Made by a program: the position numbers and the translations under genes. Under the pieces are notes generated by a model. It made no database searches, was not told the origin of the DNA, and saw nothing but the letters and a program-made list of their open reading frames with translations. Positions 1 through 64,000 of a DNA stretch of 64,000 bases are shown here, one piece after another (within the stretch, counting starts at the first letter, position 1; each line of letters starts with the position of its first letter). The stretch is from NCBI RefSeq assembly GCF_002892795.1, contig NZ_PJMC01000002.1, forward strand, positions 1 through 64,000. The letters run 5' to 3'. The stretch comes from Arthrobacter sp. AFG20. Lineage in GTDB: Bacteria; Actinomycetota; Actinomycetes; Actinomycetales; Micrococcaceae.

Positions 1-335
1 AGCAGCGCGGCCACGAGGGACTCGGATTCCTCGGCGAGTTCCCCGAAGCCGCGCAGCACGATGACCTCCGAGGCGCCGGCGTCCCCGCCGACCCGGATCT
101 GCGCGTCGAGCCGGTTCGGCGCGGACGAGCCGGCGTCGGCGAGCACGATGATCCGGCAGGGGTGTTCGCGGCTGGCCTCGTTCGCGGCCTCGATCGCTTC
201 TTCTTCGAGCCCGGATTTGGTGACCACCACGAGGGTGAGGACCCGGCCGAGCGCGATCACCCCGCCCTGCTCGCGCAGGGACTGGATCTTCTTGGAAACC
301 TTCGAGGTGGTGGTGTTGGGCAGGTCTACGATCAT
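1..335 (-). CDS. opcA: Glucose-6-phosphate dehydrogenase assembly protein OpcA, N-terminal part
   Basis: Partial gene: it runs off the left edge, so only about 111 N-terminal residues are present. The start is the ATG at 335-333, which shares four bases (ATGA) with the zwf stop, so the two genes are translationally coupled. The visible protein begins MIVDLPNTTTSKVSKKIQ and continues with a Val-rich beta strand (LTLVVVT) and SREHPCRIIVLAD, which is typical of actinobacterial OpcA. In the family OpcA is a cytosolic partner needed for full G6PDH activity; that role comes from family knowledge. The zwf-opcA order supports the call. Confidence 0.9.
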   Translation of the reverse strand, partial: MIVDLPNTTTSKVSKKIQSLREQGGVIALGRVLTLVVVTKSGLEEEAIEAANEASREHPCRIIVLADAGSSAPNRLDAQIRVGGDAGASEVIVLRGFGELAEESESLVAAL

Positions 336-1891
336 GGCCTTCTCCAGGTGCGTCCGTCGCGGGCTAGCAGCTCATCGGCCGAGGCCGGGCCCCAGCTGCC
401 GGGCGCGTAGGGCTCGGGCTGTTCACCCAGCCCGGCCCAGTACTCTTCGAAGGGGTCCAGGATCTTCCAGGACAGCTCCACTTCCTCGTGCCGCGGGAAC
501 AGCGGCGGCTCGCCCAGGAGTACGTCCAGGATCAGCCGCTCGTAGGCTTCGGGGCTGGACTCGGTGAACGAGTGCCCGTAGCCGAAGTCCATGGTCACAT
601 CCCTCACTTCCATCTGGGTGCCGGGAACCTTGGACCCGAACCGGATCGTGGCGCCCTCATCGGGCTGGACCCGGATCACCACCGCGTTCTGGCCGAAATC
701 ATCGTCGCCATGGTCACGGAACAGCAGGTTCGGTGCGCGCTTGAACACCACCGCGATCTCCGTGACCCGGCGTCCGAGCCGCTTCCCGGCGCGCAGGTAG
801 AACGGCACCCCGTTCCAGCGCCGCGTGTTGATGTCCACCCGGATCGCGGCATACGTTTCGGTCGTCGAGTCGGCCGGGATGCCCTCCTCCTCCAGATACC
901 CCTGGACCTGCTCGCCGCCCTGCCACCCGCCGGCGAACTGGCCGCGGGCCGAATGGGTGGACAGGTCCTCCGGCAAACGCACCGCGGCGAGGACCTTTTC
1001 CTTCTCCGCCCGCAGGTCATCGGCGTTGAAGGAGATCGGCTCCTCCATCGCCGTCAACGCCAGCAGCTGCAGCAGGTGGTTCTGGATCACGTCGCGGGCC
1101 GCGCCCACGCCGTCGTAATACCCGGCCCGGCCGCCGGTGCCGATGTCCTCGGCCATGGTGATCTGGACGTGGTCCACGTAGTTCGCGTTCCACAACGGCT
1201 CGAACAGCTGGTTCGCGAACCGCAACGCCAGAATGTTCTGGACCGTCTCCTTGCCCAGGTAATGATCGATCCGGAACACCGCGTCGGCCGGGAACACCGA
1301 TTCCACAATGTCGTTAAGCTGCCGGGCCGATTCGAGGTCGTGCCCGAACGGCTTCTCAATCACCACCCGCCGCCACTTCTCACCCCCGGCCTGCGCGAGG
1401 CCGTGCTTGGACAGCTGCCGGCAGACCTGTTCGAAGGCCTTCGGCGGGATGGAGAGGTAGAACGCGTGGTTGCCGCGGGTGCCACGGTTCTCGTCGAGTT
1501 CCTTGATCGTCTCGCCGAGCCGCTCAAACGCCGAATCGTCGTCGAACGCGCCCTGCACGAACCGGATGCCCTCCGAGAGCTGGTTCCAGACCGCCTCATC
1601 AAACGGGGTCCGTGCGTAGGACTTCACGGCGTCCTTGACCTCCGCGGCAAAGTCCTCGTTGTCCCAGTCCCGCCGGCCGAAACCGACCAGCGCGAAGCTG
1701 GGCGGCAACAGGCCCCGGTTGGCGAGGTCATACACGGCGGGCATGAGCTTCTTACGGGCAAGGTCCCCGGTGACTCCGAAGAGCACAAGCGAGGACGGTC
1801 CGGCAATCCGGTTCAGCCGCCGGTCCCGCGGATCCCGCAAAGGGTTCCCGGACCGGCCCGCTGACCTTCTGCCGTTCAAGGTATCTGGCAT
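332..1891 (-). CDS. zwf: Glucose-6-phosphate 1-dehydrogenase
   Basis: Oxidises glucose 6-phosphate to 6-phosphogluconolactone with NADP, the first step of the oxidative pentose phosphate pathway. The protein has 519 residues, normal for the family. Motifs seen: nucleotide-binding GVTGDLA near residues 39-45, EKPFGHD near 179-185, and the substrate/catalytic RIDHYLGKE near 207-215. The ATG at 1891 is the first in frame; no strong ribosome-binding site precedes it, and the first 25 or so residues are basic and poorly conserved, so a start a little further in is possible. It is coupled to opcA downstream. Usual neighbours such as tal, tkt and pgi are not seen upstream. Confidence 0.96.
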   Translation of the reverse strand: MPDTLNGRRSAGRSGNPLRDPRDRRLNRIAGPSSLVLFGVTGDLARKKLMPAVYDLANRGLLPPSFALVGFGRRDWDNEDFAAEVKDAVKSYARTPFDEAVWNQLSEGIRFVQGAFDDDSAFERLGETIKELDENRGTRGNHAFYLSIPPKAFEQVCRQLSKHGLAQAGGEKWRRVVIEKPFGHDLESARQLNDIVESVFPADAVFRIDHYLGKETVQNILALRFANQLFEPLWNANYVDHVQITMAEDIGTGGRAGYYDGVGAARDVIQNHLLQLLALTAMEEPISFNADDLRAEKEKVLAAVRLPEDLSTHSARGQFAGGWQGGEQVQGYLEEEGIPADSTTETYAAIRVDINTRRWNGVPFYLRAGKRLGRRVTEIAVVFKRAPNLLFRDHGDDDFGQNAVVIRVQPDEGATIRFGSKVPGTQMEVRDVTMDFGYGHSFTESSPEAYERLILDVLLGEPPLFPRHEEVELSWKILDPFEEYWAGLGEQPEPYAPGSWGPASADELLARDGRTWRRP

Positions 1892-2107
1892 GGTTAATTC
1901 AGGGCCTTAGCTCTCAGTGGCGGACCCGCGCTCACTTCCGGATGCGGCAAGGCGCCGTCGGCCACAGGGTATTTGCTCTAAGGCTGTCACCTGCCCGGGT
2001 AGCGTTGAACCACCAAACCGGGCGGCGCCACCCACCCTTTAGGATGGGTGCGCTTCACGACGGCGAGGCGACGTCCCGCCGTCGTCGTTGCCGGACAACA
2101 ACAAGGG

Positions 2108-2815
2108 CTAGGCTGCGAACAGCGCCGTCCGCACGGCCTTCTCAAAGCCGTCGACGTGAACGCGGGCGAGTTCCGCGGCCTGGGCCTCGTCCCCTTTGAT
2201 CACCGCTTCAAGCAGGTCGACGTGCTCGTGCACATGCCGGGAAAGGTTTGGCAGGCGGTCCAGCACTAAGCACCAAATGCGCGTCGCGAGATTGTCGTAG
2301 CGGATTAGAACGTCTTCCAGGTGCGGGTTCGCTGCTGCGGCATAAATTCCCTGGTGTACCCTGGCGTCCAGCCGCAACGTCTCCACCACTGATGCGCTGT
2401 CCACGTCGAAGGACTCGACCTCCTCCACGATGAGGCGGAGACGCTCCCGCGCTGCTGCGGTGGCCACCCGGGCGGCACGGGCGGCAGCAAGGGGCTCCAG
2501 TTGGGCCCTGATTTCTGAGATAAATGCGAGGTCCGTGACCTCCACCCGTGTTGCGAAGGTACCGCGCCTTGGATAAGTCACAACGAGCCGGTCCACTTCC
2601 AGCCGTTTAAGCGCTTCCCTGACCGGAGTGCGCCCGATGCCGAGTTCCTTGGCAATCCCCTCGTCGTACAGCGGATCGCCAGGCCGGATCTCCAGGGTCA
2701 GCAGGCTGTCGCGGATCCGTTCATAGGCCACATCGGCCAGGGACCTCGAACCTCCGGCCTCCGACACCGCCAAAGATTCAAACGCCACCGCTCCGCCTCT
2801 CCCAGGGGCCAACAT
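2108..2815 (-). CDS. GntR-family transcriptional regulator (FadR/FCD subfamily)
   Basis: A 235-residue DNA-binding regulator. The N-terminal winged helix contains the typical GIGRTPVREALKRLEVD segment (about residues 58-74). The C-terminal half is all-helical with the FCD-type pattern of Asp/His residues (for example ARVHQGIYAAAANPH and SRHVHEHVDLLEAV), which usually binds a metal and a small carboxylate ligand. It is transcribed divergently from purU, and a perfect palindrome lies in the shared promoter region, so it probably controls the one-carbon operon and itself. The ligand is unknown; a betaine-pathway or one-carbon metabolite is an inference from context. Confidence 0.9.
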   Translation of the reverse strand: MLAPGRGGAVAFESLAVSEAGGSRSLADVAYERIRDSLLTLEIRPGDPLYDEGIAKELGIGRTPVREALKRLEVDRLVVTYPRRGTFATRVEVTDLAFISEIRAQLEPLAAARAARVATAAARERLRLIVEEVESFDVDSASVVETLRLDARVHQGIYAAAANPHLEDVLIRYDNLATRIWCLVLDRLPNLSRHVHEHVDLLEAVIKGDEAQAAELARVHVDGFEKAVRTALFAA

Positions 2816-2837
2816 CTATTGACCACATCCGCGCACC

Positions 2838-2869
2838 AGTATACGCTGACAACCAGCCCTGATATATCA
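2838..2869. promoter_or_regulatory. Divergent GntR/purU promoter with operator palindrome
   Basis: A perfect 10-bp palindrome TGATATATCA lies at 2860-2869. On the minus strand TATACT (2843-2838) is a good -10 for the GntR gene, and 17 bases upstream the -35 position falls inside the palindrome, so a bound regulator would block transcription. A related half site, CATATATCT, lies at 2884-2892 just before purU. Similar TGATATATC elements recur at 10594-10627. That the GntR protein is the binder is inference. Confidence 0.55.
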
Positions 2870-2904
2870 ATAAGGTGATCAGCCATATATCTAAAGGATG
2901 CGAC

Positions 2905-3819
2905 ATGACTGTTGTGGACACCGCCACAAAAACCAGGCCGGCTGCGCAGACAGAAGCCTCTGAAGAAACCAAAACCGGCAGGTTCGTACTCACACTGTCG
3001 TGTGTCGAACGTGCCGGCATCGTCCAGGCAGTAACCACTTTCCTGTTCGAGCGCGGATTCAACATCGAAGAGCACCAGCAGTTCGACGACGGCCTGCGCC
3101 AGACCCTGCACCTGCGCACGGCTTTCTCGGGAGCCACGGATTACGATCTGCAGAAGCTTGAAGAGGAGTTCCGCCCCATCGCGGAACGCTTTGAGATGAA
3201 GTTCAACGTCCATGACGAGACCAAGCAGCGGGTTCTGGTCATGGTGTCCAAGTTCGGGCACTGCCTCAACGACCTGATTTTCCGCTGGCGGGGCGGCAGC
3301 CTCGGCGGGGACCTGGCCCTGGTGGTTTCCAACCACGAAACGCACCGGGCCATGGCCGAGGCCGCCGGCCTTCCTTTCATTCACATCCCGGTGACTGCGG
3401 ACACCAAGCAGGATGCCGAGCGGCGCCTGCTCGAGCTCGTGGATGAGTACAACATCGACCTCGTCGTCCTGGCCCGGTACATGCAGGTGCTTTCCGATGA
3501 CCTGTGCCGGTCCCTCGAGGGCAGGGCCATCAACATCCACCACTCGTTCCTGCCGGGGTTCAAGGGCGCGCGGCCCTACCACCAGGCCTACGACCGCGGC
3601 GTCAAGCTGGTGGGGGCAACTGCCCACTACGTCACCGCCGATCTTGATGAGGGCCCGATCATCGAGCAGGAAGTCATTCGCGTCGACCACAGCTACGGGC
3701 CCACCACGCTTTCCACCATCGGGCAGGACGCTGAGGCCCTGGCGTTGTCCCGGGCAGTGCGGTGGCACTGCGAGCACCGCGTGCTGGTCGACCAGGCCAG
3801 CACCATCGTCTTCCGCTAA
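2905..3819 (+). CDS. purU: Formyltetrahydrofolate deformylase (first copy)
   Basis: Hydrolyses 10-formyl-THF to formate and THF, recycling folate during methyl-group catabolism. The 304-residue protein has an N-terminal ACT domain (ERAGIVQAVTTFLFERGFNI, about 30-50) and a C-terminal formyltransferase domain containing VSKFGHCLNDLIFRWRGG, the catalytic-type Asn in VSNH, HHSFLPGF and LDEGPIIEQ. The ATG at 2905 is preceded by AAAGGA at 2893-2898; an in-frame GTG at 2875 has no such site. It is the first gene of an operon leading into dmg 54 bases downstream. A second copy lies at 16242-17204, also directly upstream of a dmg-type gene. Confidence 0.95.
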   Translation: MTVVDTATKTRPAAQTEASEETKTGRFVLTLSCVERAGIVQAVTTFLFERGFNIEEHQQFDDGLRQTLHLRTAFSGATDYDLQKLEEEFRPIAERFEMKFNVHDETKQRVLVMVSKFGHCLNDLIFRWRGGSLGGDLALVVSNHETHRAMAEAAGLPFIHIPVTADTKQDAERRLLELVDEYNIDLVVLARYMQVLSDDLCRSLEGRAINIHHSFLPGFKGARPYHQAYDRGVKLVGATAHYVTADLDEGPIIEQEVIRVDHSYGPTTLSTIGQDAEALALSRAVRWHCEHRVLVDQASTIVFR

Positions 3820-6366
<2,547 letters not shown>

Positions 6367-6438
6367 GCACCGCAGGGCCCTTCGGGGCCACGCAGCCCCC
6401 TTTTCCGCTCCAGCCTCTATCAGCCCAGGAATGGACAA

Positions 6439-7065
6439 ATGATCGGTTCAGAAACAATTAATGACTACCTCGGCAGGCTTGCTTCGCGGAAGCCCACCCC
6501 TGGTGGCGGCGCGGCCGCGGCGCTGCACGCGGCGCAAGGTGCAGCCCTGGTGGCGATGGTGGCACGGTTCAGCACCGGCGGCAAATATGAGCAGCACGCC
6601 GAGACGACATCCAGAATCATTGCCACCGCCGACCGGCTCGTCGGCGAGACGCTGGGGCTGGCCGACGCCGACGAAGCTGCCTTCAAGGCTGTGATCGCCT
6701 CTTACAAGCTGCCCGCCGCCAGCGACCCTGAGCGTGCGGCGCGTGTAGCCGCCATCGACGACGCACTTGGCCAGGCTGCCCAACCGCCGGCCCGGCTGAT
6801 CAAGTTGTCAGGTGCCGTGGTGGAACTCGCGTCCGAGCTTCTGGATATTGCGAACCCGAATGTCATCAGCGACATTGCCGCAGCCGCCGATGCGGCCAGG
6901 GCAGCGGCGACCACTGCCCGCGTCAACATCGACATCAACGTCGTCGCCATCAAGGATGCCCAGGCGCGCGCCGTAGTGGCGGAACAAACAGATGGCCTTG
7001 AAGAAAAAGTCGTTCTGGCGGCTGACTCGCTCTCACGCCAGGTACGGGAAAGGATCCTCCGATGA
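6439..7065 (+). CDS. fchA: Cyclodeaminase/cyclohydrolase-family protein, probable methenyl-THF cyclohydrolase
   Basis: A 208-residue protein of the formiminotransferase-cyclodeaminase C-terminal family, to which FchA-type methenyl-THF cyclohydrolases belong. Visible marks are an N-terminal KPTPGGGAAAALHAAQGAALV segment (about 18-37) and the all-helical, Ala-rich remainder with NPNVISDIAAAADAARAA. It would convert methenyl-THF to 10-formyl-THF. Its stop overlaps the folD start by four bases (ATGA), so the two are made together. Because the neighbouring FolD has lost a key lysine, this protein may carry the cyclohydrolase step; that is inference. Confidence 0.82.
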   Translation: MIGSETINDYLGRLASRKPTPGGGAAAALHAAQGAALVAMVARFSTGGKYEQHAETTSRIIATADRLVGETLGLADADEAAFKAVIASYKLPAASDPERAARVAAIDDALGQAAQPPARLIKLSGAVVELASELLDIANPNVISDIAAAADAARAAATTARVNIDINVVAIKDAQARAVVAEQTDGLEEKVVLAADSLSRQVRERILR

Positions 7066-7940
7066 CGGCATCTGTGCTTTCCGGCAAGCCCCTGGCCAAG
7101 CTGATCCAGCAGCAGGCAACTGCCCAGGCCGCGGCGCTGGCCGAAGAAGGCTCACGCCCCACCCTCGCCGTCGTGGTTGCGACCGAGGACAGCTCCACTC
7201 ACTGGTACGTTCGCTCCATAGAGCGCGCCGCGGAAAACGCCGGCATCGGGTGCAGGATCATCGACGTCGGCCACGACGCGACCGAACAGGTGCTCATAGC
7301 CGTGCTGAAGGACCTCAGCGCAGAGCCCTCCGTCAATGGCATCATCCTGCAGACTCCCCTGCCCCCCGGCGTCAAAACCCAGGAACTGGTCAAGTGCATC
7401 GCCCCGGAAAAGGACATCGACGGTGCCAACCCGGTGAGCCTCGGACTTCTCGCCGTAGGGGAACGTGCGTTCGCGCCGGCCACGGCACGCGCCGTTGTTG
7501 AAATGCTGGACCACTTCGAGATCCCGGTGGCCGGGCGCAACGTGGTGGTGGTGGGCCGTTCCACCGTCGTCGGCAAGCCGCTGTCCCTGCTGCTGCTGCA
7601 GAAGGATGCCACCACCACCGTCTGCCACTCGAAGTCCGGGGCCCTCGGCAAGTACACCAAGGATGCCGACGTCGTGGTTGTTGCCGCGGGCCGCACCGGG
7701 TTGCTCACCGGGACGGATGTTTCGGAGCATTCAGTGATCATCGATGTGGGAACCAACGTGCTTTCCGATGGCTCGCTCGCCGGCGACGTCGACGAAGCCA
7801 GTGTCCGGCCGGTCGCTGCAGCGCTGACGCCGGTCCCCGGCGGTGTCGGCTCAGTCACCACCGCACTGCTGCTCCTCCACACCGCCGAAGCGGCGCGCGA
7901 ACAGTTCCGTGCAGCCCGGACTCCAGTCCTCACGCGATGA
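7062..7940 (+). CDS. folD: FolD-type methylene-THF dehydrogenase with altered cyclohydrolase site
   Basis: A 292-residue protein of the FolD family, which normally oxidises methylene-THF and then hydrolyses methenyl-THF. Family marks: ILQTPLPPG, KDIDGANPVSLG, the NADP-binding VVVGRSTVVGKPLS and TPVPGGVG near the C-terminus. In E. coli and human FolD the active site reads Tyr-x-x-x-Lys (YVASK and YINVK); here it reads Tyr49-Val-Arg-Ser-Ile53, so the catalytic lysine is isoleucine. The dehydrogenase half may still work, with the adjacent FchA-like protein doing the hydrolysis. Both ends overlap neighbours by four bases. Confidence 0.92.
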   Translation: MTASVLSGKPLAKLIQQQATAQAAALAEEGSRPTLAVVVATEDSSTHWYVRSIERAAENAGIGCRIIDVGHDATEQVLIAVLKDLSAEPSVNGIILQTPLPPGVKTQELVKCIAPEKDIDGANPVSLGLLAVGERAFAPATARAVVEMLDHFEIPVAGRNVVVVGRSTVVGKPLSLLLLQKDATTTVCHSKSGALGKYTKDADVVVVAAGRTGLLTGTDVSEHSVIIDVGTNVLSDGSLAGDVDEASVRPVAAALTPVPGGVGSVTTALLLLHTAEAAREQFRAARTPVLTR

Positions 7941-8185
7941 CCGAGGCAGTCATCGCGCGCAGCACAGCGCTTCAGCCCACCAGCACCAAGGTCGTGGCGG
8001 ACTGGAACGCGCTCATGCCAGGCGATTTCGTCACCGTGCTGGAGTCGTACACCGTTCCCCACAGCGGCTGGATCGACGACCTGACCGAGGATGGCCGCAT
8101 CGTCTGGCTGGTTCTGGCCTTCGGGGGCGGCCGTCGCATGTTCTTCCGCGAGGACGGCGACATCATCACGGTCGAAGTTCCCTAG
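7937..8185 (+). CDS. Small protein of unknown function (GWIDD/GGGRR family)
   Basis: An 82-residue protein whose ATG overlaps the folD stop (ATGA), so it is translated with the one-carbon operon. I do not recognise a named family. Its C-terminal half, SGWIDDLTEDGRIVWLVL followed by GGGRRMFFREDGD, reads as a small beta-barrel and matches two other small proteins in this window (24379-24627 and 47370-47672) in the pattern G-h-h-D-[ED]-x-x-x-D-G-x-x-x-W-[IL]-x-L-x-x-G-x-G-R-R. It lies 45 bases before the molybdo-oxidoreductase gene. No signal peptide or membrane segment. Confidence 0.8.
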   Translation: MTEAVIARSTALQPTSTKVVADWNALMPGDFVTVLESYTVPHSGWIDDLTEDGRIVWLVLAFGGGRRMFFREDGDIITVEVP

Positions 8186-8230
8186 TCAACGCACGCCCTC
8201 ATTGCCCGGCAAAGATTTAAGGAAGAGCCA

Positions 8231-10597
8231 ATGGCGTCCAAAGCCCCACGCGAGAACATCGACGAGTCAAGGCTGACCGTCAGCAAACCCAAAACCAAGG
8301 CCGTGGGCATCCCCGCGGTGGCCAACGCCCTGAAAATCTCGCTGGAGCAGATGGGTCCCCTGCGCAGCGTCCAGACGCTGATGGCCGTCAACCAGATCGA
8401 CGGGTTTGACTGCATGGGCTGCGCCTGGCCGGAACATGAGAAGCGGAATGCGGCGGAATTCTGCGAGAACGGTGCGAAGGCGGTGGCGGAGGAAGCCACC
8501 CGCCGCCGTGTCGGCCCGGAGTTTTTCGCCACGCATTCCGTCGCCGAACTGCAGACACGCGATGACTACTGGCTGGGGCAGCAGGGAAGGCTGACCCACC
8601 CGATGGTCCTGGATGAGGGCGCAACCCACTACAGGCCCATCGACTGGGACGACGCCCTGGAACTCGTCGCCCAAGAACTCAGGGAGATGGACCACCCCGA
8701 CCAGAGCGTTTTCTACACGTCCGGACGGACTTCCAATGAGGCGGCGTTCATGTACCAGCTGCTCGTCCGCGGAGTGGGCACGAACAACCTCCCGGACTGT
8801 TCAAACATGTGCCACGAGTCTTCCGGGTCCGCACTGGTGGAAACCATAGGCATCGGCAAGGGCTCGGTCAGCCTCAAGGACCTGGAAACGGCGTCCCTCA
8901 TCTTCGTGGCGGGCCAGAACCCGGGAACAAACCATCCGCGCATGCTCAGTGCCCTGGAGAAGGCCAAGAAAAACGGCGCCGCCATCGTATCCGTCAATCC
9001 GCTCCCCGAGGCCGGGCTCCTGCACTTCGAGAACCCGCAGACCATCGCGGGAACGCTGGTGGGCACGGAGCTGACAGATGACTTCCTGCAGATCAGGGCC
9101 GGCGGCGACCAGGCACTGTTCCAGGGCCTCGGGAAGTACCTGCTGGACGCGGAACGCGCTGGCAGGAACACCCCGGGCCTGTCCACGGTTTTTGACCACG
9201 ACTTCATCAGCAACCATACGGTGGGCCTCGAGTCCTACCTTTCGCAGCTGGAACAGGTGCAGTGGGACGACATCGTCGAGGCGACCGGACTGACCATGGA
9301 GCAGATCAACGCCACCGGTGAACGGCTCCTGGCGTCAGGTTCCACCATCGTCTGCTGGGCGATGGGCCTGACGCAGCACAAGCACTCAGTTCCCACCCTT
9401 CGCGACGTCGTCAATGTGCTGCTGCTGCAGGGCAACATCGGCAAGCCCGGAGCGGGAGTCTGCCCGGTCCGCGGACATTCCAATGTCCAGGGCGACCGGA
9501 CCATGGGCATCTTCGAACGGATGCCCGAGGGCTTCCACGACCGGCTGGACCAGGAATTCCAGTTCCGCTCGCCCCGGGCGCACGGCTACGACACGGTAGC
9601 CGCAATTCGGGCGATGCGTGACGGCAAGGTCAGGCTGTTCGTGGGCATGGGCGGGAACTTCGTGCGGGCTGCACCGGACTCGGAAGCCACCGAGAAAGCC
9701 CTGGCCAATACCCGGCTGACCGTGCAGATCTCGACGAAACTGAACCATTCGCACCTGTCGACGGGGAAGCGCGCCCTGATCCTCCCCACACTGGGCCGCA
9801 CCGAGCGGGACACCCAGCGGTCCGGTGACCAGAGGGTCACGGTGGAGGACTCAATGAGTGCTGTGCACGCATCCCGCGGCCGGCTCAAACCCGCCAGCGA
9901 GCACCTGATGTCCGAGGTGGCCATTGTCTGCAACCTCGCGCACAGGGTGTTCACGGACGCCAGCGGCCAGCCCCTTCCCGACACGCCGGTGGCCGACTGG
10001 CTCTCGCTCCGGGACGACTACGCGCTGGTCAGGAAGCACATCGAGGCTGTCATCGATGGCTTCGAGAATTTCGAGGAGAGAATCCAGCACCCCGGGGGCT
10101 TCGTTCTGCCCCACCCGCCACGGGACAACAGGGAATTCAAGACCCCGTCCGGCAAGGCGCACTTCACGTCCAATGCCCTGGAGTACCTTCAGGTTCCCCC
10201 CGGCCGACTGATCCTGCAGACCCTGCGTTCCCACGACCAGTACAACACCACGATCTACGGAAAGGACGACCGGTACCGCGGAATCCATGGCGGCCGGCGC
10301 GTGGTGCTGGTCAGCGAGGTGGACATCTCCGAGCTGGGCTATGCCGACGGCGACATGGTGGACCTGGTCTCAGAGTTCCGGGGCACCGAGCGCCGTGCGG
10401 AGAACTTCCGCATCGTCAGCTACTCGACACCGAAGGGCTGCGCAGCCGCCTACTACCCGGAAACCAACGTGCTGGTACCACTGGACTCCGTGGCCGACAC
10501 CAGCGGAACCCCGACCTCGAAGTCCGTCGTCGTCCGGCTGGAACCGGCCGGAGTTCAGGCACGGGAAAATCAGATGCTTGCAGCCCTTCCTCACTGA
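8231..10597 (+). CDS. FdhF/YdeP-family molybdopterin oxidoreductase (probable formate dehydrogenase)
   Basis: A 788-residue molybdopterin-binding oxidoreductase of the FdhF/YdeP type. The start ATG follows GGAAGAG. Near the N-terminus Cys61 and Cys64 (FDCMGCAW) are present, but not the usual four-Cys [4Fe-4S] set. Cys194 in DCSNMCHESSG aligns by eye with the Sec/Cys molybdenum ligand of FdhF. Further marks: AGQNPGTNHPRML, LLQGNIGKPGAGVCPVRGHS and a C-terminal molybdopterin dinucleotide domain. The expected role is oxidation of the formate released by PurU. No separate electron-transfer subunit or fdhD is in the window. Formate as substrate is inferred from context. Confidence 0.88.
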   Translation: MASKAPRENIDESRLTVSKPKTKAVGIPAVANALKISLEQMGPLRSVQTLMAVNQIDGFDCMGCAWPEHEKRNAAEFCENGAKAVAEEATRRRVGPEFFATHSVAELQTRDDYWLGQQGRLTHPMVLDEGATHYRPIDWDDALELVAQELREMDHPDQSVFYTSGRTSNEAAFMYQLLVRGVGTNNLPDCSNMCHESSGSALVETIGIGKGSVSLKDLETASLIFVAGQNPGTNHPRMLSALEKAKKNGAAIVSVNPLPEAGLLHFENPQTIAGTLVGTELTDDFLQIRAGGDQALFQGLGKYLLDAERAGRNTPGLSTVFDHDFISNHTVGLESYLSQLEQVQWDDIVEATGLTMEQINATGERLLASGSTIVCWAMGLTQHKHSVPTLRDVVNVLLLQGNIGKPGAGVCPVRGHSNVQGDRTMGIFERMPEGFHDRLDQEFQFRSPRAHGYDTVAAIRAMRDGKVRLFVGMGGNFVRAAPDSEATEKALANTRLTVQISTKLNHSHLSTGKRALILPTLGRTERDTQRSGDQRVTVEDSMSAVHASRGRLKPASEHLMSEVAIVCNLAHRVFTDASGQPLPDTPVADWLSLRDDYALVRKHIEAVIDGFENFEERIQHPGGFVLPHPPRDNREFKTPSGKAHFTSNALEYLQVPPGRLILQTLRSHDQYNTTIYGKDDRYRGIHGGRRVVLVSEVDISELGYADGDMVDLVSEFRGTERRAENFRIVSYSTPKGCAAAYYPETNVLVPLDSVADTSGTPTSKSVVVRLEPAGVQARENQMLAALPH

Positions 10598-10627
10598 TAT
10601 ATCTTTACGATATATTTGGAATATCAG
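10594..10627. promoter_or_regulatory. Candidate operator with TGATATATC repeats
   Basis: The segment contains CTGATAT (10594-10600) and its inverse ATATCAG (10621-10627), with a further GATATAT in between (10609-10615). It repeats the palindrome found between the GntR gene and purU (2860-2869), so the moeA-like gene downstream is probably under the same regulator. It overlaps the last codons of the oxidoreductase gene. Confidence 0.45.
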
Positions 10628-10671
10628 TTCACCGGCTGCGACGCCCAAGCCCGCACCGCCAAGGGCATAGA

Positions 10672-10760
10672 GCTGTTTCGTTTCCCGTAAACGGTGTTTC
10701 GGAGGCCTGAAATACCTGGGGAGGTAAGCGCCGGAGCACCGCTTTCGGGAAACGAACAGC
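10672..10760 (+). ncRNA. Structured leader RNA candidate upstream of moeA-like gene
   Basis: A 15-bp stem is formed by 10672-10687 (GCTGTTTCGTTTCCCG) and 10746-10760 (CGGGAAACGAACAGC), with one bulged T. Nested inside are CGGTG (10692-10696) with CACCG (10737-10741), and the small hairpin TACCT-GGGG-AGGTA (10713-10726). This multi-branched shape, directly upstream of a molybdenum-cofactor gene, fits a riboswitch. I could not match it to the Moco motif or any other riboswitch consensus I remember. A DNA-level inverted repeat is the alternative. Confidence 0.45.
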
Positions 10761-10836
10761 AGCGGTGGGCATGTCTGCAAGGACGCCACCGCCAGGCGTG
10801 TCGACAGCCCGCAACCATCCAGCGAGGGGACGACCA

Positions 10837-12117
10837 GTGGTAGCTCTAGCCCTTCAAACCGTCGACCGGCCCGGCGAGGATGGCGGGCCTGCCGCTCACG
10901 GGGAGCACTCGTGGGCGGAAGCACGCCGCCTGGCCTTCGACTGCGCCGTGCCCCTCGGACCGGAGCGTGTCCCGCTTGCGGAGGCGAACGGCAGAACCCT
11001 GGCGGCCGACGTCGTCGCGCTGCAGGAGATGCCCCACTACGCTTCATCCGCCATGGACGGCTGGACGGTTAGCGGGGACGGCCCCTGGACATTGACGGAA
11101 CCGGGAAAGGCCCTCCGCAACGGAGAGGCCAGCCCTGTGGTCACCGGTGGCACGATCCCCCCGGGCACGCAAGCGGTGCTCCGAGTGGAGAGCGGACGGC
11201 TTGCCACGGACGCCAGCGGCCGGGCTACATTGCTGCTGGGAAACGGGGCCTCCCCCGGCGAACCCCGCCCGGGCCAGCACATCCGCAGGTCGGGCGAGGA
11301 AGCGGCAGCCGGCGAGGTGCTGATCCCCGCCGGAACGGCCTTGAACCCTGCGCATATCGCCCTGGCCGCCGTCGCCGGCTTCGACCAGTTGACCGTGCGC
11401 GGCAAGCCTCTGGTCAAGATGCTGGTCACCGGCTCAGAGGTGGTCACGGCCAGGATCCCGGAACCGGGACAGGTCAGGGACGCCTTCGGGCCACAGCTCA
11501 GCACAGTCATCCAGATGCTCGGGGGTGTCCCGGGGCCGCTGATCCGGATCGGGGACTCCTACGAGGAATGGCTCACGGCTCTCGGTAGCGCCGAAGCGCC
11601 GATGGGGCAGTGGCCCGATGTCGTGGTGACCACCGGGGGCACAGGGCGCTCGGGCGCTGACCATTTCCGGAATGCCGTGGTAGCGCTCGGCGGGCGACTC
11701 CTCATCGACGGCATCGCCATGCGGCCCGGTCACCCCGCCGCCCTGGGCAAACTGCCAAACGGCCGGTTCGTCGTCGGGCTTCCCGGCAACCCGCTCGCCG
11801 CCCTCATGGCGCTCTTCACCGTTGGCGGTCCGCTGTTGGCCGCCCTCGGCCACCAGCCGCTGCCCGGCATCAGCCGGGTGCCGTGCGGCACCGCCATCGA
11901 CGCCCACCGTGCGTCCACCCGGCTCATGCCGTTCCGCTGGGTCAAGGACCTGGCGACTCCCGCCCACTACACCGGCCCCGGGATGATGCGCGGACTGGCC
12001 ACTGCCGACGGCGTCATGGTGGTTCCGTCCCGTGGCGTTCAGCTGGGTGAGCCGGTTCCGGCATTTGCGCTCCCGTGGCGCCCCGAGCTTCCGGGGTTCT
12101 TTGCGTCCGGAATGTAG
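10837..12117 (+). CDS. moeA: MoeA-family molybdopterin molybdenumtransferase
   Basis: Inserts molybdenum into adenylylated molybdopterin, the final step of Mo-cofactor synthesis. From the GTG at 10837 the protein has 426 residues, close to the family norm; GAGGGG at 10824-10829 is the ribosome-binding site. An in-frame ATG at 10765 is less likely because it overlaps the structured leader. MoeA marks: PHYASSAMDGW near the N-terminus, GTIPPGTQAVLRVE, LVTGSEVV, the MoCF domain VVTTGGTGRSGADHF and the late GLPGNPLAALMAL. Placement after an FdhF-type enzyme suggests it serves that enzyme's cofactor demand. Whether this is the only moeA of the genome cannot be judged. Confidence 0.88.
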   Translation: MVALALQTVDRPGEDGGPAAHGEHSWAEARRLAFDCAVPLGPERVPLAEANGRTLAADVVALQEMPHYASSAMDGWTVSGDGPWTLTEPGKALRNGEASPVVTGGTIPPGTQAVLRVESGRLATDASGRATLLLGNGASPGEPRPGQHIRRSGEEAAAGEVLIPAGTALNPAHIALAAVAGFDQLTVRGKPLVKMLVTGSEVVTARIPEPGQVRDAFGPQLSTVIQMLGGVPGPLIRIGDSYEEWLTALGSAEAPMGQWPDVVVTTGGTGRSGADHFRNAVVALGGRLLIDGIAMRPGHPAALGKLPNGRFVVGLPGNPLAALMALFTVGGPLLAALGHQPLPGISRVPCGTAIDAHRASTRLMPFRWVKDLATPAHYTGPGMMRGLATADGVMVVPSRGVQLGEPVPAFALPWRPELPGFFASGM

Positions 12118-12238
12118 ACGTTGGGTTCAGGGAAAATGACGGTCGGGGTTCGTCGCAGTCTAGGATCAGAGTTGTGAAGCAGGCGGAGTAGCGCAGAGCC
12201 TGAACGCTGGTCACGGCGACAACATGGGAGCACCTCTG

Positions 12239-13048
12239 ATGGCTGCAAGAGACGAACCAGGGAACGACCGGGATGCAGACGCCCAAGGCGGAGGCGGCGT
12301 CCAGTCCGTAGACCGCGCCCTCCAGATCCTGGAAATCATCGCCAGGGACGGGCACGCAGGCGTCAGTGACATCGCCGACGAAATGGGGGTTCACAAGTCC
12401 ACCGTTTCGCGGCTGCTCGGCTCGCTGGTGTCCAGGGAGATCGTGCGGCAGAACAATGACCGCGGCAAGTATCAGCTGGGATTCGGCATCCTTCGCCTGG
12501 CGAGCTCCATTCCCGGCCGGCTGAGCCTGGTCCACGAGGCGCGGCCCATCCTGGAGAGCCTCGCGGACCAATACAAGGAAACCGTCAACCTCGCCGTCCT
12601 GCGTTCCAGCTACGCGGTGAACGTCGACCAGGCCATGGGCCCGTCGACGCTGGCAACATCCGACTGGGTGGGCAGCCTCACGCCCCTCCACGCCACCTCC
12701 AGCGGCAAAGTACTGCTGGCAGCCCTGCCGGTTGAAGAACGGTCCCGGATCCTCCAGGAGGCGGGCCTTCCGGCCCGCACCCCGCGGACAATCACGGACC
12801 GGGATACCTTGGAGAACCAGCTCCTCGACGTTTCCCGCGACGGCTACGCCGTTGTTCATGAGGAATTCGAGATCGGCCTAAACGCTGTTGCCGTGCCCGT
12901 TTACAACCACTTCGGGACGGTCATCGGGGCCGTCAGCATCTCCGGGCCTGCCTTCCGCTTCGATCCGGAAAATACCCCCGGCCTGATCCAGGGGCTCCAG
13001 GAGGCCGGCCTGACCGTAAGCGGAAAGATGGGCTACACCCACCGATGA
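12239..13048 (+). CDS. IclR-family transcriptional regulator
   Basis: A 269-residue regulator with an N-terminal winged helix (VSDIADEMGVHKSTVSRLLG, about residues 42-61) and a C-terminal IclR effector domain (LHATSSGKVLLAALP, then GYAVVHEEFEIGLNAVAVPV and AVSISGPAFRF). GGGAG at 12227-12231 favours the ATG at 12239 over the one at 12224. It is convergent with the Rieske oxygenase gene, and a shared hairpin separates the two. It is the likely regulator of the betaine demethylation genes at 13086-19747, perhaps through the inverted repeats at 15652-15777; this is inference from position. Confidence 0.9.
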   Translation: MAARDEPGNDRDADAQGGGGVQSVDRALQILEIIARDGHAGVSDIADEMGVHKSTVSRLLGSLVSREIVRQNNDRGKYQLGFGILRLASSIPGRLSLVHEARPILESLADQYKETVNLAVLRSSYAVNVDQAMGPSTLATSDWVGSLTPLHATSSGKVLLAALPVEERSRILQEAGLPARTPRTITDRDTLENQLLDVSRDGYAVVHEEFEIGLNAVAVPVYNHFGTVIGAVSISGPAFRFDPENTPGLIQGLQEAGLTVSGKMGYTHR

Positions 13049-13073
13049 CCCCGGACCGAGGGTCCGGGGTCAT
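13045..13073. terminator. Bidirectional terminator hairpin
   Basis: A perfect 13-bp stem: ATGACCCCGGACC (13045-13057) pairs with GGTCCGGGGTCAT (13061-13073) around the 3-base loop GAG. It overlaps the stop codon of the IclR gene and lies 13 bases from the end of the convergent Rieske gene, so it can serve both directions. No clear T run follows on either side. Confidence 0.7.
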
Positions 13074-13085
13074 CGAAATGAGCGT

Positions 13086-14315
13086 TTAGGAGGCCGGGGT
13101 TGGTGCGGCTTCTTTGCGCTCGAGGGTTTCGGCCCGTTCCTCCAGCGGCGGGGTGTCCGCCGTGAGGCCCAGCAGGGCTTCTCCGGACAGCGGGACGTCG
13201 CCAACCTTTTCCTGGACCCAGTCGTGGAAAGCACCAATGTGGTGTTCGCTGGGGACGAGCACGCCGCCCTTCGCGTAGGACTTGGAAGCCATGCCCGGCT
13301 GGCACCGCTCGCACGCGTCGAAGTCCTGCATGTTCACGCGATGGAACAGCTCAACGGAGGCGGTGACGTCCTTGCCGGACTCCACCACTGAGGGCAGGTA
13401 CAGCCAGTCGCATTCGACGATCGTGTGGTCTGCGGACATCGGGAACATGCGATGGATGATCACGTGGTCCGGAACCAGGTTCACGAACACGGTCGGCTTG
13501 ATCGTGATCGCGTAGTAGCGGCGGTCCTGGTCTTCTGCCACACCGGGAATCAGGTCCAGGCCCTCGGAACCGTCCACGGTGAAGCCCTTGATGTCATCAC
13601 CGAACTCCGCACCGTGGCCCACGAAGTACTGGGCGGCCAAACCGTCGGCGAACTCGGGCAGGACCTCGGTCAGCTCCGGGTGGATGGTGGCGCAGTGGTA
13701 GCACTCCATGAAATTCTCAATGATGAGCTTCCAGTTCGCCTTCACGTCATAGCGGATACGACGCCCCACAGACAGGTTTGCGACGTCGTACCCGTCGATG
13801 GCGTGCACGCTGCCCAAGCGCTCCTCGATCGCGCCCATCACTTCCTCTTCGAAGGACGGCGGCTCCTCAGCCAGGCAAACCCACACATAGCCCAGGTATT
13901 CACGGATGTGGACCTTGGACAGGCCGTACTCATCACGGTCGATGTCCGGCATCTTGGTCAGGTTCGGGGCCGCGATCAGCTTGCCTTCGAAGTCATAGGT
14001 CCAAGCGTGGTACGGGCACTGGAAGTTGCGGGCAGCTTCGCCCTTTTCCTCCATGCACAGCTTCACGCCGCGGTGCCGGCAGACGTTGTAAAACGCCCGG
14101 ATCTCGCCCTTACGGGTCCGCGAGATCAGCACGCTTTCCCGGCCCACCTGCACCGTCTGCCACGCCCCAGGCTTGTCCAGGTCCGAGGACCGAATCGCGC
14201 AGAACCACATCTGCTCGAAAATACGCTCCTGCTCGGCCCGGAAGATCGCCGGGTCCGTGTACAAATGACCGCCCAGCGTCGGAATCAGGCTCGGGGTGGA
14301 TACCTCAACAGACAA
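13086..14315 (-). CDS. Rieske non-heme iron oxygenase, probable glycine betaine demethylase subunit
   Basis: A 409-residue ring-hydroxylating-type oxygenase alpha subunit. The Rieske [2Fe-2S] site is seen as CRHRGVKLC and CPYHAW near residues 80-105. The mononuclear iron site is seen as ENFMECYHCATIHPE, with a later Asp in MQDFDACE. In context with dimethylglycine oxidase it resembles GbcA, which removes one methyl of glycine betaine as formaldehyde to give dimethylglycine. It is downstream of the FAD reductase gene (55-base gap) on the same strand. Other trimethylamine-type substrates, such as stachydrine or carnitine derivatives, cannot be excluded from sequence alone. Confidence 0.85.
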   Translation of the reverse strand: MSVEVSTPSLIPTLGGHLYTDPAIFRAEQERIFEQMWFCAIRSSDLDKPGAWQTVQVGRESVLISRTRKGEIRAFYNVCRHRGVKLCMEEKGEAARNFQCPYHAWTYDFEGKLIAAPNLTKMPDIDRDEYGLSKVHIREYLGYVWVCLAEEPPSFEEEVMGAIEERLGSVHAIDGYDVANLSVGRRIRYDVKANWKLIIENFMECYHCATIHPELTEVLPEFADGLAAQYFVGHGAEFGDDIKGFTVDGSEGLDLIPGVAEDQDRRYYAITIKPTVFVNLVPDHVIIHRMFPMSADHTIVECDWLYLPSVVESGKDVTASVELFHRVNMQDFDACERCQPGMASKSYAKGGVLVPSEHHIGAFHDWVQEKVGDVPLSGEALLGLTADTPPLEERAETLERKEAAPTPAS

Positions 14316-14369
14316 TTTGTTCTCCTAACAAAACAACACAAACAGCACGAATTACAAGAAGAGTTGGGG

Positions 14370-15608
14370 CTAAAGCCCCGCGGCGGCGCCAGCAAGGGCG
14401 GGTTCGCCCGCCGGCGTCAAAACTGGGGGCACGACGGCGGCTGCCGGCTTCGGCGCAGACGGCGCGAGGCTCCGGCGCCACTTGGTGAACAGCCGTGGCT
14501 GGTTCATGCCTAGAACGGCGACAGGAACGTCTTCCCGGTAGTACACGGCCAGCAGGCTGTGCTCGGCGTCCCCCGCTTCGACGTCCAGACGGTCGTATCC
14601 GGCCGAGTGGCCGGCGAACTGGATTTTCACCCCGTGCTGGTCTGACCAGAAGTACGGGGGCTTCAGCGGCTGCGCCGGGGCGTCGTCATCGAGCAGCGCC
14701 TGCACAGCCAGGGCCGCCCGCTCCAGCGCTCCTGTCCAGTGCTCCACCCGGCGGTGCCTATCGACAGCGGCGTCAAACCAGGCGGCGCAGTCGCCCACTG
14801 CCATAATGCCCGGAACGTTGGTGCGCCCCATCGCATCGCACAGCACGCCGCCGTCGACCTTCACGCCGGAACCGGCGAGCCATTCAACGTTCGGCTCCGC
14901 GCCGATGCCCACCACCACAACGTCGGCGGCGACGAACGTTCCGTCGGCCAGCCGAAGACCGGTCACGTTTCCTTCGCCTGCGTAGAAGTCCTCAACAACG
15001 GCTGAGGAGATGAGCCGGACACCTTTCCCGGTATGCAGGCCGGCAACTACCGAGCCCATCTCCATGCCCAACTGGGCTGCAAACGGCACCGGTTTGGTGT
15101 CAACCAGGGTGACGTCCATCCCGCGGGAGGCGGCGGAAGAGGCAACCTCGGCGCCGACGAAGCCTGCTCCGATGACGGCCATCTTGCTTCCCGGCACCAG
15201 TTCCGGCGCCAGGCTTTGCGCATCGGCGAGGGTGCGCAGGGAGAAGACATTGCTCAAACCGGCGAGGGCCGGCAGTTGGCGGGCCCGTGCGCCGGTGGCG
15301 ATAACGATGCCATCAGCCTGGACAACCCGGCCGTCAGCCAGGCCGATGGTTTTGGAATCAGCGTCCAGGGAGACTGCACGCGCACCCAGCAGCCATTCAG
15401 CGTCGAGGTCGTCAGTTTCGGTCTCCAGGGACAGGTCCTCGGCCGTGATGGATCCCAGCAGGAAGTCCTTGGAGAGCGGCGGCCTGTCGTACGGACGGTG
15501 CTCCTCATCGCCAATGATGACGAGCCGTCCGGTGAAGCCTTGGGCGCGGGCTGCCCGCGCGGCGGAAAGCCCGGCCAGCGAGGCACCCACGATCGCAAGT
15601 GTCTGCAT
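14370..15608 (-). CDS. FAD/NAD-dependent ferredoxin reductase
   Basis: A 412-residue pyridine-nucleotide:disulfide-type flavoprotein of the Rieske ferredoxin reductase kind. It has an FAD-binding N-terminus (AIVGASLAGLSAARAARA), an NAD-binding motif VIGAGFVGAEVASSAASRG, a second FAD motif GIMAVGDCAAW and a C-terminal reductase domain (GVKIQFAGHSAGYDRLDV). The ATG at 15608 follows AAAGGGG; reading further upstream would enter the operator region. It should pass electrons from NAD(P)H to the Rieske ferredoxin encoded divergently at 15854, and from there to the oxygenase downstream at 13086-14315. Confidence 0.9.
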   Translation of the reverse strand: MQTLAIVGASLAGLSAARAARAQGFTGRLVIIGDEEHRPYDRPPLSKDFLLGSITAEDLSLETETDDLDAEWLLGARAVSLDADSKTIGLADGRVVQADGIVIATGARARQLPALAGLSNVFSLRTLADAQSLAPELVPGSKMAVIGAGFVGAEVASSAASRGMDVTLVDTKPVPFAAQLGMEMGSVVAGLHTGKGVRLISSAVVEDFYAGEGNVTGLRLADGTFVAADVVVVGIGAEPNVEWLAGSGVKVDGGVLCDAMGRTNVPGIMAVGDCAAWFDAAVDRHRRVEHWTGALERAALAVQALLDDDAPAQPLKPPYFWSDQHGVKIQFAGHSAGYDRLDVEAGDAEHSLLAVYYREDVPVAVLGMNQPRLFTKWRRSLAPSAPKPAAAVVPPVLTPAGEPALAGAAAGL

Positions 15609-15651
15609 TTCTTCACCCCTTTCTATTGCGTTTGGCGCAACAACAATCGCT

Positions 15652-15777
15652 ATATGCAACAGCGTGATCCATGCCACGATGACTGTCAAGGGGTTGGTGA
15701 CTCATTAAAGGAGGTCCGCGTCATCGGGCCATTAACCCTTGACAAAACAGTGTGAGCGAAAGCACGCTGTTGCATAT
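15652..15777. promoter_or_regulatory. Symmetrical divergent promoter with 15-bp inverted repeats
   Basis: ATATGCAACAGCGTG (15652-15666) and its exact inverse CACGCTGTTGCATAT (15763-15777) flank the divergent promoter of the FAD reductase and the Rieske ferredoxin. On each strand a TTGACA sequence (15689-15684 minus; 15739-15744 plus) stands 17-18 bases before the repeat, so both promoters have the same build. TTGCG-N5-CGCAA (15626-15640) lies just outside on the left. The likely binder is the IclR protein (12239-13048), by inference. Confidence 0.6.
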
Positions 15778-15853
15778 TACGACGGTGGTTGATCCATTCG
15801 GAACAAGACGCCGGCCATTCCCTATACCTCCCCAAACGAGAGAAGAGGCCCCC

Positions 15854-16204
15854 ATGCACAAGGCATGCCCGCTCAGCGAACTGGCACCAGGGGAAGCCCT
15901 GCGCCTGAACACTGCGCCGCCCATCGCTGTCTTCCACACCGAGGAGGGCGAGCTCTTCGCCATTGACGACACCTGCACGCACCAGGACGCCTCACTGACC
16001 GACGGCTGGGTGGAAGGCTGCGAGGTCGAGTGCCCGCTGCACGCCTCAAAGTTCAATCTCCGGACCGGACAGGTTGATGCACCGCCGGCCAAACTCCCCG
16101 TCCGCACGCACGAAGTGACCGTTGTCGACGGCGACATCATGGTCATCGAGTCCGATGAGGCGCCCAACCTTCCCCCTGGGCTGACAGTTAACGGCCACGT
16201 CTAA
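15854..16204 (+). CDS. Rieske [2Fe-2S] ferredoxin
   Basis: A 116-residue soluble Rieske ferredoxin. Cluster ligands are seen as CTHQDASLTDG (C-x-H) and CPLHASKFNLRTG (C-x2-H). The likely role is to carry electrons from the FAD reductase (14370-15608) to the Rieske oxygenase (13086-14315). The ATG at 15854 is preceded by GAGAGAAGAGG; the frame stays open further upstream, but that stretch contains the operator. It heads a plus-strand operon with purU and a dmg-type gene (37-base gap to purU). Its product resembles the ferredoxin subunits of three-component dioxygenases rather than the fused reductase of GbcAB systems. Confidence 0.92.
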   Translation: MHKACPLSELAPGEALRLNTAPPIAVFHTEEGELFAIDDTCTHQDASLTDGWVEGCEVECPLHASKFNLRTGQVDAPPAKLPVRTHEVTVVDGDIMVIESDEAPNLPPGLTVNGHV

Positions 16205-16241
16205 GCCGCCCCCGCTCTGCCACTACATTTCGGAGAAAATC

Positions 16242-17204
16242 TTGTCCACAGTCCTTGAAGGCGCGCCCGCGGCCGGTGCCAGCGCCAAAGCCCGCAGCAC
16301 TGAGTTTGTCCTCACCCTGGCCTGCCCCGAACGGCCGGGCATCGTCCGCGCCGTCACCACGTTCCTGGCCGACCGCGGCTTCGACATCGTGGAGCACCAG
16401 CAGTTCGATGACCACGTCAGCGGCAAGCTCTACCTGCGGACCGCGTTCACCCAGAGCGGCGACGACGGCGATCAAAGTCCGTTCGCCCGGCTCAACCAGC
16501 GTGACGGTTTCGAGGTGCTCAACCAGCAGACGGCGGAAGACCTCAGCTCCGAGTTCGCGGCCATCGCCGGCGAGTTCGGCATGGACTTCAGTATCCACGA
16601 CGGCCGCCCGCAGCGGTTGTTGGTCATGGTCTCGAAGTTCGGCCACTGCCTGAACGACCTCATCTTCCGGTGGCGGGCGGGAAGCCTGGGTGCGGAAATC
16701 GCCGTCGTGGTTTCTAACCATGAGGACCTGCGGCCCATGGCCGAGGCAGCCGGACTGCCCTTTATCCACGTGCCGGTGACGGCCGGCACCAAGCCCGAGG
16801 CCGAGGCCCGCCTGCTGGAGCTGGTGACCGAATACGACGCCGACCTCGTGGTGCTGGCCCGCTACATGCAGGTACTGTCCAACGATCTGTGCGGCAAGCT
16901 CCGCGGACGGGCCATCAACATCCACCACTCGTTCCTGCCCGGCTTCAAGGGCGCAAAGCCGTACCACCAGGCCTACGACCGCGGCGTGAAAATGGTCGGC
17001 GCGACGGCACACTATGTCACCGCGGATCTTGATGAAGGCCCCATCATCGAACAGGAGGTCCTCCGCGTGGACCACGCCCTCGACCCGGACGCGCTGGTGA
17101 CGGTAGGCCGGGATGCGGAGACCCAGGCGCTCTCCCGCGCCGTGAAGTGGCACTGCCAGCACCGCGTCCTGCTCAACAAGACCCGCACCGTCGTATTCCG
17201 CTAA
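16242..17204 (+). CDS. purU: Formyltetrahydrofolate deformylase (second copy)
   Basis: The 320-residue second PurU of the window. The start is TTG at 16242, supported by GGAGA at 16232-16236; no better ATG is available. An N-terminal ACT domain (ERPGIVRAVTTFLADRGFDI) is followed by the formyltransferase domain with SKFGHCLNDLIFRWRAG, VSNH, HHSFLPGFKGAKPYHQAYD and LDEGPIIEQEV. Between the ACT domain and the catalytic domain it carries an extra segment of roughly 16 residues (SGDDGDQSPFARLNQRD region) not present in the first copy. It lies 35 bases upstream of a dmg-type gene, repeating the purU-dmg order at 2905-6366. Confidence 0.94.
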   Translation: MSTVLEGAPAAGASAKARSTEFVLTLACPERPGIVRAVTTFLADRGFDIVEHQQFDDHVSGKLYLRTAFTQSGDDGDQSPFARLNQRDGFEVLNQQTAEDLSSEFAAIAGEFGMDFSIHDGRPQRLLVMVSKFGHCLNDLIFRWRAGSLGAEIAVVVSNHEDLRPMAEAAGLPFIHVPVTAGTKPEAEARLLELVTEYDADLVVLARYMQVLSNDLCGKLRGRAINIHHSFLPGFKGAKPYHQAYDRGVKMVGATAHYVTADLDEGPIIEQEVLRVDHALDPDALVTVGRDAETQALSRAVKWHCQHRVLLNKTRTVVFR

Positions 17205-17215
17205 TTTTCCGCTAA

Positions 17216-19747
<2,532 letters not shown>

Positions 19748-19754
19748 GGCCGCT

Positions 19755-19832
19755 GGTTTCGCTTGTCGAAACCTGGCGGGTAAGCCCGCCGGCGGTGGTT
19801 GAGCTTGTCGAAACCCGGCGGGCTCAACCACC
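19755..19832 (+). terminator. Terminator hairpin built from an Arthrobacter-type intergenic repeat
   Basis: GGTTTCGCTTGTCGAAACC (19755-19773) and a second copy of the TTGTCGAAACC core form a short repeat of a type common in Arthrobacter intergenic regions (from memory). The second copy sits inside an 11-bp stem, GGTGGTTGAGC (19794-19804) with GCTCAACCACC (19822-19832), followed by GTTTTGC. It probably ends the ferredoxin-purU-dmg transcript. Confidence 0.65.
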
Positions 19833-20345
19833 GTTTTGCGTTCCGCCTCCGGTCGAGCGCGAACGGACACTTTGCCCCGCGCGAATGAGGCGGTGCGGGC
19901 TGATGAAACGTCTATTATCGCCAGCATGACTGGGAAAGCTCATAACGGCCTCAGCGGTTTTTCCAAGCCAGTAGCCCGGACGTCGGATCAGGACTAGCTG
20001 GTCCGAAGCAAATGTCGGGTCAGCCAGGGATGCGCCTAGCCGATAACGTGGCCGCGTGGAGCAGTCCGAGCCGGCCAGGATGACCGGCCTCCAGGCTGCG
20101 GCTACGCGGTTCCCGGCTTCCGAGGTCGCCGTTCGGCCTGGCAAGCCCGCACCGGGAGCCGGACTACCAATGCCGGCCGTGGATAAAAACAAGATGGGCT
20201 CCGTTCTGCTGCGCTCTTGGCGCGCCCTCTTGACATGGGTGGTGGCCCCTATGCAGGCTGGGCGGACCGTCCCACTAATGCTCTAGACGAAGCAAGACCA
20301 ATCACGGACGCGGGAACACAACGTACTGAGGTTCGAGGGAGGCAC
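19833..20345. other. Intergenic region, no gene seen
   Basis: About 500 bases between the dmg-type gene and the MBL-fold gene. Short open frames here have no ribosome-binding site, no family match and non-coding third-base patterns. A TTGACA at 20230-20235 may be a -35 element for the downstream gene, but no well-spaced -10 was found. Confidence 0.5.
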
Positions 20346-21089
20346 ATGATCTGTCCGGATGTCGGCGAAGGCGTACACCTGATCACCCATGCCCACGTCA
20401 ACTGCTACGTCATCGAAGACGACGAGGGGGTGACGCTTGTCGACGCGGGTCTACCGAGCATGTGGCCCATGCTGCTTTGGCTCCTCGAGGACCGCGGCAG
20501 GCGCCCGGGGGATGTCAAGGCGCTGGTGCTCACGCACGGCCACTTCGACCATGTGGGATTCGCCCTGCGGGCCCACCGGGAGTGGGGCCTGCCTGTGCTG
20601 GTCCACGAACAGGACGCTTACCTGGCCGCGCACCCGTACCGGTACAAGCCGGAGCGTAACCGTTTCCTGTACCCCTTCACCCACCCCCGGTCTCTGCCCC
20701 TGCTCGGCGGCATGGCCGCCGCCGGGGCACTCAAGGTCAAGGGCATATCCGAGACGCAGGTGCTGGAAGCCGGTGCCGCCGTGCCGGTGCCCGGGCGGCC
20801 GACCGTCGTACACACTCCAGGTCACACTGACGGTCACTGCATACTTCAGCTGCCGGATCGGGGGATCGTCCTCAGCGGTGATGCTCTGGTGACCCTTGAC
20901 CCGTACACCGGAAAGTCCGGCCCTCAAATCGTTGCTTCCGCAGCAACAAACAACACCCGGCAGTCACTGGCTTCGTTGCAGGCCATAGCAGCTACCGGCG
21001 CTGCCGTGGTCCTGCCCGGTCACGGAGTTCCGTGGAAGCACGGCGCCGCCGAAGCAGTACGCCAAGCCATGGAAACCGGAGCGCACTGA
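20346..21089 (+). CDS. MBL-fold metallo-hydrolase
   Basis: A 247-residue cytosolic metallo-beta-lactamase-fold hydrolase. The zinc motif THGHFDH is near residues 63-69; further metal ligands are His in HTPGHTDGH, Asp in LSGDALV and His in LPGHGVP. GAGGGAGG directly before the ATG at 20346 fixes the start. Proteins of this subfamily include glyoxalase II-like and quorum-quenching lactone hydrolases, and the substrate here is unknown. It stands alone, with about 500 bases of non-coding DNA on each side. Confidence 0.88.
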   Translation: MICPDVGEGVHLITHAHVNCYVIEDDEGVTLVDAGLPSMWPMLLWLLEDRGRRPGDVKALVLTHGHFDHVGFALRAHREWGLPVLVHEQDAYLAAHPYRYKPERNRFLYPFTHPRSLPLLGGMAAAGALKVKGISETQVLEAGAAVPVPGRPTVVHTPGHTDGHCILQLPDRGIVLSGDALVTLDPYTGKSGPQIVASAATNNTRQSLASLQAIAATGAAVVLPGHGVPWKHGAAEAVRQAMETGAH

Positions 21090-21504
21090 AACATGCTCTC
21101 CCTACTCAACTATTGCTGAAACCTGCCTCCGGGGCGGCAGTTTGACGGAATTGTCATTCTCGGCGTGGCAACAGTCTTGGCCACGGCCAAGGGCGCCGAG
21201 AGAAAATCCGGCTAGTCCGGCCGGATCGGCGCCGGAAATCGGTCGCTTTTGACCAAATCGGTTGCATTTGCAAGTAGTTCTCACTGCTACAAGGCCGCGC
21301 TCGTTTCCCGCACGGCGATGGCTGCCGCCACCTCCCATTTTCCTATATACAAGCTGTGGGAGCGCGGGATACTGTTCAGTACAGGAATTTGCGCGTGAGA
21401 AGTCTAGCGCGCTTAGGTCCCCTCCCGGCGTTGTGCAGCGTCCGGAGGTAACGCCGCTGTAGCCTCATGGCGGCCCCGCCTGCATTCCGCGGAAAGAGCC
21501 TGCC
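21090..21504. other. Intergenic region with short direct repeat
   Basis: No gene was seen in about 400 bases. A 14-bp sequence GCCACCTCCCATTT at 21327-21340 recurs at 21508-21521, inside the start of the next open frame. A TATACA (21345-21350) could be a -10 box. Nothing else stands out. Confidence 0.4.
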
Positions 21505-21762
21505 ATGGCCACCTCCCATTTCCAGCAGTTCCTTCGCAACGCCACTCCCCCATCCCCCGGCTCGGATGGACCGCTGGGGCGGGGCTGCTTTTACGGGCGG
21601 TCCACGACCTGGCGCTTATTCCAGGGGCTGAAGCCTGCGCCTGGCTCGGCCTTGCGCGCAGGGATGGGCCTGTTGTGCCAGGTCAATGACAGCGGCCCGC
21701 TGAGGACGAAGAGACGCGCCGCAGCAGATTACGCCCGCGCCAGCTACCCCTACTTTGGCTGA
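21505..21762 (+). CDS. Hypothetical small protein
   Basis: An 85-residue frame starting at ATG 21505 with GGAAAGAG about 8 bases upstream. No family recognised; it is rich in Gly, Pro, Arg and aromatic residues and has no signal or membrane segment. The only support beyond length is position: its stop lies two bases before the ATG of the next gene, as in an operon. It could be non-coding. Confidence 0.4.
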   Translation: MATSHFQQFLRNATPPSPGSDGPLGRGCFYGRSTTWRLFQGLKPAPGSALRAGMGLLCQVNDSGPLRTKRRAAADYARASYPYFG

Positions 21763-21764
21763 TC

Positions 21765-22193
21765 ATGGCACTGGGATTCCCCGGCTTCCGGTCCGGTGCA
21801 GGAGGACCTGGGCGCATTTCGCCCGTCATGTGCGAGCACTGCGGCACCGACCGCCATCTCGACATCAAAGCGGTGACGGATCTTCCCGACCATCCTGCCG
21901 ACGTCGTCGTGGCCTCCTATACCTGCGGCCGGTGCGGGCTCTTCAGTGAGCACCCTGCCCGGGTGGCTGACCTTTCAATGGTCCTGGGCCGCCGGGAACA
22001 AACAGGGGACCTGCTGATTTTCGGCTGGCACTACCTGCACTGCGGAGAGTTGATGAAAAAGACCGGTTCTGAACTGCGCCGCCTGTCCGCGTCCGTAAGC
22101 AGCGACAGTGCACCCGGGGACACGCGCGACGTCTACCTCTCCACCCGGGTCTTGAAATGCCGGTGCGGCTTTCGGCTGGAGGTGCCCGAATGA
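21765..22193 (+). CDS. Hypothetical zinc-ribbon-like protein
   Basis: A 142-residue protein with paired cysteines spread along its length: MCEHCG (about residues 22-27), YTCGRCG (about 52-58), a single HCGE (about 91-94) and KCRCGF near the C-terminus. These suggest two treble-clef or ribbon-type zinc sites. No named family recognised. The frame stays open from ATG 21765, two bases after the preceding stop, and ends at 22193. A nucleic-acid or protein interaction role would fit the cysteine pattern but is not shown. Confidence 0.65.
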   Translation: MALGFPGFRSGAGGPGRISPVMCEHCGTDRHLDIKAVTDLPDHPADVVVASYTCGRCGLFSEHPARVADLSMVLGRREQTGDLLIFGWHYLHCGELMKKTGSELRRLSASVSSDSAPGDTRDVYLSTRVLKCRCGFRLEVPE

Positions 22194-22404
22194 GCGCCAC
22201 GTCTGCGAACTCGTTCGGGCCAAGCCTCGCCACTGGGCTGCAGCCGGGAGTACGTCACCGATTTGGGCCGCTGAATAGCCGCCGAACATCCGGTTCGGTA
22301 ACAACCGGGCAAAGGCTGCCCGGAGGGATAGAGCGGTCGGTTCAAGTGCAGTTCCGCGGACTCGGCGCAGGCGACATGGGCCAGTTCCAGAGTTTGGGAG
22401 TGAG

Positions 22405-23148
22405 ATGGGTGCGGACAGTGAGGCCTGGGCAGAACCGCTGAGCGAAGACGCCCGATATTTCCCGTTGCGGGTGCAGCAGTCATGGGCTGATGTGGTGTTC
22501 CTTCATTGGAGGATTCCCGTGCCAGTAGCGCAGCCTTACATGCCCCCGGGTGTCGAGCCTGACGTATATGCCGGTATGACGTGGGTCGGCCTGATCGGCT
22601 TCCGGGTTACGGGCACCTGCCTGGGGCCGCGCCTATGTCTTCCCTATGCCGGAACGTTCACGGAGGTCAATGTCCGCCTGTATTCCCGTGACGCTGCGGG
22701 GCGGCACGGCGTGGTGTTCCTGTCCTTGGACGCCGACAGGCTCGCGTTCGTGCTGGCCGCCCGTGCCGCCGGAGTGCCGTACGTGTGGTCCCGCTGCCGC
22801 CCCACGACGATGCGCGGCACCTCCCCGGGATACGGATACGAAGTGGAGCGGTTCCGCGGGCAGGGGAAGTCCTCATTCGGCGCCTATCCTGACATGGACC
22901 ACCCGGCTCTGGACGGATTGTCACTCTGGCTTACAGCCCGCTTCGGACTGCATACCCGTGTCGGGCGGCGGGTCTTTTACCTCCCCATCGCCCACCGGCC
23001 CTGGCCGCTGTATTGCGCTCCGGCCGCCACAGTGGAAGACACGCTGGTCCGCGCCGCCGGCATCAGGGTCCACGGCCCGCCTGACTCCGTGCTGTACTCC
23101 CCCGGTGTCCGGACGCAGTTCGGACAGCCCCGGCAGGTTCTCGGCTGA
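22405..23148 (+). CDS. DUF2071 (YqjF-like) family protein
   Basis: A 247-residue protein with the typical DUF2071 pattern: WADVVFLHWRIPVPVAQPYM near the N-terminus, then MTWVGLIGFRV, TFTEVNVRLYS, GVVFLSLDADRLA and YEVERF. The family is cytosolic, with a beta-barrel fold related to acetoacetate decarboxylase, and its reaction is not established. The start at 22405 follows GGGAG closely. It stands alone between short intergenic regions (22194-22404 and 23149-23518). Confidence 0.85.
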   Translation: MGADSEAWAEPLSEDARYFPLRVQQSWADVVFLHWRIPVPVAQPYMPPGVEPDVYAGMTWVGLIGFRVTGTCLGPRLCLPYAGTFTEVNVRLYSRDAAGRHGVVFLSLDADRLAFVLAARAAGVPYVWSRCRPTTMRGTSPGYGYEVERFRGQGKSSFGAYPDMDHPALDGLSLWLTARFGLHTRVGRRVFYLPIAHRPWPLYCAPAATVEDTLVRAAGIRVHGPPDSVLYSPGVRTQFGQPRQVLG

Positions 23149-23518
23149 GCGTAGGACAGCATAACCGGGACAGGCGCCGGAAGAGCGGGCCGGCAGCACG
23201 CGCAGCTGCGGGGACGGAAGAGATACTCCCTCGGGCCCGGCCGCTCCTTTCGGTGATCACGGCCGCCTGGCCGCTAGGGTACACCGGTCAGCGGGGAGGT
23301 GGCAGACGATCAGTCCTATCGCTGGAACGAATAGGACCATCACTGGGGCTTCCGGCTCTGCACCCCTTTCTGGGAAGATCGCCTCACTGCAGCGTTGCGG
23401 AGTTGAGGCCCTGGAGTTCGCGCCTCCAAACTCCGGTGTCAGGCTCGCGGCCGGTCCCTGGCCTGCTGCTTGCCTTGCTGCCATGTTGGTACACGCAGGT
23501 GATGAGAAAGGCGCGAGA

Positions 23519-23848
23519 ATGACCGAAGACCAGTTTCCTGTCGAAGAACCTGATGCTGTCCGGCATGACGGCATCCTTGCCGACCAAGGGCAAGGCGCTG
23601 CCGGCAGGGGACGGGAAGAGCCTCTTCTGCAGGACGATACGGTATCGGGAGAGGAAGAGGACTTCCTCAGTGAGCAGACTCCGCACGTCGAAAAGCAGCA
23701 AGGGACAGATGCGCCGACGCTGGAGGAGGCCGCTGCAGCGACCGACCCCGGCAAAGCGCCCACCGGCGAGGAACCGGGTCCCGGTGACGACCAGTCAGAC
23801 CTGGGTTCTCCGCTGAGCCTGTTCGACCCGGACGACCTGGAGCGCTGA
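23519..23848 (+). CDS. Acidic, disordered hypothetical protein
   Basis: A 109-residue protein from ATG 23519 with GGCGCGAGA upstream. It is highly acidic and rich in Glu, Asp, Gly, Pro and Gln, with almost no hydrophobic core, so it is probably disordered. The C-terminus ends in LFDPDDLER. No family recognised. Similar small acidic proteins are common in actinobacterial accessory regions. The last 54 bases overlap a convergent frame at 23795-24031. Confidence 0.6.
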   Translation: MTEDQFPVEEPDAVRHDGILADQGQGAAGRGREEPLLQDDTVSGEEEDFLSEQTPHVEKQQGTDAPTLEEAAAATDPGKAPTGEEPGPGDDQSDLGSPLSLFDPDDLER

Positions 23849-24220
23849 CTCCCGAACAGCACTTTCGCGGTGCCCCCAATACGCGGTAGAAGTAGGGCTC
23901 CCCGGCTTCAGTGATTGATGCACGAAGGCCGGAAAGTACGAGTCGTTGAACGGCTCGAACCAGTCCTTGAGCTCCATCGGGGCGAGATCGAGCTGCCTGT
24001 TGCGTTCAACATCGCCTTCGAACCCGTCCATCGCGTTCTACTACAGCATTTCACTGTCCGTGTCTTCGAGCATGCGTTCCTCCAGCCGGCCGCGCCAGCC
24101 GTCGGCCAGGTCAAGGCCGTACAGGCCTTGGATGACTTCCACCTGGTCCAGCAGGCACCGGACCGCCAGCTCCTGGGCCATACCCCCGACCGCGCCAAGA
24201 AAGTGGCCCACTGCGGGCAT
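23795..24220 (-). pseudogene. Hypothetical coding stretch interrupted by tandem in-frame stops
   Basis: On the minus strand a frame with good coding composition runs from ATG 24220 (MPAVGHFLGAVGGMAQELAV) to LEDTDSEML at 24050, then meets two successive TAG codons (24046-24041). The same frame continues with ATG at 24031 (MDGFEGDVERNRQLDLAPM, then KDWFEPFNDSYFPAFVH). Codons on both sides prefer G or C at the third base. It may be a broken gene of about 130 residues or two coupled small genes; there is no good ribosome-binding site for the second part. No family recognised. Confidence 0.4.
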
Positions 24221-24378
24221 GAGTGGCCGCTGCCCATTCAGGGAACAAGCGCCCTGCTCCCTCGAATCCCTGATTTTGCTCGGCGCAGGGCAAGAGGGGC
24301 CGGGCCAAGGCTTTCGGAAAACGGGACGTCTGATCCGGACGGGGCCAGGCGAAAAGCTTTGTCCGCACCCCTCCGTCG

Positions 24379-24627
24379 TCACGCATCCGCGGACCAGCTG
24401 TCGCGATTTGGGGCAGAGGCGACGATTTTTACGACGTCACTCTCGTGTACAAGGCGCCTGCCCGCTCCATTATCGAGCCAGATCCAGAACGATGAACCAT
24501 CTGGCATCCACTCATCAATGACGCCACCCCCAATGTGGTGGCCGTGGCTGAACAGATCCACATGGCTTCCCTCCGGAATGAACTCAAATGCAACTTTCAT
24601 CGATTCAGGATCTTGGGCTCCAGTCAC
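24379..24627 (-). CDS. Small protein of unknown function (VIDEWMPDG/GAGRR family)
   Basis: An 82-residue protein, second member in this window of the family also seen at 7937-8185 and 47370-47672. The core reads GGGVIDEWMPDGSSFWIWL followed by GAGRRLVHESD, predicted to be a small beta structure. The ATG at 24627 overlaps the stop of the upstream gene by four bases (ATGA), so the two are coupled. No named domain recognised. Confidence 0.75.
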   Translation of the reverse strand: MTGAQDPESMKVAFEFIPEGSHVDLFSHGHHIGGGVIDEWMPDGSSFWIWLDNGAGRRLVHESDVVKIVASAPNRDSWSADA

Positions 24628-24902
24628 GGGTGAGGGATCCCCATCTCACACGATTCCCGCGTCACTCCGTAGGGCACATCGGCGCTCACGGCCACGCTGA
24701 AAGACCCAGCAGAATGCCGCGTTACCAGGATGCCATGCCTGCCGTCCGTCATGGCTCGCCGTTGGACTAACTCGACGGCCCTGCCCAAGTCCTCGTCGAT
24801 CAACCGCGGCTTGTCCCCCGTGACGCGATAGACATGCCCGGTCTCCGTGCCCGTGATCATTCTGCGGTTCCGCTCTCTCTCGTGCTGGGGACTCGTCGCC
24901 AT
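24624..24902 (-). CDS. Hypothetical small protein
   Basis: A 92-residue protein if started at ATG 24902, where GAGGCGGA lies at a suitable distance; a longer form from 24968 and a shorter one from 24863 are possible. It contains GTETGHVYRVTGDKPRLIDE and RRAMTDGRHGILVTRHSAGS and resembles small basic proteins without a named function. Its stop overlaps the start of the 82-residue protein, so they form a two-gene operon. Confidence 0.6.
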   Translation of the reverse strand: MATSPQHERERNRRMITGTETGHVYRVTGDKPRLIDEDLGRAVELVQRRAMTDGRHGILVTRHSAGSFSVAVSADVPYGVTRESCEMGIPHP

Positions 24903-25473
24903 GATGTCCGCCTCAATGCGATCTCTTTTCGAACCGCGGGTCACCAGTCGCTGGGCGCATGCCCACATTCAGCCCAACCACGGATTGACCCGCGATGAGA
25001 CGGACAACGCTGTGGTTCCCGTTCCGGCTTCCACCATCGGCGGCTCTCTAAAATCCTACGGCCGGTGACGCGGAGAGCAGCGGGTGGCAGCTTTCAGTTC
25101 GTGCAATCTTTGAACCTCAAAGAGGCCTCTCGTGCAAAGCATTGGCATAGCCACTGCCAGAAACCAGCAGGCACCAACCGCGGCCTGTCTCTCCCACTGC
25201 GCCTGGAGTGGTGGCGGGTCATCTGTGCCGGCCCCTGGGCCTGATCGTTTCTCAAGTGTCGAATGGGTGCGGCGACGGCTGGATGGGCCAAGATATTGCC
25301 CGGGCTGGGGCCACGGCTGCAGAACGGATCCTGGAAACAACCGGACGACCTCTGAGGCGGATTTCAGGCGCAGGACAGTGGCTGGCGGCTACTTACTGGG
25401 GCCCGGTTTCGTGGAGGGGACTTCGCGCAGCAGTCGCGGGCAGCGCCGCCGCGCAAGATGCCTGGCATCCGCT
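24903..25473. other. Intergenic region, at most one doubtful small frame
   Basis: About 570 bases with no convincing gene. A plus-strand frame at 25283-25477 (64 residues, beginning MGQDIARAGATAAERILE) has a somewhat protein-like composition but no ribosome-binding site and overlaps the end of the AraC-type gene by four bases. It may be a remnant. Confidence 0.35.
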
Positions 25474-26526
25474 CTAAGTCCCGATCAGTTTCCTGAGTTC
25501 ATGCGCGCGGCTTCGCAGCGCTTCGGGGTTCTCCTGCACGTCCTTAAGAGAGAAGTCACTTGATTCTTTGACGGCGCGGCGCATGGCTTGCAGGCTCTTG
25601 AATCCGCTGGCCTCTGCTATGCCTGCCAGGGAACGCCTCCTGGAGTTGGGGTCAGTGAGGAGATCGAGTGCCTCCAGTGTCCTGAGCGCGCGGATGTACG
25701 TGTTCACGGGCAGATGTTCATCTTCGAAGAGGTAGTAGAGTGCGCGGCGGGAAAGAAACGAGTAAGCCACCACCGCGTCAACATCAAGGTCTTGGTTTCT
25801 GTAGTTCCTGTGTATGAACTTCTTGACCGCCGCGAGGCGTGCCGGTTTGAGGTCGTCCGCGGCGGGGGCCTCCAGCAGGGAACTGGTCAGGGCCGCCATC
25901 ATGGATCGGACGACCGGCTCGAGCCGGTGCACCTCCCGCTCGATACCAGTGCGCTGCCAGTCCGACAACCAGGGAAGAAGCAGTCCCCGGACCAGCGGGT
26001 TCTCCCGGATATCGGTCATTCTCTGCAGTCGATTCACCGACTTTTCGTCCAGGCCAAGCAGGCTACAGTCGATGTTGAGCTGCACCGTGCCCAACCCGGC
26101 GTGTGCGTTGAAGCCGCCGCCGGAAGACAGATCCAGAAACCTCACCGTGCCAGGAGAAATCACTTCTGAGCGGCCTGAGAAGTGAAATTCGGCCGATGAG
26201 GTTTTGAAATGTACAATCCTGATTTCTCCGGAACATGAATCCCGGTTCCAGTAGCCGGCCACTGGCTCGTTGACGAGCTCGACAATGCTGAAACCGGGAC
26301 CATCCAGGCTTGAAGCGGTTGGATTGAAATTGCGATGCACTGAGTTTTCGACTTTTTCCAGCCGCATGGGAGTGTCAACCGCACTGCCATACCAAGTGCG
26401 CCAGTGTTCAAATCGTTCCTCCGGATTCAGCACGGCCGGAACGCCATAACGCCGAATCCGCGCACCCTGAGGTTCCCCCGCACCCAGCCCACCGGCGTCG
26501 TCGCCGGAGGCGGAGATGTATCCCAT
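25474..26526 (-). CDS. AraC-type transcriptional regulator
   Basis: A 350-residue regulator. The N-terminal two thirds contain ERFEHWRTWYGSAVDTPMRLE and NIDCSLLGLD, like the AraC-binding-like domain of the FeaR/NahR type. The C-terminal part contains two helix-turn-helix units (DVDAVVAYSFLSRRALYYLFE, and LAGIAEASGFKSLQAMRRAVKE). GGAAGG precedes ATG 26526. It is clearly paralogous to 62862-63884. Its upstream region carries the promoter-palindrome-hairpin unit found again at 47807-47896, so its mRNA probably has a structured 5' end. Target genes are unknown. Confidence 0.88.
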   Translation of the reverse strand: MGYISASGDDAGGLGAGEPQGARIRRYGVPAVLNPEERFEHWRTWYGSAVDTPMRLEKVENSVHRNFNPTASSLDGPGFSIVELVNEPVAGYWNRDSCSGEIRIVHFKTSSAEFHFSGRSEVISPGTVRFLDLSSGGGFNAHAGLGTVQLNIDCSLLGLDEKSVNRLQRMTDIRENPLVRGLLLPWLSDWQRTGIEREVHRLEPVVRSMMAALTSSLLEAPAADDLKPARLAAVKKFIHRNYRNQDLDVDAVVAYSFLSRRALYYLFEDEHLPVNTYIRALRTLEALDLLTDPNSRRRSLAGIAEASGFKSLQAMRRAVKESSDFSLKDVQENPEALRSRAHELRKLIGT

Positions 26527-26616
26527 GGAACCTTCCCGCTGTTAAGAACGAAAACCATCTTCAATCTGCAGGGGCAGCCTGTCCCCTATTACTGCACCGG
26601 GAGTCCTCCGACCTGA

Positions 26617-26712
26617 TGGTTCCTCCCGCCAGGGACTTGGGGGGCATACCTGCCGGGAGGAACCAGAGAAAAGCTATCAAACCACTTGCGGCCAAACAAT
26701 TCGTGCACTAAT
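26617..26712 (-). promoter_or_regulatory. Promoter with palindrome and 5'-terminal RNA hairpin (copy 1)
   Basis: Read on the minus strand: imperfect palindrome ATTCGTGCACTAAT (as plus strand, 26699-26712), -35 TTGTTT (26699-26694), 17-base spacer, -10 TAGCTT (26676-26671), then five bases later a 12-bp perfect stem (26654-26665 with 26617-26628). The loop contains CCCCCC followed by AAG. The same arrangement with the same spacer occurs at 47807-47896. It lies about 90 bases before the AraC-type gene. Confidence 0.7.
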
Positions 26713-26957
26713 CACAGAGGGGGTCTCTTCCAGCACATGCGCCGACAACGGCTGCGAGACGGGAAGGCACAAGCGGATACCAGACGACCCAGTGCCTCTC
26801 CCGGCAGGTGTGTTCGACGAGCAACCCCGGCTTCCATCCTGCTCTCTACCTGTCACTTCCCCCGCGTCACCGCTGCCTGCTGGCCAATTCTCAATACCTT
26901 GTTCTGACCCGCCGCCGCTCCGCGGTTCTGCTGACCCTCTCCTTCACACCCCCTTGT
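26713..26957. other. Intergenic region left of IS256 element
   Basis: No gene or repeat seen in these 245 bases. Confidence 0.5.
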
Positions 26958-28334
26958 GCGAACGGGGGACTGTCCGATTTTCGGTGGATCCACGGTTGGC
27001 ATTTAGTTGATTCTTCCGTCGAAGCTGATGGCGAAGGCGTTCAGGGCCGGCTTCCATCGTGTGGCCCATCGTGCCCTGCCTTTGCCTGTCGGGTCCAGTG
27101 CCCGGGTGGCGAGGTAGAGGCATTTCAGGGCCGCCTGCTCGGTGGGGAAATGGCCCCGGGCCCTGACGGCGCGCCGGTAGCGGGCGTTGACGGATTCGAT
27201 GGCGTTGGTGCTGCAGATGACCCGCCGGATTTCGACGTCGTAGTCCAGGAACGGCACGAACTCGCTCCAGGCGTTCTCCCACAGCCGGGTGACCGCCGGG
27301 TACTGCCGGCCCCATTTGGTCGAGAACTCCACGAAGCGTTCCTTCGCTGCGGCCTCGGAAGGTGCCGTGTAGACCGGGCGCAGGTCCCGGGACATCTCGT
27401 CCCAGTACTGCCGGGCGGCGTAGCGGAAGGTGTTGCGAATCAGATGCACGATACAGGTCTGGACCACAGACCGCTCCCAGACCGTGGTGATGGCCTCGGG
27501 CAGGCCCTTGAGCCCGTCGCAGACCGTGATGCAGACGTCCTCGACGCCGCGGTTCTTGATTTCGGTCAGCACCGAGAGCCAGAACTTTGCCCCTTCGCCG
27601 CCGTCCCCGGCCCATAGCCCGAGGATGTCGCGTTCGCCGTTGACGCTGACGCCGATCGCGACGTAGACCGGCCGGTTGGTGACCTGCCCGTCGCGGACCT
27701 TGACGTGGATCGCGTCGATGAACACCACCGGGTAGACCCGGTCCAGGGGCCGATTCTGCCACTCGGTCATCTCGCCGATGACCTTCTCCGTGATCCGCGA
27801 GATGGTGTCCTTGGAGACCCTGGCACCGAACACCTCGGCGAAGTGGGCCGCGATCTCCCCGGTGGTGAGGCCCTTCGCGCTCAGTGACAACACGATCTCA
27901 TCCACGCCGGTCAGCCGCCGCTGGCGCTTCTTCACGATCTGCGGAGCGAAGGTCGAGCCGGTATCCCGCGGCACGTCGATCTCCACCGGCCCGATCTCGG
28001 TCAGCACGGTCTTCGTGCGGGTGCCGTTGCGGGAGTTCCCGCTCCCGCGCCCGGACACGTCGTGCTTTTCGTATCCGAGGTGTTCGTCCATTTCCGCTTC
28101 CAACGCGGTCTCCAGGACGTTTTTCGTGAGCCGGTTCAACAACCCGTCAGGGCCGACAAGGTCGATGCCCTGCTCCCTGGCCTGGGCCAGGAGCTGCTGT
28201 GCTAACTCTTGCTGATCCACATCAGTCGCCATGGGATCCATGGTGTCGCTCATGATCGGTCCTCCCCGCCAGGCAACGCCCGGCGTGTCAGGCCAACCAC
28301 GGATCCACCGTTATTCAGACAGTCCCGCGAACGG
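26958..28334 (-). mobile_element. IS256-family insertion sequence with 8-bp target duplication
   Basis: The element runs from 26966 to 28326. Its ends are imperfect inverted repeats: GGGACTGTCCGATTTTCGG at the left and GGGACTGTCTGAATAACGG at the right (read inward), both continuing into TGGATCC and GGTTGGC. It is flanked by identical 8-bp direct repeats GCGAACGG (26958-26965 and 28327-28334), as expected for IS256-family transposition. It carries one transposase gene with no visible damage, so it may still be active. Confidence 0.93.
27003..28253 (-). CDS. IS256-family transposase
   Basis: A 416-residue mutator-type DDE transposase. Visible marks: GYEKHDVSGRGSGNSRNGT near the N-terminus, the first Asp in VVFIDAIHVKVRDGQ, the second Asp in VCDGLKGLPEAI and the Glu in CSTNAIESVNARYRR. 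Length is normal for the family and no frameshift is seen. The gene fills the element between the inverted repeats. Confidence 0.95.
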   Translation of the reverse strand: MSDTMDPMATDVDQQELAQQLLAQAREQGIDLVGPDGLLNRLTKNVLETALEAEMDEHLGYEKHDVSGRGSGNSRNGTRTKTVLTEIGPVEIDVPRDTGSTFAPQIVKKRQRRLTGVDEIVLSLSAKGLTTGEIAAHFAEVFGARVSKDTISRITEKVIGEMTEWQNRPLDRVYPVVFIDAIHVKVRDGQVTNRPVYVAIGVSVNGERDILGLWAGDGGEGAKFWLSVLTEIKNRGVEDVCITVCDGLKGLPEAITTVWERSVVQTCIVHLIRNTFRYAARQYWDEMSRDLRPVYTAPSEAAAKERFVEFSTKWGRQYPAVTRLWENAWSEFVPFLDYDVEIRRVICSTNAIESVNARYRRAVRARGHFPTEQAALKCLYLATRALDPTGKGRARWATRWKPALNAFAISFDGRIN

Positions 28335-28354
28335 TCGTTCAGACATAGGTCGGC

Positions 28355-29058
28355 TTATCCGAGGCCGGCGGGTTCCTGGTGGCCGTCGCCGTCGACGGTC
28401 CGGCCGGTGACGGGTTTGCGGGAGAGGCAGACTGCCCCGGCTTCGGGTCCGGTTGACGTGGCGGCGGCGATGGCGTCGTGGTCATCGGCTTTGGAGTATG
28501 CGTGGCGGAGATGGACCGGTTCGATGGGTTCGCCTGCGAGTTTTTCCTGACGTCGCTTGTGGGTCAGGTTCAGGGCTTCGACGATGATGGCGAAGGCCAT
28601 GGGCCCGTAGATCAGGGCTTTGTCGATCTTGACCTCGAAGCCGTCGGCGATGAGGAAGGATCCGATCAGCACCAGGAAGGCCAGGGCCAGCATTTTCACG
28701 GTGGGGTGCCGGTTGACGAAGGCGAAGATGAACTTCGAGGAGAAGAGCATGACGCTGAAGGACAGCAGGACCGCGGTGACTATGACCAGGAGGTTGTCCA
28801 CCATGCCGACGGCGGTGATCACCGAATCGAAGGAAAACACCATGTCGAGCAGGATGATCTGGGTCAGCACGGCACCGAACGTTACGCTGGCGACCCGGCC
28901 CGGGCCGTGTGACTCACGCCCTTCGAGTTTTTCGTGGATCTCGGTGACTGCTTTGTAGACCAGGAACAGGCCGCCGAAAATCAGGACCAGGTCCCTGCCG
29001 GAAAAGCCCTGCCCGAAGAGCTCGAACAGTGAATATTGGCTCTTGAAGGGTCCATGTG
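28355..29058 (-). pseudogene. TerC-family membrane protein, N-terminus lost
   Basis: The frame encodes most of a TerC-type integral membrane protein: LFELFGQGFSGRDLVLIFGG, YKAVTEIHEKLEG, then ILLDMVFSFDSVITAVGM and MLFSSKFIFAFVNRHPTVKML. Full-length members have about 80 more N-terminal residues with another transmembrane/Asp motif; here that part is replaced by sequence of the IS21-type element that begins near 29054. The open frame runs into the element (to 29152), but the added residues are not TerC. The missing part was not found beyond the other end of the element, so a deletion probably accompanied the insertion. Confidence 0.85.
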
Positions 29059-29187
29059 TGGGGCGGGTTAGCGCCGGGGTCCGGGCCCACGATTTGCGCT
29101 GTTCAGCGCCGGTGTTGGTGTGGTTGAGCGCCACCTGTAAGGCTCCTTCCACCGCGTGACGGCCACGTGGTGGAAGGAGTACCGGTA

Positions 29188-30744
29188 ATGGTACGGAAGA
29201 TCAGGGCGAAGCTCGTCTTACAGTTGCGCAACCAGGGCCTGTCCGGCAGAGCGATCTCGCTTGCTCAGGGCATGTCCAGGCACAGCGTTCAGGCGGTGAT
29301 CGATGCTGCGGATCAGCTCGGGCTCGGTTGGGACGACGTTGCGGAGAAATCTGAGGGCGAGGTGTATCTGGCGCTGTTTCCCGGCCGCGGGGTGCGGGAG
29401 AGCGTGTTCGCCCAGCCGGACTGGGTCCAGGTGCACCGTGAGCTGGCAAGGGTCGGGGTGACGTTGAAGCTGCTGCACCAGGAGTATCTTGACGGGTGCA
29501 GTCGGGCCGGGCAGGCGGCGATGAGTTATGACCGGTTCTGCAGGCTTTACGGCGATTACGCCAACGTCACTGGCGCGTCGTCTCGGGTCGGGCATAAGGC
29601 CGGCCGCAGCGTCGAGGTCGACTGGTCCGGGCCTACGATGCAGGTCATTGACCCGGCAACGGGAGAGATCTCGAAGGTGTATCTGTTCGTCGCGTGCCTG
29701 CCGTTCAGCAGGTATGCGTTCGTGGAGGCGACGTTGGATATGCGGCAGGAGTCATGGCTGCGCGCGCATGCGGCGATGTTCGCATTCTTCGGCGGCACGG
29801 TCCCGCGGCTCGTCCCGGACAACCTCAAGACCGGGGTGATCTCTCACCCGCGCGAGGGCGAAGTCGTCCTCAACGACGCCTACCGGGAGATGGCGGCGCA
29901 TTATTCGGCGGCGGTACTACCGGGCCGGGTGCGGCACCCGAAAGACAAAGCGAGCGTCGAAAACACTGTTTCGCACATCGCCACTTGGGTGATTGCGGGT
30001 CTGAGGCAGGAGCAGTTCACCAGCCTGGCGCAGCTGCGGGCCCGGATTCGGGAGCAGATCGATGCCTACAACCGACAGCCGTTCCAGAAGCGGGAGGGCT
30101 CCCGGCTGAGCGTGTTCACGGCCGAGGAGAAGCCGCTGCTGCAACCGTTGCCGGCGGTGGCTTTCGAGATCAGCACCTGGACCTATGGGCGCAAAGTGGG
30201 CCGGAACGGACACGTGGTCTGGGCAAAAAACTTCTACTCCGTCCCGTTCACCCACATCGGCGCGCGCGTTGATCTTCGCGTCACGGACACCATGCTCGAG
30301 ATTTATCGGGGTGATGAGCGCCTGACCAGCCACCTGCTGGTGCCCGTGACGACGACGAACCAGTATCGGACGAACGAAGCCGACCTGCCCGAGGGACACG
30401 GCTGGCAAGCTTGGGACCGAGCCCGGATCGACGCCTGGGCGTTACGGCTGGGACCGGCGACCGGGACCGTGATCGAGAAGATCTTCGAGTCTGCCCGCAT
30501 CGAGGAAGCTGGCTACGACCCAGCCCTGGCGGTCCTGCGCCTGTCTCGCAGGTTCTCACCAGCCCGGGTGGAAGCCGCATGCCAGCTCGCGCTGCGCGGG
30601 CCGATACGATCGCCCCGTTACGCCCACCTGCGGCCGATCCTGGACACCGGGCAGGACAAAACCGGGCACGTCGAGGAGCCTGATGCCGACGATGGCGGCG
30701 GATACGTGCGCGGCAGCTCCTACTACGCAGGAGGGACCCGATGA
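29188..30744 (+). CDS. istA: IS21-family transposase IstA
   Basis: A 518-residue transposase from ATG 29188, preceded by GAAGGAG. It has an N-terminal helix-turn-helix region (GLSGRAISLAQGMSRHSVQA). The rve-type catalytic core shows Asp in VEVDWSGPTMQ, Asp in LVPDNLKTGV and Glu in HPKDKASVENTV. The C-terminal part contains the YGRKVGRNGHV beta domain. No frameshift is visible. It acts together with the IstB ATPase, whose start overlaps its stop. Confidence 0.95.
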   Translation: MVRKIRAKLVLQLRNQGLSGRAISLAQGMSRHSVQAVIDAADQLGLGWDDVAEKSEGEVYLALFPGRGVRESVFAQPDWVQVHRELARVGVTLKLLHQEYLDGCSRAGQAAMSYDRFCRLYGDYANVTGASSRVGHKAGRSVEVDWSGPTMQVIDPATGEISKVYLFVACLPFSRYAFVEATLDMRQESWLRAHAAMFAFFGGTVPRLVPDNLKTGVISHPREGEVVLNDAYREMAAHYSAAVLPGRVRHPKDKASVENTVSHIATWVIAGLRQEQFTSLAQLRARIREQIDAYNRQPFQKREGSRLSVFTAEEKPLLQPLPAVAFEISTWTYGRKVGRNGHVVWAKNFYSVPFTHIGARVDLRVTDTMLEIYRGDERLTSHLLVPVTTTNQYRTNEADLPEGHGWQAWDRARIDAWALRLGPATGTVIEKIFESARIEEAGYDPALAVLRLSRRFSPARVEAACQLALRGPIRSPRYAHLRPILDTGQDKTGHVEEPDADDGGGYVRGSSYYAGGTR

Positions 30745-31490
30745 GCCGCCTGGACACGGAAACCAAACGCAAGCTGCGGGAGATGAATGCGGGCGAGCTG
30801 CTGGAGGCCATCGATACCCAAGACGAGACGCTGAGCATTAGCCTGCCGTTCGAAGATCGTCTCCGGCTGGTCGTCGATGACGCCTACGCATCGTTCACCC
30901 ATGCCAAAGTCACCGGCCTGATCCGGCGGGCGGGGCTGCGTTACCCGAACGCTGACCTGCGCCGCATCGACCTCCTTGACGAGCGCGGGCTTGACCGGCC
31001 GCTGTTGAGCCAGCTCGGCACCTGCTCGTTCGTGGCCAGGCACCAGAACGTTGTCTTCCAAGGGTTCACCGGGTCGGGGAAGTCCTACCTGGGATGCGCG
31101 ATTGCTAAGCGCGCCTGCGAACACCGCATCCGCGCCCATTACGTCCGCATGCCCGACCTCGAGGAAGCCTGGGTCGCCGCCCAAGACACCCCTGGTGGAT
31201 CCGGCAAGTTCCTGCGCAAATATGCGGCATTTACCCTGCTCGTCATTGATGAGTGGCTGCTGGATCGACCTACGGAATCGCTGCGCACCATGCTGCTGGA
31301 ATTGATGGAACGCCGCTACGGGGAGACGTCAACAGTATTCTGCACCCAGTACTCGCAGAAGGACTGGCACCAGCGGCTCGGCTCCGGCGTTCACGCCGAC
31401 GCGATCATGGACCGGATCATCCACAACACGATCTGGGTCGAGACAGGCAGCTACAACATGCGCGAGCACACGGCACTCGTAACCGCCTAG
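30741..31490 (+). CDS. istB: IS21-family helper ATPase IstB
   Basis: A 249-residue AAA+ ATPase needed for IS21 transposition. Walker A reads GFTGSGKSYLGCAIA and Walker B reads FTLLVIDEWLLD; the sensor-like VFCTQYSQKDWHQRLG follows. The start overlaps the istA stop (ATGA). Length and motifs are complete. Confidence 0.95.
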   Translation: MSRLDTETKRKLREMNAGELLEAIDTQDETLSISLPFEDRLRLVVDDAYASFTHAKVTGLIRRAGLRYPNADLRRIDLLDERGLDRPLLSQLGTCSFVARHQNVVFQGFTGSGKSYLGCAIAKRACEHRIRAHYVRMPDLEEAWVAAQDTPGGSGKFLRKYAAFTLLVIDEWLLDRPTESLRTMLLELMERRYGETSTVFCTQYSQKDWHQRLGSGVHADAIMDRIIHNTIWVETGSYNMREHTALVTA

Positions 31491-31600
31491 CAACCGTCAC
31501 GGAGGGCGTCAGCGGCGCCAGGCCATACGACCGCTGGCGCTCTCTCGCACGAACCCCGGCGCTGAACCGCACGAACAGGTGGCGCTCAAAGCTTCAAATA

Positions 31601-32266
31601 CTCAGAACAGGGCTCGCACGTCTTGACAAGGGCGTGCACGTCGGCCGCCCGGAGGGCATTTCAGCCTAGTGCAAAGAAATCAGGGTGATGATTTTCCCTC
31701 GTTCACCGACGCCAGCCATCCCATGCTCTGGCCCGAAGGATGCCCCACCCCTCAGCCACGCTCCCCGCTTGACGGCGTAAGAGAGAACAGAGCGTCCACG
31801 CGCCTGCATGGAATGATGCTTTGACGGCAAAGGTCTGCACCCATCGAAACCAATAACGCTTCTTCTCGTCCTGAAGAGCCCTAGACTTTTCAACGTTCCC
31901 CGTTCCACCCCGCCGGCTCCCCCATACCGGCGGGGTGGGATCTTCACCGACCAGGCGCGCTGCCTCGGCAACCCAGGCCGGGTGGGCGGTTTACTGTCCT
32001 CAGTGGAGGGCTAAGGACAAAACGCCCTTGGAGTAATTCAAGAAGCCGCTCGCTTTCAAGAGGATCCGGACATCAGATCCGTCATCGAGCCCGGGGGTGC
32101 TGGCCGGCTGTCTGGAGAACGCCCGGGCAACACAAGCTTGCTGAAGTCTCTACCGAGGCCGTTCCGGAGGTAACCCAGCATTGAACTGCACGAACACGCC
32201 TAATTGCCCGGGCCGCGAATACCTCATTCGCGCTACTCGAGGGCAGCTTCAGACCTGGGGACCTCT
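31601..32266. other. Intergenic region with one strong hairpin
   Basis: No gene supported. A perfect 12-bp stem, CCACCCCGCCGG (31904-31915) with CCGGCGGGGTGG (31926-31937), encloses a 10-base loop; no T run follows, so it may be a terminator remnant or a protein site. A minus-strand open frame across 31666-31971 is rich in Arg and Gly, lacks a start signal and is not believed. Confidence 0.5.
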
Positions 32267-33058
32267 ATGAGCGACCTTGGCCTGGCGGTGATAATCGAGG
32301 ACGACGCCGACATGCGCAATCTCTTGGAGGCGGTCCTCCTGCAGTCAGGATTTGAAGTCTGTTCAGCGGCGCATGGAAGGGCGGGCGTTGAACTCGTCCG
32401 ACGTCAAAATCCCAACGTCGTCACGGTAGATGTTGGCCTCCCGGACATTGACGGCTTCGAAGTCCTGAGGCGAATTCGCGATTTCAGCGACGCCTACGTT
32501 GTCATGCTGACGGGCAGGCATGAAGAGGGCGATGTTTTAACGGCATTTCACGGTGGGGCAGATGATTACATCACCAAACCGTTCCGTCCGCGTGAGTTGC
32601 GGGCACGGCTTATGGCCGTGATGCGTAGACCTCGTTACGCATCCTCCAGTATGGCCCTGCCCGTGCCTGATCCCATGCCTTCGTCACCCGGGGAAGTATA
32701 CGATGAGCTGGTCATCCGGCACAACGGGTTGGAACTTAATCACAAGACCCGGACAGTCATGGTTCGAGGGTCCGCCATAAGTCTGACACGAAGCGAGTTC
32801 ACTCTCCTTCACGAGCTGTTACGTGTGGCAGGAAGGGTCTGCTCCAGGACGCGTCTCGTTCGAGTACTCCACACTGAGTACAGCCGGTACGGCATGTACA
32901 TCAGTCAAGTCGATGAACGGGCAGTAGAGGCCCATATCGGTAATCTTCGCCGCAAGCTAAGCGATAACCAGCAGTACCCGCGCTGGGTAGAGACGGTGCG
33001 CGGTGTGGGATATCGGCTCGCACCCGTCAAAGCACACCCGCAGAACGGGGCAACGTGA
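32267..33058 (+). CDS. OmpR-family response regulator
   Basis: A 263-residue two-component response regulator. The receiver domain has the acidic pair in IIEDDAD (9-15), phospho-acceptor Asp55 in VTVDVGLPDIDG and the conserved Lys in ITKPFRPREL. The C-terminal winged helix reads ISLTRSEFTLLHELL and VEAHIGNLRRKL, ending WVETVRGVGYRL. GGGGA before ATG 32267 sets the start. No histidine kinase gene is adjacent, so it is an orphan. A linker of about 40 residues between the domains is longer than usual. Confidence 0.93.
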   Translation: MSDLGLAVIIEDDADMRNLLEAVLLQSGFEVCSAAHGRAGVELVRRQNPNVVTVDVGLPDIDGFEVLRRIRDFSDAYVVMLTGRHEEGDVLTAFHGGADDYITKPFRPRELRARLMAVMRRPRYASSSMALPVPDPMPSSPGEVYDELVIRHNGLELNHKTRTVMVRGSAISLTRSEFTLLHELLRVAGRVCSRTRLVRVLHTEYSRYGMYISQVDERAVEAHIGNLRRKLSDNQQYPRWVETVRGVGYRLAPVKAHPQNGAT

Positions 33059-33305
33059 AGGTGGCGACGAGGTCGGTTCGGCGCTTGTTCAATCCAGGTT
33101 ATCGGCGCTCGAAGCCGGGCGTAGCCCGTATGGCCTGTTCATGGCTATGGCCTGGGCCTGTTCACCTGGAGAATTTCTTGGCTCAACTTGTTAGGGGTCA
33201 TCGCGCTCAGATTCCTGCTCGTGGAGTCCAGTCCGTTCGCGGTTGGCGCGTCAATGGTGCTCCCGGCAGGTCGTCGCTCCTGTCGTTTTATGGTAGCTTG
33301 CCGTG

Positions 33306-34304
33306 ATGAAGCGGATCCAGGTGGGCCTCGTGGCCGACCCTGCCTCGCCCACGGAGATCGCACGCCTACTGAGTGACCTCGAGCCGCCGGGCGGCGAGGA
33401 TCGCGGCACCTGGGATATCGAGATCGTGAGCGAGCCATTCACCATGGGTTCCGAGGATGTCGACACTGCGTTGGTGCGGCTTCGGGACCAGGCCCGTCAG
33501 CACGAATGGGACGTCGTGATCGGGCTGACCGAGCTTCCGTTTCGCGACGAGGATGACGGCCGGTACCTGCTGGCTGAGACCGACCCACAACGCCGCACGG
33601 CTGTGCTGTCGCTGCCGGCGCTCGGCGGGCTCCGTATGCAGCAACGTGCCCGGCATGCAGTGCACGCTCTCGCCAGCGGCATGGCCGAGAACACGCGGGA
33701 CGAGCACAGCGGGCCGCTCCCCCGCTTCACTAGCCGCTGGCGCTTGCTCGTGGGCATGGTGCTCGCCAACCGTCCGTGGCTCCTCGTGCCCGGGCTCAAG
33801 TCCGCGCTCGTGGCAGCATTGGCAACGGGAGCGGTTGCCACGATCAACTCCACGGTTTGGCTGCTGGCCGGCTCCCTGTCGTGGTGGCGCCTCGTGGTCG
33901 CGATGATCGCCTCCATCGCGCTCGTTGTTGCCTGGCTCGTGATCGACGGGGAACTATGGGACCGCCCCGACGACAACTCTGCGGAGGCCAGGGAAAGGTC
34001 CCGTCTCTACAACACCTCGACGTTGGTGACCCTGACCATCGGGGTGCTCATCTGCTATCTGGCGCTCTACGTGGTGAACCTGGCCTGGGCGCTGTTTGTC
34101 CTCGATCCTGCTGTAATGGGCGGCTACCTCCACGTATCGCTCGGCTATGGCGACCTGTTCGTGCTGACCTGGTTTGTCGCGTCGGCGGCGACCGTCGGCG
34201 GCGCCCTTGGCACCGGCCTGGAGTCGGATGAAGCAATCCGCGCGGCCGCGTACTCAAAACGCGAGGAGGAGCGCCGCAGCCGGCTCGCACGCGACCGGAC
34301 CTAG
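33306..34304 (+). CDS. Membrane protein of unknown function
   Basis: A 332-residue protein from ATG 33306. The N-terminal half (about residues 1-135) is soluble and alpha/beta in pattern (IQVGLVADPASPTEIARLL, then WDVVIGLTELPF). It is followed by four predicted membrane segments: LVAALATGAVATINSTVWLL, LVVAMIASIALVVAWLVI, LVTLTIGVLICYLALYVV and LFVLTWFVASAATVGGAL. A charged C-terminal tail (YSKREEERRSRLARDRT) should be cytoplasmic. No named family is recognised. It stands 247 bases after the orphan response regulator on the same strand, so co-regulation is possible. Confidence 0.75.
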   Translation: MKRIQVGLVADPASPTEIARLLSDLEPPGGEDRGTWDIEIVSEPFTMGSEDVDTALVRLRDQARQHEWDVVIGLTELPFRDEDDGRYLLAETDPQRRTAVLSLPALGGLRMQQRARHAVHALASGMAENTRDEHSGPLPRFTSRWRLLVGMVLANRPWLLVPGLKSALVAALATGAVATINSTVWLLAGSLSWWRLVVAMIASIALVVAWLVIDGELWDRPDDNSAEARERSRLYNTSTLVTLTIGVLICYLALYVVNLAWALFVLDPAVMGGYLHVSLGYGDLFVLTWFVASAATVGGALGTGLESDEAIRAAAYSKREEERRSRLARDRT

Positions 34305-34716
34305 ACGGCTGAACCTAGCCTGGTCTGCTCTTCACCCGGCAGGACCGCGACCGCCTTAACCGGCGGCAGGTCTTCAACGCAGCATCGAACATACATTTTT
34401 CGGGCTACCTCTCGACACCCTAAGTAAGTGTGCTTAGCATTGAGGCTCATCAGTTTCTCTTTTGCGTACAGACCGGCAAGGCGGGTTTTTCCCGGACACC
34501 CTGCCGACTGAATACCCTTGGCCTCCCGAGCCCTTGGTGGTTCAGGGGCCTCAATCCTCGTTCCCCCATCTCCTCGCCAGCTCCAATAAGCGTATCCGGG
34601 TGACACTGCGCCCCCTTTCCGGGCCGCCCTTGTGCAGTCCCTTGGCTTTGCAGCGCGCCCGGAAGTTACGACTACTGGGCAACGGCCGGGATGGGATAAA
34701 AGAAAAGAGCGGAAAA
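34305..34716. other. Long leader or intergenic region before dehydrogenase operon
   Basis: About 410 bases with no gene. The plus-strand frame of the dehydrogenase stays open upstream to 34462, but those residues do not resemble the family and lack a start signal. No clear promoter or repeat was identified. Confidence 0.5.
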
Positions 34717-35865
34717 GTGAAGGCAGTAGTTTACAAAGGACCGAACGACGTCAGCGTCGAGGACGTACCGGATGCCAAAATCGAGCACCCGGCCGATGTG
34801 CTGGTGCGGATTACCGCGACAAATATCTGCGGCTCAGACCTCCACATGTATGAGGGCCGGACCAGTTTCGAACCCGGACGCACCTTTGGACACGAGAACC
34901 TTGGCGAGGTGGTCGAGACCGGCCCGGCGGTGAGAAAAGTGCAGGTGGGCGAACGTGTGGTGCTGCCGTTTAACATCGCCTGCGGATTCTGTAAGAACTG
35001 CGACCGCGGATTCACCAATTACTGCCTGACCATGCAGCCCGAGCCCCAGCTCGCCGGCGCAGCCTACGGGTTCGCGGACATGGGCCCGTACCAGGGCGGG
35101 CAGGCCGAATACCTGCGGGTGCCGTACGGGGACTTCAATTGCCTGCGCCTGGGCGAGGACTCAGTGGAGAAAGAGCTCGACTATGTCATGGTCGCCGACA
35201 TCTTCCCCACCGGCTGGCATGCCACCGAGCTGGCCGGGGTGTACCCGGGAGACTCCGTGGTCATTTACGGTGCAGGACCGGTCGGCCTCATGGCAGCCTA
35301 CTCGGCGATCATCAAAGGCGCCGGCAAAGTCATGGTCGTGGACCGCCAAAGCGACCGCCTGAAGCTGGCCGAACAGATCGGTGCCATCCCTGTGGATGAT
35401 TCCGCAGTGGACCCTGTCGAGTTCGTCAAGGACCAGACCATGGGATTCGGGGCCGACCGGGGCTGCGAATGCGTTGGATACCAGGCCCATGACCCGGGCG
35501 GAAACGAACAGCCTAACCTGACCCTGAACCGGCTCGTAGACTCGGTCCGGTTCGTCGGTGGCCTGGGTGTAGTAGGTGTGTTCCTGCCCCAGGACCCTGG
35601 GGCCCCCGACAAGCTTGCCCAGCAGGGGCAGGTGGCCTTCGACTACGGAAACTACTGGTTCAAGGGACAGACGATGGGCTCGGGTCAGTGCCCGGTCAAG
35701 AAATACAACCGGGCCCTGCGCGACCTCATCGCCGGCGGAAAGGCCAGCCCCTCTTTCATCGTCAGCCACGAGCTGCCGCTGGACCAGGCCCCCGAGGGCT
35801 ACAGGAACTTCGACAGCCGCGAAGACGGCTGGACCAAAGTCGTCCTCCACCCAGCCAACGCCTGA
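34717..35865 (+). CDS. Zinc-dependent alcohol dehydrogenase, formaldehyde dehydrogenase-like
   Basis: A 382-residue medium-chain dehydrogenase. Catalytic zinc ligands are seen in NICGSDLH (Cys38) and TFGHEN, and the structural-zinc set in CGFCKNCDRGFTNYC. The NAD site is VVIYGAGPVGLMAAY. The internal GQCPVKKYNRALRDLI and the overall plan resemble glutathione-independent formaldehyde dehydrogenase of Pseudomonas. The GTG at 34717 is used, with AAGAGCGGA upstream; no ATG fits. Formaldehyde released by the Rieske betaine demethylase would be a sensible substrate, but the genes are 15 kb apart and the link is inference. First gene of a three-gene operon. Confidence 0.87.
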   Translation: MKAVVYKGPNDVSVEDVPDAKIEHPADVLVRITATNICGSDLHMYEGRTSFEPGRTFGHENLGEVVETGPAVRKVQVGERVVLPFNIACGFCKNCDRGFTNYCLTMQPEPQLAGAAYGFADMGPYQGGQAEYLRVPYGDFNCLRLGEDSVEKELDYVMVADIFPTGWHATELAGVYPGDSVVIYGAGPVGLMAAYSAIIKGAGKVMVVDRQSDRLKLAEQIGAIPVDDSAVDPVEFVKDQTMGFGADRGCECVGYQAHDPGGNEQPNLTLNRLVDSVRFVGGLGVVGVFLPQDPGAPDKLAQQGQVAFDYGNYWFKGQTMGSGQCPVKKYNRALRDLIAGGKASPSFIVSHELPLDQAPEGYRNFDSREDGWTKVVLHPANA

Positions 35866-35924
35866 GAGAGCCCGGACAGGAGAATTTCGATGCCGGAACG
35901 AACTATTCCCCGGAGGCGGTACTG

Positions 35925-37073
35925 ATGCGGTCAATGGTGTATCGCGGGCCCTACAAGGTGCGCGTGGAAGAAAAGGACATACCGCCGATCGAGCACCCTA
36001 ATGACGCGATCGTGCGCGTGACGCTGGCCGCGATCTGCGGATCCGACCTGCACCTTTATCACGGCATGATGCCGGACACCCGGGTGGGGATGACGTTCGG
36101 GCATGAGTTTGTGGGCACGGTGCATGAGGTGGGTTCCTCCGTGCAGAACGTGGCGGTCGGCGACCGGGTGATGGTGCCGTTCAACGTCTACTGTGGCTCC
36201 TGCTACTTCTGCTCCCGTGGCCTGTACTCCAACTGCCACAACGTGAACCCGAACGCGACGGCGGTGGGCGGCATCTACGGCTACTCCCACACCTGCGGAG
36301 GGTACGACGGCGGCCAGGCAGAATTCGTCCGTGTCCCCTTCGCGGACGTGGGGCCTTCGAAGATTCCTGACTGGATGGACGAAGAGGACGCCGTGCTGCT
36401 CACCGACGCCTGCCCCACCGGCTACTTCGGCGCCCAACTGGGCGACATCGTTGAGGGCGACACCGTGGTGGTGTTCGGGGCCGGGCCCGTCGGCCTGTTC
36501 GCGGCCAAGTCCTCCTGGCTGATGGGTGCAGGGCGCGTGATCGTCATCGACCACCTGGAGTACCGGCTGGAAAAGGCGCGGACCTTCGCGCACGCCGAGA
36601 CATACAACTTCGCCGAGTACGACGACATCGTGGTGCACCTGAAGAAGGAGACCGACTACTTGGGCGCCGACGTCGTCATTGACGCCGTGGGGGCCGAAGC
36701 GGACGGCAACTTCCTCCAGCACGTGACCGCCGCGAAACTGAAGCTGCAGGGCGGCTCCCCCATTGCCCTGAACTGGGCTATCGATTCGGTCCGGAAAGGC
36801 GGGACGGTATCCGTGGTGGGGGCCTACGGACCGCTCTTCAGCGCCGTGAAATTCGGCGACGCCATGAACAAGGGCCTGACTCTGCGGATGAACCAGTGCC
36901 CGGTCAAACGCCAATGGCCGCGGCTCTTCGAGCACATCCGCAACGGCTACCTGAAACCCAGCGACATCGTCACCCACCGCATCCCCTTGGAACACATCGC
37001 AGAGGGATACCACATCTTCTCCGCCAAACTGGACAACATCATCAAGCCGCTCGTAGTCGCCGGCCAGTCCTGA
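35925..37073 (+). CDS. Zinc-dependent alcohol dehydrogenase
   Basis: A second 382-residue medium-chain dehydrogenase, 59 bases after the first. GGAGG at 35911-35915 fixes ATG 35925. The catalytic zinc motif is AAICGSDLHLYHG with FGHEFVG; the structural zinc set is CGSCYFCSRGLYSNC. NAD binding is through VVVFGAGPVGLFAAK. An insert with AVGGIYGYSHTCGGYDGGQ precedes the barrel. It resembles the first protein in plan but is clearly divergent, so the two probably act on different alcohols or aldehydes. Substrate unknown. Confidence 0.87.
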   Translation: MRSMVYRGPYKVRVEEKDIPPIEHPNDAIVRVTLAAICGSDLHLYHGMMPDTRVGMTFGHEFVGTVHEVGSSVQNVAVGDRVMVPFNVYCGSCYFCSRGLYSNCHNVNPNATAVGGIYGYSHTCGGYDGGQAEFVRVPFADVGPSKIPDWMDEEDAVLLTDACPTGYFGAQLGDIVEGDTVVVFGAGPVGLFAAKSSWLMGAGRVIVIDHLEYRLEKARTFAHAETYNFAEYDDIVVHLKKETDYLGADVVIDAVGAEADGNFLQHVTAAKLKLQGGSPIALNWAIDSVRKGGTVSVVGAYGPLFSAVKFGDAMNKGLTLRMNQCPVKRQWPRLFEHIRNGYLKPSDIVTHRIPLEHIAEGYHIFSAKLDNIIKPLVVAGQS

Positions 37074-37088
37074 AAGGAGACCTGCACC

Positions 37089-37682
37089 ATGACCGAGACA
37101 GCCACACCATACATCGCCAACAAACGCATCCCACCCAGGTCCGCCGAAGACCTCCGGGCCCAAATCCCAGGATGGGGCGCAGACCTCGACCCCGCCGACC
37201 GCCCCTCCTACCCCCGCGAACAACCCGGAATCGAGACAGGCGCGCGTTGGGACTTCCCCGAACGCCAACCCGAAAAATGGCCCCGGGAACGCTCCGTCGA
37301 ACACGCATTCCTACCCCCGGTCTTCGGGACCTCCACGCCTCCCGCCGGGGTCTCCGGCGCCATCCGGAAATATGCCTACAAATACAGCGAAGGCCGGTCC
37401 GCGCACTGGCTGCTGCTCATCGCCGCTGACCGCGTGGACGCCACGGAGCACCACCTGAAGTCTCTGGCGACCCTGCACCCGGACAACCCCATCACCGAAA
37501 CCGGAGTGCTCAGCGAGTTCTCCCACCACCCCGTCCAGTCCCGATACGGACAAAAACGCGCCGACACCAACCACCAATGGATCGACCCAATCATCGTCGC
37601 CGGACCCTGGGTGCTGGCGGCTGTAGGGCTCGCAGCGGCCTATAAGACCTTGCGAAAGGAGCGCACACAGCCTGACGAGTGA
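37089..37682 (+). CDS. Hypothetical C-terminally anchored protein
   Basis: A 197-residue protein 15 bases after the second dehydrogenase, with AAAGGAG upstream, so it belongs to that operon. The soluble part is Pro/Arg-rich (IPGWGADLDPADRPSYPREQ) and then holds a helical section GAIRKYAYKYSEGRSAHWLLL. One membrane helix lies near the C-terminus (IIVAGPWVLAAVGLAAAYK). No enzymatic motif is seen. I recall similar proteins next to zinc dehydrogenases in other actinobacteria, which suggests a scaffold role; function is unknown. Confidence 0.75.
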   Translation: MTETATPYIANKRIPPRSAEDLRAQIPGWGADLDPADRPSYPREQPGIETGARWDFPERQPEKWPRERSVEHAFLPPVFGTSTPPAGVSGAIRKYAYKYSEGRSAHWLLLIAADRVDATEHHLKSLATLHPDNPITETGVLSEFSHHPVQSRYGQKRADTNHQWIDPIIVAGPWVLAAVGLAAAYKTLRKERTQPDE

Positions 37683-37699
37683 TCTGCCAGGACGCCGAA

Positions 37700-37734
37700 G
37701 GGTGTCACCGGCGACGCATTTGCTGGTGACACCC
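37700..37734. terminator. Hairpin between convergent operons
   Basis: A perfect 10-bp stem: GGGTGTCACC (37700-37709) with GGTGACACCC (37725-37734), 15-base loop. It lies 18 bases after the last gene of the dehydrogenase operon. No T run follows. Confidence 0.55.
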
Positions 37735-37879
37735 GCACGTCATCCTTGGCCAAGGTTCGTGACCAAATTGATGGAGACCGAGGTCAGGACTGTGCCGAAG
37801 AAATACGACAGCAGAGCGGGAAGAAGAGTTTTGCGCACGCAGCGGGCTGTCGGGTCCATCGGCTCGCGGGGGCCGCGGG

Positions 37880-39361
37880 TCAGCCGGCGTAGGGGTCGGG
37901 GATGCCGATGTACTGGGTGTAGAGGTATTCCTCGATGCCTTCGAGGCCGCCTTCACGGCCCAGGCCGGACTGCTTGACGCCGCCAAACGGTGCTGCGGCA
38001 TTGGAAATGACGCCGGCGTTCAGGCCCAGCATGCCGGTCTCGAGCCGCTCCCCCATTCGGATGCCGCGGTTCAGGTCCTTCGTGAAGACGTACGCCACCA
38101 GCCCGTATTCGGTGTTGTTGGCCAGGCGCACGGCCTCGTCCTCGGAGGAGAACGTGATGATCGGGGCGACCGGGCCGAAGATCTCCTCGGACAGGATCCG
38201 GGTTCCCTCGGTCACGCCCTTGAGGATGGTGGGCTGGTAGAAGTAGCCCGGCCCTTCGACCGGGGCGCCGCCCACCACGGCGGTGGCGCCGGCGGAGACG
38301 GCGTCGGTGACCAGTTCGTGGACCTTGTCCCGGCTCTTCGCGTCGATCAGCGGACCGACCTTGGATTCGGGCTCGGTGCCGCGGGCGGTGGTCATGTCCT
38401 TCATCTTCGCGGCGAACTTCTCCGCGAACTCGTCGGCAACGGACTCGTGCACGATGAAACGGTTCGCGGCGGTACAGGCCTCGCCCATGTTCCGCAGCTT
38501 GGCCAGCATGGCGCCGGCGACGGCGGCATCGACGTCGGCGTCCTCGAACACCACGAACGGGGCGTTGCCGCCCAGCTCCATCGAAGTCCGCAGGACCGTC
38601 TCGGAGGCGTCGGACAGCAGGCGCCGGCCCACCTCGGTGGATCCGGTGAAGGAGAGCTTCCGGAGGCGGGAGTCCTTGATCAGCGGGCCGGTGGTGGCGC
38701 CGGCCGTGGACGTGGGGATGACGTTCAGGACGCCGGCGGGCAGTCCGGCTTCCTGCATTACGGCAGCGAAGAGTTGTGAAGTCAGCGGGGTCAGGTTGGC
38801 GGACTTCAGCACCATCGTGCAGCCGGCCGCGACGGCGGGGGCGATCTTGCGGGTGGCCATGGCCAGCGGGAAGTTCCACGGCGTGATCAGCAGGCACGGG
38901 CCCACGGGCTTCTTGGTCACCAACAGACGGGATTTGCCGTCCGGGGAGACAGAGTAGCGGCCGAAGGCTCGGACGGCTTCCTCGGAGAACCAGCGCAGGA
39001 ACTCGGCTCCGTAGGTGACCTCGCCGCGCGCCTCGGCCAGCGGCTTGCCCATCTCCAGGGTCATCAGCAGCGCGAAGTCCTCGGCCCGCTCGGTGACCAA
39101 CTCAAACGCGCGACGCAGGATCTCGCCGCGCTCCCGCGCCGGCACCTTCGCCCACGACTCCTGGGCAGCGGCAGCCGCGTCAAGAGCCGCCATGCCGTCC
39201 TCCACCCCAGCATCGGCGATGCTCAGCAGGATCTTGCCACTGGCAGGGTCCTCAACCTCGAAGGTCTCGCCCGAGGCCGCCGGACGCCATTCGCCGTTGA
39301 TCAGCAGGCCGGTCGGGACAGCCGACAATATTTCATTTTCACGCTCTAAGGCCGTAGACAT
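37880..39361 (-). CDS. gabD: NAD(P)-dependent aldehyde dehydrogenase, succinate-semialdehyde dehydrogenase type
   Basis: A 493-residue aldehyde dehydrogenase. Catalytic Cys is in GEACTAANRF and general-base Glu in MELGGNAP. Other marks are ITPWNFPLAMATRKIAPA, KLSFTGSTEVGRRL, EEIFGPVAPI and the C-terminal AAPFGGVKQSGLGREGG. The EACTAANR form of the active site is typical of GabD. AGGAG before ATG 39361 sets the start; the frame is open further upstream without family similarity. It may oxidise succinate semialdehyde from GABA-like compounds, but other acid semialdehydes are possible. It is convergent with the zinc dehydrogenase operon. Confidence 0.9.
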   Translation of the reverse strand: MSTALERENEILSAVPTGLLINGEWRPAASGETFEVEDPASGKILLSIADAGVEDGMAALDAAAAAQESWAKVPARERGEILRRAFELVTERAEDFALLMTLEMGKPLAEARGEVTYGAEFLRWFSEEAVRAFGRYSVSPDGKSRLLVTKKPVGPCLLITPWNFPLAMATRKIAPAVAAGCTMVLKSANLTPLTSQLFAAVMQEAGLPAGVLNVIPTSTAGATTGPLIKDSRLRKLSFTGSTEVGRRLLSDASETVLRTSMELGGNAPFVVFEDADVDAAVAGAMLAKLRNMGEACTAANRFIVHESVADEFAEKFAAKMKDMTTARGTEPESKVGPLIDAKSRDKVHELVTDAVSAGATAVVGGAPVEGPGYFYQPTILKGVTEGTRILSEEIFGPVAPIITFSSEDEAVRLANNTEYGLVAYVFTKDLNRGIRMGERLETGMLGLNAGVISNAAAPFGGVKQSGLGREGGLEGIEEYLYTQYIGIPDPYAG

Positions 39362-39646
39362 GTTTCTCCTAGATTCCTTGGTGGCGCCGGGTTGGCGCAG
39401 TATTTCGTAGTGAGACCCAGCGCTGGGATGGGGGCAGGCCGCACCCGGGAGTTCCTGCTGGATCCGGTGGCGATCCTGCCCGGCGGGAGGGCCATTAGCC
39501 GCTGCTTCAGTAGCATCCAAGCGTCACCTGTTTGCCGAGCACTCCACGCGGGTCGCCAGCACTATCCCCAGCTTTGGTCCACCCGGAAAGCCGCCCCAGT
39601 CAGCGACGACGAGATCCGCTCCCGGCGAGAACCAGTGCAACCCGCA

Positions 39647-39687
39647 GCGTTCCCACCCGTCAGGCACAAGGCTTGTGGTGGGAACGC
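39647..39687. terminator. Hairpin downstream of XRE-cupin gene
   Basis: An 11-bp perfect inverted repeat, GCGTTCCCACC (39647-39657) with GGTGGGAACGC (39677-39687), 15 bases after the stop of the XRE-cupin gene (minus strand). Inside it is a short ACAAG-G-CTTGT palindrome. The surrounding gap 39362-39702, which also holds the aldehyde dehydrogenase promoter, contains nothing else recognised. Confidence 0.5.
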
Positions 39688-39702
39688 GAAAGGCGCGGGA
39701 GT

Positions 39703-40302
39703 CTAGTGCCGGTGAGCGGCCTGGGTTGCCGAGATCCAGAGCCAGCGTGCCGGCACCGACCCCGGGTTCCGGTAAGAGTGCGGCGTTCCGGGGTCGATCA
39801 GGACAGATTCGCCTGCCTGCAGGTTGTAGACGGTTTCCCCTGATTGGAGCTCGAGTTGCCCGTCCAGCATTACGAGGCATTCTTCCTCGTCCGGGTGCGC
39901 GTACGGTGCCACCCGTGAACCCTCGCCGGGCTCCAGCACCGCTTCGATGACCTGGATCGTTTTTGCGTTCGCAGGGGTGACGAGCCGGTCCCGGTAAACG
40001 CCGGATGGGTGCTTCACGAGGGCCCGGGGAGCGGGACTGGCCGCCAAATTTGTTTCATCAGCTTCGGCGAGCAGCAGCGACATGGGAACATTTAGTGCCC
40101 CTGCTATCCGCAACAATGACGAGAAGGATGGGTTGGCCTTTTGCCGTTCGACCTGGGAAATAAACCCTTCGGAAAGCCCTGTCTGACGCGCCAGCTCGAG
40201 AAGGGTCACGTCCTTGGACCTGCGGATTCTGCGGATACTGGGGCCAGGGGATGTGGCAGCGGGGGTGCCTCCGGAGTTGACCGTAGGCTCCGCGTCTTCC
40301 AT
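39703..40302 (-). CDS. XRE-family regulator with C-terminal cupin domain
   Basis: A 199-residue regulator. The N-terminal helix-turn-helix reads LLELARQTGLSEGFISQVER (about residues 35-54), followed by NPSFSSLLRIAGALNVPM. The C-terminal cupin holds APYAHPDEEECLVMLDGQLE and ESVLIDPGTPHSYRNPG. Such proteins often regulate catabolism of amines or amino acids (PuuR-like). It lies between the gabD-type gene and the ABC permease gene on the same strand and could regulate either. A tandem 21-bp repeat stands in its upstream region. Confidence 0.9.
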   Translation of the reverse strand: MEDAEPTVNSGGTPAATSPGPSIRRIRRSKDVTLLELARQTGLSEGFISQVERQKANPSFSSLLRIAGALNVPMSLLLAEADETNLAASPAPRALVKHPSGVYRDRLVTPANAKTIQVIEAVLEPGEGSRVAPYAHPDEEECLVMLDGQLELQSGETVYNLQAGESVLIDPGTPHSYRNPGSVPARWLWISATQAAHRH

Positions 40303-40361
40303 GCCGATTGCTCCTTCGCCGATTGTGCCTGCCGATGACGGCTGGTCAGTACATGACCATA

Positions 40362-40403
40362 TCAGTGGGATTGTGGTGGAACTCAGTGGGATTGTGGTGG
40401 AAC
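40362..40403. repeat. Tandem 21-bp duplication
   Basis: The unit TCAGTGGGATTGTGGTGGAA plus C occurs twice without a gap at 40362-40382 and 40383-40403, 60 bases upstream of the XRE-cupin start and just beyond the end of the permease gene. It may be a doubled operator or a recent slippage event. Confidence 0.7.
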
Positions 40404-40414
40404 AGAGAGTGCCC

Positions 40415-41419
40415 TCATGCCACTCTCTTGAGCCTTTCAGCGGCTACGGCGGCGATCAGGACCATGCCAATGACAAGTTCCTGGATGTAGCTGGAGACGT
40501 GGAGCAGGTTCATGCCGTTACTCAGCACACCCAGGAAGAGGACACCGAGTACGACGCGCCACAGGACGCCTTCACCGCCGAAGAGTGAGGTGCCGCCGAG
40601 CACGGCAGCGGCGATGGACAGCATCACGAAGCTTGCACCCAGCGATGCTTCTCCCGAGCCCACGCGTGCGGTGAGGAGGATTCCAGCCAGGGAAGCGAGG
40701 ACGGAGCACAGGACGAACGCCAGTATGACCGTTTTCTTCACGTTGATTCCCGCCACCAGCGCCGCAGCCCGGTTGCCTCCGACGGCGTACATGTTGCGTC
40801 CCGGCACGGTGCGGGACATAAAGATCCCCATTCCGATGGCGATAACGACACCGAGGAGCACCGGAACCGGAATCCCCAGAACGGAAGAGGTGGCCAGCAC
40901 GTCGGAAAAGATCATCGGGAGCCCGATGATGGGGGCGCCCTTGGAAATGATCAGGGCCAGGCCTGTCAGCACCGAGGTGGAACCGAGCGTGGCCATGAAG
41001 GACGGAACCTTCCAGAATGCCACGATGCAGCCGTTCACCAGTCCAATCACCACGCCGAGCAGGAGCCCGGCTCCCAGTCCCAGCAGGACGCTTTCCGGTC
41101 CGCCGGAGCTGGCCGCGGTCACGGAGGCAACCACCACGCTTGTCAGTGCGACGGTTGCACCGACGGACAGATCCAGCTGCGCATTGATCAGGACGATCAT
41201 CTGCCCCATGGCGATGAGGAGAAGGAAAACGGACTGGCGGGCAACGTTGAGCAGGTTTGACCCGTCCACAAAGCGGGGTTCCACGATGGCAAAGACAACG
41301 CACATCAGGATCAGCAGGGCGGGCAGGAGGCCGGTGGTCAGGATGAACTGCATGCTGCGCCGGGCGGTGGCCGGGGCTGCTGTGCGTTCTGGACTAAGTG
41401 TTGCAGTCAAAGGTTTCAC
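40415..41419 (-). CDS. ABC transporter permease, RbsC type
   Basis: A 334-residue integral membrane permease of the ribose/galactose (RbsC) class. It has about eight to ten hydrophobic segments and typical stretches NVARQSVFLLLIAMGQMIVL, LGSTSVLTGLALII and AAVLGGTSLFGGEG. It is the last gene of the minus-strand operon starting at 46911, 26 bases after the ATPase gene. Only one permease gene is present, so it should form a homodimer. It works with the ATPase at 41446-42942 and the TorT-like binding protein at 44594-45742. Confidence 0.92.
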   Translation of the reverse strand: MKPLTATLSPERTAAPATARRSMQFILTTGLLPALLILMCVVFAIVEPRFVDGSNLLNVARQSVFLLLIAMGQMIVLINAQLDLSVGATVALTSVVVASVTAASSGGPESVLLGLGAGLLLGVVIGLVNGCIVAFWKVPSFMATLGSTSVLTGLALIISKGAPIIGLPMIFSDVLATSSVLGIPVPVLLGVVIAIGMGIFMSRTVPGRNMYAVGGNRAAALVAGINVKKTVILAFVLCSVLASLAGILLTARVGSGEASLGASFVMLSIAAAVLGGTSLFGGEGVLWRVVLGVLFLGVLSNGMNLLHVSSYIQELVIGMVLIAAVAAERLKRVA

Positions 41420-41445
41420 TCCTTAGGAGGTGGGAAGAGAGGGGC

Positions 41446-42942
41446 TCACGCCGGGGCTGCGGCGAAGAATGACCTGGCGATGTTTTCTTCGGAGATGTCG
41501 GCGCCGGCCAGGTGGGCGGCGATGCGACCTTCGCGCATGACGTAGACCCTGTCGCTGACGCCGATGATCTCGGTCAGGTCGGAGGAGATCACCACCACGC
41601 CGTGGCCGGCATCGGCATAGTTGTCGATCAGACGGTAAACATCGGCCTTCGCTCCGACATCGATTCCCACCGTCGGTTCATCGAACAGGTGGACTTTCGC
41701 CGTGCGCAGCCGGCCCCTGGCCAGAACGGCTTTTTGCTGGTTGCCACCCGAGAATTTCCCGGAGGTCCGCTCAAGCTGCATGGGTCGCAGGTCCAACTCC
41801 TCGGCGATGCTGTACGCCAGTTCATACTCTTTCTGCGTCCTCAGGAAACCCTTCCTGGTGATCTGCGCGGGCCGGTGGGAACCCATGGTCATGGATTCAA
41901 AGAGCGGGCGGCCCAAAACAAGGCCCTCAGTTCGGCGGTCCGAAGGATAGTAAACGAGCCCGCGCTCCAGCATTCCTGCCGGTGACGGCCTGGCGATCTG
42001 CTCGCCGTCGAGCTTAATACCGCCGTCCTGAACCGGGTGCAGCCCGAAACAGGCCCGGGCCAGGTCTGATTTCCCGCACCCGAGCAGGCCGGCGACGCCG
42101 ACGACCTCGCCGGCGCGCACGGTCATTGAAACATCGCGCAGGGTTGCGCTTCCGAGCCCGGAAACCACGAGGAGTTCCCGGCCAGGTTCCCGTCTCGAGT
42201 GCTGGTAGAGCGAGCTCGCCGGGCGCCCGATCATCCTCTCGACGATGATGGCTTCGTCCATCGGTGCATTGAGAGTCTCGATGAACTTCCCGTCTCGGAG
42301 GACCGAGACGCGGTCGGCGATGGCCTCCACTTCATGCATGCGGTGCGTGACATAGAGAATGGCGACACCTCGCCGGGCCAGCCCGGTCACGATGCTCAGC
42401 AGCTGCCGGCTCTCGTTCTCGCCCAGCGAAGCCGTGGGTTCGTCCAGGATCAGGAGCCGCGCTTCACCCATCAGGGCACGGGCGATCTCGATCAGCTGCT
42501 GGGAGGAACGGGGCAGGTCACCGGCACGGGCTTCCAGCGGCAGGTCTGCCCCCAACCCGGACAGGGCGTCGGCGGCGCGCTTGAGCATCTTTTTCCGGTC
42601 AACGAGGCCGGATTTAAGGGGCAGTGAACCCAGGGAGATGTTCTCGGCCACCGAAAGCTGCGGGACGATGTTCAGTTCCTGGAACACGGTCCGGATCCCG
42701 CCCTTCTCGGCGTCCTGGGGGCCGTCGAAAACTGTCTCGGCACCGTCCAGGGCTATTGATCCTGTCGTAGCTTTGTGAACTCCGCAGAGAATCTTGATCA
42801 GCGTTGACTTGCCCGCGCCGTTCTCGCCCATGAGCGCATGGATTTCGCCACGCTTGATCTCGAAGGAGACATCGCTGAGTGCCGTGACACCGGCAAATTT
42901 CTTGCTCACATTACGGATGGCCACTAACGGGTTGGCGGTCAT
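41446..42942 (-). CDS. ABC transporter ATP-binding protein, RbsA type (two domains)
   Basis: A 498-residue protein with two fused ABC domains. The first has Walker A GENGAGKSTLIKIL, signature region and Walker B ARLLILDEPTASLG. The second has the altered Walker A GLLGCGKSDLAR, with KFSGGNQQKAVLARG and VHLFDEPTVGIDVGA. This fits RbsA/MglA proteins that power sugar-type importers. The start overlaps the stop of the amidohydrolase gene by four bases. The transported compound is unknown. Confidence 0.93.
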   Translation of the reverse strand: MTANPLVAIRNVSKKFAGVTALSDVSFEIKRGEIHALMGENGAGKSTLIKILCGVHKATTGSIALDGAETVFDGPQDAEKGGIRTVFQELNIVPQLSVAENISLGSLPLKSGLVDRKKMLKRAADALSGLGADLPLEARAGDLPRSSQQLIEIARALMGEARLLILDEPTASLGENESRQLLSIVTGLARRGVAILYVTHRMHEVEAIADRVSVLRDGKFIETLNAPMDEAIIVERMIGRPASSLYQHSRREPGRELLVVSGLGSATLRDVSMTVRAGEVVGVAGLLGCGKSDLARACFGLHPVQDGGIKLDGEQIARPSPAGMLERGLVYYPSDRRTEGLVLGRPLFESMTMGSHRPAQITRKGFLRTQKEYELAYSIAEELDLRPMQLERTSGKFSGGNQQKAVLARGRLRTAKVHLFDEPTVGIDVGAKADVYRLIDNYADAGHGVVVISSDLTEIIGVSDRVYVMREGRIAAHLAGADISEENIARSFFAAAPA

Positions 42943-44597
42943 GCCTTGTCACCTCCTGAATAGGCCAGGACTCCGTTGACATATGTGCGTTCCACCCGGA
43001 TGTCCTTCAACTCCGCTTCGGGAACGCTATGCGGGTCCCTGTCCAGAACCACCATGTCCGCGGCTTTCCCGGGCTCCAGGGAACCGGCCACATGGTCGAG
43101 CCCAATGGCTTTCGCCGCTTCAATGGTGTGCAGCCTGAGAGCTTGCGCCACCGAGATCGATTCTTCCGGTTCGATGTGGTTCCCCCAGTAGCTTCTTCGG
43201 GACACCGCCGACCAGATGGTGTGTAACGGATTCGTCGCTCCCGGTTCTCCGCCGAGAGTGATGTCCGAGCTGATGACGGGCGATACGCCTTCGTGCAGCA
43301 CGGTCCGCAGCGGAAGCCTGCCCGTGCTGCCCGTCGCGGGGAAAAGCATGGGCAGGTAGTCACCGATGAAGTTGTGCAGGAAGCCGGGTTGCATCACGGG
43401 GATCACGTTGGCCGCGCGCCATGATGCGATCTCCTCCACCGAGTCCAGCACATTGCCCAGGTGCTCGATGCGCACTGGCGGGTGGTCGTGGGCCTCGCCC
43501 ACGGCGAGAATGGCCTCGATCGCTTCGCGCTGCGCCCTGGTGCCGTTGGTATGGATGGCGATCTGCACGTCTTTGTGGCGGGCAGTTCTGATGGCTTCCA
43601 TCAGGGCGCCGCGGGAGAGATTGAGTTTGCCCCTGTATCCGGCGCGGGGGCTGTGGTCCCGGGAGTAGTCGTCGAGGCTGGCCGCATTGCGTGCGGAGTA
43701 TCCCCCGTCCGCAAACACCTTGACTCCCCGGGCCCAGACCCGCTCGGGCCCGCTGCGTGAGGAAAAGCCGGCCACCCAGTCGCACGCCGCCGCGACCGGG
43801 AGCAGCGACGGTGCCATGGCGTACAGCGCGATCCGTCCGTTGAGACTGCCGTCCGCGACCGCGGCGTCCAGCGCCTCCACGTTGCGTGCTGATTCGGCCA
43901 TTTCACCGAGAGACGTAACGCCATGCGCGAGGAAGTCGCTGTGGAAGGTATCCGCATAGAAGCGCGTCAGTTCCTCCACGCTGCTTTCCGGAATCGGCAG
44001 CAGGCCGTCAATCTCCGCAACGACGCCGGTCGGCTGGCCGGCGTCGTCAAGGTGGACCACAGGGCTGCCCCACAGGCCTTCACCTCCGGTGATGAAGCGC
44101 TCCACCCCGGCCAAGGCCAGCGCGGGGGTGTTGAGCACGGACACGTGGCCGCCGCAGTGCAGGACAATGGGAGTCGTCCTGCTGACCGAATCCAGCTCCA
44201 ACCGGGTCGGCAGCCTGCGTTCGGCGATTTTTTGGTCGAAGAACAAGTTGCCGTAACCGATGAGCCAGTCACCCACAGTCCGGCCCGCGTTCAGCCCCGT
44301 CCGCAGGGCATCGAGAACGTCCGCGATGGTTTTGCACGACGGCACGCGGCAGTCGACGCCCCGGTGGGTTCCGGCCGCGTACTGGGCGAAGTGCACGTGA
44401 GGGTCAATGAATCCGGGAAGGATCGTCCGCCCGCCCAGGTCGTGGATGGTGATTCCGTTCCGCTGCAGTTCTTCGGCGTAGGCGTCGTCACCGACGCCGG
44501 CGATCTTGCCGTTTTCAACGTAGACGACGCGCGCATTGGGTGCCGCGGTCATGGTGACGACGTTGCCGGCTAGCGCAAAGGCAGTGGCACCCATCAC
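42939..44597 (-). CDS. Amidohydrolase-superfamily protein (YtcJ-like)
   Basis: A 552-residue metal-dependent hydrolase of the amidohydrolase_3 group. The metal motif is FIDPHVHFAQY near residue 65, followed by IVLHCGGHVSVLNTPAL, QIAIHTNGTRAQREAI, VRIEHLGNV and VISSDITLG. The C-terminal beta sandwich closes with GSLEPGKAADMVVLDRDPHS. Family members hydrolyse N-acyl or cyclic amides. It overlaps both neighbours by four bases and sits between the importer ATPase and binding protein, so it probably acts on the imported compound. Confidence 0.88.
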   Translation of the reverse strand: MMGATAFALAGNVVTMTAAPNARVVYVENGKIAGVGDDAYAEELQRNGITIHDLGGRTILPGFIDPHVHFAQYAAGTHRGVDCRVPSCKTIADVLDALRTGLNAGRTVGDWLIGYGNLFFDQKIAERRLPTRLELDSVSRTTPIVLHCGGHVSVLNTPALALAGVERFITGGEGLWGSPVVHLDDAGQPTGVVAEIDGLLPIPESSVEELTRFYADTFHSDFLAHGVTSLGEMAESARNVEALDAAVADGSLNGRIALYAMAPSLLPVAAACDWVAGFSSRSGPERVWARGVKVFADGGYSARNAASLDDYSRDHSPRAGYRGKLNLSRGALMEAIRTARHKDVQIAIHTNGTRAQREAIEAILAVGEAHDHPPVRIEHLGNVLDSVEEIASWRAANVIPVMQPGFLHNFIGDYLPMLFPATGSTGRLPLRTVLHEGVSPVISSDITLGGEPGATNPLHTIWSAVSRRSYWGNHIEPEESISVAQALRLHTIEAAKAIGLDHVAGSLEPGKAADMVVLDRDPHSVPEAELKDIRVERTYVNGVLAYSGGDKA

Positions 44598-45742
44598 TTG
44601 CCCGCTTCAACATTGAAAGCCGGTGACCATCCCTGCGGCGCGAAGCTTCCGGTGGCGTCGAATTTCGACGTGTTGTCATAACCGTCCTCCTTGGGTCCGC
44701 AGATCAGGAGGGGCTCCGGGGCGTAGCGCTGGATGTCCTTGTCCAGCGGCTTCTGCTCCAGTGTCCGCACCGCAAGGTCCACGGAGATCTTGCCGATCTG
44801 GCTGGACTGTTCGGACGGAGCACATTTTGCCTGCCCGCGCTTGATGAGTTCAACTGCCTGCGGGGTCACGTACGTACCGTATAGTCCGATGTCCTCGGCC
44901 TTACCCTGCTCGGCCAGGAGGGTTGCTGCGACTTCCATGGTGATCGCAGTGCCGACAATTGCATCGATGCCAGGGTTGGCGGACAGGGTGTCCTCCACGA
45001 GCTTCAGCTGGACCTCTTTGCCGGTGTCTCCGTACTTGACATCCACAATTTCGACTGCTGAGCCTGCGACAGCTGCCTCGAAGCCCTTCCGGGACCGCTC
45101 TGTCCATCCTGCCCCGGCCGGTCCCGGCAGGAGCGCCACTTTCAGCGGCTTCTTCAGTGATGCCAGATGGGTGCCGATCATTTTGCCCATGTCCACGTAG
45201 TCCTGCAGCACCCGGGCGTCCACCTCGGCGGAGGAGACTCCGTTCCCGACGTCGACCACCGCCACACCCTTCTTCTTCGCCTTGGCGATGGCAGGGTTCA
45301 GCGACTCATTGCTGACCGCGCTCAACAGCACGGCGTTTGCGCCGGAGCTGACACAGTCCTCCACCTGCGTAACCTGCTGGGCGACGTTCTCGTAGCCCCC
45401 CGCATCCGTGGTGGTGAGGGAGACGCCCAACTGCCGCGCCTGCGTGGCCTGACCATAGTTCATCCCCACCCAGGTCGGGTCCTTCAGATGGGGCAGCACG
45501 GAGCAGATACGCCAAGGCTTGGCGACCTGACTCCGGTTCAGGGACGTATAGGTCCCGGCGGTGTTCGGCCCGGTGCAGCCACGCGGGTCCACTTTGGGGG
45601 ACTTGCAGTTCGTCAGCAGCGCGGGTGCGGACCAGGATTCGCCGCTGACCGGCTCGGCCTCAGCGCTTGCCGTAGCACATCCGGAGAGCAGGAGGAGTCC
45701 GACGGCGGCCAAGGCAACAACTTTCAGTTTCTGGTTTTTCAT
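44594..45742 (-). CDS. TorT-like periplasmic-binding lipoprotein
   Basis: A 382-residue substrate-binding protein with a lipoprotein signal: a basic start, hydrophobic core and lipobox LLSGC (Cys about residue 22). The body follows TorT of the E. coli TMAO system: KPWRICSVLPHLKDPTWVGMN, NYGQATQARQLGVSL, DAGGYENVAQQVTQVEDC, KVALLPGPAGAGWTERSRKG and IDAIVGTAITMEVAATLLAEQ. The ATG at 45742 overlaps the monooxygenase stop by four bases. TorT normally feeds a sensor kinase, but here it is paired with an ABC importer. An N-oxide or amine ligand is possible but not shown. Confidence 0.88.
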   Translation of the reverse strand: MKNQKLKVVALAAVGLLLLSGCATASAEAEPVSGESWSAPALLTNCKSPKVDPRGCTGPNTAGTYTSLNRSQVAKPWRICSVLPHLKDPTWVGMNYGQATQARQLGVSLTTTDAGGYENVAQQVTQVEDCVSSGANAVLLSAVSNESLNPAIAKAKKKGVAVVDVGNGVSSAEVDARVLQDYVDMGKMIGTHLASLKKPLKVALLPGPAGAGWTERSRKGFEAAVAGSAVEIVDVKYGDTGKEVQLKLVEDTLSANPGIDAIVGTAITMEVAATLLAEQGKAEDIGLYGTYVTPQAVELIKRGQAKCAPSEQSSQIGKISVDLAVRTLEQKPLDKDIQRYAPEPLLICGPKEDGYDNTSKFDATGSFAPQGWSPAFNVEAGK

Positions 45743-46911
45743 GCGAGCACGTCCTCCCGGAGGACGCCGGCCGCGGTGTCGATGCGCTGAATCTGCCCGG
45801 CGGGAAAACGTTCGGCGGCGAAGTTGATGGACCCCTGCACCCGGCGGGACGCTGTGAGCTTCCTGACCAGGGCGGACCGTGCGTCCAGGAAACCCTTGGG
45901 CCACATGGTGCCGACCTTGCCATAGACGCGGGAGTAGCGCTGGACTCCTTCGCTCATCTCGCGCTGGCCTTCCTGCCACGACTTAAGGGCGAAATCGATG
46001 CTGCTGCTGTTTGTGACAGAAATGGCTAGGGCCACGGCATTGGTCATCGCGACACAGGCCGCCTGACCCAGGTTCGGCGACATCGCATGGGCGGCGTCCC
46101 CCACCAGTGCCGTCCGGCCGCTGTACCACTGGCTGACGTGCACATCGTGGAACGGCGCCCAGCGTCCTTCGGTGTCGAAGGGGATCCGCTCCAGCTGGGA
46201 GCGGAACTCCGGGAAGCTTTCGATCCACGTGGCAGCGTTGAACGGATTCTGTTCGCGGCCCTCGACGTCGTTTGCAGGGCAGCAGAGGAAGACATACGTT
46301 TCGTCCGGTGAGCACGGGATGATGCCGATGCGGCGTCCACCGTTCCACTGCTCAATGGTCTGGTGGACCGGATCGTCGCCCGTCCGGGGGATAAGGTGCC
46401 GCCCGCCGCCGTCGCGCAGATCCACAAGTTTCTGGCGCAGGCCGAGCGAATCCCGGACCTTGGAGAACACGCCGTCGGCCCCAATGGCAAGGTCAGCCGG
46501 GTACTCCTGGCCGCCGGCAGTAGTGAGCGTACCGTTCGGGGTGGCCCCGACGACCGGTGAGTCGGTGACGATCTCCACACCCTGGCGGCGGGCCGCGTTG
46601 AGAAGACTCTGGTAGAGGTGCCGCCGGCCGACAGTGTAAAGCCGGTGGTTCCGTAACCACTCGTCCTGGAGAGTGCTGCCGTCGTGGTCCCGCAGGAACG
46701 GAACCTCTACTTTCTCGGCCCGGGAGACAACTTCCTCGTATGCCCCAACGGCTTCCAGTGCCCGTAGGCCGTTTTCCCACAGGTAGATCCCGGCCCCAAT
46801 CTCCCGGAGGATGGACCCTTTTTCGTGTACCCGCACCGAACATCCGGCCTTGCCGAAGGCTGCCGCGGCGGTCAGCCCCGCCAGGCCGGCACCTGCGATT
46901 TCGATATGCAT
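45739..46911 (-). CDS. FAD-dependent monooxygenase (aromatic hydroxylase type)
   Basis: A 390-residue class A flavoprotein monooxygenase. FAD binding is through IEIAGAGLAGLTAAAAFGKAG. The DG motif is seen as AIGADGVFSKVRD and the GD motif as ALVGDAAHAMSPNLGQ. It resembles salicylate- and hydroxynicotinate-type hydroxylases. It is the first gene of the five-gene operon; AAAGGAG precedes ATG 46911. Substrate unknown; an N-heterocyclic compound fits the hydrolase downstream but is inference. The leader contains a hairpin and a palindrome. Confidence 0.87.
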   Translation of the reverse strand: MHIEIAGAGLAGLTAAAAFGKAGCSVRVHEKGSILREIGAGIYLWENGLRALEAVGAYEEVVSRAEKVEVPFLRDHDGSTLQDEWLRNHRLYTVGRRHLYQSLLNAARRQGVEIVTDSPVVGATPNGTLTTAGGQEYPADLAIGADGVFSKVRDSLGLRQKLVDLRDGGGRHLIPRTGDDPVHQTIEQWNGGRRIGIIPCSPDETYVFLCCPANDVEGREQNPFNAATWIESFPEFRSQLERIPFDTEGRWAPFHDVHVSQWYSGRTALVGDAAHAMSPNLGQAACVAMTNAVALAISVTNSSSIDFALKSWQEGQREMSEGVQRYSRVYGKVGTMWPKGFLDARSALVRKLTASRRVQGSINFAAERFPAGQIQRIDTAAGVLREDVLA

Positions 46912-46932
46912 GAAGATGGCTCCTTTGCCGTC

Positions 46933-46985
46933 AAGGGGATCTGCATTTCAGATCCCCTTTGAGATGCTAATCACAAAAACTGTGA
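46933..46985. promoter_or_regulatory. Operator palindromes before monooxygenase operon
   Basis: AAGGGGATCTG (46933-46943) pairs with CAGATCCCCTT (46949-46959) around a 5-base loop. A second palindrome, TCACA-N5-TGTGA, follows at 46971-46985. Both lie within 75 bases of the operon start. The first, if transcribed, sits just before the ribosome-binding site. No regulator gene is adjacent. Confidence 0.55.
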
Positions 46986-47369
46986 TGGGCAATACTTTTC
47001 TTAGATGCCATCAAAGTTTTTTAAATGGTACTACTGGTGACTGCGGAAGCTGCCGTCGCTCTAGGGCAGGCAAGCGGCTCGGCGGTCGGAGCGTCTGACC
47101 GGGCTGTTCCTGCCTAGTGGGCAGCAGAAGAACGATTCCTTGCTGATTCGAGCTGGATGACCAGTTAAGGGCTCGGCAGGGGCACAGGCGCTCGGAGCCG
47201 AAGGGCAGGATGGCCGCGCCGGCAGGGGCAGGTTTGCGTCGCGGCCGACGGCCCCGCGCGGATGAGACGCTGGCGCGGCATTGCGCCAATGATGCCTGAC
47301 CACCGACCACGGGACCCCCGGGACGCGATCGGATGGCATCAACTCGCTGGATCGCGACTATCAAAGACC
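46986..47369. other. Intergenic region, no gene seen
   Basis: About 380 bases between the divergent monooxygenase promoter and the small protein's end. No supported coding frame or repeat. Confidence 0.5.
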
Positions 47370-47672
47370 TTAAGCGTGAGGCAGTGGATCCGTAACCACA
47401 TGGACGCCGTCGCCCTCATGGATAAGACGCCGCCCTGCTCCAGCATCCAACCAGATCCAGAAAGCGGACCCGTCGGGCATCCATTCGTCCAGGACCCCGT
47501 CAAGCGCGGGACGGCCACAGCTTTGGAGGCGGACGCGACTTCCGGCTGGAAGAGTTTCCGGTCCTGCAATCCACACATCGCGCCTTTGAAAGTTTTCGCC
47601 ATCATCGGGGGCGGATTCAGTCTGCCCCGGAGAACTCGCAGGAAGGCCCGGGAATCTTTCTCGTTCTGCCAA
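47370..47672 (-). CDS. Small protein of unknown function (VLDEWMPDG/GAGRR family)
   Basis: A 100-residue protein, third member of the family at 7937-8185 and 24379-24627. The core is DGVLDEWMPDGSAFWIWL followed by GAGRRLIHEGD. The frame is open to 47879 without an ATG at a useful place. TTG at 47672 has GGAAGGAAGG eight bases upstream and is the best start; GTG at 47576 would give only the conserved domain. The promoter-hairpin unit at 47807-47896 lies upstream on the same strand. No named domain. Confidence 0.6.
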   Translation of the reverse strand: MAERERFPGLPASSPGQTESAPDDGENFQRRDVWIAGPETLPAGSRVRLQSCGRPALDGVLDEWMPDGSAFWIWLDAGAGRRLIHEGDGVHVVTDPLPHA

Positions 47673-47806
47673 CGGTCTGTCCTTCCTTCCGCCGATCGGT
47701 TGGACCGGAGGCGCCAGCCACTCCACAAGAACTGCTGTTGGCCGACTTGTCAGTTGACGGACGGGGAATTGATGAGGCAATGCAAGCCGTCCCGCGCCGC
47801 ACGTAC

Positions 47807-47896
47807 GTTCCGCCCGGAATGGATTGGGGGCGCCACTCCGGGCGGAACTGAAACAAGCTATCAAACAGTTGTTGCTCAAACAATTCGTGCACGAAT
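47807..47896 (-). promoter_or_regulatory. Promoter with palindrome and 5'-terminal RNA hairpin (copy 2)
   Basis: Read on the minus strand: perfect palindrome ATTCGTGCACGAAT (47883-47896), -35 TTGTTT (47883-47878), 17-base spacer, -10 TAGCTT (47860-47855), then six bases later the 12-bp stem 47837-47848 with 47807-47818. The loop contains GCGCCCCCAAU. The layout is the same as at 26617-26712. It probably drives the small-protein gene (47370-47672) or a free small RNA. Confidence 0.7.
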
Positions 47897-48371
47897 CAAG
47901 TAGGAATTTGCAGGACCAGAGTCACGTCTTCCATGCAAGCCTGTTACAGGCCCTCGACTGCATCGCGCCGGGGCAGATCGGCCTTCTCTTGAAGCTGACC
48001 GTGCCGCCACAGTCACGCGAAGAGGAGCAATGCCGCCCCAAAACACTATTTGACCTGCAACTTGACTGAAGTCTAAGGAATCCTGATCCTGACCGGAATC
48101 GGGTTTTGGCGGAGAGGAAAGCCTGCCTTCTCGCCGACATCCCGGCCCTAGTTTGTTGGACCCTTGTGTGCCTCCTACGTGCGCGAAGTCAACGAAAACG
48201 ACCGCCAGGCCTGGTGGACCAAATGAAGACACGCCGAGGCCTGATGGGGATGGAGCGCATCTGGCGTGCTGGGAACACGTGCGGCTGGAACCCGCTCTGG
48301 GCCTCAGCACCTGGACCTACTTGCTGTATGGCCCCGGAATACCCTCATGCAGTAGAACCCGCTCAGCGGAG
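47897..48371. other. Intergenic region, no gene seen
   Basis: About 475 bases between the promoter-hairpin unit and the end of the aldo/keto reductase gene. Open frames here are short, unsupported and not family-like. Confidence 0.5.
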
Positions 48372-49208
48372 TCAACCGTTATAAAGATCTGGATCGTCGC
48401 CGGTGCGGACGCCATTTTCCAGTGAGGCGATTTCCGCCATGTCTTCGGCGTCGAGCGCGAAGTCAAAAACGTCGAGGTTTTCGATAAGCCGCCGACGAGT
48501 AACAGACTTCGGAATAACCACATTACCCAGCTGGACGTGCCACCGCAGCACCACCTGAGCGATGGTCTTACCGTGCTTGCAGGCGATGCCGTCCAACACC
48601 GGATTTCCAAAGACCCGCCCCCGACCGAGTGGCGACCAGGCAACGGTGAGGATTCCGTGGTCGGAGTCGTAGCGGCGCATTGCGTCGTTGGGAAAACCAG
48701 GGTGCAGTTCGATCTGGTTTGAGACCGGCACGACCCTCGTTTCCGCGGCTAGGCGTTCGAGGTGTCTGGGCTGAAAGTTCGATACGCCGATGGACTTCGC
48801 GCGTCCGTCGGCCAGGATCTTCTCAAAGGCCTTCCACGTTTCCACATACCTGTCGACGCCTGGAAGCGGCCAATGAATCAGATACAGGTCAACGTATTCA
48901 AGCCCCAGTTTTCCGAGGCTGGCATCGAACGCTGCCAAGGCAGAATCGTAACCGTGACTGTCATCGGCCAACTTTGTAGTGACGTACAGCTCTTCCCGGG
49001 GAAGACCAGAGCGCCTAATCCCTTCGCCGACGCCACCCTCGTTTTGATAGAGGGCCGCAGTATCGATCATGCGGTATCCAACTTCAATGGCGGTCGAGAC
49101 AGCGTCTGCTGTGCCGGCGTCATCTGGTCCGTAGATGCCGAGCCCGATTTGGGGGATGGTCCGCCCGTCATTTTGGGTAAGGAGGGGAACTTGGTGGTTA
49201 TCGGGCAT
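48372..49208 (-). CDS. Aldo/keto reductase
   Basis: A 278-residue NADPH-dependent reductase with the TIM-barrel aldo/keto fold. Family marks: GYRMIDTAALYQNEGGVGEG with the catalytic Asp and Tyr, LYVTTKLADD with the Lys, IHWPLPG with the His, then IGVSNFQPRHLERL, SNQIELHPGF and IPKSVTRRRLIENLDV. AGGAG before ATG 49208 sets the start. It is the last gene of the 12-gene catabolic cluster, 33 bases after the HbpS/GlcG-type gene. It may reduce a keto or aldehyde product of that pathway. Confidence 0.93.
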   Translation of the reverse strand: MPDNHQVPLLTQNDGRTIPQIGLGIYGPDDAGTADAVSTAIEVGYRMIDTAALYQNEGGVGEGIRRSGLPREELYVTTKLADDSHGYDSALAAFDASLGKLGLEYVDLYLIHWPLPGVDRYVETWKAFEKILADGRAKSIGVSNFQPRHLERLAAETRVVPVSNQIELHPGFPNDAMRRYDSDHGILTVAWSPLGRGRVFGNPVLDGIACKHGKTIAQVVLRWHVQLGNVVIPKSVTRRRLIENLDVFDFALDAEDMAEIASLENGVRTGDDPDLYNG

Positions 49209-49241
49209 TGATTCTCCTAGTGGTTGGAGGAGGCGCATCGG

Positions 49242-49676
49242 TCAGGCGAGTGCTTTGAGGATGGCGGCGACAGCGGCTTCCGCTATCGCTCGGTCTTCCT
49301 CCATGTCGCTCTTGCCGGAGACGCCCACGGAGCCGATGAATTCGTCCTCGAGATAGATCGGCACGCCACCGCCGAGAACGACGAGGCCCGGGACCTGTCC
49401 GAGGTTGTGCACTAGCCAGGGCTCGTCTTTGGCCATTTCCCAGAATTCGTGCGTCGCCATCCCGTTACCGGCAACCGAGTAGGCCTTGTCCTGTGCGAGC
49501 TTCGACGACTGGAAGGGCGCGCCGTCCATCCGGTCAAACGAAATGAGATGACCCGCGTTATCCAACACGGCGATGCAGGTCAGGCAGTTCATGGTGCGTG
49601 ATTCTTCGATCGCGCGATCAATACCCACACGCGCAAGCTGGTGGGTAAGGGTGCGTTTGACGAGAAGCTCTGGCAT
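49242..49676 (-). CDS. HbpS/GlcG-family protein (DUF336)
   Basis: A 144-residue protein of the GlcG/HbpS family, with the usual stretches CIAVLDNAGHLISFDRMDGA, AYSVAGNGMATHEFW, GLVVLGGGVPIYLEDEFIGS and GVSGKSDMEEDRAIAEAA. Members bind heme, cobalamin or unknown ligands, and often accompany catabolic operons with no clear role. No signal peptide is seen, so it should be cytosolic. Lies between a TIM-barrel gene and the aldo/keto reductase gene. Confidence 0.88.
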   Translation of the reverse strand: MPELLVKRTLTHQLARVGIDRAIEESRTMNCLTCIAVLDNAGHLISFDRMDGAPFQSSKLAQDKAYSVAGNGMATHEFWEMAKDEPWLVHNLGQVPGLVVLGGGVPIYLEDEFIGSVGVSGKSDMEEDRAIAEAAVAAILKALA

Positions 49677-49706
49677 GGTTGGAATCTTTCTTTTCTGGAC
49701 CGGTGG

Positions 49707-50537
49707 CTAGCTGGTATGCGCGGCCAACAGTTTGTCGAGGTAGCGTTTGCTGATTTCGGCAGCCGCCTTTGGATCACCGTCGTAGTAATCGAGTTCGACC
49801 ATGAGCCACTCGTCGTACCCCGTCTCGCGAACGGCCCGCAGGATGTCGTCAAAGTCGAGTTCGCCCTCGCCGAGCGGCAAAAAGCGTTGGGAACGCGAGT
49901 CCCAGTCCTTGAGGTGGACGTGCGCCAGTCGGTCCCCGTACCGCCGGATGAGCTCGGCCGGATTCCCGCCGCCACCCGCGAGATGCGCGGTATCAGGACA
50001 AAAATGGATGCCAGACAACTCCATGACCTTTTCAAGTGCTGCGGGCGTCTCCACTAGCGTGCCCAGGTGCGGGTGATACGTCGCCGTCAAACCGGCTGCC
50101 TTAGCTATGCGGTCGCACCTGTCCAGGCCCGCGGCCAACCTCTGAAAATCCCCGTCTGCAGGCCCATGCACTCGCTGCGCACCGCCTCCGATCACCAGGC
50201 GCTGTGCACCGAAAGTGGCCGCCATAGCCGCGGCCTTCTCGATTTTCGTCATCTCTTCGCTGACTATCTCATCGAAGATAAAGTTCGCGCCCGTGTACAC
50301 GCCCACTAGGGTGAGACCGGTTTCCTCGAGGAGGTCTGTGAAGCGTTGTGGCTCATCAATGTATTCCAGTAGGTTTCCATCGAAGACCTCGGTACCTGTG
50401 TAACCCGCGGCAGCGATGTCGCGACAGGCATCAGCCGTTGAGCCCGCCGTGAGGTAGAAGGAGTCCTTGACGCTGGTGACTCCGCCGGGCATTCCCACTA
50501 CCCCGCCCCACGTGATGGTCGGGTAGCCAAGTCTCAT
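49707..50537 (-). CDS. Xylose-isomerase-like TIM-barrel protein, inosose dehydratase-like
   Basis: A 276-residue sugar phosphate isomerase/epimerase-family protein. The barrel has metal-binding marks GTEVFDGN, ATYHPHLGTLVETPA (His), HFCPDTAHLAGGG (Asp/His), LAHVHLKDWD and WLMVELDYYDG (Glu). The HPHLGTLVET and CPDTAHL pair is typical of IolE-type dehydratases. Its start overlaps the GMC oxidoreductase stop by four bases. In related pathways such proteins carry out elimination or hydration on 3-keto sugars; that role is inferred here. Confidence 0.87.
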   Translation of the reverse strand: MRLGYPTITWGGVVGMPGGVTSVKDSFYLTAGSTADACRDIAAAGYTGTEVFDGNLLEYIDEPQRFTDLLEETGLTLVGVYTGANFIFDEIVSEEMTKIEKAAAMAATFGAQRLVIGGGAQRVHGPADGDFQRLAAGLDRCDRIAKAAGLTATYHPHLGTLVETPAALEKVMELSGIHFCPDTAHLAGGGGNPAELIRRYGDRLAHVHLKDWDSRSQRFLPLGEGELDFDDILRAVRETGYDEWLMVELDYYDGDPKAAAEISKRYLDKLLAAHTS

Positions 50538-52138
50538 CGGGCCCCCGTGCTCACACTGGACTCACGGGAAGCCGCCATTTCATCGAGAATCATCGTTGAA
50601 ATTCGCTCAGCAACCATGTAAGTCGTCAGCATTGAATTCGCTGCGGGAGTGGTTGGGATCACCGAAGCATCGATAACACGGAGGCCGTCAATTCCATGGA
50701 CGCGGCCTTCCTGGTCCACTACTCCTCCTCGCTCCGTCGGAGCCATGAGGCAGGTACCGGTGAAGTGGTAGCCCGAGGCTGCTTTTTCCTCAATGGCAGC
50801 ATCGAGGGCTGCGTCGTCGTTGATGGTTTCCGCGTCCATTCCGAGCGGAGCTTCCAGCATGTCAGCCAGCGGCTGTGCGGTAAAGACGTCCCAACCGACG
50901 CGCACGAGTTCCCGAATTGCTTCGCGGTCCACTTGCGCATCAAGGTAGTTTGGATCGACATCGGGGAGGACAGTGGGGTCCAGCGTGGTAATTCGAACGT
51001 TTCCAAGTGACCTGGGCTTGTTAAGAACGCAGCCGATCCCGGCGACGTTCTCGATGTCGCCGGTGCCCTCACCGGCGATGCCGCGGCTGCCCTCCCCCGT
51101 TGTGCGTGTGTTGAGGTAGGTGAACATGGTGAGCTGGCCGTCCAAGGAGTTGGGCTGCGCCTGCGTGGACATGCGGTAGGCGGCCTGGAGGCTGAACTGG
51201 CTTTCGTCCCATACACCGGGTTTCGGAACCGCCATCAGGGGAATGCTGAAATGGTCACCGAGATTCTCGCCCACGGGCAGGTCCATAACGAGCTCCGCGC
51301 CGAGCGAACTTACCAATTCGGCCGGACCGACACCAGAGCGCTGCAGAATCGCCGGCGTAAGGATGGCTCCGGCGGAGACGATCACTGCCTCGGCATCGAT
51401 GACAGTGCCGTCGATTAGCTCTACGCCGACCGCGCGGGCCCCGTCGAACAGCACCCGGCTCACCAAGGAATTGCCGCGCACTGTCAGGTTGGGGCGGTTA
51501 CGTGCCGGATCCAGGTAACTCTCGGCCGTGGAAACCCGGCGCGCTCCGATACGGGTTTGGGGAACGGGTCCGACGCCATGGGCGTCCGGAGCGTTGAGAT
51601 CCCAGACATACCGGGCACCTGTTGCCTTAGCCGACTCGATAAATGCTGCCTGCAACGGGGCGAGTTCCTCATCGGTGGCTCGGTTGATGGGAACGGGACC
51701 GTCGTGCCCATGTATGTCATCGCCGGGGGCGACATCATTTTCAATTTTCTTGAAGAACGGCAGGACCTGATCCCAGCTCCATCGCGGGTTGCCGAAGGCT
51801 ACCCATTCTTCGTAGTCGGCGCGGGCACCGCGAAGCGCGATCCCGCCGTTGATCGCTCCACCGCCGCCGATCAGCTTGGCCTGCGGGACAGAAATGCCCG
51901 CCCCGCCGCGGCTGTGGGCGATCAATCCCCAGTCGTGTTCCGCGTTGAAGGTGGGCGCGTGCCCGCGCATGGGCACGTATTTGGCGTCTAGCACTCCTTC
52001 GGGAGTTGTGCCCGGGGCGTAGTCGGCTCCGGCTTCGAGCACCAGAACCGACTTCTCCGGGATCTCAGAGAGGCGGGCAGCCACGATGCATCCCGCAGCG
52101 CCTCCGCCTACAACGACGTAGTCAAACTTCTCAGTCAT
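50534..52138 (-). CDS. GMC-family FAD oxidoreductase
   Basis: A 534-residue glucose-methanol-choline oxidoreductase. FAD binding: VVVGGGAAGCIVAARLSE near residue 8. Further GMC marks are GGGGAINGGIALRG, SAGAILTPAILQRSGVG and the C-terminal active site SGYHFTGTCLMAP with PAANSMLTTYMVAERI. It is more like alcohol or sugar dehydrogenases of the choline dehydrogenase class than a secreted oxidase; no signal peptide. It overlaps the downstream TIM-barrel gene. In C-glycoside degradation a GMC enzyme oxidises C3 of the sugar, which would suit this cluster; the substrate is unproven. Confidence 0.92.
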   Translation of the reverse strand: MTEKFDYVVVGGGAAGCIVAARLSEIPEKSVLVLEAGADYAPGTTPEGVLDAKYVPMRGHAPTFNAEHDWGLIAHSRGGAGISVPQAKLIGGGGAINGGIALRGARADYEEWVAFGNPRWSWDQVLPFFKKIENDVAPGDDIHGHDGPVPINRATDEELAPLQAAFIESAKATGARYVWDLNAPDAHGVGPVPQTRIGARRVSTAESYLDPARNRPNLTVRGNSLVSRVLFDGARAVGVELIDGTVIDAEAVIVSAGAILTPAILQRSGVGPAELVSSLGAELVMDLPVGENLGDHFSIPLMAVPKPGVWDESQFSLQAAYRMSTQAQPNSLDGQLTMFTYLNTRTTGEGSRGIAGEGTGDIENVAGIGCVLNKPRSLGNVRITTLDPTVLPDVDPNYLDAQVDREAIRELVRVGWDVFTAQPLADMLEAPLGMDAETINDDAALDAAIEEKAASGYHFTGTCLMAPTERGGVVDQEGRVHGIDGLRVIDASVIPTTPAANSMLTTYMVAERISTMILDEMAASRESSVSTGAR

Positions 52139-52170
52139 GAGTGTTTCTCCTGTTACTTCTGTTGCTTAGA

Positions 52171-53178
52171 TCAGTTCTGGTTGCTGAAGGCGGCATCGAA
52201 AGATGCCGTTGGGAGGTCCCAGAGCAGCGAACGGACAAATCCCACTGCTTCTTTGGCACCGTGCAGGCGGTCCATGCCGGCGTCTTCCCATTCGACGGAG
52301 ATGGGGCCCGAGTAGCCGACCGCCCGGAGCGCGCGAAAGGCGTCTTCCCATGGCACGTCGCCATGGCCGGTGGAGACGAAGTCCCAGCCGCGGCGTGGGT
52401 CGCCCCAGGGCAGATGGGATCCGAGGACGCCCGTCCTGCCGGACTTGGGACGGAGGCGCGTGTCTTTGCAATCGACGTGATAGATGCGTTCGGCGAAGTC
52501 GACGATGAAGCCCACGGGGTCTGTACCCTGCCACATCATGTGGCTGGGATCCCAATTGAATCCGAAAGCGGTTCGGTGGCCGACGGCTTCGAGGGCTCGC
52601 ATGCAGGTCCAGTAGTCATACGCGATCTCGCCGGGGTGAACCTCGTGGGCGTACCGCACACCCTCCCCGTCAAAGACGTCGAGGATGGGGCCCCAGCGGG
52701 TTGCGAAATCCTCGTAGCCGGCGTCAATAACGTCGGCGCCGACGGGCGGGAACATCGCAACATACGGCCAGATCTTCGAGCCGGTGAAGCCGGTGATGGT
52801 GTCCACTCCGAGCCTGTTCGCGGCCTTGGCCGTGAGCTTCAGCTCTTCTGCCGCGCGTTGCCGCACGCCCTCGGCTTCGCCGTCTGCCCATACCTTTGAG
52901 CGCAGGATGGCTTTGTGCCGAAAATCGATGGGGTCATCGCAGACAGCCTGGCCCGTCAGATGATTCGACAGGGCCCATACCCTTAGTCCGTACCGGTCGA
53001 GAATGTCCACCCTGCCTTGCAGGTAGTCGTCGTCTTCGGCGGCACGCCACACGTCCAGATGTTCGCCGGAGGAGGCGATCTCGAGGCCGTCGTAGCCCCA
53101 CTCACTCGCGTATTTGGCGACTTCTTCGAGAGTCAGGTCCGCCCACTGTCCGGTGAAAAGCGTCACTGGCAAGGTCAT
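52171..53178 (-). CDS. Xylose-isomerase-like TIM-barrel protein (335 residues)
   Basis: The longest of the four TIM-barrel proteins in the cluster. Metal-site marks are YDGLEIASSGEH, VRYAHEVHPGEIAYD (Glu/His), FGFNWDPSHMMWQG (Asp/His), IYHVDCKDTRL and GPISVEWEDAGMDR (Glu). The NWDPSHMMWQG form is typical of a subgroup of actinobacterial proteins annotated only as sugar phosphate isomerase/epimerase. Its ATG overlaps the stop of the preceding TIM-barrel gene by four bases. A lyase, hydratase or deglycosidase role on an oxidised sugar is inferred. Confidence 0.87.
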   Translation of the reverse strand: MTLPVTLFTGQWADLTLEEVAKYASEWGYDGLEIASSGEHLDVWRAAEDDDYLQGRVDILDRYGLRVWALSNHLTGQAVCDDPIDFRHKAILRSKVWADGEAEGVRQRAAEELKLTAKAANRLGVDTITGFTGSKIWPYVAMFPPVGADVIDAGYEDFATRWGPILDVFDGEGVRYAHEVHPGEIAYDYWTCMRALEAVGHRTAFGFNWDPSHMMWQGTDPVGFIVDFAERIYHVDCKDTRLRPKSGRTGVLGSHLPWGDPRRGWDFVSTGHGDVPWEDAFRALRAVGYSGPISVEWEDAGMDRLHGAKEAVGFVRSLLWDLPTASFDAAFSNQN

Positions 53179-54038
53179 TTGGCACCTCCGGCTAGGGACT
53201 TTTTGAGGAAGGCGAGCCCATCTTTAGCGAGGTCGTCCATGGATGGTGCTACAGGCCGCCAGAGCGAAACGGCCCGGGCGATCTCCTTTACCGAGGGGAG
53301 GAAGGATTCGACGACGATTTGTCCGTCGTAGTTAATGTCGGTTAGCGCCGTGAAGAACACCGCCCACGGCACGTGCCCTGATCCGGGGGTTCCGCGGTCG
53401 TTCTCGGATACCTGAACGTGGAAAACCTTTGAGCCCGCAAGCCTCACTGCGTCGCCGAGGCTTTTCTCCTCGATGTTCATGTGGAACGTGTCGATCAGCA
53501 GGCCGACATTGTCGGCACCGATGAGATCGACGAGTTGGAGGGCTTGTTCGGTGGTGTTGATCAGGTCGGTTTCAAAACGGTTCAATGGTTCGATGGCCAA
53601 CCGTATCCCGCATCCGGCGGCGTATTCTGCGGTTTCGCGGAGGCTGTCCGCTGCGCGCTTTAACTGCGCGGCCCTGTCGGCCGCATCAAGCAATCGTGTT
53701 TGCCCGGTAGGGGCGTACATGGGGCCAGCTACGTGAGGGGAACCGACCGCGGCCGCCAGGTCGATGCAGGTCTTGAGGTAGTCGATGCCGGCCTGCCGGC
53801 GCCCGGCTTCCTCCGCCGACACGTCACGGTCAGGGCCGAACGCCCCACAAATGCCGACAGCGAGCCCGGTGCGGGCCGCGTGGGCGTTGAGGGCCTGCGC
53901 CGTCAAAAGCTCGGGATCTTCGACGCATACCTCGATCAGCTCATATCCCATCTGAGCTGCCAGGTCGAAGGCACTCCCCTCGTTGTCGGAGAACGGGGAA
54001 GCTAATACGAACGTGCTGAGGCCCAGCTGATTTACCAT
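53175..54038 (-). CDS. Xylose-isomerase-like TIM-barrel protein (287 residues)
   Basis: A 287-residue barrel with marks GYELIEVCVEDPE, GIRLAIEPLNRFETDLIN (Glu), VGLLIDTFHMNIEEKS (Asp/His), VFHVQVSENDRGTPGSGHV and YDGQIVVESFLPS (Glu). This resembles the tagatose/psicose 3-epimerase branch, in which two Glu residues act on a ketose. Its start base is the last base of the upstream gene's stop (overlap at 54038), and its own stop overlaps the next gene. Actual substrate unknown. Confidence 0.87.
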   Translation of the reverse strand: MVNQLGLSTFVLASPFSDNEGSAFDLAAQMGYELIEVCVEDPELLTAQALNAHAARTGLAVGICGAFGPDRDVSAEEAGRRQAGIDYLKTCIDLAAAVGSPHVAGPMYAPTGQTRLLDAADRAAQLKRAADSLRETAEYAAGCGIRLAIEPLNRFETDLINTTEQALQLVDLIGADNVGLLIDTFHMNIEEKSLGDAVRLAGSKVFHVQVSENDRGTPGSGHVPWAVFFTALTDINYDGQIVVESFLPSVKEIARAVSLWRPVAPSMDDLAKDGLAFLKKSLAGGAK

Positions 54039-54877
54039 TAGCGAAGCCCCAGCTTGGTTTCGATGGCCTTAGTGTGCCTGATCGATGCTTCGGAATAGGT
54101 ATCAAGAAATTCCGGGGCTCCCCCGCCGGACAGAACACTCCAGACATCACCGGCCGGCGGCAGCAGTTCGTACGAAATCCAGCCGTTATAGTCGACGTCG
54201 GAGATCGCCTGGATGATCGGCGTGAAGTCAAGATGTCCGTAGCCCGGCGCCGCTCGATTCGAATCAGCCAAGTGCACGTGGGCCAGGCGGTGTCCAATCG
54301 TGCGGATGGCTTCAGCGATATCTGGTTCTTCAATGCTCATGTGGAAGGTGTCGGCCATCACGCCGATGTTGGGCGCGCCGACTTCATCGACGAAATCGGC
54401 CGCTTTACCGGCCCTGTTAATGAGGTACGTCTCGTAACGGTTCCAAGGTTCGACGGCGATGCTGATCCCGCGATCTGCGGCGTAGCCGGCGACTGACCGG
54501 GCCGCTTCGACGGCCCAAGCCCATTCCTGAGCGAGTTCCGTCTCAGGGGAAATCTTCATGCAGGCGGTGGGTGTGAAGGTGACGACGTCGGCGCCGAGGG
54601 CAGCGGCGTAGTCAACGTTTCCTTTGACGTAAGCAATAGCATTCCGGCGTGTGCCTTCGTCAGAGCTGACGATGTCGCGCTCGGGCGTGAAGATGCTGAT
54701 GATCGAGGACGCCACCACATCGTTCTTCTTTAGTTGTTCGGTGATCTCCCGGGCGTCGTGCTCCGAGGGCTCACCAACAAATTCGACGCCGTCATAGCCG
54801 AACTTTGCAAGCCTGGCGATACCGATCTCCAGCGGCTCGTGGCCATAGACGAGAGTGTTGTAGGTGTAGCGGAACAT
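54038..54877 (-). CDS. Xylose-isomerase-like TIM-barrel protein (279 residues)
   Basis: A 279-residue barrel, close in pattern to the next protein: YDGVEFVGEPSEHDA, GISIAVEPWNRYETYLIN (Glu), IGVMADTFHMSIEEPDI (Asp/His), LAHVHLADSNRAAPGYGHL and YNGWISYELLPP (Glu). The two look like an old tandem duplication. GGAGTAGA precedes ATG 54877. It is separated from the upstream binding-protein gene by a 14-bp hairpin, which may lower expression of the enzymes relative to the binding protein. Confidence 0.87.
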   Translation of the reverse strand: MFRYTYNTLVYGHEPLEIGIARLAKFGYDGVEFVGEPSEHDAREITEQLKKNDVVASSIISIFTPERDIVSSDEGTRRNAIAYVKGNVDYAAALGADVVTFTPTACMKISPETELAQEWAWAVEAARSVAGYAADRGISIAVEPWNRYETYLINRAGKAADFVDEVGAPNIGVMADTFHMSIEEPDIAEAIRTIGHRLAHVHLADSNRAAPGYGHLDFTPIIQAISDVDYNGWISYELLPPAGDVWSVLSGGGAPEFLDTYSEASIRHTKAIETKLGLR

Positions 54878-54898
54878 GGTCTACTCCGATTCAAAGAT

Positions 54899-54936
54899 GG
54901 TGCCGGCTGAAGAGTTGCCTTGCTTCAGCCGGCACC
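54899..54936 (-). terminator. Intercistronic hairpin after the binding-protein gene
   Basis: A perfect 14-bp stem: GGTGCCGGCTGAAG (54899-54912) with CTTCAGCCGGCACC (54923-54936), loop of 10 bases. It starts 15 bases after the stop of the substrate-binding protein gene. Such structures commonly protect the binding-protein message and partly stop transcription. Confidence 0.7.
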
Positions 54937-54951
54937 GGAAGGCTGCTTCGA

Positions 54952-56004
54952 TTACTTGGTTTTGAAGTGGTCCATCAGGCTGTCGACGTTTTCTGCAGTG
55001 AAGACGAGCGGTTCGCCAGTGTCTACTTCGCCATTGGCTCCGATGGTGCGCTTACCGAGCCGGCCCGCCTCGAACGTGTCCCCTTCTTTTCCGGTGATCT
55101 TGCCGCTGAGGAGAGCGTCCATGGCGTAGTACGAGAGGTAGCCCATGTCCCGTGGGCTCCACAGGACGAAGGACTTAACGGCCCCGCTCTTCAGAAGAGC
55201 GCCGTCAGAGGGCGGCCAGCCGAGACCGGTGATGACCAGGTTCGGGTTGAATTTCTGGTCGGCCTTCGCCTTCACTGCAGCCTGCAGTGAAACCGGGGTA
55301 GGTGCGAGGATTCCGTCGAGTTCAGGGTAAGCCTGGAAGAGGGAAACGGCGGCGTCGTAGGACGTCTGCGGGACGTCGTTGCCGTAGACCGTCTTGACGA
55401 GCTTCATGCCGGCGTACTCCGGCTTTTTGGCTTCTTCGGCGGCTGCGGCGATCCAGGCGTTTTGGCCTGCCGCCGTGCTCTGCGCGGAGATGATTGCGTA
55501 GTTGCCCTTGTTGCCCATCTGCTTGGCGAGAAGCTTGAACTGGGCGACGCCGAGGGATGCGTCCGTCGCCGGGGCAACCCAGAACGCGCGGGCGTCCTTT
55601 TTAACGTCGGCGTCGTAGCTGATTACCTTCGTTCCGCGGGACGCAGCGGCCGTCAAGGCAGGTGCAAGCGCGTCCGGGTCGAGGCCGGACACGGCGATTC
55701 CGCAGCTTCCTTGCTGGGAAGCGCTTTGGATCCGCTGGATCTGCCCCGGCACATCGGGCTGAGCTGTACCGGTGTAGTTGATCTTCTTGCCGCCCATGTC
55801 GGTTGCGGCTTCGTCCGCACCGTATGCGCCCGCCGCGAAGAACGGGTTGTCGGTGTTCTTCGGGATCATGGTCATAGTGCAGTCTTTGAGGGACTTCGTG
55901 TTGCCTCCCCCTGCTGCGGGGGCGGCGCCGTTCGTAGGGGCGCAGGCGGCAAGTCCGGCTGCAAGAGTAACCGCAGCCACTGTGGCGGTAATTTTTTTGT
56001 GCAT
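54952..56004 (-). CDS. ABC transporter substrate-binding lipoprotein, RbsB type
   Basis: A 350-residue periplasmic-binding protein with a lipoprotein signal (MHKKITATVAAVTLAAGLAAC; lipobox LAAC, Cys about residue 21). Mature-protein marks include MTMIPKNTDNPFFAAGAYGA, IAVSGLDPDALAPALTAA and LDGILAPTPVSLQAAVKA, as in autoinducer-2/rhamnose/ribose binding proteins. It is fourth in the importer gene order ATPase, permease, permease, binding protein. The ligand is presumably the compound degraded by the downstream enzymes. Confidence 0.93.
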   Translation of the reverse strand: MHKKITATVAAVTLAAGLAACAPTNGAAPAAGGGNTKSLKDCTMTMIPKNTDNPFFAAGAYGADEAATDMGGKKINYTGTAQPDVPGQIQRIQSASQQGSCGIAVSGLDPDALAPALTAAASRGTKVISYDADVKKDARAFWVAPATDASLGVAQFKLLAKQMGNKGNYAIISAQSTAAGQNAWIAAAAEEAKKPEYAGMKLVKTVYGNDVPQTSYDAAVSLFQAYPELDGILAPTPVSLQAAVKAKADQKFNPNLVITGLGWPPSDGALLKSGAVKSFVLWSPRDMGYLSYYAMDALLSGKITGKEGDTFEAGRLGKRTIGANGEVDTGEPLVFTAENVDSLMDHFKTK

Positions 56005-56148
56005 CAGGGATTCTTTCTTGAGCGTGGTGAGTCCGGATGTGTCTTGGTCGCGATGTGCTGCTTCGTCACAGAGTCTTCTCTGGCAGACGTTTTTAGGGGT
56101 CTTGGTTCATCGGGGTCCAATCGCCGTTGATTGAGGAGGACAAGAGAT

Positions 56149-57168
56149 TCACGCACGGAGCGGCCTGCTGTCGCTGATTTTTTTGGCAACCACAGGAACC
56201 ACGACCGCGGCGATCATGAGAACGCCGATAACGGTGTTCTGCACGTTGGTGGGGAGGAACCCGAGGTTCATCCAGCTGGTCAGCACGGTGACGAGCACCA
56301 GGGAGAGCGTGACGCCGGCGAAGGAACCCTTGCCGCCGAACATGCTCACACCTCCGATGAGCACTATGGCGATCACGCTCAGCTCCAGGCCAGTGCCGTT
56401 GTTGGCGCGGGCGCTGCTGACGTAACCGGCGTACAGCATCCCTGCAAGGGCGGCCACTGTGCCGGAGAGGCAGAAAAGTGTGATCTTAATTCGCCGTACG
56501 GGGATACCGGAGTATCGGGATACCACAGCGCTGGAACCGACGGCGAAGGTCTTGCGGCCGAATGCCCCGCGGTGCAGGACGACGGCTGCGAAGACAGCCA
56601 TCAATACAAACAGCACAAAGGTGTAAGGGATGTACGTGCCGTAAATGTTGGCCTGGGAGAAGGTCGTGAATTCGACGGGCAGCGCGCTGATAGAGCGGCT
56701 TTCGAGCAGAATGTACGCGATGCCACGATAAAGTCCGAGGGTCCCGACCGTCACGACCAATGACGGGAGCCCGAAGGCCACGGTTAACCATCCGTTGATG
56801 AAGCCGGCCACGGCTCCCAGGACCAGGCCAATGACGATCGAAACGGGGAGGGGAATCCCGCCTTCGATGCAGAGGCCGAACACGACACCGGTGAGGCCGA
56901 AGACGGAAGCGATGGACAAATCGATCTCCCCCGCGATCATCAGCAGGGTCATGGGAATCACCATCAGCGCCAGTCCGATCACGCCGCCCGCGGTGATAGC
57001 GAAGTTTGATCCGGTCGCGAAATAGGGTGTGCTGATGGAGGCCATGACTGTTACGAGAACAACCAGGACCAACAGAGATATCTCCCACGCCCCGAACCAG
57101 GTAGGCAGCCCGCGGCGACGTACTTTGGCGCCCTGAGTAGGTGGGGAGGTTAGGGTTTGGGTGCTCAT
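56149..57168 (-). CDS. ABC transporter permease, RbsC type (second)
   Basis: A 339-residue membrane permease from ATG 57168, which overlaps the stop of the upstream permease by four bases. The frame stays open upstream, but those residues are antisense-like. Marks: LALMVIPMTLLMIAGEIDLS, LPSLVVTVGTLGLYRGIAYI and VLIGGVSMFGGKGSFAGV. It should pair with the permease at 57165-58178 as a heterodimer, as in the LsrC/LsrD or RhaP/RhaQ systems. Confidence 0.92.
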   Translation of the reverse strand: MSTQTLTSPPTQGAKVRRRGLPTWFGAWEISLLVLVVLVTVMASISTPYFATGSNFAITAGGVIGLALMVIPMTLLMIAGEIDLSIASVFGLTGVVFGLCIEGGIPLPVSIVIGLVLGAVAGFINGWLTVAFGLPSLVVTVGTLGLYRGIAYILLESRSISALPVEFTTFSQANIYGTYIPYTFVLFVLMAVFAAVVLHRGAFGRKTFAVGSSAVVSRYSGIPVRRIKITLFCLSGTVAALAGMLYAGYVSSARANNGTGLELSVIAIVLIGGVSMFGGKGSFAGVTLSLVLVTVLTSWMNLGFLPTNVQNTVIGVLMIAAVVVPVVAKKISDSRPLRA

Positions 57169-58178
57169 GCTTTCACTCCTCGAGCTTCGACGCGGGTTCG
57201 GATGATCGAATCGGAAACGATGGCCGCAATGATCACGGCGCCCTGAATGGCCTGGAGCCAGAATTGAGAGACGTTGACCAAGGCAAGTCCGGTCGAGATC
57301 ACGCTGAGGATGGCCGCCCCGATGATGACACCGCCGATCGTTCCGCTGCCTCCATTGACACTGATGCCACCAACAACTACTGCGGCGAGGACGACGATTT
57401 CGTAGCCGGAGGCGACGGAGGAATCGACAGTGCCGTAGCGGGCTCCCCACAGCACTCCGGCCAAGCCGCAGAGCAGCCCGGAGATGGCGAATGCGACAAA
57501 AATGCGGCGCTTCGCAGGGATGCCCATCTTGTCGGCGGCGAGGGGGTTGCTTCCGATGGCGAGAAAGGAGCGCCCGGTGAAGGTGTGTCGGATGAAGATG
57601 TGGGCGGCAAACGCGATGACGAAGGCGTATAGCACCAAGCCGGGAATCCCGAACAGACTCCAGGATGCGAGGTCCCCGTATCCACTCGGCAGACTTTGGG
57701 CCGTGACCTGGTTGCTGCCGGCGAGAATTGAGTCAATACCTCGGTAGATATACAAGGTTCCGAGGGTGACCATGATAGAGGGGACGCGCAAAGTTGCGAT
57801 GATGATCCCGTTGATGCTGCCCAGCACCAGGCCGAGCAGGCACGAGGCCAGGACGACGATGATGATCGGCAACTGCGGGTTCTTGACCGCGAAATCCGCG
57901 GCGAAGTAGGCGGTCAGCCCCACCATGGATCCTACTGATACATCAATGTTGCGTGTCAGGAGCACGAGTGCGAGGCCTATGCCGACGATGACGACTATCG
58001 CCATGTTGTTCAGGATCTGACCTACCGTGTTCACGCTCGCGAATCGGTCACTGAGCACACTGAACACAATGAACAGGAACGCGAGTACGGCAAGCAGGCT
58101 GATCTCGCGCCGGGCAACGAATCTTTTCCACGACGGCTGGGATGCCGGTTTCTGAAGTGTTTCGGTTTGGAGCGACAT
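57165..58178 (-). CDS. ABC transporter permease, RbsC type (first)
   Basis: A 337-residue membrane permease. Typical stretches: ILNNMAIVVIVGIGLALVLL, TRNIDVSVGSMVGL, RVPSIMVTLGTLYIYRGIDS and AAVVVGGISVNGGSGTIGG. It follows the ATPase gene after one base and overlaps the second permease gene. Both permeases carry the EIDLS or NIDVS-type motif after a membrane segment, as usual for this family. Confidence 0.92.
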   Translation of the reverse strand: MSLQTETLQKPASQPSWKRFVARREISLLAVLAFLFIVFSVLSDRFASVNTVGQILNNMAIVVIVGIGLALVLLTRNIDVSVGSMVGLTAYFAADFAVKNPQLPIIIVVLASCLLGLVLGSINGIIIATLRVPSIMVTLGTLYIYRGIDSILAGSNQVTAQSLPSGYGDLASWSLFGIPGLVLYAFVIAFAAHIFIRHTFTGRSFLAIGSNPLAADKMGIPAKRRIFVAFAISGLLCGLAGVLWGARYGTVDSSVASGYEIVVLAAVVVGGISVNGGSGTIGGVIIGAAILSVISTGLALVNVSQFWLQAIQGAVIIAAIVSDSIIRTRVEARGVKA

Positions 58179-58179
58179 C

Positions 58180-59709
58180 CTAATGCTGTCCTGTCATCGA
58201 AGCGAGAACGGTTTCGGAGTCGAAGGGCCGTTCGGTGAACTCGCGGCCTTGGGCGCCGCGATAGAAGGTAATAACGCGGTCGGAGACTGAGAGCAGTTCT
58301 TCGAGCTCGTTGGAAATCAGGATGATTGCCAGCCCGGCCTGGGCCATTCTCCCGACGATCTTGTAGACCTCAGACTTCGCCCCGACGTCAACGCCCTTCG
58401 TGGGATCGTCGAGGATGAGGATCTCAGGGTTGGTCGCCAGCCACTTGCCCAGGACAACCTTTTGCTGGTTTCCGCCCGAAAGCGCCGAGATTAGTTGCTC
58501 AGGGCCACTGGTCCGGACACCCAGGCGTTTGATGTAATCGGCGGACAATTCCCTGTCGCTCTTGCTCTTGACCAGACCGAACGAGGAAAGAGTGTCCAAA
58601 ACGGCCAGCGAAAGGTTGAAGCTGATCGACTGCTCCAGGACGGCACCCTCACGGGTCCGGTCTTCGGGCACATAGGCGATCTTGTGCTTCATGGCATCGC
58701 CCGGTCCGACGATGCGTACGGGCTTGCCCCCGATCAGGACTTCTCCGGAGTCCACGGGGTCCAGGCCGAAGATGCCGCGGGAGATCTCCGTGCGGCCAGC
58801 TCCCACCAACCCGGCCAGGCCAAGTATTTCGCCCTTTCGCACGGTGAAGTTGACGTTTTCGTACGCCCCCTTGCGGGTGAAGTCACGCACTTCGAGGTGC
58901 ACATCCCCGAGTTCGACGTCTTCTTTGGGAAAGACACTCTCTAGGGTCCGCCCGACCAAGTGAGTGACCACGGATTCGGGTGTGAACTCGGCTGCGGGTC
59001 CGGAGATGATGGTCGTCCCGTCCCGGGAGACAGTTACGCGGTCGGCCAGTTCAAAGACTTCGTCGAGCCGGTGGCCGACGAAGAGAATTGCGACGCCCTG
59101 GCTCTTAAGCCGGCGGATCACCTCCATCAGGTGGTCGACTTCGTGCTTGGAAAGAGCGGCGGTCGGTTCATCAAGAATCAGCAACGCGGTGTCGTCACTC
59201 AGAGCCTTGACGATCTCCAGCAACTGCTGATCTGCCGCCGAAAGATTCTGCACAAGTTCACGCGGATCCAGTTTCACCTGGAGGCGCTCCATTGCCCGGA
59301 TGGAGTTGGCCTGTACGGCCTTCCAATCCAGGGTGTGCAGACTGGTACGCGGCGGAGCCGCGGCAAACATGATGTTCTCGGCTACTGTCAGGTCCGGAAA
59401 CACTACGGGGTGCTGGTGCACTACGGAGATGCCAAGCGCGCGCGCTGCGTGCGGATTATGGATCGTGATCGTATCGCCGTTGACGGTAAGCGTGCCGGCG
59501 TCCGGTTGCACGATGCCTGCGAGAATGTTCACCAAGGTGCTCTTGCCCGCGCCATTCTCACCGAGCAGAGCGTGGACCTCGCCAGGGTAAAGGGTGATAT
59601 CGGTGCGCTTGATCGCGATTACGCCGCCAAAGCGCTTGGACACACCAGCGACGCTGACGAGCGGCGTCGCCGTGGCCTCATGGCCTGTTACAGCTATTGA
59701 TTCGGTCAT
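58180..59709 (-). CDS. ABC transporter ATP-binding protein, RbsA type (two domains)
   Basis: A 509-residue double-ABC protein. First domain: Walker A LLGENGAGKSTLVNILAG, Walker B ALLILDEPTAALSKHE. Second domain: altered Walker A GLVGAGRTEISRGIFG, signature ALSGGNQQKVVLGKW and ILILDDPTKGVDVGA. It powers the importer with the two permeases downstream. A 195-base gap with a gene remnant separates it from the Gfo/Idh/MocA gene upstream. Confidence 0.94.
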   Translation of the reverse strand: MTESIAVTGHEATATPLVSVAGVSKRFGGVIAIKRTDITLYPGEVHALLGENGAGKSTLVNILAGIVQPDAGTLTVNGDTITIHNPHAARALGISVVHQHPVVFPDLTVAENIMFAAAPPRTSLHTLDWKAVQANSIRAMERLQVKLDPRELVQNLSAADQQLLEIVKALSDDTALLILDEPTAALSKHEVDHLMEVIRRLKSQGVAILFVGHRLDEVFELADRVTVSRDGTTIISGPAAEFTPESVVTHLVGRTLESVFPKEDVELGDVHLEVRDFTRKGAYENVNFTVRKGEILGLAGLVGAGRTEISRGIFGLDPVDSGEVLIGGKPVRIVGPGDAMKHKIAYVPEDRTREGAVLEQSISFNLSLAVLDTLSSFGLVKSKSDRELSADYIKRLGVRTSGPEQLISALSGGNQQKVVLGKWLATNPEILILDDPTKGVDVGAKSEVYKIVGRMAQAGLAIILISNELEELLSVSDRVITFYRGAQGREFTERPFDSETVLASMTGQH

Positions 59710-59789
59710 CGTAGTTCCTCGTTGAGCTAGCTGGACCTGAACGTTATGACGTCAGGGAGAAGGATGGGACACGCAAGGGGACTCCACCC

Positions 59790-59895
59790 TCGCGCCGGTT
59801 TGGTGAGACCCGAGCAATGCACCTGTAAGAATGGCGGCACGTGCCGGAGACGAAGGCATCGAACGCATCCTGATTACCCTGCGCCCGAGCACATG
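59790..59895 (-). pseudogene. Remnant of a second Gfo/Idh/MocA C-terminus
   Basis: On the minus strand this stretch reads AQGNQDAFDAFVSGT, closely matching PQGYQDAFNAFVADT of the intact oxidoreductase (coded near 60060-60110). The DNA similarity covers about 50 bases, including the shared ATCAGGATGC. The rest has decayed or been deleted. It points to a former tandem copy of the oxidoreductase. Confidence 0.65.
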
Positions 59896-59904
59896 CCTGG
59901 CTCA

Positions 59905-61038
59905 TTACTGCACTCCTTCTAGTTCTTTCATCTTTTTGACGTCGACCCACTCGCCGCACTTGCTGGATTCGAGGATGCTTTCGGTGAGGACGGCTGACCT
60001 AAGGCCGTCGTGGAAGGTGGGAAGGCCGTCGCGGAGGTCTCCGTCGATTGCGGCGTAGGTATCTGCAACAAACGCATTGAAAGCATCCTGATAACCCTGC
60101 GGGTGCCCCGCAGGGAGAACAGATAACCGCGCCGCGTCGGCTCCCAGGGCCTCCGGGTCGCGGACGAGCAGCTGGGAGCCGCCCCGTTTGCCTAGCCACA
60201 ATGTCTCCGGTGCTTCCTGGTCAAACTGCACGGTACTTTCGGTGCCGGAGATCTCCATCATCAGCCGGTTTTTCCGGCCCGGCGCGACTTGGCTGATCAG
60301 AAGGTTTCCCACAGCGCCGGCGTCGGTTGCGAATACCGCTGCAACGAGGTCCTCAGTCTGGACCTCCTCGTGGTTGGCCCGGCCGGTAAACAGCGTTCGG
60401 CTAACAGCGCCAATGCGGGTGATCCGGTCATTGGTGACGAATTCGATCAGATCGCACAGGTGGGAGCCAATGTCAGCGAACGCGCGTGACGGCCCGCCGA
60501 GGCCGGCGTCCACCCGCCAGTTGTCGTCGTCCCGGGACAGCAGCCAGTCCTGAAGGTAGGACCCCTGGATGGTAGAGATCCGCCCCGTCTGGCCGGAGGC
60601 AATGCGTTCCCGGGCTTCCCGAACCATGGGGTGGAACCGGTAGACGAAAGGAACCGTCGCGATCGTTCCGGCGTTCGCGGCCAGCTCCACCAGATGGGCG
60701 GCATCCTGCACATTGGTAGCCAGAGGCTTCTCGCAGACAACGTGCTTGCCTGCCTTCAGCGCTGCGTCCGCTACCGGGAGATGGGTCGCGTTGGGGGTGC
60801 ACACGTGGATGACATCGATCGCATCGTCCTCGATGAGGTCCTGGACGGAGGCGTAGGCCTGCGCGATGCCCAGACGGTCTTTGGCGCGGGCGGCACTGGC
60901 AGGGCTCGAGGACGCGATGCCGGCGATTTCCGCACCGGCAGCACGGGCGGCTCGGCTGTGTACCTCAGCCATGAACCCGGCGCCGACGAACCCGGCCCGT
61001 AACCGGGAGGGGGCTGTCGTGGTTCTGTGGTTTTCCAT
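59905..61038 (-). CDS. Gfo/Idh/MocA-family oxidoreductase
   Basis: A 377-residue NAD(P)-dependent sugar or cyclitol oxidoreductase. The Rossmann motif is AGFVGAGFMAEVHSRAARAA near residue 14; the family motif VVCEKPLATN follows at about 94, and HPQGYQDAFNAFVADT lies in the C-terminal domain. It is the first gene of the minus-strand cluster and divergent from the ROK regulator. In levoglucosan breakdown, as known from other bacteria, enzymes of this family oxidise the sugar or reduce the 3-keto sugar; here one such step is inferred. Confidence 0.92.
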   Translation of the reverse strand: MENHRTTTAPSRLRAGFVGAGFMAEVHSRAARAAGAEIAGIASSSPASAARAKDRLGIAQAYASVQDLIEDDAIDVIHVCTPNATHLPVADAALKAGKHVVCEKPLATNVQDAAHLVELAANAGTIATVPFVYRFHPMVREARERIASGQTGRISTIQGSYLQDWLLSRDDDNWRVDAGLGGPSRAFADIGSHLCDLIEFVTNDRITRIGAVSRTLFTGRANHEEVQTEDLVAAVFATDAGAVGNLLISQVAPGRKNRLMMEISGTESTVQFDQEAPETLWLGKRGGSQLLVRDPEALGADAARLSVLPAGHPQGYQDAFNAFVADTYAAIDGDLRDGLPTFHDGLRSAVLTESILESSKCGEWVDVKKMKELEGVQ

Positions 61039-61084
61039 GCCGAAACAGTGACACGCCCCACAGGGCTTTCGTCAGTCATCCAGC

Positions 61085-61143
61085 AAAAGTGTGCACCTTT
61101 TGACGCTGTTGGGCACGGAATGCACACCGAAGTTGCACTTTTT
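61085..61143. promoter_or_regulatory. Divergent operator repeats for ROK regulator
   Basis: Two related direct repeats, GTGCACCTTTTGACGCTG (61091-61108) and TTGCACTTTTTGATGCTG (61133-61150), lie 42 bases apart between the divergent Gfo/Idh/MocA and ROK genes. The first is part of a near-palindrome AAAAG-T-GTGCAC-C-TTTT (61085-61101). Binding by the ROK protein is inferred. Confidence 0.55.
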
Positions 61144-61286
61144 GATGCTGCGGGCATCAACGAGTGGACGGGGACGTGCAGGCGCCCGACACTGGGTGAA
61201 GATAAGGGCCCCTCGGGGTCGTGTGAGCCTGGTGTGTCAAGACCTCAGTTTCACGATTCACTTCTTGCGCCCCGAAATGGAGAGAC

Positions 61287-62561
61287 ATGGATAACGGCGG
61301 CCCCGGCGAACTTTTGCATATCCTGCGGGACGGACGCCCGCGAACCAGGGCGGACCTGGCCGGAATCACTGGCTTGGGACGAGGTGCCATCAGTTCCCGC
61401 CTGGAGCCGCTCCTAAGGCTCGGACTGGTTGCACCCGTATCGGGTGCGCCTTCCACCGGGGGCCGCCCCTCAGCACGGCTAGCCTTCAATCCGGGTGCAG
61501 GGTTGGCCGCCGCCGCTGACGTCGGCGCCACGCACGCGACCATGGCTGTCACCGACCTTTCGGGAAGGGTGATCATCGAAAACACTGAACGACTTGAGAT
61601 TTCGTCCGGACCGGAACCTGTCCTGGACTGGCTAACGATGACGCTGACAGGCCAGTTGAAAGAGATGAAGCGCCCAGCAGCAGATATCCTCGCCGTCGGC
61701 ATCGGGCTACCCGGTCCGGTAGAACACTCCACCGGAAAGCCGATCAGCCCCCCGATCATGCCCGGATGGGACGGATTCGATGTCCCCGCGTACGTTCAGC
61801 AAACCTTTGACGTTCCCGTCCTCGTCGATAACGACGTCAATCTCATGGCCCTCGGGGAGCGGGCGACGCGCTGGCCCAATGAGGACAACATGATCTTCCT
61901 TAAAGTCGCCACCGGTATTGGCTCGGGGGTTGTGAGTGGAGGAATATTGCAGCGAGGCGCGGCAGGGGTCGCTGGAGACGTCGGCCATATCGCTGTTTCT
62001 AGAGGAGCAGGAATACTATGCCGCTGCGGCAAAAGTGCCTGCCTTGAGGCCATAGCAGGCGCCCCGGCCATCGCCGCGCAGCTCCGCGATAACGGGCTCG
62101 AGGCCATCTCCGGAAACGACGTAGTCACACTCGTCCGTTCCGGTGATTTGGCCGCGATTCAAGCCGTCCGCCAGGCCGGGCGCGACATCGGGGAAATGCT
62201 CAACATGTGCGTGAGCTTCATCAACCCCTCCCTGATTGTCGTGGGCGGATCCCTTGCACAATCCGGAGAACATTTGATCGCCGGGATCCGCGAAACGGTT
62301 TACGCACGCTCAACACCGTTGGCGACCCAGCACCTGAATATCACCCAATCCGAAACCGGGCCGGAAGCCGGAGTGGTTGGTGCCAGCATCTTGGCCATCG
62401 AATACGCCCTCGCCCCTCACCGAGTCAACGACCTCGCAACCAGGCTGAATTCCGGCGGACACGATGATACTGACGATCTCCAGAAAGTGGGGCACGCCGC
62501 CCAGACATCCCAACCGCTCCGTAACGTGACGGCCAAACAACTGCAAGCCGCATTTCCTTGA
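61287..62561 (+). CDS. ROK-family transcriptional regulator
   Basis: A 424-residue repressor-type ROK protein. The N-terminal winged helix reads RADLAGITGLGRGAISSRLE. The sugar-kinase-like domain has AAADVGATHATMAVTDLSG, VGIGLPGPVEH, VLVDNDVNLMALGE and a zinc motif GILCRCGKSACLEAIAG. GGAGAG before ATG 61287 sets the start. It is transcribed away from the 12-gene cluster and probably represses it until a sugar-like inducer binds. Confidence 0.92.
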   Translation: MDNGGPGELLHILRDGRPRTRADLAGITGLGRGAISSRLEPLLRLGLVAPVSGAPSTGGRPSARLAFNPGAGLAAAADVGATHATMAVTDLSGRVIIENTERLEISSGPEPVLDWLTMTLTGQLKEMKRPAADILAVGIGLPGPVEHSTGKPISPPIMPGWDGFDVPAYVQQTFDVPVLVDNDVNLMALGERATRWPNEDNMIFLKVATGIGSGVVSGGILQRGAAGVAGDVGHIAVSRGAGILCRCGKSACLEAIAGAPAIAAQLRDNGLEAISGNDVVTLVRSGDLAAIQAVRQAGRDIGEMLNMCVSFINPSLIVVGGSLAQSGEHLIAGIRETVYARSTPLATQHLNITQSETGPEAGVVGASILAIEYALAPHRVNDLATRLNSGGHDDTDDLQKVGHAAQTSQPLRNVTAKQLQAAFP

Positions 62562-62861
62562 CCCCGGCTCCCAATGAAGAGGCGGAAGACAGCCGGGCCA
62601 GGGTGTAAAGCGGCCGACTGGTCATTTCTCCCAGCGCCCGCCCGCTTCAGGGCATGCTCACCCAGGCCTCTGGGGCGCCAATTCTCCCGTGAGGGCGGCC
62701 GATAGCAAACCCCATCAACGCACCAATCAAAACTGCAACAGGTAAAATAAGGCTAACAGCTGAGGCCCTTCGGCCAGTCTTATGAGCCCCCGCAACCGCT
62801 TCCTCAAAACGTGGCAACTGGCAGGGCCGCCATGATGGTTCAGCTGGTGAAGGAGGATCGC
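62562..62861. other. Intergenic region, no gene seen
   Basis: About 300 bases between the ROK and AraC-type genes. No hairpin or repeat of note; the palindrome-hairpin unit seen before the paralogous AraC gene (26617-26712) is absent here. Confidence 0.5.
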
Positions 62862-63884
62862 ATGCCTCAAGCTGCTAACGGAAGTAGCGGCCGTCTGCGA
62901 CGATATGCAGTGCCGGAGGGGCTCAATCCCGAACAAAGGTTCGAACACTGGCGAACATGGTACGGCAGTGCCGTGGAAACCCCGATGCGGTTGGAAAAGT
63001 CGGCACGTCAGACTCCCGTGTCCTTCAATCCTGCAGCCATTAATCTCAACGGGCCAGGCTTCAGCCTCATAGAAATGGTCAACGGCCCCGCATTGGGTTC
63101 GTGGGCGCCGAATCCCGACGCCGCAGATTTGCGCCTGGCCTACTTCCGTAAGGCGACGGGGCTAACCCTCGCACTCCACGGGGTGCCTGAGCCAGTATCA
63201 CCAGGCGCCGTCAGGTTCATCGATACCTCCCTGGGCGGAAGTTTCGATGCTCCCGAAGGTTTTCACGCCTTGCAGCTCAACATCGACCGCAGCAGCCTGA
63301 ATGTGAGTGAGGCCGAACTGCGCTCCCTGCTTCGCCTGCCTGACCTCGCGAAGCACCCAATTGTGGGCACTTTCGTGATCCCTGCGCTGATGAGTTGGAA
63401 GCGGCCAGGCATCGACCGCGAAGCACCGGGAACAGCAGACATCCTCCGTTCCGTGATGGCAACTCTTGTGGGCTCCCTGCTTGAAACTCCGGTCGACGAG
63501 GCGGCACAGAAACCGGCCCTAAGTCGCGCGGTGAAGAAATACCTTGATGCCAGTTACGACAACCCCAATCTCGATGTGGCGATGGTCGCCGAAAAGTTCA
63601 ATCTCTCCCGTCGCTCTCTGTTCTACTTCTTCGAGAATGAGGAACTCCGCCTGGGTGAGCGTATTCGCGCCTTGAGAACGCGCAAGGCCCTCGAGCTCCT
63701 CCTTCAGGCCGGCGCCCAAAGGATCACCTACTCAGAAATAGCGAGATCATGCGGATTCACCAACGTGCAAAGCCTGCGCCGTGCAGTAAAAGAATTCACC
63801 GGGATGAATGTGAGGGAGATTCATCGCTCCGAGACCGTCGTTCGTGACGCACTGCAACGCCTGCGGGAGGTCACTAACCCCTAA
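62862..63884 (+). CDS. AraC-type transcriptional regulator (paralogue)
   Basis: A 340-residue regulator, paralogous to 25474-26526. Shared block: ERFEHWRTWYGSAV followed by TPMRLEK near residue 30. The C-terminal helix-turn-helix units are AMVAEKFNLSRRSLFYFFEN and SEIARSCGFTNVQSLRRAVKE. AAGGAGG at 62850-62856 fixes ATG 62862 over the GTG at 62811. No neighbour on the right is visible before the window ends (63885-64000 holds nothing recognisable). Confidence 0.9.
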   Translation: MPQAANGSSGRLRRYAVPEGLNPEQRFEHWRTWYGSAVETPMRLEKSARQTPVSFNPAAINLNGPGFSLIEMVNGPALGSWAPNPDAADLRLAYFRKATGLTLALHGVPEPVSPGAVRFIDTSLGGSFDAPEGFHALQLNIDRSSLNVSEAELRSLLRLPDLAKHPIVGTFVIPALMSWKRPGIDREAPGTADILRSVMATLVGSLLETPVDEAAQKPALSRAVKKYLDASYDNPNLDVAMVAEKFNLSRRSLFYFFENEELRLGERIRALRTRKALELLLQAGAQRITYSEIARSCGFTNVQSLRRAVKEFTGMNVREIHRSETVVRDALQRLREVTNP

Positions 63885-64000
63885 CGCCTAACCACGCTGG
63901 GGAAGCGTAAATAGACGGCAACCCGGGCCCTGGTCAAAACCGCGTACGACCTATCGGCGAGGTCATGTCCAGCCTTTCACCGTGTCGCAGCACTGCTTGA

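Follow-up and report, generated by a model that had tools for sequence, protein, structure and literature searches.

A C-rich-loop hairpin apparently maintained at the putative 5' end of several mRNAs in Arthrobacter and related soil bacteria

A GC-rich RNA hairpin with CCCCC(C)A in its loop seems to be a genuine, evolutionarily maintained structure, located at or near the start of several mRNAs of soil bacteria. Three such hairpins occur in the window, i.e., the whole stretch of 64,000 nucleotides from Arthrobacter sp. AFG20 analysed here, and searches by covariance models, patterns and BLAST brought the total to 11 leaders, with relatives in six other genomes, one of which belongs to another genus. 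Nine of these leaders are preceded by a common upstream block and two are of the copy 3 kind. Comparison at the sequence level shows the hairpin itself, the covariation of its stem, the conservation of its loop, its position behind a -10-like hexamer and the diversity of the genes downstream. With slightly better than even confidence (probability about 0.55), we consider the hairpin a 5'-terminal element of mRNA leaders, the C-rich loop of which is read in trans. The element constitutes a defined, testable RNA motif, consisting of a 14-21-pair stem near +1 and a CCCCC(C)A loop with no match at threshold to Rfam 15 in the window. Within soil actinobacteria, it connects regulators to an EAL protein, to a flavin reductase and to small proteins that are uncharacterised. 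Provided that the loop has a dedicated partner, it would reveal a post-transcriptional network in bacteria about whose factors of this kind little has been learned.

An earlier note on this DNA had described a two-copy element on the minus strand, with a shared stem of 10 pairs and a single compensatory change. Both hairpins (copies 1 and 2, Table 1) were confirmed, their folding energies of -31.8 and -32.1 kcal/mol, respectively, being reached by none of 200 dinucleotide shuffles. The stem is indeed common to both copies and extends over 15 aligned pairs instead of 10, and compensation does occur, at three pairs altered on both sides instead of one; one pair is altered on one side only, and one aligned pair is broken in copy 1. 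Taken alone, the covariation between copies 1 and 2 is weak (60 of 500 shuffles are as good). The count of two copies was too low, a third hairpin being present on the plus strand.

Table 1. Coordinates of the features discussed in the text. Positions are those of the window; sets of loci from other genomes are given at the end. R1, covariance model built from copies 1 and 2; R2, covariance model of the eight aligned hairpins.
Feature	Position	Strand	Remarks
Copy 1 hairpin, loop GCCCCCCAA	26617..26665	-	Fold z -5.1; R2 49.6 bits (training member); orthologue in G036
Copy 1 promoter/operator-like block GTGCACGAATTGTTTG	26671..26708	-	Block related to that of copy 2 and of seven further leaders
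Copy 1 -35-like TTGTTT	26694-26699	-	
Copy 1 -10-like TAGCTT	26671-26676	-	
AraC-type regulator, 350 aa	25474..26526	-	First ORF after copy 1; Pfam HTH_18 3.8e-09
HVTGD-type small ORF	24968-24624	-	After AraC-type gene; overlaps the next ORF
DEWMPDG-type small ORF	24627-24379	-	After AraC-type gene; overlaps the preceding ORF
Copy 2 hairpin, loop CGCCCCCAAU, 16 bp stem	47807..47848	-	Fold z -6.0; R2 60.2 bits (training member); orthologues in G156 and G191
Copy 2 promoter/operator-like block	47855..47892	-	
Copy 2 -35-like TTGTTT	47878-47883	-	
Copy 2 -10-like TAGCTT	47855-47860	-	
DEWMPDG-type small ORF	47370..47672	-	After copy 2; TTG start here, ATG in G191, frameshifted in G156
Copy 3 hairpin, loop CUCCCCCAUA, 15 bp stem	31902..31941	+	R1 29.8 bits; also found by pattern; fold z -4.7; orthologue in G203 with rebuilt stem
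Copy 3 -10-like TAGACT	31882..31887	+	Kept in the G203 orthologue
OmpR/PhoB-type response regulator	32267..33058	+	After copy 3; Pfam Response_reg 5.7e-27, Trans_reg_C 2.2e-18
Small-ORF set			Hairpin CCCGCCTGG-CCCCCAA-CCAGGCGGGA; L125, L127, L128, L129, L130, L133, L108, L153, L154, L155
sir2 set			CCCCCAAU hairpin behind -10-like TATATT/TATCTT, near convergent sir2 gene; L132, L134, L157, L158, L100
thiC set			CCCCCAA-loop hairpin beside thiC, eight genomes; L102, L103, L116, L118, L121, L070, L152, L156

Copy 3 is devoid of the upstream block common to copies 1 and 2. It was found by R1 in a search of the window, the whole-genome search with the same model having missed it, and by the pattern GTTCCNCCCN{4,14}CCCCCN{4,20}GGGNGG, whose three matches in the 4.9-Mb genome are the three window copies. 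Over 206 genomes of the genus, this pattern yielded 12 matches in nine genomes, five of them members (three in the own genome, one in G156 and one in G191), and its reversed control yielded matches in five genomes; upon re-scoring, four of the five members showed a stem score of 12.5-15 around the C-run, as compared to 0-6 for the other seven matches. A blastn search with the copy 3 region matched two of the 206 genomes, the own one included, and led to the orthologue in G203. The stems of these two orthologues are built differently, with the TAGACT hexamer and CUCCCCCA kept in both, and the distance from TAGACT to the stem is 14 nt in copy 3 and 7 nt in the G203 orthologue.

Eight of the 206 genus genomes gave a match with R1 at E<=0.01, among which G156 and G191, with relatives of copy 2, and G036, with a relative of copy 1, are members; a second hairpin found by R1 in G036 is preceded by the same upstream block. 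The other four genus matches were not counted as members, one of them (L070) exhibiting a CCCCCAA loop beside thiC. Depending on the genome, the surroundings are retained to a different extent: in G156, 17 kb match the window at 89-91%, G036 retains the AraC-type gene together with its leader, and G191 keeps a hairpin-bearing block of 0.8 kb at 84%, the downstream genes of the window not following there and the next match corresponding to window positions 38769-38505. The combined pattern GTGCACN{0,2}AATTGTTN{36,64}CCCCCA occurs at six places in four of the 206 genomes, all of them members (two in the own genome, one in G156, two in G036 and one in G191), with no control matches; the sites of G072 and G203, which are more diverged, escape it.

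Model R2, which comprises the hairpin only and no upstream sequence, gave a match in 36 of the 206 genus genomes and, at E<=0.02, in 15 of 395 genomes of the family (19 rows). All 16 rows of the family sample outside the own genome were inspected, and new rows were counted as leaders only when they possessed the upstream block. The new leaders occur in G222, which belongs to another genus, in G072, and at a second site in G203, and they fold at z -4.1, -3.2 and -5.5, respectively. The covariance-model search of Arthrobacter genomes, which the earlier note had put forward as a check, found relatives with covariation, several rows being orthologues and not independent events. Forms related to those of the window are rare (six of the 206 genus genomes, the own one included). 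Against plasmids, blastn with the copy 1 and copy 2 regions gave no matches, and a longer AraC query gave a single one, of 71% over 9% of the query, on plasmid p2MP, 8 kb of which contain no CCCCCA hairpin. A loose contig-wide pattern with 17 fixed bases retrieved 59 stretches distributed over many phyla, without any recognised Micrococcaceae, which were presumed to be chance hits.

The pairing was assessed in an alignment of eight hairpins (A7), the members of which were found by sequence or by models favouring pairing, several being orthologues. In this alignment, 94.4% of the 126 cells are paired versus 77.9% in shuffles, double changes occur in eight of the 21 pairs (19 cells), six of the 21 pairs having letters in one sequence only, and the covariation score amounts to 0.393; not one of the five measures was attained in 500 shuffles, and the pairing dropped to 34-53% when the partner was shifted by 1-3 columns. 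A7 is a plain MAFFT alignment, not fitted to the structure, and was preferred to A6 and A8 for its in-register stems; no count or model rests on A6, A8 or A10, in which the stems are out of register. Among the 11 leaders, the number of predicted stem pairs ranges from 14 to 21. The predicted loops measure 6 to 11 nt, and the nine hairpins folded alone have energies of -22 to -41 kcal/mol. The loop core remains constant while the stems diverge, and consists of five or six C followed by one or two A.

The constancy of the loop was compared to that obtained with a single decoy, R3, built on the same stems as R2 with the loop core mirrored to AACCCCC. R2 is derived from members, so that searches with it favour pairing and C-rich loops. 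R3 gave a match in 12 of the same 206 genomes. After removal from each model of the eight training rows and one reverse-strand row, R2 retained 34 further rows out of 43, of which 27 have a CCCCCAA loop, and R3 retained seven out of 16, none of them with an AACCCCC loop. The 27 rows are inflated by orthologues and correspond to about seven independent settings; the remaining seven R2 rows, devoid of the CCCCCAA loop, belong to G018, G063, G114, G007 (twice), G056 and G139. The retention of a loop on a paired stem whose letters change suggests that some molecule recognizes it.

According to their surroundings, the 27 CCCCCAA rows can be subdivided into two leaders of the block-bearing type (G072 and G203), ten located ahead of a small ORF, four near sir2, eight beside thiC, and three others. 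In the small-ORF set, the hairpin precedes by 25-28 nt a small ORF mostly starting with V/MGLR, the frame of which stops after 14-19 codons in three of the ten cases, and an extended -10-like TGGTACGGT is found upstream in five. The sir2 set extends to five genomes of two genera, the fifth, from another genus, coming from the family search, and its hairpin represents a candidate free small RNA. In the thiC set, the hairpins look like terminators in their position; in the five loci whose ORFs were examined, the flank opposite thiC is occupied by a hydrolase ORF. When a TANNNT hexamer was sought with a looser spacing, allowing 3 nt on either side of the computed start of the stem, it was present in all five sir2 loci, in six of the ten small-ORF loci, in one of the eight thiC loci and in none of the three others; three of the four failures in the small-ORF set have a stem scanned outward past its core, and L133 is without such a hexamer. 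Given the terminator-like position of the thiC hairpins, the single locus with TANNNT spacing among them and the lack of such spacing in the three others, the loop is not only a feature of 5' ends.

Just 5' of the hairpins of copies 1 and 2, the upstream block reads GTGCACGAATTGTTTG-N10-GTTTGATAGCTT, and is also given as GATTnGTGCACGAATTGTTTG-N10-GTTTGATAGCTT. Its 16-mer, with up to three mismatches allowed, occurs at only two places in the window, both exact (shuffle mean 0.35; two or more places in 3 of 100 shuffles). A -35-like TTGTTT and a -10-like TAGCTT separated by 17 nt were read by eye, and a strict sigma-70 scan found no promoter at any of the three window sites, which suggests that the promoter is weak or activator-dependent. 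In all nine block-bearing leaders, AATTGTT is located 36-40 nt before the stem (36-37 nt in G222, G072 and the second site of G203). Ten of the 11 leaders have a TANNNT hexamer at a distance of 6-8 nt ahead of the stem, the exception being copy 3 with 14 nt, for a background of 762 out of 127880 window positions (0.6%). This spacing places the stem probably at +1, and we infer that transcription starts at its first base. The selected RNA structure at about +1 of a shared promoter, as proposed in the earlier note, is supported by the covariation across the eight aligned hairpins, by the orthologues, which retain loop and pairing despite changed stem letters, and by the same upstream block in the three further members obtained with the hairpin-only model. 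A dyad CACGAATTGTTCGTG, which is perfect in G222 and in the second site of G036, is a possible operator and overlaps with the -35-like hexamer. Four leaders, from three genomes, have MarR-type genes within a few kb, whereas no such gene was matched in the window or in the stretches from G156, G191 and G222; we presume that these MarR proteins and the CACGAATTGTTCGTG site resemble OhrR.

An ORF follows on the same strand behind 10 of the 11 leaders, that of G156 being frameshifted. In the window, the leader measures about 137 nt, counted from the stem, in copy 1 (AraC-type regulator), about 176 nt in copy 2 (DEWMPDG-type ORF) and about 365 nt in copy 3 (response regulator). The AraC-type regulator is also found behind the hairpin in G036 and the OmpR-type response regulator in G203, and the other genes comprise an HVTGD-type small protein at the second site of G203, a PepSY protein at that of G036 (above the NCBIfam cut-off and just below that of Pfam), a flavin reductase in G072, with only 31 nt between hairpin and ORF, and an EAL protein with a sub-threshold GAF match in G222. 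The HVTGD-type and DEWMPDG-type proteins have no Pfam or NCBIfam match above cut-off, and relatives of both occur directly behind hairpins elsewhere. Their motifs, HVTGD-like and DEWMPDGSxFWIWLDxGAGRRL, recur near hairpins. AraC as an obligatory partner of the hairpin was rejected: homologues at E<=1e-20, with identities down to 41%, occur in five of seven hairpin-bearing and two of 13 other genomes, and in neither G191 nor G072. A further hairpin of G222, with loop UCCCCCAAU (L141:1347-1386, minus strand), lies about 0.1 kb past the 3' end of an AraC-type gene.

According to the mechanism proposed for these leaders, transcription from a weak, operator-controlled promoter would begin at or next to the first stem base, and the mRNA would thus be headed by a GC-rich hairpin displaying the CCCCC(C)A(A) loop core. 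The stem would shield the 5' end of the mRNA from 5'-dependent decay, and a trans-acting partner, either an RNA-binding protein or a G-rich RNA, would bind the loop and tune decay, or the access of ribosomes, for the mRNAs of the group. Pairing of the loop with its own leader was rejected, its complementarity to the downstream 350 nt being no better than that of mononucleotide shuffles in all 11 leaders, which points to a partner acting in trans. Sequestration of the Shine-Dalgarno sequence by the 3' arm was also discarded, no start codon following the GGAGG of copy 1 and copy 2 having GGCGG at this place, as read by eye. With no loop-leader pairing, no U tract and no suitably placed start codon, a cap-like 5' hairpin with a loop read in trans remains. 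Stem-loops of the ompA type, which stabilise mRNAs from their 5' end and are not known to need a particular loop, are similarly strong hairpins located at the 5' end or close to it, where they should hinder 5'-dependent decay. That the present hairpins are generic stabilisers of this sort, for which any strong stem would suffice and the loop would have no partner, agrees with the very stable stems beginning near the putative +1; it seems decidedly unlikely, in that the loop core, unlike that of ompA-type structures, is kept across unrelated stems and genes, and CCCCCAA loops recur on unrelated stems when mirrored loops do not (27 versus 0 further rows). A DNA operator, in which a dimeric repressor would bind the near-perfect dyad at +1 and the RNA hairpin would be incidental, is still harder to credit, even though such a dyad is a usual repressor site, symmetric recognition would also produce changes in both arms, and the MarR-type genes near four leaders could be quoted in its favour. 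Both arms differ between the copy 3 orthologues, the predicted loop varies in size and its kept part is an asymmetric C-run between the arms, and the separate operator-like dyad already overlaps the -35 hexamer. A small mobile repeat, or else an attenuator or intrinsic terminator, as the GC-rich hairpin in an intergenic region and the nearby insertion sequences might evoke, deserves hardly any credence: the three window copies showed no terminator-like site, the 14 bases following each of the 11 hairpins are free of runs of three T, the pattern matches of the 4.9-Mb genome all fall within the window, and the orthologues keep their flanks, unlike a transposed repeat.

The earlier note had left the choice between a 5'-UTR element and a small RNA, with 6C RNA as a possible likeness; the former fits better, a same-strand ORF following all three window copies, and the likeness to 6C did not hold. 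As far as the accessible text of the sources goes, 6C RNA is built of two stem-loops with some six C per loop (PMC4046766), the C-rich loops of 6C and B11 pair with G tracts at ribosome-binding sites (PMC10470900; PMC4046766), and either loop of Mycobacterium abscessus B11 is enough to repress an mRNA with six G in its 5' UTR (PMC10470900). The present hairpins share with these actinobacterial RNAs a C-rich apical loop on a stem, which could in principle pair with G tracts, and differ from 6C, a free RNA of about 100 nt in the available description, by a single CCCCC(C)A hairpin fronting a protein-coding leader. No Rfam family matched at gathering score in the whole window, 6C is missing from the Rfam matches obtained at E<=10 in the surroundings of all three copies, a scan of the window for CCCCCA-loop hairpins returned three, one per copy, and a scan relaxed to CCCC, over the 4 kb surrounding copy 1, returned that hairpin only. 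A short RNA of the 6C/B11 type, made from the leader and pairing through its C-rich loop with G tracts at the ribosome-binding sites of other mRNAs, is accordingly described here as unlikely, in spite of the B11 precedent and of the sir2-neighbour hairpins with their -10-like hexamers, which speak for it; besides the single hairpin per copy and the absence of an Rfam match, no U-tract terminator follows the hairpin, and the downstream ORF can be very close, as in G072. Pairing with G tracts could operate if the hairpin were released as a small RNA. Another comparison is offered by the ANTAR-target RNAs, reported in Arthrobacter in the accessible part of PMC8164766, which similarly represent a leader structure common to many unrelated mRNAs and are read by a trans-acting protein; compared by definition, they contain two hairpins with hexanucleotide loops having A1 and G4, unlike the single hairpin with a C-run loop of 6-11 nt described here (PMC8164766). 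Nothing recognised as a CCCCC(C)A-loop leader motif was found in the searched literature, outside of which subscription papers mostly lie.

Beyond the 5'-terminal leader element with a loop read in trans, it is tempting, although tentative and in our opinion more doubtful than probable, to envisage a post-transcriptional network of the Micrococcaceae, in which mRNAs unrelated to each other, perhaps together with a free small RNA, would begin with a hairpin whose CCCCCAA loop is read by one dedicated RNA-binding protein or G-rich RNA. A single factor would then target the block-bearing leaders, the GLR-type small-ORF leaders and the sir2-neighbour RNA, and the network would represent a functional counterpart of the Csr-type recognition of loops in bacteria not known to possess CsrA and Hfq.

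Two insertion elements occur near the hairpins. An element at 26963-28329, bounded by imperfect inverted ends of 38 nt and encoding a transposase of the Mutator family (27003-28253, Pfam Transposase_mut), sits between the promoter region of copy 1 and a TerC gene, the gap between these two being only about 0.2 kb in G036. A two-ORF element at 29093-31575 (ORFs 29167-30744 and 30741-31490, Mu-transpos_C_2, 46-nt imperfect inverted ends), which we take to be IS21-like, seems to cut the start of the TerC gene; the TerC Pfam match begins at profile position 60 in the window, and the TerC ORF is longer in G036.
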